Positions 1 through 17,814 of a DNA stretch of 17,814 nt are shown in pieces. The notes beneath the pieces were generated by a model that was not told the DNA's origin, did no database searches, and saw only the letters and a program-made list of their open reading frames with translations. The stretch's first letter is position 1, and each line of letters starts with the position of its first letter. The stretch is from an uncultured Phycisphaerales bacterium (GTDB lineage Bacteria > Planctomycetota > Phycisphaerae > WQYP01), in contig CAIPTQ010000048.1 of NCBI GenBank assembly GCA_903868035.1, positions 1-17,814 of the forward strand, read 5' to 3'. A program made the translations under genes and the position numbers.

Positions 1-661
1 CAAGCACGAGGCCGGGCGCGCCGCGGGGATGGTGGACATTCACGTGCCGGCGGCACATGAGGCGGTGACGAAAGCGACCTTCCACTATCGCCTGCGCGTC
101 GAGAAGTTCCAGCAGGCCGAGACGCTCGATGGCCACTATCTGCTGCGTACGAGCCTGAAGGGGGAAGCGCCGGAAGTGTTGTGGCGCTACTACGTGCAGC
201 TCACGGAGATCGAGGCGGCGTTCAAAACGCTCAAGAGCGACCTGGAACTCCGGCCCATTTATCATCAGGTGGAGGCCCGCGTGGAAGCCCATATCTTCGT
301 GGCGTTCCTGGCGTTTTGCCTGACGGCCACGCTGGCCCAACGGCTCAAGGTCTACGCCCCCGGCCTCACGCCGCGCGCCGTGCTGGACAAACTCTCGGGC
401 ATTCAGATGATCGACGTGAAACTGCCTACGACCGACGGACGCATCCTGTTGATGCCGCGTTACACGCAACCCGAGCCGGAGCATCAGATGCTGCTGGCGC
501 ACCTGCATTTGCAACTTCCGCCCCAGCCGCCGCCGCGCATTTACGCTTCGCAAGTGCCGTCTGCCCACCCCAAACCCTGAGGGGTTGTGGTGAAGACCTT
601 GGGCGTTTTTGACTCAAAAAGGGCGAAACAGGGGGTAAAGTGCGAAGGTTGGGCTAACAGA
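1..661 (+). mobile_element. Right-hand part of an insertion sequence
   Basis: The transposase gene plus about 80 nt after its stop codon form the right part of an insertion sequence. The segment GTGCGAAGGTTGGGCTAACAG (about 641-661) looks like a candidate terminal inverted repeat just before the composition drops to AT-rich. The left end is outside the window, so neither the inverted repeat nor the target duplication can be confirmed. The right boundary is therefore a guess within tens of bases. Confidence 0.4.
2..580 (+). CDS. IS1634/IS4-type DDE transposase, C-terminal part (5' end off window)
   Basis: This is the C-terminal part of a DDE transposase of the IS4/IS1634 superfamily. The frame is open to the left edge, so the first ATG in view (29) is internal. 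The stretch YYVQLTEIEAAFKTLKSDL followed by RPIYHQ and the helix RVEAHIFVAFLAFCL is the typical block around the last catalytic Glu, the Y-x-E-x6-K region of this superfamily. The first two catalytic Asp residues would lie upstream. The last 30 residues are Pro-rich and look like the natural C-terminus. No frameshift is seen in the visible part, so the element could be intact. Family assignment is from recognised motifs; IS1634 versus another IS4-related family is less certain. Confidence 0.85.
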   Translation, partial: KHEAGRAAGMVDIHVPAAHEAVTKATFHYRLRVEKFQQAETLDGHYLLRTSLKGEAPEVLWRYYVQLTEIEAAFKTLKSDLELRPIYHQVEARVEAHIFVAFLAFCLTATLAQRLKVYAPGLTPRAVLDKLSGIQMIDVKLPTTDGRILLMPRYTQPEPEHQMLLAHLHLQLPPQPPPRIYASQVPSAHPKP

Positions 662-678
662 TAGCCTAGCGCATTATT

Positions 679-696
679 ATTTCCAATATTTCCAAT
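679..696. repeat. Two tandem copies of a nonamer (ATTTCCAAT)
   Basis: ATTTCCAAT occurs twice head to tail in an AT-rich patch between the insertion sequence and the prenyltransferase gene. The rest of 662-857 is G-rich, with no open frame I believe in and no clear signal other than a hexamer TAGACT just before the next gene. Confidence 0.6.
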
Positions 697-857
697 ATGG
701 TGAGCATTATGGGGTCGGGGTGGGGATGGGGGGTGGAGCATGAAACTACCCTCGTTTCTCCGGCAGCCATCCGCCGATGGTCGCCGCCAGGCGTTGGATC
801 GGATGGCGATCCGCCGGCATGTGGAGCAAGCGGCGGAGGAACGGGTAGACTAGCGGC

Positions 858-1775
858 ATGCGCAACCCCGGACAACTGGCCACCTTTCTCGACCTGATCA
901 AGTTCGCCCATTCCATTTTTGCCCTGCCCTTCGCCCTGATCGCCACGTTCTGGTCTTTTCGCGTGGCCCAGGTCGAACCTTTTTCCGCGGCCGGTTGGCA
1001 GCGGCTCGGGTTCATCCTGGTGTGCATGGTGATTGCGCGGACGTGGGCGATGACGTTCAACCGCCTGGTGGACCGGCGCTTGGATGCGGACAATCCGCGG
1101 ACGGCGCGGCGGCCTTCCGTGACGGGCGCGGTGTCGGTGGGGTTCATGCGGGGGACGCTGGTGGTGTGTGGGATTTTATTCCTGGGCGTGACGGGGGGAT
1201 GGTGGTGGTGGGTGGGGAATGCCTGGCCGGTAATGCTGGCGGTGCCGGTGCTGGGGTGGCTGGCGATCTATTCGCTCACGAAGCGGTTCACGGCGATGTG
1301 TCATTTCTGGCTGGGGGCGTCGCTGGGGTTGGCGCCGCTGGCGGCGTGGGTGGCGATTGTGCCGCCGGGAGTTTCTCCCTTCGACCAGCGCGGAGTGACG
1401 ATTGTGTTATTGGCGGCGGGCGTGACGTTCTGGGTGGCGGGGTTCGACATTTTGTATGCGCTGCAGGATGAGGCGGTGGATCGGGAGAGCGGGCTAAGGT
1501 CGATACCGGCGGCGCTGGGCCGGGGCCAGGCGCTGGTGGTGTCGCGGATGTGTCATGTGGCGACGGCGGGGTTTTTCCTGGGGGTGGGTCTGACGGGGGG
1601 ATTTCATTTTGTGTATTGGACGGGTTATGGGGCGGCGGTGGTGTTATTGGTCATGGAGCAGGCGCTGGTTTCGGCACGGGATATTTCACGGGTGAATGTC
1701 GCGTTCATGACGGCCAATGGTGTGATGGGGCTGGTGTTTGGCGTGATGGCGATTGGGGATCTGCTGGGGCGATAA
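858..1775 (+). CDS. ubiA: UbiA-family polyprenyltransferase (4-hydroxybenzoate / MqnP-like)
   Basis: This is an integral-membrane aromatic prenyltransferase that moves a polyprenyl chain from its diphosphate onto an aromatic acceptor in quinone synthesis. Both Asp-rich Mg-diphosphate motifs are present: N68-R-L-V-D72-R-R-L-D76 (NxxxDxxxD) and D204-E-A-V-D208 (DxxxD) after YALQ. The 305 residues hold the expected series of hydrophobic helices. The N-terminus DLIKFAHSIFALPFALI matches the UbiA subgroup often linked to the futalosine menaquinone pathway (MqnP) as well as to ubiquinone. No other quinone gene is nearby, so the acceptor is unknown. ATG 858 is the only in-frame start after the stop codon at 846-848. 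GGAGGA at 835-840 is 17 nt away, too far for a normal ribosome binding site, and a TAGACT hexamer ends 6 nt before the ATG, so a leaderless mRNA is possible. Confidence 0.9.
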   Translation: MRNPGQLATFLDLIKFAHSIFALPFALIATFWSFRVAQVEPFSAAGWQRLGFILVCMVIARTWAMTFNRLVDRRLDADNPRTARRPSVTGAVSVGFMRGTLVVCGILFLGVTGGWWWWVGNAWPVMLAVPVLGWLAIYSLTKRFTAMCHFWLGASLGLAPLAAWVAIVPPGVSPFDQRGVTIVLLAAGVTFWVAGFDILYALQDEAVDRESGLRSIPAALGRGQALVVSRMCHVATAGFFLGVGLTGGFHFVYWTGYGAAVVLLVMEQALVSARDISRVNVAFMTANGVMGLVFGVMAIGDLLGR

Positions 1776-1831
1776 AAGGTCGCATACTGATTCTACGGGC
1801 GGGTTCTGGCGGAAGTTCCGGGAGTTTCTTT

Positions 1832-1899
1832 GCGCTCCACGTTTTTGCCGGGCGTTGCCACGCCGGGCTAGCGTTTTTTTCGGGCGTTAGCGCTCCACG
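1832..1899. repeat. Repetitive intergenic element bounded by 10-bp direct repeats
   Basis: GCGCTCCACG occurs at 1832-1841 and 1890-1899. Between the copies, CGGGCGTT occurs at 1849-1856 and 1881-1888, and both blocks are joined by T runs. The internal doubling looks like a REP-like intergenic repeat rather than unique sequence. I cannot tell from one window whether it recurs in the genome. Confidence 0.45.
1847..1880 (+). terminator. Candidate intrinsic terminator after ubiA
   Basis: GCCGGGCGT (1847-1855) pairs with ACGCCGGGC (1860-1868), 8 of 9 positions with one G-G mismatch, around the loop TGCC. A run of seven T (1874-1880) follows after TAGCG. The 5-nt gap before the T run is longer than in a classic terminator. 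It would separate ubiA from the pilus operon. Confidence 0.4.
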
Positions 1900-2017
1900 C
1901 GAGATGTGAATCGGGGTAGGGGAGTCTCAACCACCCAAGTTAACAGGTCGATAAATCGGGGGCGTCTGGAAGCGCCGCCCTTGCCGCCATTGCGCGCGGC
2001 ACTCAAGAGGTTGCGAT

Positions 2018-3208
2018 ATGGTTTTATCGTGGTTCGCCAGCAAGGTCAGCCCGATCGCCGTGGACATCGGCACGGAGACGATCAAACTGTTGCAGGTGGA
2101 ACCGCGCGAGGGGCAGCCGCGGCTGGCGGCGGCGGCATGCGAAGTGATTCCCGAGGAAGTCCGGGGCAAGACGGCCGAGCGCGAGGCTTTCGTCAGCGAG
2201 GCCCTGCGCAAGATGCTCACCGAAGGTTTCCGGGGCAAGCAGGTCGTCACGTGCCTGCCGGCGAATGTCATGGCGCTGCAGCACTTGCGGATGGCCAAGA
2301 TGAGCGGCGAGGAGTTGGTCAAGGCGCTGCCGTTCGAGGCGGCGGGGAAGCTGCCGTTCGATGCGAATCGGGCGGTGCTGCGGCACACGATCGCGGGGGA
2401 GGTGTTCCAGGGGTCGGACGCCAAGCAGGAGGTGATCCTGATGGCGGCTCCGCGCGACGCGGTGGACCGGCATCTGAACCTGCTGTCGAAACAGAAGCTG
2501 GAAGTGGTGGGCATCCACGTGGAACCCAACGCCTTGATCGAATGTTTCGGGCATCTGTACCGGCGCAAGGGGGACGAGAACATCAGCACGATCTTCATCG
2601 ACATGGGCGCGGGGGCCACGCACGTGGTGATCGCCCACGGCAAGAACATGGTCTTCGCCAAGCACGTGCAGACCGGCGGCGATGCGCTCAACCGGCTGGT
2701 GGCCGACGCGTTCAAGATCGGCGTGGGGCAGGCCAAGGACATGCGGATCCGCGCCTCGCGGCAGCAGGCGCAGGCCCCGCGGCTGCCGGCGGGATTGGTC
2801 AGCATCGGGGCGGACCAGAACACGCATCCGCTGGGCAAGCAGAACGGTGCGGGGGCCTTGGCGGGGATCGATCCGGAGACGGCGGCGAAAGTGCAGGAAG
2901 CCACGGCCGAGGCGGTGGAGGGGCTGATCACCGAATTGCTGTTGTGCGTGCGGTATTACGAGAGCATCTTTCCCGGGCGCGTGGTGGACCGGGCGATATT
3001 CGTCGGCGGCGAAAGCCGGCACATCCCCACGTGCCAGAAGATCGCCCAGCGGCTGGGTGTGCCCGCGACGCTGGGCGATCCGCTGGCGCGGCTGACCAAG
3101 GACCAAGTGACGCAGAGCAGTGTGGACGTGCGCCAGCCGCAGCCCGGCTGGGCGATTGCCGTGGGCCTGGCGCTGGGCATTGGGCCGGCACCGGCGGCGG
3201 AATCCTGA
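2018..3208 (+). CDS. pilM: Type IV pilus assembly protein PilM
   Basis: PilM is a cytoplasmic actin/FtsA-fold ATP-binding protein that binds the N-terminal tail of PilN and links the pilus machine to the inner-membrane ring. The start VSPIAVDIGTETIKLLQV (from residue 10) is the first phosphate loop. FIDMGAGATHVVIAHG is the second phosphate loop, followed by the family-typical GGDALNRLV. FVGGESRHIPTCQ near the C-terminus is the adenosine motif. At 396 residues it is longer than a typical PilM of about 350. The extra length sits mainly in an Ala/Gln-rich stretch at about residues 242-290 with no motif I recognise. AAGAGG at 2005-2010 is 7 nt before ATG 2018, which supports this start. It is the first gene of the pilus operon and is followed by pilN after 30 nt. 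Confidence 0.93.
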   Translation: MVLSWFASKVSPIAVDIGTETIKLLQVEPREGQPRLAAAACEVIPEEVRGKTAEREAFVSEALRKMLTEGFRGKQVVTCLPANVMALQHLRMAKMSGEELVKALPFEAAGKLPFDANRAVLRHTIAGEVFQGSDAKQEVILMAAPRDAVDRHLNLLSKQKLEVVGIHVEPNALIECFGHLYRRKGDENISTIFIDMGAGATHVVIAHGKNMVFAKHVQTGGDALNRLVADAFKIGVGQAKDMRIRASRQQAQAPRLPAGLVSIGADQNTHPLGKQNGAGALAGIDPETAAKVQEATAEAVEGLITELLLCVRYYESIFPGRVVDRAIFVGGESRHIPTCQKIAQRLGVPATLGDPLARLTKDQVTQSSVDVRQPQPGWAIAVGLALGIGPAPAAES

Positions 3209-3238
3209 ACCTGAGGCGGACCTGAAAAGAGGAGTGCC

Positions 3239-3943
3239 ATGAGTCAAGTCAACGCAGCGATGAACTTCCTGCCGGAGGATTACGTCGAGAAGCGCCAGGC
3301 GACGCGGGCCGCGGTGGTGTTTATCGGGCTGCTGCTGGTGGTTGTCGGCGGGATTGTCGGGACGTATCTGTACTCACAGTGGAACATGCGGGGCGTGTTC
3401 CAGGCGCGCGACCAGGTGAACGCGTCATTTGAGGAGGCCAGCAAGAAGATCTCCGACGCCGAGGAACTGGAAAAGCAGAAGGAGCGGATGATCGCCAAGG
3501 CCGACACCATCACGACGCTGATGGAGCGGGTGCGGCGGTCGATCCTGCTGGGGGAGTTGACGCGGCTGCGTCCGACGAGCGTGAACTTTTTGACGCTGGA
3601 GCTCAAGAGCCGGGAAACCGACCCGCCGGGCGCCAAAGCCAACCCCGACCTGGACAAGGCCCGCCGGGCGCAGGAGGGCCTGCCGCCGGCGGCCAAGCCG
3701 CCGGCGGTGGACGTGACGCTGACCCTGACGGGCACCGCGCCGACGGACGCGGACGTGGCGTCGTACATGACGGCACTGCAGAAAAGCCCGCTGCTTTCGG
3801 GCGTGGCGCTGCTGTTTTCCGAGGAGTACAAGAAGAACAAGGATGACCCGGTGGTCCGGCGCTTCAACGTGGAAATGCACCTGAACCCCGAGGCGGACCT
3901 GCGGGGCGGGAACACGATCGTCACGGCACTGCCGAAGAATTGA
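3239..3943 (+). CDS. pilN: Type IV pilus assembly protein PilN-like
   Basis: This is a bitopic inner-membrane protein of the pilus alignment complex. The N-terminal tail contains NFLPEDYVEKR (residues 9-19), equivalent to the conserved (I)NLLP segment that docks into PilM. One transmembrane helix follows at about residues 23-45, then a charged coiled-coil (about 55-100), then a periplasmic domain expected to have the ferredoxin-like fold of PilN/PilO. At 234 residues it is somewhat longer than the usual 190-200, with a Pro/Ala-rich linker at about residues 135-160. The AGAGGAG at 3228-3234 gives a good ribosome binding site. The assignment rests on topology, the NFLP motif and position between pilM and pilO, since sequence conservation in PilN is low. 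Confidence 0.85.
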   Translation: MSQVNAAMNFLPEDYVEKRQATRAAVVFIGLLLVVVGGIVGTYLYSQWNMRGVFQARDQVNASFEEASKKISDAEELEKQKERMIAKADTITTLMERVRRSILLGELTRLRPTSVNFLTLELKSRETDPPGAKANPDLDKARRAQEGLPPAAKPPAVDVTLTLTGTAPTDADVASYMTALQKSPLLSGVALLFSEEYKKNKDDPVVRRFNVEMHLNPEADLRGGNTIVTALPKN

Positions 3944-3950
3944 AAACTCA

Positions 3951-3969
3951 GGGGCCGCGCGCCGGCCCC
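3951..3969 (+). other. Hairpin in the pilN-pilO spacer
   Basis: GGGGCCG (3951-3957) and CGGCCCC (3963-3969) form a perfect 7-bp stem around a 5-nt loop. There is no T run after it, so it is more likely an mRNA stability or attenuation element than a terminator. The pilO ribosome binding site (GAAGGTGA) lies just downstream. Confidence 0.5.
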
Positions 3970-3988
3970 GCCTACCGGAAGGTGAGAT

Positions 3989-4543
3989 ATGCAATTTGGG
4001 TTCAGAACGCTGTTGTTCGTGGTGCTGTTGCTGGGGATGCTGGTGCTGTCGTATCCGCTGCTGTTCAAGCCGTTGAACGAGCAGCGCGAGCAGGCCCAGG
4101 CGGAGACCAAGGCCAAGCAGCAAAGGCTGACGGATCTGGCCGGGGCGATGCGGAACAACGCCAACCTGGCGTCGGAGATCGACAAGCTGCGGACGGCCAT
4201 CTCGTTCCTGGAGGGCAAGCTGCCCAAGGAGACGGAGATGGACCGCGTGCTCCAGGACGTGTGGAAGGCCGCCAAGGACAACAACCTGAACATCAAGAGC
4301 GTGCGCAATGCCAAGCCCATCGAAGGGGCCAGCTACAGCGAGCAGCCGATCCGCATGGTGGTGGACGGCCCGTTCTATCCGAACTTCTTCAAATTCCTGA
4401 GCACGGTCGAGCAGTTGGACCGGCTCACGAAGATCAAGGAGCTGAAGATCGAGACGGATGAGAAGACGAACGGCGCGATCACGGCGGATTTCACGCTGAC
4501 GATTTACTACGAACCCTCGCAGAAAGTGGCGGTGGCCAAATGA
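3989..4543 (+). CDS. pilO: Type IV pilus assembly protein PilO-like
   Basis: This is the partner of PilN in the inner-membrane alignment complex. A transmembrane helix occupies about residues 6-25 and is followed by the motif YPLLFKPL and a coiled-coil rich in Gln, Glu and Lys (about 30-75). The C-terminal half contains PFYPNFFKFLSTVEQLDRL and IKELKIE, the pattern typical of the ferredoxin-like PilO domain. The 184 residues fit the family. GAAGGTGA upstream supports ATG 3989. Its stop codon overlaps the next start codon (ATGA at 4540-4543), so the next protein is probably translationally coupled. Confidence 0.88.
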   Translation: MQFGFRTLLFVVLLLGMLVLSYPLLFKPLNEQREQAQAETKAKQQRLTDLAGAMRNNANLASEIDKLRTAISFLEGKLPKETEMDRVLQDVWKAAKDNNLNIKSVRNAKPIEGASYSEQPIRMVVDGPFYPNFFKFLSTVEQLDRLTKIKELKIETDEKTNGAITADFTLTIYYEPSQKVAVAK

Positions 4544-5232
4544 GTCAGGAATGGAAAGAACCCGCCGTCGGCGACGACGTGCAGATGCCGCTGGGCACGG
4601 GCGAGGCGGCGCCGGCCGAGGATTACACCCCGCCGAAGGCGCGCATGAACACCAGCACGGTGGCGCTGGTGGCGGCGTTTGCCGCGGCGCTGGTGGTGCT
4701 GTATTTCCTGGGCCTGCAGAACAAGCCGCGGCCGGCGTCGGCCGAGGCCATCATCCGCGCCCAGGAGACGGACGCCCGGATCAAGGCGTGGACCGAGAAC
4801 AAGGCCGGCCAGAAGGCGGTCAACGGGCTGCTCACGGAAGGCGAGCGGCTGATCGGCGTGCTCAAGGCGCACTTCGAGGAAAAATTGAGCGCGATAGACC
4901 TGACCGGCAATCCGTTTGAACGCGTGCTGGCGAAGGTGGTGCCGCCGCCCCCGCCGCCGCCGGGCGGTGAGACCACGACCAAGCCGTCGGACCCGGGAGA
5001 GGATCCGCTGGTGGTCAAGGAGTGGCTGGATGTCGCCAAGGACTTCGGCGGCCTGAAACTCCAGATGATCATTCTCGGCAGGCCGACCGCGGCGCTGGTC
5101 AACAACCAGATGGTCGCCGTCGGCACGCGGTTCAAATACCTCACCGTCACCGACATCCAGGCGGACCGGGTCATCCTGGGCTACAAGGATAAAACCTTTG
5201 AGTTGAAAGTCGGCGGCCCAAGCAAGCCGTAA
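4540..5232 (+). CDS. PilP/GspC-like inner-membrane connector protein
   Basis: This protein probably connects the PilN/PilO ring to the outer-membrane secretin. It has a cytoplasmic N-terminus of about 38 residues, a transmembrane helix at about 40-59, a charged helical region at about 64-125, a proline run (P135-P141) and a C-terminal domain from about L172. The C-terminal pattern LKLQMIILGRP, then VNNQMVAVG and VILGYKDKTFELKV, resembles the small beta-barrel shared by PilP and the GspC homology region. Canonical PilP is a lipoprotein. This one has no lipobox and is anchored like GspC, so it is best called a PilP/GspC-like hybrid. It overlaps pilO by 4 nt, which places it in the alignment complex. 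Fold assignment is from pattern only. Confidence 0.75.
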   Translation: MSQEWKEPAVGDDVQMPLGTGEAAPAEDYTPPKARMNTSTVALVAAFAAALVVLYFLGLQNKPRPASAEAIIRAQETDARIKAWTENKAGQKAVNGLLTEGERLIGVLKAHFEEKLSAIDLTGNPFERVLAKVVPPPPPPPGGETTTKPSDPGEDPLVVKEWLDVAKDFGGLKLQMIILGRPTAALVNNQMVAVGTRFKYLTVTDIQADRVILGYKDKTFELKVGGPSKP

Positions 5233-5236
5233 CCCC

Positions 5237-5266
5237 GGCCTCCGGCAACACCCGTGCCGGCGGGCC
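5237..5266 (+). other. Hairpin in the spacer before pilB
   Basis: CCGGCA (5242-5247) pairs with TGCCGG (5255-5260), and the flanking GGCC (5237-5240) pairs with GGCC (5263-5266) across a small internal loop. No T run follows. It sits directly upstream of pilB, whose own ribosome binding site (AGAGAG) is weak. Confidence 0.45.
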
Positions 5267-5287
5267 GGCCAACCAGAGAGCGATCGC

Positions 5288-7144
5288 ATGGCCAAGAGCA
5301 AAGTGGAATCCTGGCTCGAAGAGATGGAGCGGGAGGCCAATGCGCCCGAGCCGGACGTCGCGGAGGCCGCCGCGGCTCTGGTGCCCTCCGGCGAGGAGGC
5401 GCTGTCGGTGCTGTGGTCGCCGCAGCCCGCGGAAGCCGGCCAGCGCCGGACGGTCGAGGAAATCCTGGTCGCGCAGGGCAAGCTCGAAGGGGAAAAGCTC
5501 CTGCAGGCCCGCAGCGTCCAGGCGACCTCGCGGGGCAAGAAGATCACGCAAATCCTGCACGAAATGGCCGCCGTCAGCGAGGAGGACATCCAGCGCGCCG
5601 TCGCGGAATTCATGGGGCTGGCCTATGAGGCGATCGATCCCAAGAAGGTGGACCGGCGGGCGTTCGACTATCTGCCGTCGGAGTTCATGAAGACGCGCGG
5701 CTGCTGCGGCCTGCGGATCGAGGAGGGGAAACTCACGCTGGGGATGGTCGATCCGGCGGACATTTTTCTGCTGGAGGAAGTCAGGCGCCGCGTGACGTGC
5801 AAAACCGTCAAGGTCGCCGTGGTCTGCCAGGCGCACATCGCCGCGGCCATCGACGCGGGCAACGCCGCCAATAGCGAGGGGGAGAAGTTCGACGAAATCA
5901 TCAAGGACATGGGCCAGGAGGAACTGGAGATCGTCGAGGAGGAGAAGGAGGAGGTGACGGACCTGGCGCGGGCCTCGGGCGAAAGCCCGATCATCCGGCT
6001 GGTGAACTTCCTGATCTTCGACGCCATCAAGCAGGGGGCCAGCGACATCCACATCGAGCCGCACGAGAAGCGCCTGGTCATCCGCTTCCGCATCGACGGC
6101 GTGCTGTTTGAGGCGATGAATCCCCCGTTCATCATGACCGCCCCGGTCATCTCGCGCCTGAAGATCATGGCCAACCTGGACATCGCCGAGCGCCGCCTGC
6201 CGCAGGACGGCCGCATCCGCACGATGGTCCACGGCCGGCACGTGGACCTGCGCGTCTCGACGGTGCCCACGCAGTACGGCGAGAAAACCGTCATCCGCAT
6301 CCTGGACAACCGCTCCATCATGCTGGGCCTGGAGCAACTGGGCTTCTCCGAGGACATGCTCACCATCCTGCACAAGCAGATCGACCGGCCCAACGGCATC
6401 ATCCTGGTGACCGGGCCCACCGGCTCGGGCAAGACCACCACGCTCTACTCGTGCCTCCGCTGCATGGACGGGGCGAAGATGAACATCAGCACCGTGGAAG
6501 ACCCGGTGGAATACCACCTGGCCTTCGCCAACCAGATTCAGGTCCATGAGCGCATCGGGATGACTTTCTCGGCGGCGCTCCGCGCCCTGCTGCGGCAGGA
6601 TCCGGACGTGATCATGCTGGGTGAGATCCGCGACACGGAGACCGCCCACATCGCCGTGCAGGCCGCCATGACCGGGCACCTGGTGCTCTCGACGCTGCAC
6701 ACCAATGACGCGCCCAGCTCCGTGACGCGGCTGATCAACATCGGCGTCGAGCCGTACCTGATCAGCGCGGCGGTAAACGGCGTGCTGGCCCAGCGGCTGG
6801 TGCGGCGCATCTGCGGCGAGTGCAAACAGCCCTGGAAGCCCGAAGACCCGGACATGTGCGAGTTTCTCACCTCGCACGGCTTCGACCCGGACAAAATCTA
6901 CAAGGGACGCGGCTGCGACAAGTGCCGGAACACCGGCTACAAGGGCCGGGTGGGCATCTATGAACTGCTGATCCTGGACGACGTGGCGCGCGACCTGGTG
7001 GTCCGCAGCCCCAACGTCACGGAACTGCGCCGCATCTGCCGGGAGCGCGGCATGATCAGCCTCCGCGAGGACGGCCTGCACAAGGTCGCCGCGGGGCTGA
7101 CCACGATTGAAGAGGTGTTATCGGCAACAGAGAACACGATGTGA
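5288..7144 (+). CDS. pilB: Type IV pilus extension ATPase PilB (GspE family)
   Basis: This is the cytoplasmic hexameric ATPase that powers pilus polymerisation. The Walker A box GPTGSGKT is at residues 376-383, and the Walker B IMLGEIRD starts at I442 with E446. The Asp box (PQDGRI) and His box (LVLSTLHTN) are also visible. A C-terminal zinc site is formed by C509, C512, C543 and C546, typical of extension ATPases. The N-terminal part (about residues 55-195) matches the GspE/MshE N-terminal domain: the segment GKKITQILHEMAAVSEEDIQ resembles half of the c-di-GMP-binding MshEN motif, so nucleotide regulation is possible but not shown. The 618 residues fit PilB. It precedes pilT and pilC in the same direction, which favours a pilus over a type II secretion system. 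Confidence 0.94.
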   Translation: MAKSKVESWLEEMEREANAPEPDVAEAAAALVPSGEEALSVLWSPQPAEAGQRRTVEEILVAQGKLEGEKLLQARSVQATSRGKKITQILHEMAAVSEEDIQRAVAEFMGLAYEAIDPKKVDRRAFDYLPSEFMKTRGCCGLRIEEGKLTLGMVDPADIFLLEEVRRRVTCKTVKVAVVCQAHIAAAIDAGNAANSEGEKFDEIIKDMGQEELEIVEEEKEEVTDLARASGESPIIRLVNFLIFDAIKQGASDIHIEPHEKRLVIRFRIDGVLFEAMNPPFIMTAPVISRLKIMANLDIAERRLPQDGRIRTMVHGRHVDLRVSTVPTQYGEKTVIRILDNRSIMLGLEQLGFSEDMLTILHKQIDRPNGIILVTGPTGSGKTTTLYSCLRCMDGAKMNISTVEDPVEYHLAFANQIQVHERIGMTFSAALRALLRQDPDVIMLGEIRDTETAHIAVQAAMTGHLVLSTLHTNDAPSSVTRLINIGVEPYLISAAVNGVLAQRLVRRICGECKQPWKPEDPDMCEFLTSHGFDPDKIYKGRGCDKCRNTGYKGRVGIYELLILDDVARDLVVRSPNVTELRRICRERGMISLREDGLHKVAAGLTTIEEVLSATENTM

Positions 7145-7145
7145 C

Positions 7146-7222
7146 GGTAATTGGTGATTAGTAATTGGTAATTGGGCAACCGATTACCGGAGCCGACTAA
7201 CTAATTACCAATTACCAATTAC
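7146..7222. repeat. Period-7 repeat array forming an inverted repeat (GGTAATT type)
   Basis: Four forward heptamers GGTAATT, GGTGATT, AGTAATT, GGTAATT occupy 7146-7173. Three reverse-complement units AATTACC, AATTACC and a truncated AATTAC occupy 7203-7222. GTAATTGGTAATTGG (7161-7175) and its exact complement at 7208-7222 give a perfect 15-bp stem, and a longer imperfect 22-bp pairing starts at 7147. The array fills almost the whole spacer and ends right before the pilT ribosome binding site AAGGA (7223-7227). It is AT-rich in a GC-rich region. Confidence 0.9.
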
Positions 7223-7233
7223 AAGGATTCGCC

Positions 7234-8292
7234 ATGTCCAACCTGCACGACATCCTCAAGACCGCCCTCGACAACAAGGCGTCGGACATCCACATCATGG
7301 TGGGCCAGGTGCCGCTGCTGCGGTTGCACACCCAGATGACGCCGACGGATTATCCGCTGGTGACGGCCGACAGTGCCCTGCGCATGCTCCAGGAAATGAT
7401 CAGCGAAAAGCGCATGGAAAAGTTCATGGACAATCGCGACGCCGATTTTTCGTATGAAATCCCGGGTCTGGCGCGGTTCCGCGTCAACGCCCACTTCCAG
7501 CGCGGCTCGGTGGCCATGGCCTTCCGCGTGATCACCGACAAGGTCCGCGCCTTGGACGCCCTCAACCTCCCCGAAGTCATCACCCGCCTGACCTACCTGC
7601 CGCGCGGCCTCGTCCTCGTCACCGGCGACACCGGCTCGGGCAAATCCACCACGCTGGCGGCGATGATCGACGCGATGAACAAGCGCTACCACAAGCACAT
7701 CATCACCCTGGAAGACCCCATCGAATACCTGCTGCACTCCAACAAGTGCGCCATCGAGCAGCGCGAAGTGGGCAGCGATGTGCCCAGCTTTGGCAGCGGC
7801 CTCAAACACGTCCTCCGCCAGGACCCCGACATCATCCTCGTGGGCGAAATGCGCGACCTGGAAACCACCTCCGCCGCCATCACCGCCGCCGAAACCGGCC
7901 ACTTCGTCCTCTCCACCCTCCACACCGGCACCGCCGCCCAGACGATCGAGCGCATCATCGACATCTATCCCGGCGAGCAGCAGAACCAGATTCGCTCGAT
8001 GCTCTCCAACACCCTCCAGGCCGTGGTCTGCCAGGTGTTGTTCAAGCGCATCGACCAGCCGGGGATGGTGCCGGGGGTGGAGATTCTCATATGCACGCCC
8101 GCCGTGCGGAACCTGATTCGCGAAAACCGGATTTACGAAATCGCCAATGTGATCGAAACCTCGCGCGCCCTGGGCATGCAGACCATGGACACCTCGATCA
8201 AGCAGCTTTACTTCAACGGCAAAATCAGCAAGGAAGACGCCGTGGCCATGGCCCACCATCCGGAAAAACTGGAGCGGCAACTGGTGGCGTGA
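7234..8292 (+). CDS. pilT: Type IV pilus retraction ATPase PilT
   Basis: This is the twitching-motility ATPase that drives pilus disassembly and retraction at the inner-membrane platform. The N-terminal PAS-like domain starts with KASDIHIMVGQVP, the usual PilT opening. Walker A GDTGSGKS lies at residues 131-138, and Walker B IILVGEMRD starts at I200 with E205. The His box LSTLHTG follows. A290-V-R-N-L-I-R-E297 matches the AIRNLIRE motif required for retraction in characterised PilT proteins, with one conservative change. Unlike PilB there is no zinc site, as expected. The 352 residues are standard. AAGGA 6 nt before the ATG supports the start. Both flanking spacers consist of heptameric inverted-repeat arrays. 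Confidence 0.95.
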   Translation: MSNLHDILKTALDNKASDIHIMVGQVPLLRLHTQMTPTDYPLVTADSALRMLQEMISEKRMEKFMDNRDADFSYEIPGLARFRVNAHFQRGSVAMAFRVITDKVRALDALNLPEVITRLTYLPRGLVLVTGDTGSGKSTTLAAMIDAMNKRYHKHIITLEDPIEYLLHSNKCAIEQREVGSDVPSFGSGLKHVLRQDPDIILVGEMRDLETTSAAITAAETGHFVLSTLHTGTAAQTIERIIDIYPGEQQNQIRSMLSNTLQAVVCQVLFKRIDQPGMVPGVEILICTPAVRNLIRENRIYEIANVIETSRALGMQTMDTSIKQLYFNGKISKEDAVAMAHHPEKLERQLVA

Positions 8293-8296
8293 ACAA

Positions 8297-8369
8297 GGGT
8301 ATAGGGTTCAGGGTTTAGGATATCGGACGTAGCGCCCTAAACCCTAACCCCTAAACCCTATACCCTAAA
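8297..8369. repeat. Period-7 repeat array forming an inverted repeat (GGGTTTA type)
   Basis: Forward heptamers GGGTATA, GGGTTCA, GGGTTTA and a degenerate GGATATC occupy 8297-8324. Reverse-complement units CCCTAAA, CCCTAA(C), CCCTAAA, CCCTATA, CCCTAAA occupy 8335-8369, with one inserted C. The GGGTATAGGGTT arm at 8297-8308 pairs exactly with AACCCTATACCC (8354-8365). The array fills the pilT-pilC spacer up to the pilC ribosome binding site (GAAGGT). Confidence 0.9.
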
Positions 8370-8388
8370 CCCCCGAAGGTAACACGGT

Positions 8389-9615
8389 ATGCCCAGTTAT
8401 CGCTACGAAGTGAAGACCTCCGCCGGCCAGGTGCAGGCCGGCGTGCTGAATGCGGCCTCGATGTCCGCCGCTTCGGAGATTCTGCGCGGGCAGCAGAGCT
8501 ACATCCTCGCCCTGGCCCCCTCCGACCACTCCCGCGCCAAGTCCTCCCTCTCCGGTTTGCTCAACTTCTCGGTCTCCTCCGGGCCGGGCCTCAAGGATGT
8601 CTCCAACTTCACCAACCAGCTCGCGGTGATGATCAAGGCCGGCATCAGCATCCGCGCCGCCCTGGATGCCATCGCCGAGCAAACCGAAAATCCCAAGTTC
8701 AAGATCATCCTCACGCAGATCAAAAAGGATGTCGAATCCGGCAAGTCCTTCTCCGACGCCCTCGCGCGCTATCCCAAGACCTTCAGCCCGCTGTACATCA
8801 ACATGGTCAAGGCCTCCGAACTTTCCGGGTCGTTCGGGCAGATGCTCGAACGCATCGTCGAATACCTCAACGCCCAGCTCGAAACGCGGCAGATGGTGGT
8901 CGGGGCCATGGTCTATCCGTGCATCATCTTCATCATGGCGGTGGGCACCACGATCTTCCTGCTGCTGTTCGTCGTGCCGCAGTTCGTCTCGATTTTCAAG
9001 GGCAAGGAAAACATCCTGCCCCCGCCGACCAAGGTGCTGTTGTTCCTGTCGAGCTTCATGAAAACCTACTGGTATCTGCTGCTGCTGGGCGCCGGGGGCG
9101 CGGCCTGGGGCTTTGTCACCATGATCCACACGCAATGGGGCCGGCTCTGGTGGGACAAAACCAAGCTGACCGTCCCGCTCTTCAAGAAGATGTTCCGGGC
9201 GCTCTACATCACGCGGTCGCTGCACACGATGGGCGAGCTGGTGAACGCGGGCGTGCCGATGCTCGACACGCTGGCGATCACAGCGGACATCTCGGGGAAC
9301 CTGTTGTACCGGCGGATGTGGCGGGCGGTGTACGCCAGCGTCAAGCAGGGGAAGAAAATCAGCCAGCCGCTGCAGAAAAGCCCGCTGCTCCCGCGCGCCG
9401 TGGTGCAGATGATCGCCGCCGGCGAGGACTCCGGAAAACTGGGTGAGACGCTCGACAGCGTGTCGAAGTTCTACAACAAGGAACTCAAGGCGACGATCAA
9501 GGCGGTGACGAGCATGATCGAGCCGATCATGATCGTGGCGATGGGGGCGATCGTCGGGTTCATCGCGATGTCGATCATTCTGCCGATCTTCAAGATGAGC
9601 CAGTTGGTGAAGTAA
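8389..9615 (+). CDS. pilC: Type IV pilus inner-membrane platform protein PilC (GspF family)
   Basis: PilC is the polytopic platform on which PilB and PilT act. Two copies of the GspF/PilC cytoplasmic helical domain are visible: FTNQLAVMIKAGISIRAALD early, and RSLHTMGELVNAGVPMLDTL in the second half. Hydrophobic helices lie after each domain: CIIFIMAVGTTIFLLLFVV, YWYLLLLGAGGAAWGFV, and the C-terminal IVGFIAMSIILPIF. The 408 residues match the family. GAAGGT 9 nt before ATG 8389 is an acceptable ribosome binding site. It ends the pilus cluster. No recognisable terminator follows. Confidence 0.95.
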   Translation: MPSYRYEVKTSAGQVQAGVLNAASMSAASEILRGQQSYILALAPSDHSRAKSSLSGLLNFSVSSGPGLKDVSNFTNQLAVMIKAGISIRAALDAIAEQTENPKFKIILTQIKKDVESGKSFSDALARYPKTFSPLYINMVKASELSGSFGQMLERIVEYLNAQLETRQMVVGAMVYPCIIFIMAVGTTIFLLLFVVPQFVSIFKGKENILPPPTKVLLFLSSFMKTYWYLLLLGAGGAAWGFVTMIHTQWGRLWWDKTKLTVPLFKKMFRALYITRSLHTMGELVNAGVPMLDTLAITADISGNLLYRRMWRAVYASVKQGKKISQPLQKSPLLPRAVVQMIAAGEDSGKLGETLDSVSKFYNKELKATIKAVTSMIEPIMIVAMGAIVGFIAMSIILPIFKMSQLVK

Positions 9616-9645
9616 GAACGCGTTGCTCGCATTGAAGATCAACGG

Positions 9646-9674
9646 TTCATTCCCCCCTAAGCTTGCGGTATACT
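9646..9674 (+). promoter_or_regulatory. Candidate sigma70-type promoter for the DUF1080 gene
   Basis: TATACT at 9669-9674 matches the -10 consensus at five of six positions. TTCATT at 9646-9651 is a weak -35 at a 17-nt spacing. Transcription would start near 9681, about 40 nt before the proposed TTG start. Judged by eye. Confidence 0.35.
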
Positions 9675-9720
9675 TCCCTCTCCATATTCCCGATGTCCCA
9701 TGTCCCACGAGAGGCCCACT

Positions 9721-11238
9721 TTGAATACCATTACCACTCTTCCCGCCGTCACCCTTAAGAAAACCCTCATCAGCATCGCCACCGCCGCCGCCATCCTCAG
9801 CGTCGGCATCCTAATCGGCACCGCCGCCAGTCAACCACCCGCCCAACCAGCCACCCCCAACACCCCCACCGCACGTGGCCCCCGCGGTGGACGTGCTGGT
9901 GGCGGTGTCGTACCCAATGCCACCCCCGCGCAAAGCGCCGCCCTGGCCCAGATGAACGCCGAACTGGCCCCGCTCCTCCAGACGCTCATCGCCGCACGGA
10001 CGGACTTATACAATGCGGCCTTCGCCGTGCCGCGGAATGATGCCGCCCTTGTGGACAGGATCATCGGGGTCAAAGTCGCCGAACTGGCGCTGGCCAACAC
10101 CCGCGCCCAAGCTTTGGCGAAAATCCAAGCCACCCCCGACAAACTCACCCCCGACCAAGTCGCAACACTTGCCGCCGCACCCGCCCCACCCGCCGCCGGA
10201 CGCGGAGGCCTGACCGTCAACACTGCGATCCTGAACTCCAACCAGGTCGCCTTTCTGACCCAGATGACCGGCATCACCCAGAAACTCACGCCCCCGCTCA
10301 CGGCCGCCCGGGCCGCGCTGACGGCGGCGGCCCTGGCCGACCCGCGCGACGATGCCGCCATCAAGGCCCGGCTCGATGCCGTCGTCGCCGCCGAAACCAC
10401 CCTGGCCTCCACCCACGCTGGAGCCCTGGCCAGGTTCCAGGCCACTGCCGACAAGCTCGCCCCGGAACAACTCGCTGCCTTCATCGCCGCCGGCGGGGTC
10501 ATTGTCTCCGGCAATTTCTCCGAGCCTCAGCCCCTCGACTTCACCGACCATGCCGGCTACGTCTCGCTCTTCGACGGCAAGACCCTCAAAGGCTGGGACG
10601 GCAACCCCAAATTCTGGCGCGTCGAAAACGGCGTCATGGTCGGCGAATCCACCCCGCAAAATCCCAGCGGCAACAGCTACCTCGCCTACCGCGACCTCGA
10701 AGCCCACGATTTCACTCTCAAGCTCGAAATCAAGGTCGAAGGCTCCGGCGGCAGCGGCATCCAGTACCGCAGCCACACCGGCATCCCCTGGCTCACCGCC
10801 ATCGCCCCCAACGTCACCGCCAACGTCGGCCCCGTCAACCTCGATTGGATGATGACCGGACCGCAGGCCGACTTCTGGCCCAGCCGCGACACCACCGCCA
10901 AATACACCGGCCAGTTCTATTCCGAAAACACCCCCATGCGCATCATGGCCTTTCGCGGCCAGGTCGTCGAAGGCGCCGGCATGGGTACGCGGCGACTGCT
11001 GGGCAACATCGGCGACCGCGACGTCCTGGGCAAGGTGGTCAAATTGAACGACTGGAACCAATACACCGTCATCGCCCGCGGCGGCACGTTCATTCATATT
11101 GTCAACGGGCAACTGATGTCCGTTATGATCGACGATGATCCGACGTCGTCCAACAATTGGTCGGGGCAGATCGGCCTTGAAATCGAGGCCACGACCAAGG
11201 TCTCCGTGCGCAATATCTGGCTCAAGAAACTGAATTAG
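9721..11238 (+). CDS. Exported DUF1080 (3-keto-disaccharide hydrolase family) protein with duplicated helical segment
   Basis: The C-terminal part (about residue 279 to 505) is a DUF1080 domain (PF06439), a concanavalin-like sandwich: GYVSLFDGKTLKGW, FWRVENGVMVGES and GSGGSGIQYRSH are hallmarks. The family is linked to 3-keto-glycoside hydrolysis and to glycan binding; the substrate here is unknown. A hydrophobic N-terminal helix (TLISIATAAAILSVGILIG) indicates export or membrane anchoring. Residues 69-153 and 170-258 are two similar alpha-helical units ending KIQATPDKLTPDQVATLAAA and RFQATADKLAPEQLAAFIAA. Start choice: ATG 9700 has no ribosome binding site, while TTG 9721 has GAGAGG (9709-9714) 6 nt upstream, so I chose TTG. 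Using ATG 9700 would add seven residues. Confidence 0.85.
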   Translation: MNTITTLPAVTLKKTLISIATAAAILSVGILIGTAASQPPAQPATPNTPTARGPRGGRAGGGVVPNATPAQSAALAQMNAELAPLLQTLIAARTDLYNAAFAVPRNDAALVDRIIGVKVAELALANTRAQALAKIQATPDKLTPDQVATLAAAPAPPAAGRGGLTVNTAILNSNQVAFLTQMTGITQKLTPPLTAARAALTAAALADPRDDAAIKARLDAVVAAETTLASTHAGALARFQATADKLAPEQLAAFIAAGGVIVSGNFSEPQPLDFTDHAGYVSLFDGKTLKGWDGNPKFWRVENGVMVGESTPQNPSGNSYLAYRDLEAHDFTLKLEIKVEGSGGSGIQYRSHTGIPWLTAIAPNVTANVGPVNLDWMMTGPQADFWPSRDTTAKYTGQFYSENTPMRIMAFRGQVVEGAGMGTRRLLGNIGDRDVLGKVVKLNDWNQYTVIARGGTFIHIVNGQLMSVMIDDDPTSSNNWSGQIGLEIEATTKVSVRNIWLKKLN

Positions 11239-11248
11239 CCTCGTGGAA

Positions 11249-11268
11249 ATGGACGTTCATTCGTCCAT
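11249..11268 (+). terminator. Hairpin after the DUF1080 gene
   Basis: ATGGACG (11249-11255) and CGTCCAT (11262-11268) form a perfect 7-bp stem with a 6-nt loop, 10 nt after the stop codon. There is no T run, so termination is uncertain. It may instead only protect the mRNA end. Confidence 0.3.
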
Positions 11269-11343
11269 CCCGCCTTGCCGCCGGACAGGTTTCACGCGAG
11301 AATGCCCGCGCCGTTCGGTAGTACCATCAAACGGAGATTTCAT

Positions 11344-12399
11344 ATGCGGCGCGTTCCCCTGACTCTTCTCCTATCCGCCCTGGCCGCCGCGGTTTTCACC
11401 GCCTGCAGCACGCCGGAGCCACTTGAAGGCTCCCACCGCGGAGACAACCCCGCCATCCCCGCCGCCCTACTCGCCCCGGCCGTTCTTCCCGGCAAGGGCC
11501 TCGCCGAGCATCCCTTCCTGTACACCGGCGAATGGGACACTCGCCGCAATGACCAAATCATGTCCCTCGTCCGCGACGGCAAGGTCGTCTGGTCGTATTC
11601 CATCCCCCTCAACGATCCCAACGGCGTCCTCGAAGAACTCGGCGACGCCACACTGCTTTCCAACGGCAACATCGCCTTCTGTCGGAAGATCGGCTTCTCC
11701 GTCATCACGCCCGACAAGAAAATCCTCTGGAGCATAGAGGCCCCCAAGGGCACCGAGATGCACTCCATCCAGCCCCTCGGCACGGACCGCGTCATGGTCG
11801 TCCAGAACGGCAACCCCGCCAAGGCCATGACGATCAACATCCTCACCGGCAAGGTCGAAAAGGAAGTCATCCTGCCCACCGGCAAGCCCGACACGCCCCA
11901 CATGCAGTTCCGCCGCGTCCGCCTCACCAAGGCCGGCACCTACCTCGCCGGCCACCTCGATATGAACAAGGTCAGCGAGTACGACGACACGGGCAAGGAA
12001 ATCTGGACGGTGAAGGCCAACCAGCCCTGGTCCGTCGTGCGCCTGGACAACGGCAACACGCTCATCGGCTGTTCCCAGGACGGCGTCCGCGAAGTCAACC
12101 CCAAAGGCGAGACCGTGTGGGACTTCACCCAGAAGGATTGCCCCGACATCAAGCTCTTCACGATTCAGGAAGTCAGCCGGCTGGCCAACGGCAACACCGT
12201 GCTGTGCAACTGGTGCCCCTACCTCGTCAAAAGCTCAAAGGACTGGCCCAATTCCGTGCAGGTTCTGGAAGTTACCCCCGACAGGAAAGTGGTGTGGGCG
12301 TTGCGCTCCTGGACGGGCGCTGCCGACCTGGGACCGGCGTCGTCGATCCAACTGCTCGACCAGCCGGGCATTCCCGAGAAGCTCGAACAGCAGCGCTAA
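11344..12399 (+). CDS. Lipoprotein with beta-propeller (PQQ/arylsulfotransferase-like) repeats
   Basis: This is a predicted lipoprotein: MRRVPLTLLLSALAAAVFTAC is a short signal peptide ending in a lipobox (F18-T19-A20-C21). The mature part is a series of blade-like repeats such as GNIAFCRKIGFSVITPDKKILW, RLDNGNTLIGC followed by VREVNPKGETVWDF, and RLANGNTVLCN. The DNGNTL / G-x-x-V-W pattern is typical of PQQ-like and arylsulfotransferase-like propellers. I see no catalytic motif, so it is probably a binding or scaffold protein at the cell surface. The frame is open to 11275, but ATG 11344 has GGAG at 11333-11336 and begins the signal peptide, so it is the start. Its TAA overlaps the stop codon of the convergent acyl-CoA synthetase gene. 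Confidence 0.82.
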   Translation: MRRVPLTLLLSALAAAVFTACSTPEPLEGSHRGDNPAIPAALLAPAVLPGKGLAEHPFLYTGEWDTRRNDQIMSLVRDGKVVWSYSIPLNDPNGVLEELGDATLLSNGNIAFCRKIGFSVITPDKKILWSIEAPKGTEMHSIQPLGTDRVMVVQNGNPAKAMTINILTGKVEKEVILPTGKPDTPHMQFRRVRLTKAGTYLAGHLDMNKVSEYDDTGKEIWTVKANQPWSVVRLDNGNTLIGCSQDGVREVNPKGETVWDFTQKDCPDIKLFTIQEVSRLANGNTVLCNWCPYLVKSSKDWPNSVQVLEVTPDRKVVWALRSWTGAADLGPASSIQLLDQPGIPEKLEQQR

Positions 12400-14084
12400 G
12401 ACCGTATCCCAAAAAACCGCCGTATCCGCGCCACGTAACGGAGCATCTTACGCCGCCGGCGAATCCGCCCCCGCGCGGATTTCGCCTCCGCCGCCGCCCG
12501 CGTCCGCAGTTCCACCCGGCGAATCTTCCCCGAGACCGTCTTGGGCAACTCCGCCACAAATACAATCTGCCGTGGATACTTGTATGGTGCCGTCACCCGT
12601 TTGCAGTGCGCCTGCAACTCGCGCTTGAGCTGCTCGCTGGCCGCATACCCCGGCCGCAGCACCACATACGCCTGGACGATCTCGCCACGCAGTTCCTCGG
12701 GGACGCCGATGGCCGCCGAATCCAGCACGGCCACATGCTCCTGGAGGGCGGATTCCACCTCGGAAGGCCCGATGCGATAGCTGGCGGAGTTGATCACGTC
12801 GTCGGCCCGGCCCACAAAGTAAAAGTAGCCCGCAGCGTCGCGATAGCCGGTGTCGCCGGTGAGGTAGAAGTCCCCCGCGTGCCGGGCCGCGGTTTCCGCG
12901 GGATTTTTCCAATATTCCTGAAACAGCGGCAGGGGCCGGTCGGGTTTGACGCGCACGGCGATCTGGCCCGTTTTGCCCGGGGGCAGTTCGCGCGCGTCTT
13001 CGTCAACGATGGTGATGTCCAGACCGGGGGCGGCGCGGCCCATCGAACCGGGGCGGGGTTCAATGTCGCCCAGCGCGCGGAAGTAGCCGATCAGGCAGGT
13101 GGTCTCGGTTTGTCCGTAGCCTTCGCAGATCGTCAGGCCGGTGCCGGCCTTCCACGCCGCGGCGACGGGGGGATTGAGGGCCTCGCCGGCGGAGACGCAA
13201 TGCCGGAGTTTGGCGAAGCGGCAGGCGGCGAGGTTTTTGCGGACGAGGAGGCGCAGGGCCGTGGCGGGGGCGCAAAAGACGGAGATGGGGTAGCGTTCAA
13301 GGGTTTTAAGGATGACCCCGGGATCGAACTTGCCGCGCATGTCCATGGAGAAGACGGTGGCCCCCTGAATCCACGGGCCGTAGAAGTTGGACCAGGCGGT
13401 CTTGGCCCAGCCGGTGTCGGCCAGGGCCCAGATCATGTCACCCGGGGAAAGGTCGAGCCAGTATTTGCCGGTGATCGTGTGGCCCAGGCCGTAGGAGGCC
13501 TGGGTGTGGAGGACCATTTTGGGTTCGCCGGTGGTGCCGGAGGTGAAGTAGATGACGCCGGGGTCCGCGGCGGGCGTGGGGGTGTAGGGGAAGTCATCGG
13601 GTGCGGCGGCCAGGCCGGGTTCCAGCCGCGTCCAGCGGGGCAGGTCGCCGCCGACGAGGATGCGGCGGCCTGCAAAGGACTCGTCCACCTTGGGGGCGTT
13701 GGCGACATCGGTGATGACGGCGGCCACTTCGGCGGCGGCCAGGCGATAGGCGACATCCTTGGCGGTGAGCAGGGGCGTGCCGGGGATGGGGACCGCGCCC
13801 AGGCGAATCAGGCCGAGCATGACGACCCACCACTCGGGGATGCGCGGGAGGATCAGGAGCACGCGGTCGCCGGGGCGGATGCCGAGCGCGGCAAGGAAGG
13901 CGGCGGCGCGGCGGGCGTCGCGGGTGATTTCGGCGAACGTGATTTTGCGCTCCTGCGTGGATTGCTCATCGACCCACCAGAGGGCCAGGGCGTCGGGTTG
14001 CCGGGCGGCCCAGCGCTCGACGACGTCGTGGGTGAAGTTGAAGTGGGCGGGGACGTCGGCGAATGGTGATTGGACGGTATTCAC
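12396..14084 (-). CDS. Acyl-CoA synthetase (AMP-forming, medium-chain ACSM-like)
   Basis: This is an adenylate-forming enzyme that activates a carboxylic acid with ATP and joins it to CoA. The core motifs are in order: P-loop YFTSGTTGEPK at residues 179-189, GYGQTETT, YLTGDTGYRD, GRADDVINSASYRIGPSEVE, and PKTVSGKIRR with the catalytic Lys K520. The segment FNFTHDVVERWA and the W-rich DTGWAKTAWSNFYGPW resemble medium-chain acyl-CoA synthetases, but the chain-length preference cannot be read. After K520 the protein continues about 40 residues with a very basic tail (RGRIRRRRK, RRFFGIRS) that I do not recognise from the family. It starts with GTG at 14084 without a ribosome binding site; TAGAAT lies 9 nt upstream. 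It diverges from dusB and ends overlapping the propeller gene. Confidence 0.92.
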   Translation of the reverse strand: MNTVQSPFADVPAHFNFTHDVVERWAARQPDALALWWVDEQSTQERKITFAEITRDARRAAAFLAALGIRPGDRVLLILPRIPEWWVVMLGLIRLGAVPIPGTPLLTAKDVAYRLAAAEVAAVITDVANAPKVDESFAGRRILVGGDLPRWTRLEPGLAAAPDDFPYTPTPAADPGVIYFTSGTTGEPKMVLHTQASYGLGHTITGKYWLDLSPGDMIWALADTGWAKTAWSNFYGPWIQGATVFSMDMRGKFDPGVILKTLERYPISVFCAPATALRLLVRKNLAACRFAKLRHCVSAGEALNPPVAAAWKAGTGLTICEGYGQTETTCLIGYFRALGDIEPRPGSMGRAAPGLDITIVDEDARELPPGKTGQIAVRVKPDRPLPLFQEYWKNPAETAARHAGDFYLTGDTGYRDAAGYFYFVGRADDVINSASYRIGPSEVESALQEHVAVLDSAAIGVPEELRGEIVQAYVVLRPGYAASEQLKRELQAHCKRVTAPYKYPRQIVFVAELPKTVSGKIRRVELRTRAAAEAKSARGRIRRRRKMLRYVARIRRFFGIRS

Positions 14085-14093
14085 AGCGAGGGG

Positions 14094-14121
14094 ATTCTAC
14101 GCGTCTTGGGCGCGCGGTGAA
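14094..14121 (-). promoter_or_regulatory. Candidate promoter of the acyl-CoA synthetase gene
   Basis: On the minus strand TAGAAT (14099-14094) matches -10 at five of six positions, with TTCACC (14121-14116) as a -35 (four of six) at 16-nt spacing. The -10 ends 9 nt before the GTG start, so the RNA would have almost no leader. Confidence 0.35.
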
Positions 14122-14141
14122 AGGATCGCGGCATTCGGGTT

Positions 14142-14168
14142 TTGCCCCCGCGCCGGTGAAGGTACTAT
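14142..14168 (+). promoter_or_regulatory. Candidate promoter of dusB
   Basis: TACTAT (14163-14168) is a -10-like hexamer (four of six) with TTGCCC (14142-14147) 15 nt upstream. It ends 8 nt before ATG 14177, which would give a leaderless mRNA. The GAAGGT at 14158-14163 is an alternative but distant ribosome binding site. Judged by eye. Confidence 0.25.
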
Positions 14169-14176
14169 TGGATTCA

Positions 14177-15229
14177 ATGACTATTGCCCCGCTCACCATC
14201 GGCCCCCTCCGCCTGACCACGAATTTGCTTCTGGCGCCGATTGCCGGGTATTGCGATGTGGCGTTTCGGGTGGTGGTGCGCGGGCTGGGGGGGGTGGGGC
14301 TGGCGTGTACGGATTTGCTCTGTCCGGAGGGGATACTGCGGCAGAAGCGAAGTTCGCTGGCGCTGACGGCGACGTGTCCAGAGGATGCGCCGTTGTGCAT
14401 GCAGTTGTACGGGGCGGATGCCCAGCGGATGTGCGAGGCGGCGCGGTGGGCGGAGGACCGCGGGGCGCACGTCATCGACATCAACATGGGCTGCCCGGCG
14501 GACAAGGTGACCAAGCGCGACGGCGGCAGCAAGCTGTTGTGCGATCCGGACAAGACGTTGCGGATGGTCGAGCAGGTCAAGGCGTGCCTGACGCGGGTGC
14601 CGCTGACATGCAAGCTGCGGCTGGGGTGGGATGACACCAGCATCGTGGCGCCCTACTTGGCGCGGCGGCTCGAGGAGGCCGGCGTGGCGCTGGTGACGGT
14701 GCATGGGCGGACGACGGCGATGCAGTTCACGGGGCAGGTGCGGCTGGAGGGGATTGCGGCGGTGGTGGCGGCGGTGAAGAATATGCCGGTGGTGGGGAAC
14801 GGGGATGTCAAGACACCGGAGGACGCGCGGCGGATGCTGGAGGCGACGGGTTGTGCCGGAGTGATGATCGGACGCGGAGCGCTGGTTCGGCCGTGGATAT
14901 TCCGGGATACGTGGAGCTATCTGACAACGGGGGTGGTGCCCGCCGAACCGACGATTGAAGAGAAGTGCGGGATGATGCGGGAGCATTTTTTGGGGCTGGT
15001 GCGGTTTCGGGGGGAGCGGATAGCGGCGTGCGAGATGCGCAAGCGGATCAGTTGGTATGCGCGGACGATGCATCCGTGCCGGGGGCTGAAGGAGGGGATG
15101 CGGGGGATCAAGACGGGGGCGGATTTTGAGGGGGTGGTGGGGGAGTTTTTGGAGTGGCGGAAGGGGCCTGAGGGGGTGGCGGCGCGGGTGGAGGGGGACG
15201 AAAGCGCCGATGGACTTGAGCGGCTTTGA
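14177..15229 (+). CDS. dusB: tRNA-dihydrouridine synthase, DusB type
   Basis: This is a flavin enzyme that reduces uridine to dihydrouridine in tRNA using NADPH. The N-terminal LLLAPIAGYCDVAFR is the FMN-binding start of the TIM barrel. INMGCPADKV carries the catalytic cysteine C106. VHGRTTAMQFTG, VVGNGDVKTPEDARRML and VMIGRGALVRPWIF are the next conserved blocks, in DusB order. The C-terminal helical domain includes EMRKRISWYARTM. At 350 residues it is slightly longer than most DusB, with a Gly/Val-rich tail. The frame is open to 14063, inside the divergent synthetase gene; ATG 14177 begins directly at the conserved domain and is preferred. It converges on the methyltransferase gene with only 3 nt between stop codons. 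Confidence 0.92.
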   Translation: MTIAPLTIGPLRLTTNLLLAPIAGYCDVAFRVVVRGLGGVGLACTDLLCPEGILRQKRSSLALTATCPEDAPLCMQLYGADAQRMCEAARWAEDRGAHVIDINMGCPADKVTKRDGGSKLLCDPDKTLRMVEQVKACLTRVPLTCKLRLGWDDTSIVAPYLARRLEEAGVALVTVHGRTTAMQFTGQVRLEGIAAVVAAVKNMPVVGNGDVKTPEDARRMLEATGCAGVMIGRGALVRPWIFRDTWSYLTTGVVPAEPTIEEKCGMMREHFLGLVRFRGERIAACEMRKRISWYARTMHPCRGLKEGMRGIKTGADFEGVVGEFLEWRKGPEGVAARVEGDESADGLERL

Positions 15230-15232
15230 TGC

Positions 15233-15955
15233 TCAGTCTTCTTTTTTCATGATGAACAGGTAGTTGAAGCCGCGGAGAAAGTAGTTGCCTTCGACGGCGG
15301 CGGTGTGCCAGTGGTTGCGCTTGAGGGTGCGGTTGTGGCGGACGACGGCGATGATGTCTATGGGTTTGAAGTGTTGGCGGAGGAGGGCGAAGAGCTCAAA
15401 GCCGATGGGCATGAAGGGTTTGCCCTTTTTGAAGGAGTCGGAGACGTAGAGGGCCAGGTAGCGGCGGTTTTTGAGGACGCGGTGGAGTTCGGCGAGAACC
15501 TGGGCCATGGCGGAGTAGTAAGTTTCGAGTTTCGAGTTTCGAGTTTCAAGTTGTTCGCCGGCATCGAGTTTGCCGATGCAGCGGGGGTCATCGGAGTAGG
15601 TGACGTGGGTGGAGTAGGGCGGATCGAGGAAGGCGAAATCGACGGAGGCGCTGGGGAGGGGGATATGGCGGGCGTCGGCCTGTTTGATGTCGGCACGCAT
15701 CGGTGCCAGGTCGAAGCCCAGCGGTTTGCGCTGCAACTCGGCAGCCACATCGATGGTCGTGCCCGAGCCGCACATGGGATCGAGGATGGTGTCGCCTTCG
15801 CGGGTGTAGCGCGAGAGGAGCTGCCAGACGACCCAGGCGGGGGTGGCGCCGACGTAGTCTTTGTCGCCGTGGGGGGTGCGGCCGTAGTCCTGGGAGGGGT
15901 ATTCCCAGAGGGTGGTGGTGAGGAGATGGAGGGGGGGTTTTTGCATGGCGGTCAT
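15233..15955 (-). CDS. DPPY-type SAM-dependent methyltransferase (DNA N4/N6 methylase-like)
   Basis: This is a SAM-dependent methyltransferase. Motif I is DPMCGSGT at residues 59-66, with the acidic ribose-binding region GFDLAP at about 80-85. The catalytic motif IV is DPPY at 111-114, so the order is I then IV. The N-terminus LWEYPSQDYG and the WVVWQLLSRYTREGD helix fit small DNA-methylase-like proteins of COG0863. An RNA substrate of the Trm11 type cannot be excluded. Residues 136-145 (LETRNSKLET) come from a GTTTCGA heptamer array inside the gene and look like an insert between motif IV and the next helix; the frame is kept. The ATG at 15955 overlaps the yajQ stop codon as ATGA, so translation is probably coupled. 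A second in-frame ATG lies three codons on. No restriction gene is adjacent. Confidence 0.85.
   Translation of the reverse strand: MTAMQKPPLHLLTTTLWEYPSQDYGRTPHGDKDYVGATPAWVVWQLLSRYTREGDTILDPMCGSGTTIDVAAELQRKPLGFDLAPMRADIKQADARHIPLPSASVDFAFLDPPYSTHVTYSDDPRCIGKLDAGEQLETRNSKLETYYSAMAQVLAELHRVLKNRRYLALYVSDSFKKGKPFMPIGFELFALLRQHFKPIDIIAVVRHNRTLKRNHWHTAAVEGNYFLRGFNYLFIMKKED
15522..15549. repeat. Four tandem heptamers (GTTTCGA) inside the methyltransferase gene
   Basis: GTTTCGA, GTTTCGA, GTTTCGA and GTTTCAA run head to tail. Read on the coding strand this gives an RNSKLET-type peptide, because three heptamers equal seven codons. There is no inverted arm here, unlike the two arrays in the pilus operon. 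Confidence 0.9.
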
Positions 15956-16452
15956 TTGTAATTGTTGAACTGCACGGGTATTTCCGGCGGGTGGGCGCGG
16001 ATGGCGGCTTGGACGGCTTGGAGGGCGTCTAATTTGGCGCTCACGACGCGGAGGGCTTCGCCCTGGATTTGGGCGCGGACCTTGAGGCCCAGGTCGGAGA
16101 TTTGCTTTTGCAGGGCCTTGGCGGTTTCGCGGTCGATGCCGTTCTTGAGGGCGATGACCTGGCGGAGGGTTTTGTGAGTGGCGGCCTCGACTTTCTGGCG
16201 GTCCAGGGCGCGGGCGTCGATGCCGCGCTTGATCATCTTGGAGACCAGGACGGCCAGGACCGCCTCCAAGTGGGGTTCGTTGTCGGCGGTGACGGTGACG
16301 GATTTGGCTTTTTTGTCCAGTTCGCCGACGCCGGCGGAGGTGCCGCGGAAATCGAAGCGCTGGCCGATTTCGCGTTGGGCCTGGATGATGGCGTTGTGCA
16401 TTTCGTTGAGATCGACTTCGGAGACGATGTCGAAAGAATGGTCGGAAGCCAT
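15952..16452 (-). CDS. yajQ: YajQ family nucleotide-binding protein
   Basis: YajQ proteins are small cytoplasmic proteins with two ferredoxin-like domains. Some bind c-di-GMP, others have been reported to bind tRNA or nucleotides. The sequence is a clear full-length member: SFDIVSEVDLNEMHNAI at the start, RFDFRGT, the central MIKRGIDARALD, KNGIDRETAKALQKQI, and the end RVVSAKLDALQAVQ...QFNNYK. The 166 residues match the family. The open frame extends far upstream, but ATG 16452 is the conserved start, with GGAG 9 nt upstream on the minus strand. It lies between a small membrane peptide gene and the methyltransferase gene, which it overlaps by 4 nt. Confidence 0.95.
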   Translation of the reverse strand: MASDHSFDIVSEVDLNEMHNAIIQAQREIGQRFDFRGTSAGVGELDKKAKSVTVTADNEPHLEAVLAVLVSKMIKRGIDARALDRQKVEAATHKTLRQVIALKNGIDRETAKALQKQISDLGLKVRAQIQGEALRVVSAKLDALQAVQAAIRAHPPEIPVQFNNYK

Positions 16453-16496
16453 GGGGTTGCACTCCAATAGTATCGGGCGCTTCGTCCGCACGACCG

Positions 16497-16513
16497 GCGG
16501 GCGAGACGCCCGC
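16497..16513 (-). other. GC hairpin between the small peptide gene and yajQ
   Basis: GCGGGCG (16497-16503) and CGCCCGC (16507-16513) form a perfect 7-bp stem with a 3-nt loop, one base after the stop codon of the 51-residue gene. No T run follows on the minus strand. It may be a partial terminator or a REP-like element. Confidence 0.5.
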
Positions 16514-16514
16514 G

Positions 16515-16670
16515 TTACTGCCGGCGCAAGTGCCGGAGCAGCGGCCCGGCGACGGCGGCGGCAACGAAAATCCAGACGATGGTGAGCAGCAGCACGGGAA
16601 CCCAGTCGGTGGAGACGGGGATCGGAACCTCCGTGGACTGGGCGAGCAGGTGAAGTTCTGAGAGCGGCAT
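16515..16670 (-). CDS. Small single-pass membrane protein (51 aa), unknown function
   Basis: I do not recognise this protein. It has 51 residues: MPLSELHLLAQSTEVPIPV, then a transmembrane helix at about residues 24-43 (VPVLLLTIVWIFVAAAVAG), then a basic end RHLRRQ. The helix followed by positive charge predicts N-out, C-in topology. Support for being real is the clean membrane-protein pattern, the tight fit of the stop codon to the following hairpin, and its position as first gene before yajQ on the same strand. There is no ribosome binding site; TATCAT ends 7 nt before the ATG. It could also be a chance frame in a GC-rich leader. Confidence 0.6.
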   Translation of the reverse strand: MPLSELHLLAQSTEVPIPVSTDWVPVLLLTIVWIFVAAAVAGPLLRHLRRQ

Positions 16671-16677
16671 GTCGGCG

Positions 16678-16707
16678 ATGATACGCCCCGATTGTCACTG
16701 TGTGCAA
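16678..16707 (-). promoter_or_regulatory. Candidate promoter of the small peptide-yajQ-methyltransferase cluster
   Basis: On the minus strand TATCAT (16683-16678) is a -10-like hexamer and TTGCAC (16707-16702) a weak -35 at 18-nt spacing. It would start RNA at or next to the ATG of the 51-residue gene. A weak call by eye. Confidence 0.25.
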
Positions 16708-16714
16708 GGCACGG

Positions 16715-16740
16715 CGTATGACGTATGACGTTGTATACGC
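16715..16740. repeat. Short period-7 repeat with inverted ends in the divergent promoter region
   Basis: CGTATGA (16715-16721) is repeated at 16722-16728, and GCGTAT (16714-16719) is mirrored by ATACGC (16735-16740). The period and the inverted layout match the larger arrays, but it is short enough to be chance or an operator. Confidence 0.4.
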
Positions 16741-16777
16741 GGCGAGCGTGCCGATAAGATAGGCGGCGGAGTAATCC

Positions 16778-17335
16778 ATGACCAGCCCCGATTCATCCCC
16801 GCCCCCGCGTCCGCCGGAGGGCCGCGCGCCCAAACCGCAGCCCAAGCCCCGGCATGGGGCGCGTCCGCCGGAGAGCGAGGCGGCGGTGGGTTCGGGGTCG
16901 GCGACGGGGTTTGTAAGCATGCTGGCCAAGCGGCAGTTCGATGCCGACGTGTTGGCGGCGACGCCGGGGGATGAGGCGGCGCGGCGGGACCGATTGCAGA
17001 TGGCACGCGAGGTGGCGCCTGAAGCGGCACCTAAACCCGCGGCACCTGCAGTGCCGGCGGTGCCGGGGTGGTACAAGGTGGCGTTTTGGATGTCGCTGGT
17101 ATTGGCGGTGCTGCTGCTGGGGATTGGGGTGTGGGCGATGGGGGCGCTGGTGTATATGCTTAACGTTGCGCCCATGATGCCGCAGGAGGTGCATTACCCG
17201 CTGATTTCGTGGCGTTACGGCGGGTATACGGGGGCGTCGCGGTTCATGGCGTGGGTGATGCTGTTGTGCGTGCCGGTGGCGGGGCTGCTGGTGGTGATGG
17301 CGGGGATGCTGCGGGCGCGGATGAAGGGGCGGTGA
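16778..17335 (+). CDS. Two-helix membrane protein with Pro-rich cytoplasmic region, unknown function
   Basis: I do not recognise a family. The first 45 residues are Pro/Arg/Ser-rich and probably disordered. A short helical stretch follows (FVSMLAKRQFDADVLAATPGDEAARRDRL, about 45-75), then an Ala/Pro linker. Two transmembrane helices lie at about 102-128 (WMSLVLAVLLLGIGVWAMGALVYML) and 155-178 (FMAWVMLLCVPVAGLLVVMAGML), with a loop of about 28 residues between them and a basic C-terminus. GGAG 6 nt before ATG 16778 supports the start. It diverges from the yajQ cluster over 107 nt. Its function is unknown. Confidence 0.75.
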   Translation: MTSPDSSPPPRPPEGRAPKPQPKPRHGARPPESEAAVGSGSATGFVSMLAKRQFDADVLAATPGDEAARRDRLQMAREVAPEAAPKPAAPAVPAVPGWYKVAFWMSLVLAVLLLGIGVWAMGALVYMLNVAPMMPQEVHYPLISWRYGGYTGASRFMAWVMLLCVPVAGLLVVMAGMLRARMKGR

Positions 17336-17342
17336 GGGGGGG

Positions 17343-17387
17343 AGACCGCCAAATACCGCCTGTTTGTGGGGGAGGCGTTGGCGGTCT
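17343..17387. terminator. Long inverted repeat between convergent genes
   Basis: AGACCGCCAA (17343-17352) and TTGGCGGTCT (17378-17387) are perfect 10-bp arms. Inside, CGCCT (17357-17361) pairs with AGGCG (17373-17377), leaving a 4-nt bulge and an 11-nt loop. It lies 8 nt after a stop codon and between convergent genes, so a bidirectional terminator is likely, though no T run follows directly. Confidence 0.55.
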
Positions 17388-17399
17388 GCCCTAACAAGA

Positions 17400-17475
17400 T
17401 TACCCATTTCAACATTATTTGCAGTTTTTTAACAATAAATGATAAATTGGGTAAGAATAAACTTTTCAATCAGGG
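17400..17475. other. AT-rich island between convergent genes
   Basis: This stretch is strongly AT-rich compared with everything around it and holds no open frame. TTACCCA (17400-17406) and TGGGTAA (17448-17454) form inverted ends. A run of six T (17425-17430) lies between them. It could be part of the terminator, a protein-binding site or a scar of an inserted element. Confidence 0.5.
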
Positions 17476-17502
17476 TGTACACGCATCGTCGCTTTCGCGG
17501 AT

Positions 17503-17814
17503 TTATGGCTGGCTGGCCGGTGCCGTGGCGGCGGTGGCTTCGAGGGCGGTGACTGTGATGATGCGGCGCTGGGCGATTTCGACGCCGGCTTTCAGGGTGA
17601 GGGTGCCCGTGACGCTGGCTTGTTTGCCGTTGAGGCCCTGGGCCTTGGTTTTGAGGGCGGCGTCTTTGATGTCGAGTTCGTACGTGGATTTGCCGTCGCT
17701 GATGATGGTGCCGGTGGTTTCGCCGCCGATGGCCATCATGCCGGTGGTGATCTTGCCGGTGAAGGTGAATGTGGCCGGGGCGGTGGCGGTGGCTGGGGCG
17801 GTGGCGGGGGCGGG
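17503..17814 (-). CDS. Small exported protein with AIGGETTG core, 5' end off window
   Basis: The minus-strand frame is open to the right edge, so the start and probably a signal peptide are outside the window. The visible 103 residues begin with an Ala/Pro/Thr-rich linker and then FTFTGKITTG, MMAIGGETTGTIISDG, YELDIKDAAL, GKQASVTGTLTLKAGVEI, RRIITVTALEA and an Ala/Pro tail. Alternating beta-strand pattern and the GTL/VTG turns suggest a small beta-barrel of OB type, exported to the periplasm. I have an impression of similar AIGGETTG proteins in planctomycetes but cannot name a family. Confidence 0.75.
   Translation of the reverse strand, partial: PAPATAPATATAPATFTFTGKITTGMMAIGGETTGTIISDGKSTYELDIKDAALKTKAQGLNGKQASVTGTLTLKAGVEIAQRRIITVTALEATAATAPASQP

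What the first reader, a model, noticed from the sequence alone, without database searches (positions are those of the whole stretch)
7146..15549. A family of intergenic repeats that shares a 7-bp period and fold-back layout but not sequence
Three arrays in one window (GGTAATT, GGGTTTA, GTTTCGA) and a weak fourth at 16715 share the period 7. Heptameric short tandem repeats are known from filamentous cyanobacteria, but constant period with locus-specific units and self-complementary arms suggests a generating mechanism, such as templated slippage or an enzyme that copies 7-nt units. It may be an undescribed genome-wide system. This is inference from three clear cases.
Basis: inference. Interest (0 to 1): 0.7.

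Follow-up and report, generated by a model that had tools for sequence, protein, structure and literature searches.

The report
Seven-letter DNA repeats, two forming hairpins
This bacterial DNA carries short arrays of seven-letter repeats, two of them folding back between pilus genes; such repeats are a known kind, but related bacteria show different seven-letter repeats at one and the same spot of one protein, which suggests that the length seven rather than the sequence is what gets copied.

Summary
Three period-7 arrays are real and far above chance. Two (7146-7222, 8296-8372) fill the pilB/pilT and pilT/pilC gaps of a type IV pilus operon as hairpins. The third (15521-15547) is neither intergenic nor folded back: it lies in frame inside a DNA methyltransferase gene. 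The fourth (16715) is borderline.

The class is known: heptameric simple sequence repeats, with inverted pairs already reported in Xanthomonas. The source looks like Phycisphaerae; its genome is not held, so the proposed genome-wide test could not be run on it. In 1.0 Mb taken blind from 8 array-bearing genomes of other phyla, period 7 leads overall, but not in every genome.

The useful evidence is the methyltransferase: in 13 of 120 homologs the same loop reads as a heptamer array, with 10 different units. With the loop cut out exactly, 12 of 119 proteins match; residue-shuffled loops give 0.05. A tree built without the loop needs 11 label changes. The period recurs, the sequence does not.

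Best explanation: sequence-blind slippage in 7-nt steps, with template switching making the hairpins. No dedicated enzyme is indicated; 9 of 21 array-bearing draft genomes showed no RVT_1 reverse transcriptase.

The parts
7146..7222 (+). Array 1: GGTAATT-type heptamers, about 4 forward units, a loop, then AATTACC units; a fold-back filling most of the 89-nt gap between the pilB-position stop codon (7142-7144) and the pilT-position ATG (7234)
   Evidence: RNA fold of 7142-7233 z -6.3
8296..8372 (+). Array 2: AGGGTTT-type heptamers, then CCCTAAA units; a fold-back filling most of the 96-nt gap between the pilT-position stop codon (8290-8292) and the pilC-position ATG (8389)
   Evidence: RNA fold of 8290-8388 z -4.1
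15521..15547 (-). Array 3: AGTTTCG heptamers (exact run; the repeat finder extends it to 15552), coding strand minus, encodes LETRNSKLET in a loop of a DNA methyltransferase; no inverted arm
16715..16731 (.). Weak run CGTATGA, 2.4 copies; borderline, may be chance
   Evidence: 0.05 runs of this size expected per window
15233..15946 (-). DNA methyltransferase ORF that holds array 3 (237 aa as translated here; the listed database copy P0001 has 240 aa)
   Evidence: Pfam N6_N4_Mtase; homologs
5288..7144 (+). PilB-type ATPase upstream of array 1 (pil name from domains and position)
   Evidence: T2SSE and MshEN
7234..8292 (+). PilT-position ATPase between arrays 1 and 2
   Evidence: T2SSE
8389..9615 (+). 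PilC-position inner-membrane protein after array 2
   Evidence: T2SSF

Best explanation
These are heptameric simple sequence repeats in a Phycisphaerae-like bacterium. They arise in place by DNA slippage that is blind to sequence but favours steps of 7 nt, and they then lengthen and drift. Shown here: the arrays and their period, the two hairpins, heptamer-type peptides with different units at one protein loop among relatives, and no excess sharing of units between two groups of genomes. Inferred: that polymerase slippage is the step (an idea already in print), that the loops of the relatives are period-7 DNA, and that inverted arms come from a template switch copying an array back on itself. 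Arrays persist where insertion does little harm: between a stop codon and the next ribosome-binding site, or in a tolerant protein loop if the frame is kept. The two hairpins are probably passive intercistronic stem-loops of the pil mRNA.
For: Period 7 far above simulated windows. Loop test: 36 seven-residue windows encodable by a heptamer array, all in the loop region, 13 of 120 proteins, 10 units; with exact loop borders 12 of 119 proteins against 0.05 in residue-shuffled loops (maximum 1 in 300), 0 of 25,574 windows in the rest of the proteins, periods 4 and 5: 0. Tree without the loop: 11 label changes, at least 8 forced for the 'none' label by well-supported branches. Units arbitrary given composition. 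Pooled blind sequence, 999,104 bases: three-copy arrays 10 at period 7, 4 at period 8, 0 at periods 6 and 9-13; two-copy runs at period 7 121 against 77.8 expected. Indels in 7-nt steps between Cyanothece strains are reported in PMC4679880 (section read). Inverted partners exceed reversed and complement controls, 17 against 0 and 1 of 425.
Against: Period 8 also exceeds expectation (4 three-copy arrays, expected 0.00; 2 loop proteins against 0.19, one of them also fitting period 7), so the step is not strictly 7. Period 7 does not lead in every genome sampled: Anaerolinea 0, Aquimarina 1 (period 9: 2), WOR-3 3 (period 8: 4). The 8 genomes were picked because each holds an AATTACC array. Loops of proteins near the window's look like decayed copies of one peptide, so part of the loop record is inheritance. 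P0041 and P0043 are sisters. The DNA of the homologs was not seen, and why slippage should favour 7 is not tested here.
Confidence: 0.62

Rival explanations
1. A dedicated enzyme, for instance a telomerase-like reverse transcriptase with a short RNA template, writes 7-nt units into the chromosome.
For: Constant period with changing sequence. A bacterial reverse transcriptase, DRT10, makes tandem-repeat cDNA with a precise 9-nt period in one system and other lengths in others (PMC12632851, abstract and passages read).
Against: RVT_1 was not found in 9 of 21 draft genomes that hold AATTACC arrays. One template would give one unit, but units differ even at one homologous site. The passages seen link DRT10 to no chromosomal arrays.
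Confidence: 0.07
2. Ready-made heptamer arrays spread between genomes by horizontal transfer or a mobile element, as argued for TAACTGA repeats.
For: The unit AATTACC occurs in several phyla. PMC4679880 preferred transfer over independent origin (sections read).
Against: Different units at one protein site. Apart from AATTACC, unit overlap between groups equals the permuted expectation (4 against 3.6; 978 of 2000 permutations as high). Of the window's other units, GTTTCGA x3 is in 0 of 25 and GGGTTTA x3 in 1 of 25 array-bearing genomes; the reversed control of the latter in 2 of 25.
Confidence: 0.1
3. The two pil hairpins are selected RNA elements that set the relative expression or mRNA stability of pilB, pilT and pilC, and the period 7 only reflects how such hairpins were made.
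For: Strong folds, z -6.3 and -4.1. Both sit between a stop codon and a ribosome-binding-like sequence, both span 77 nt, and both arms of array 2 begin with the same variant unit AGGGTAT.
Against: No DNA of relatives was found to test conservation or compensatory change. No U-run follows either hairpin. Arrays without an exact inverted partner are the rule elsewhere (408 of 425).
Confidence: 0.2

Closest known systems
Heptameric simple sequence repeats of bacteria (long SSRs of Mrazek and co-workers 2007, seen only as reported in PMC4679880 and PMC4692102)
   Same: Unit of 7 nt, several copies, many unrelated units, mostly between genes; slippage tied to the polymerase contact length already proposed.
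   Different: Here in a Phycisphaerae-like bacterium, with a record of different units at one protein loop among relatives.
GGGNATC repeats of Xanthomonas and Nostoc (PMC4692102)
   Same: Heptamer arrays between genes; 70 and 75 inverted pairs in two Xanthomonas genomes (passage read).
   Different: One G-rich unit per genome and a G-quadruplex reading; in the window the units differ from array to array.
TAACTGA repeats of Beggiatoaceae, Cyanobacteria and Bacteroidetes (PMC4679880)
   Same: Heptamer arrays just upstream of start codons, some translated inside ORFs, 7-nt indels between strains (sections read).
   Different: One unit, mostly unpaired arrays (169 sets and one indirect repeat in the main genome, abstract); transfer was preferred as the origin.
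Four-copy heptanucleotide elements of Geobacter metallireducens (PMC2700814)
   Same: Tandem heptamers between and within genes, 49 places (passages read).
   Different: A dispersed family with one consensus, GGACCGG.
DRT10 tandem-repeat cDNA (PMC12632851)
   Same: Short tandem repeats with a fixed step made by an enzyme (passages read).
   Different: RNA-templated cDNA; the reported example has a 9-nt step, others vary; no link to chromosomal arrays in the passages seen.

Membership tests
Heptameric bacterial simple sequence repeats | Tandem units of 7 nt, longer than expected by chance | tested here: met
   (three arrays; the fourth is borderline)
Heptameric bacterial simple sequence repeats | Many such arrays across the genome | not testable with these tools
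   No genome held for the window; three clear arrays in 17.8 kb
Heptameric bacterial simple sequence repeats | Preference for non-coding DNA | tested here: inconclusive
   Two of three clear arrays intergenic, one coding; too few to test
Heptameric bacterial simple sequence repeats | Copy-number change in 7-nt steps between close relatives | not testable with these tools
   No DNA of close relatives found
Inverted heptamer pairs as in Xanthomonas | Two arrays of one unit on opposite strands close together | tested here: met
   Arrays 1 and 2; array 3 does not have it
Intrinsic transcription terminator | Stem followed by a run of T | tested here: not met
   No T-run after either hairpin in the sequence
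Product of a templated reverse transcriptase (DRT10-like) | Reverse transcriptase present in array-bearing genomes | tested here: inconclusive
   RVT_1 in 12 of 21 draft genomes, none found in 9; the window's own genome is not held
Product of a templated reverse transcriptase (DRT10-like) | Adjacent non-coding RNA template with the unit sequence | not tested
   No reverse transcriptase locus in hand for the window's organism

The most novel reading that the evidence does not exclude
Bacteria of many phyla share a sequence-blind activity with an intrinsic step of 7 nt (a repair polymerase or another factor) that repeatedly founds new heptamer arrays, also inside genes, and sometimes folds them back; the methyltransferase loops are a natural record of its action in Phycisphaerae.
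Probability: 0.12. Interest if true: 0.8.

Novelty: new member of a known kind. Interest (0 to 1): 0.42.

Why it matters
Why bacterial tandem repeats favour seven bases is open: slippage tied to the polymerase and horizontal spread have both been proposed (PMC4679880, PMC4692102). A single protein loop at which relatives carry different heptamers separates these ideas: descent or transfer of one array predicts one unit, sequence-blind birth predicts many. It also explains odd peptides such as LETRNSKLET or IGNRQSAIGN in predicted proteins as translated repeats.

Tried and rejected
Shared repertoire of units across phyla: suggested by AATTACC in many phyla, given up.

Fold-back as a rule: a similarity score against shuffled flanks looked overwhelming (80 of 430 against 2), but reversed and complement controls gave 58 and 53. 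Mirror-symmetric units inflate such controls. With exact matches and those units removed (100 of 525 arrays dropped) 17 of 425 remain against 0 and 1.

Units chosen to be stop-free on one strand: not seen (0.769 observed, 0.802 permuted, sd 0.023). Mirror-symmetric units in excess: not clear (0.148 against 0.116, sd 0.024).

DNA of relatives: PilT-position protein in viral contigs, no relative; methyltransferase in viral contigs, one distant partial match, 43% over residues 47-90; in plasmids, 11 records, all under 60% identity, none a planctomycete among the organisms listed. A second protein search with P0092 listed 120 proteins, only 5 of them new.

Plant telomere (TTTAGGG) contamination for array 2: rejected because it sits between two pil genes. 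Some of the 18 viral-collection matches of GGGTTTA x3 could be such; not pursued.

Literature: 7 searches. Heptamer, intergenic, tandem repeats and planctomycet together gave 1 paper. That I met no earlier report of the loop pattern rests on these searches alone, in one open-access library.
Full report
What is in the window. GGTAATT units lie at 7146-7175 and their complement at 7203-7222; CCCTAAA units at 8335-8372 with a complementary left arm from 8296; AGTTTCG units at 15521-15552. Against 300 order-3 Markov copies of the window, period 7 has 2 runs with 13 or more exact matches (expected 0); periods 6 and 8 have none. The longest run has 20 matches, the simulated maximum is 12. The run at 16715-16731 has 10 matches (0.05 such runs expected); one at 9693-9707 has 8 (0.66 expected). 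Exact-run counting misses array 2, whose units alternate and show as period 14.

Setting. Pfam gives PilM, PilN and PilO proteins, a T2SSE/MshEN ATPase (5288-7144), a second T2SSE ATPase (7234-8292) and a T2SSF protein (8389-9615) on the plus strand; I name the last three pilB, pilT and pilC from domains and order. Array 1 takes 77 of the 89 nt between pilB stop and pilT start, array 2 takes 77 of the 96 nt between pilT stop and pilC start, and each ends shortly before a purine-rich, ribosome-binding-like sequence. As RNA they fold at -35.3 and -39.0 kcal/mol, z -6.3 and -4.1, with no shuffle of 200 as stable. No T-run follows. The minus strand of array 2 holds several GGG tracts; G-quadruplexes were not tested.

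Array 3 differs. It lies on the coding strand of a DNA methyltransferase ORF and reads LETRNSKLET between the conserved stretches IGKLDAGE and YYSAM. It has no inverted arm and no unusual fold (z -1.4). So 'intergenic' and 'fold-back' hold for two of the three clear arrays.

The loop as a test. Of 4353 homologs at E <= 0.001 the best 120, the window's own included, were listed; the five with an organism in the name shown say Phycisphaerae. Their loops vary in length and sequence, with peptides such as LKTQDSRLKT, QKSEVRSQ, IGNRQSAIGN and KDERRKTKDERR. A heptamer array read in frame gives a 7-residue repeat, so I listed every 7-residue peptide that a heptamer array can encode (11,256). They occur 36 times in the 120 proteins, all in the loop region, in 13 proteins with 10 different units. 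With exact loop borders (119 proteins; P0115 did not fit the border pattern and is left out) 12 proteins match; shuffling residues within loops gives 0.05 on average (maximum 1 in 300), the rest of the proteins 0 of 25,574 windows, and periods 4 and 5 give 0. Period 8 gives 2 proteins against 0.19; one, P0070, fits both periods. A maximum-likelihood tree of the 119 without the loop needs 11 changes of label; for the label 'none' well-supported branches force at least 8. Labels are nearly as scattered as shuffled ones (shuffled mean 12.0), with slight clustering (as low in 2 of 200), P0041 and P0043 being sisters. Changes may be gains or losses. Against full independence, the loops of P0002, P0003, P0006, P0011 and P0013 resemble the window's peptide, some as if decayed. 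The DNA of the homologs was not available.

Other genomes. Three copies of AATTACC were found in at least 120 stretches of bacterial genomes (the scan stopped at its limit), mostly Cyanobacteria, with Chloroflexi, Bacteroidetes, WOR-3/Stahlbacteria, Falkowbacteria and Gammaproteobacteria by record title. In these 120 and 6 viral-collection loci, all chosen for an array, 306 runs with 14 or more matches have period 7, 42 period 14, 13 period 8. Blind stretches, 60 of them and 999,104 bases, came from 8 non-cyanobacterial genomes, each known to hold an AATTACC array. Pooled runs with 11 or more matches: 26 at period 7, 13 at 14, 8 each at 8, 9 and 12, 5 at 15, 4 at 10, 3 at 6, 2 at 11, 0 at 13. 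Three genomes show no lead of period 7: Anaerolinea 0, Aquimarina 1 (period 9: 2), WOR-3 3 (period 8: 4). In the Chloroflexi G020 period 7 (1) is below its multiple 14 (2). Three-copy arrays: 10 at period 7, 4 at 8, 1 at 14, 3 at 5 where 2.8 are expected, 0 at 6 and 9-13; two-copy runs at period 7, 121 against 77.8 expected.

Is the sequence shared? Leaving out AATTACC, unit sets of cyanobacterial (80) and other loci (41) share 4; letter-permuted units share 3.6, with 978 of 2000 permutations as high. GTTTCGA x3 is in 0 of 25 array-bearing genomes, GGGTTTA x3 in 1 of 25, and the latter's reversed control in 2 of 25. The units look arbitrary given composition; the sample is small.

Fold-back. 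A first test was misleading. With exact matches of at least 11 nt within 100 nt, and 100 mirror-symmetric arrays of 525 removed, 17 of 425 arrays have an inverted partner, against 0 reversed and 1 complemented. It is real but a minority form. By eye, L037 and L065 carry composite arrays in mirrored order, as if an array had been copied back on itself; that step is inference.

Mechanism. A templated enzyme would need a new template for each unit, and RVT_1 was found in only 12 of 21 array-bearing draft genomes. Spread of ready-made arrays does not predict different units at one protein site. Slippage with a favoured step near 7 fits; it was proposed by Mrazek and co-workers as reported in PMC4679880 (introduction) and PMC4692102 (discussion). 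I did not see the original. Period 8 above expectation says that the preference is not absolute.

Literature. PMC4692102 (abstract, introduction, discussion, passages) reports 70 and 75 inverted heptamer pairs in two Xanthomonas genomes. PMC4679880 (abstract, sections 3, 9, 10, 15) reports TAACTGA arrays, 7-nt indels between strains and translated repeats, and judged independent origins less likely than transfer. Passages only: PMC6749651 (heptamer-derived satellites, a table row for a planctomycete), PMC2700814, PMC2651432, PMC12632851 (its abstract included). The class is known; the loop pattern was not met in the seven searches made.

Verdict. The useful part is the loop record, which bears on why seven.

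Noticed in passing
L192:100-230, 1112-1201, 8527-8632: Three fold-back heptamer arrays on one viral-collection contig share the stretch TTTGCCTTTACTG at the start of the right arm, as if they were copies of one dispersed hairpin element; a fourth fold-back-like array with another unit lies near 10298.
   Followed up: no
L191:1496-1566 and L195:5295-5369: Paired arrays whose two arms carry related but different units (for instance AAGGCAG facing AAGTCAG), as if each arm had been homogenised on its own after the inversion.
   Followed up: no
[quoted passage not shown] the reading frame was not checked with a tool.
   Followed up: no
window 7146-7222 and 8296-8372: Both pil hairpins span exactly 77 nt, eleven heptads, although their units differ.
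   Followed up: no
window 9693-9707: ATGTCCC is duplicated across the ATG of the ORF at 9700; at chance level for the window.
   Followed up: partly
window 17764-17813: GC-rich repeat of 6/18-nt period at the window's end, probably a coding low-complexity stretch.
   Followed up: no
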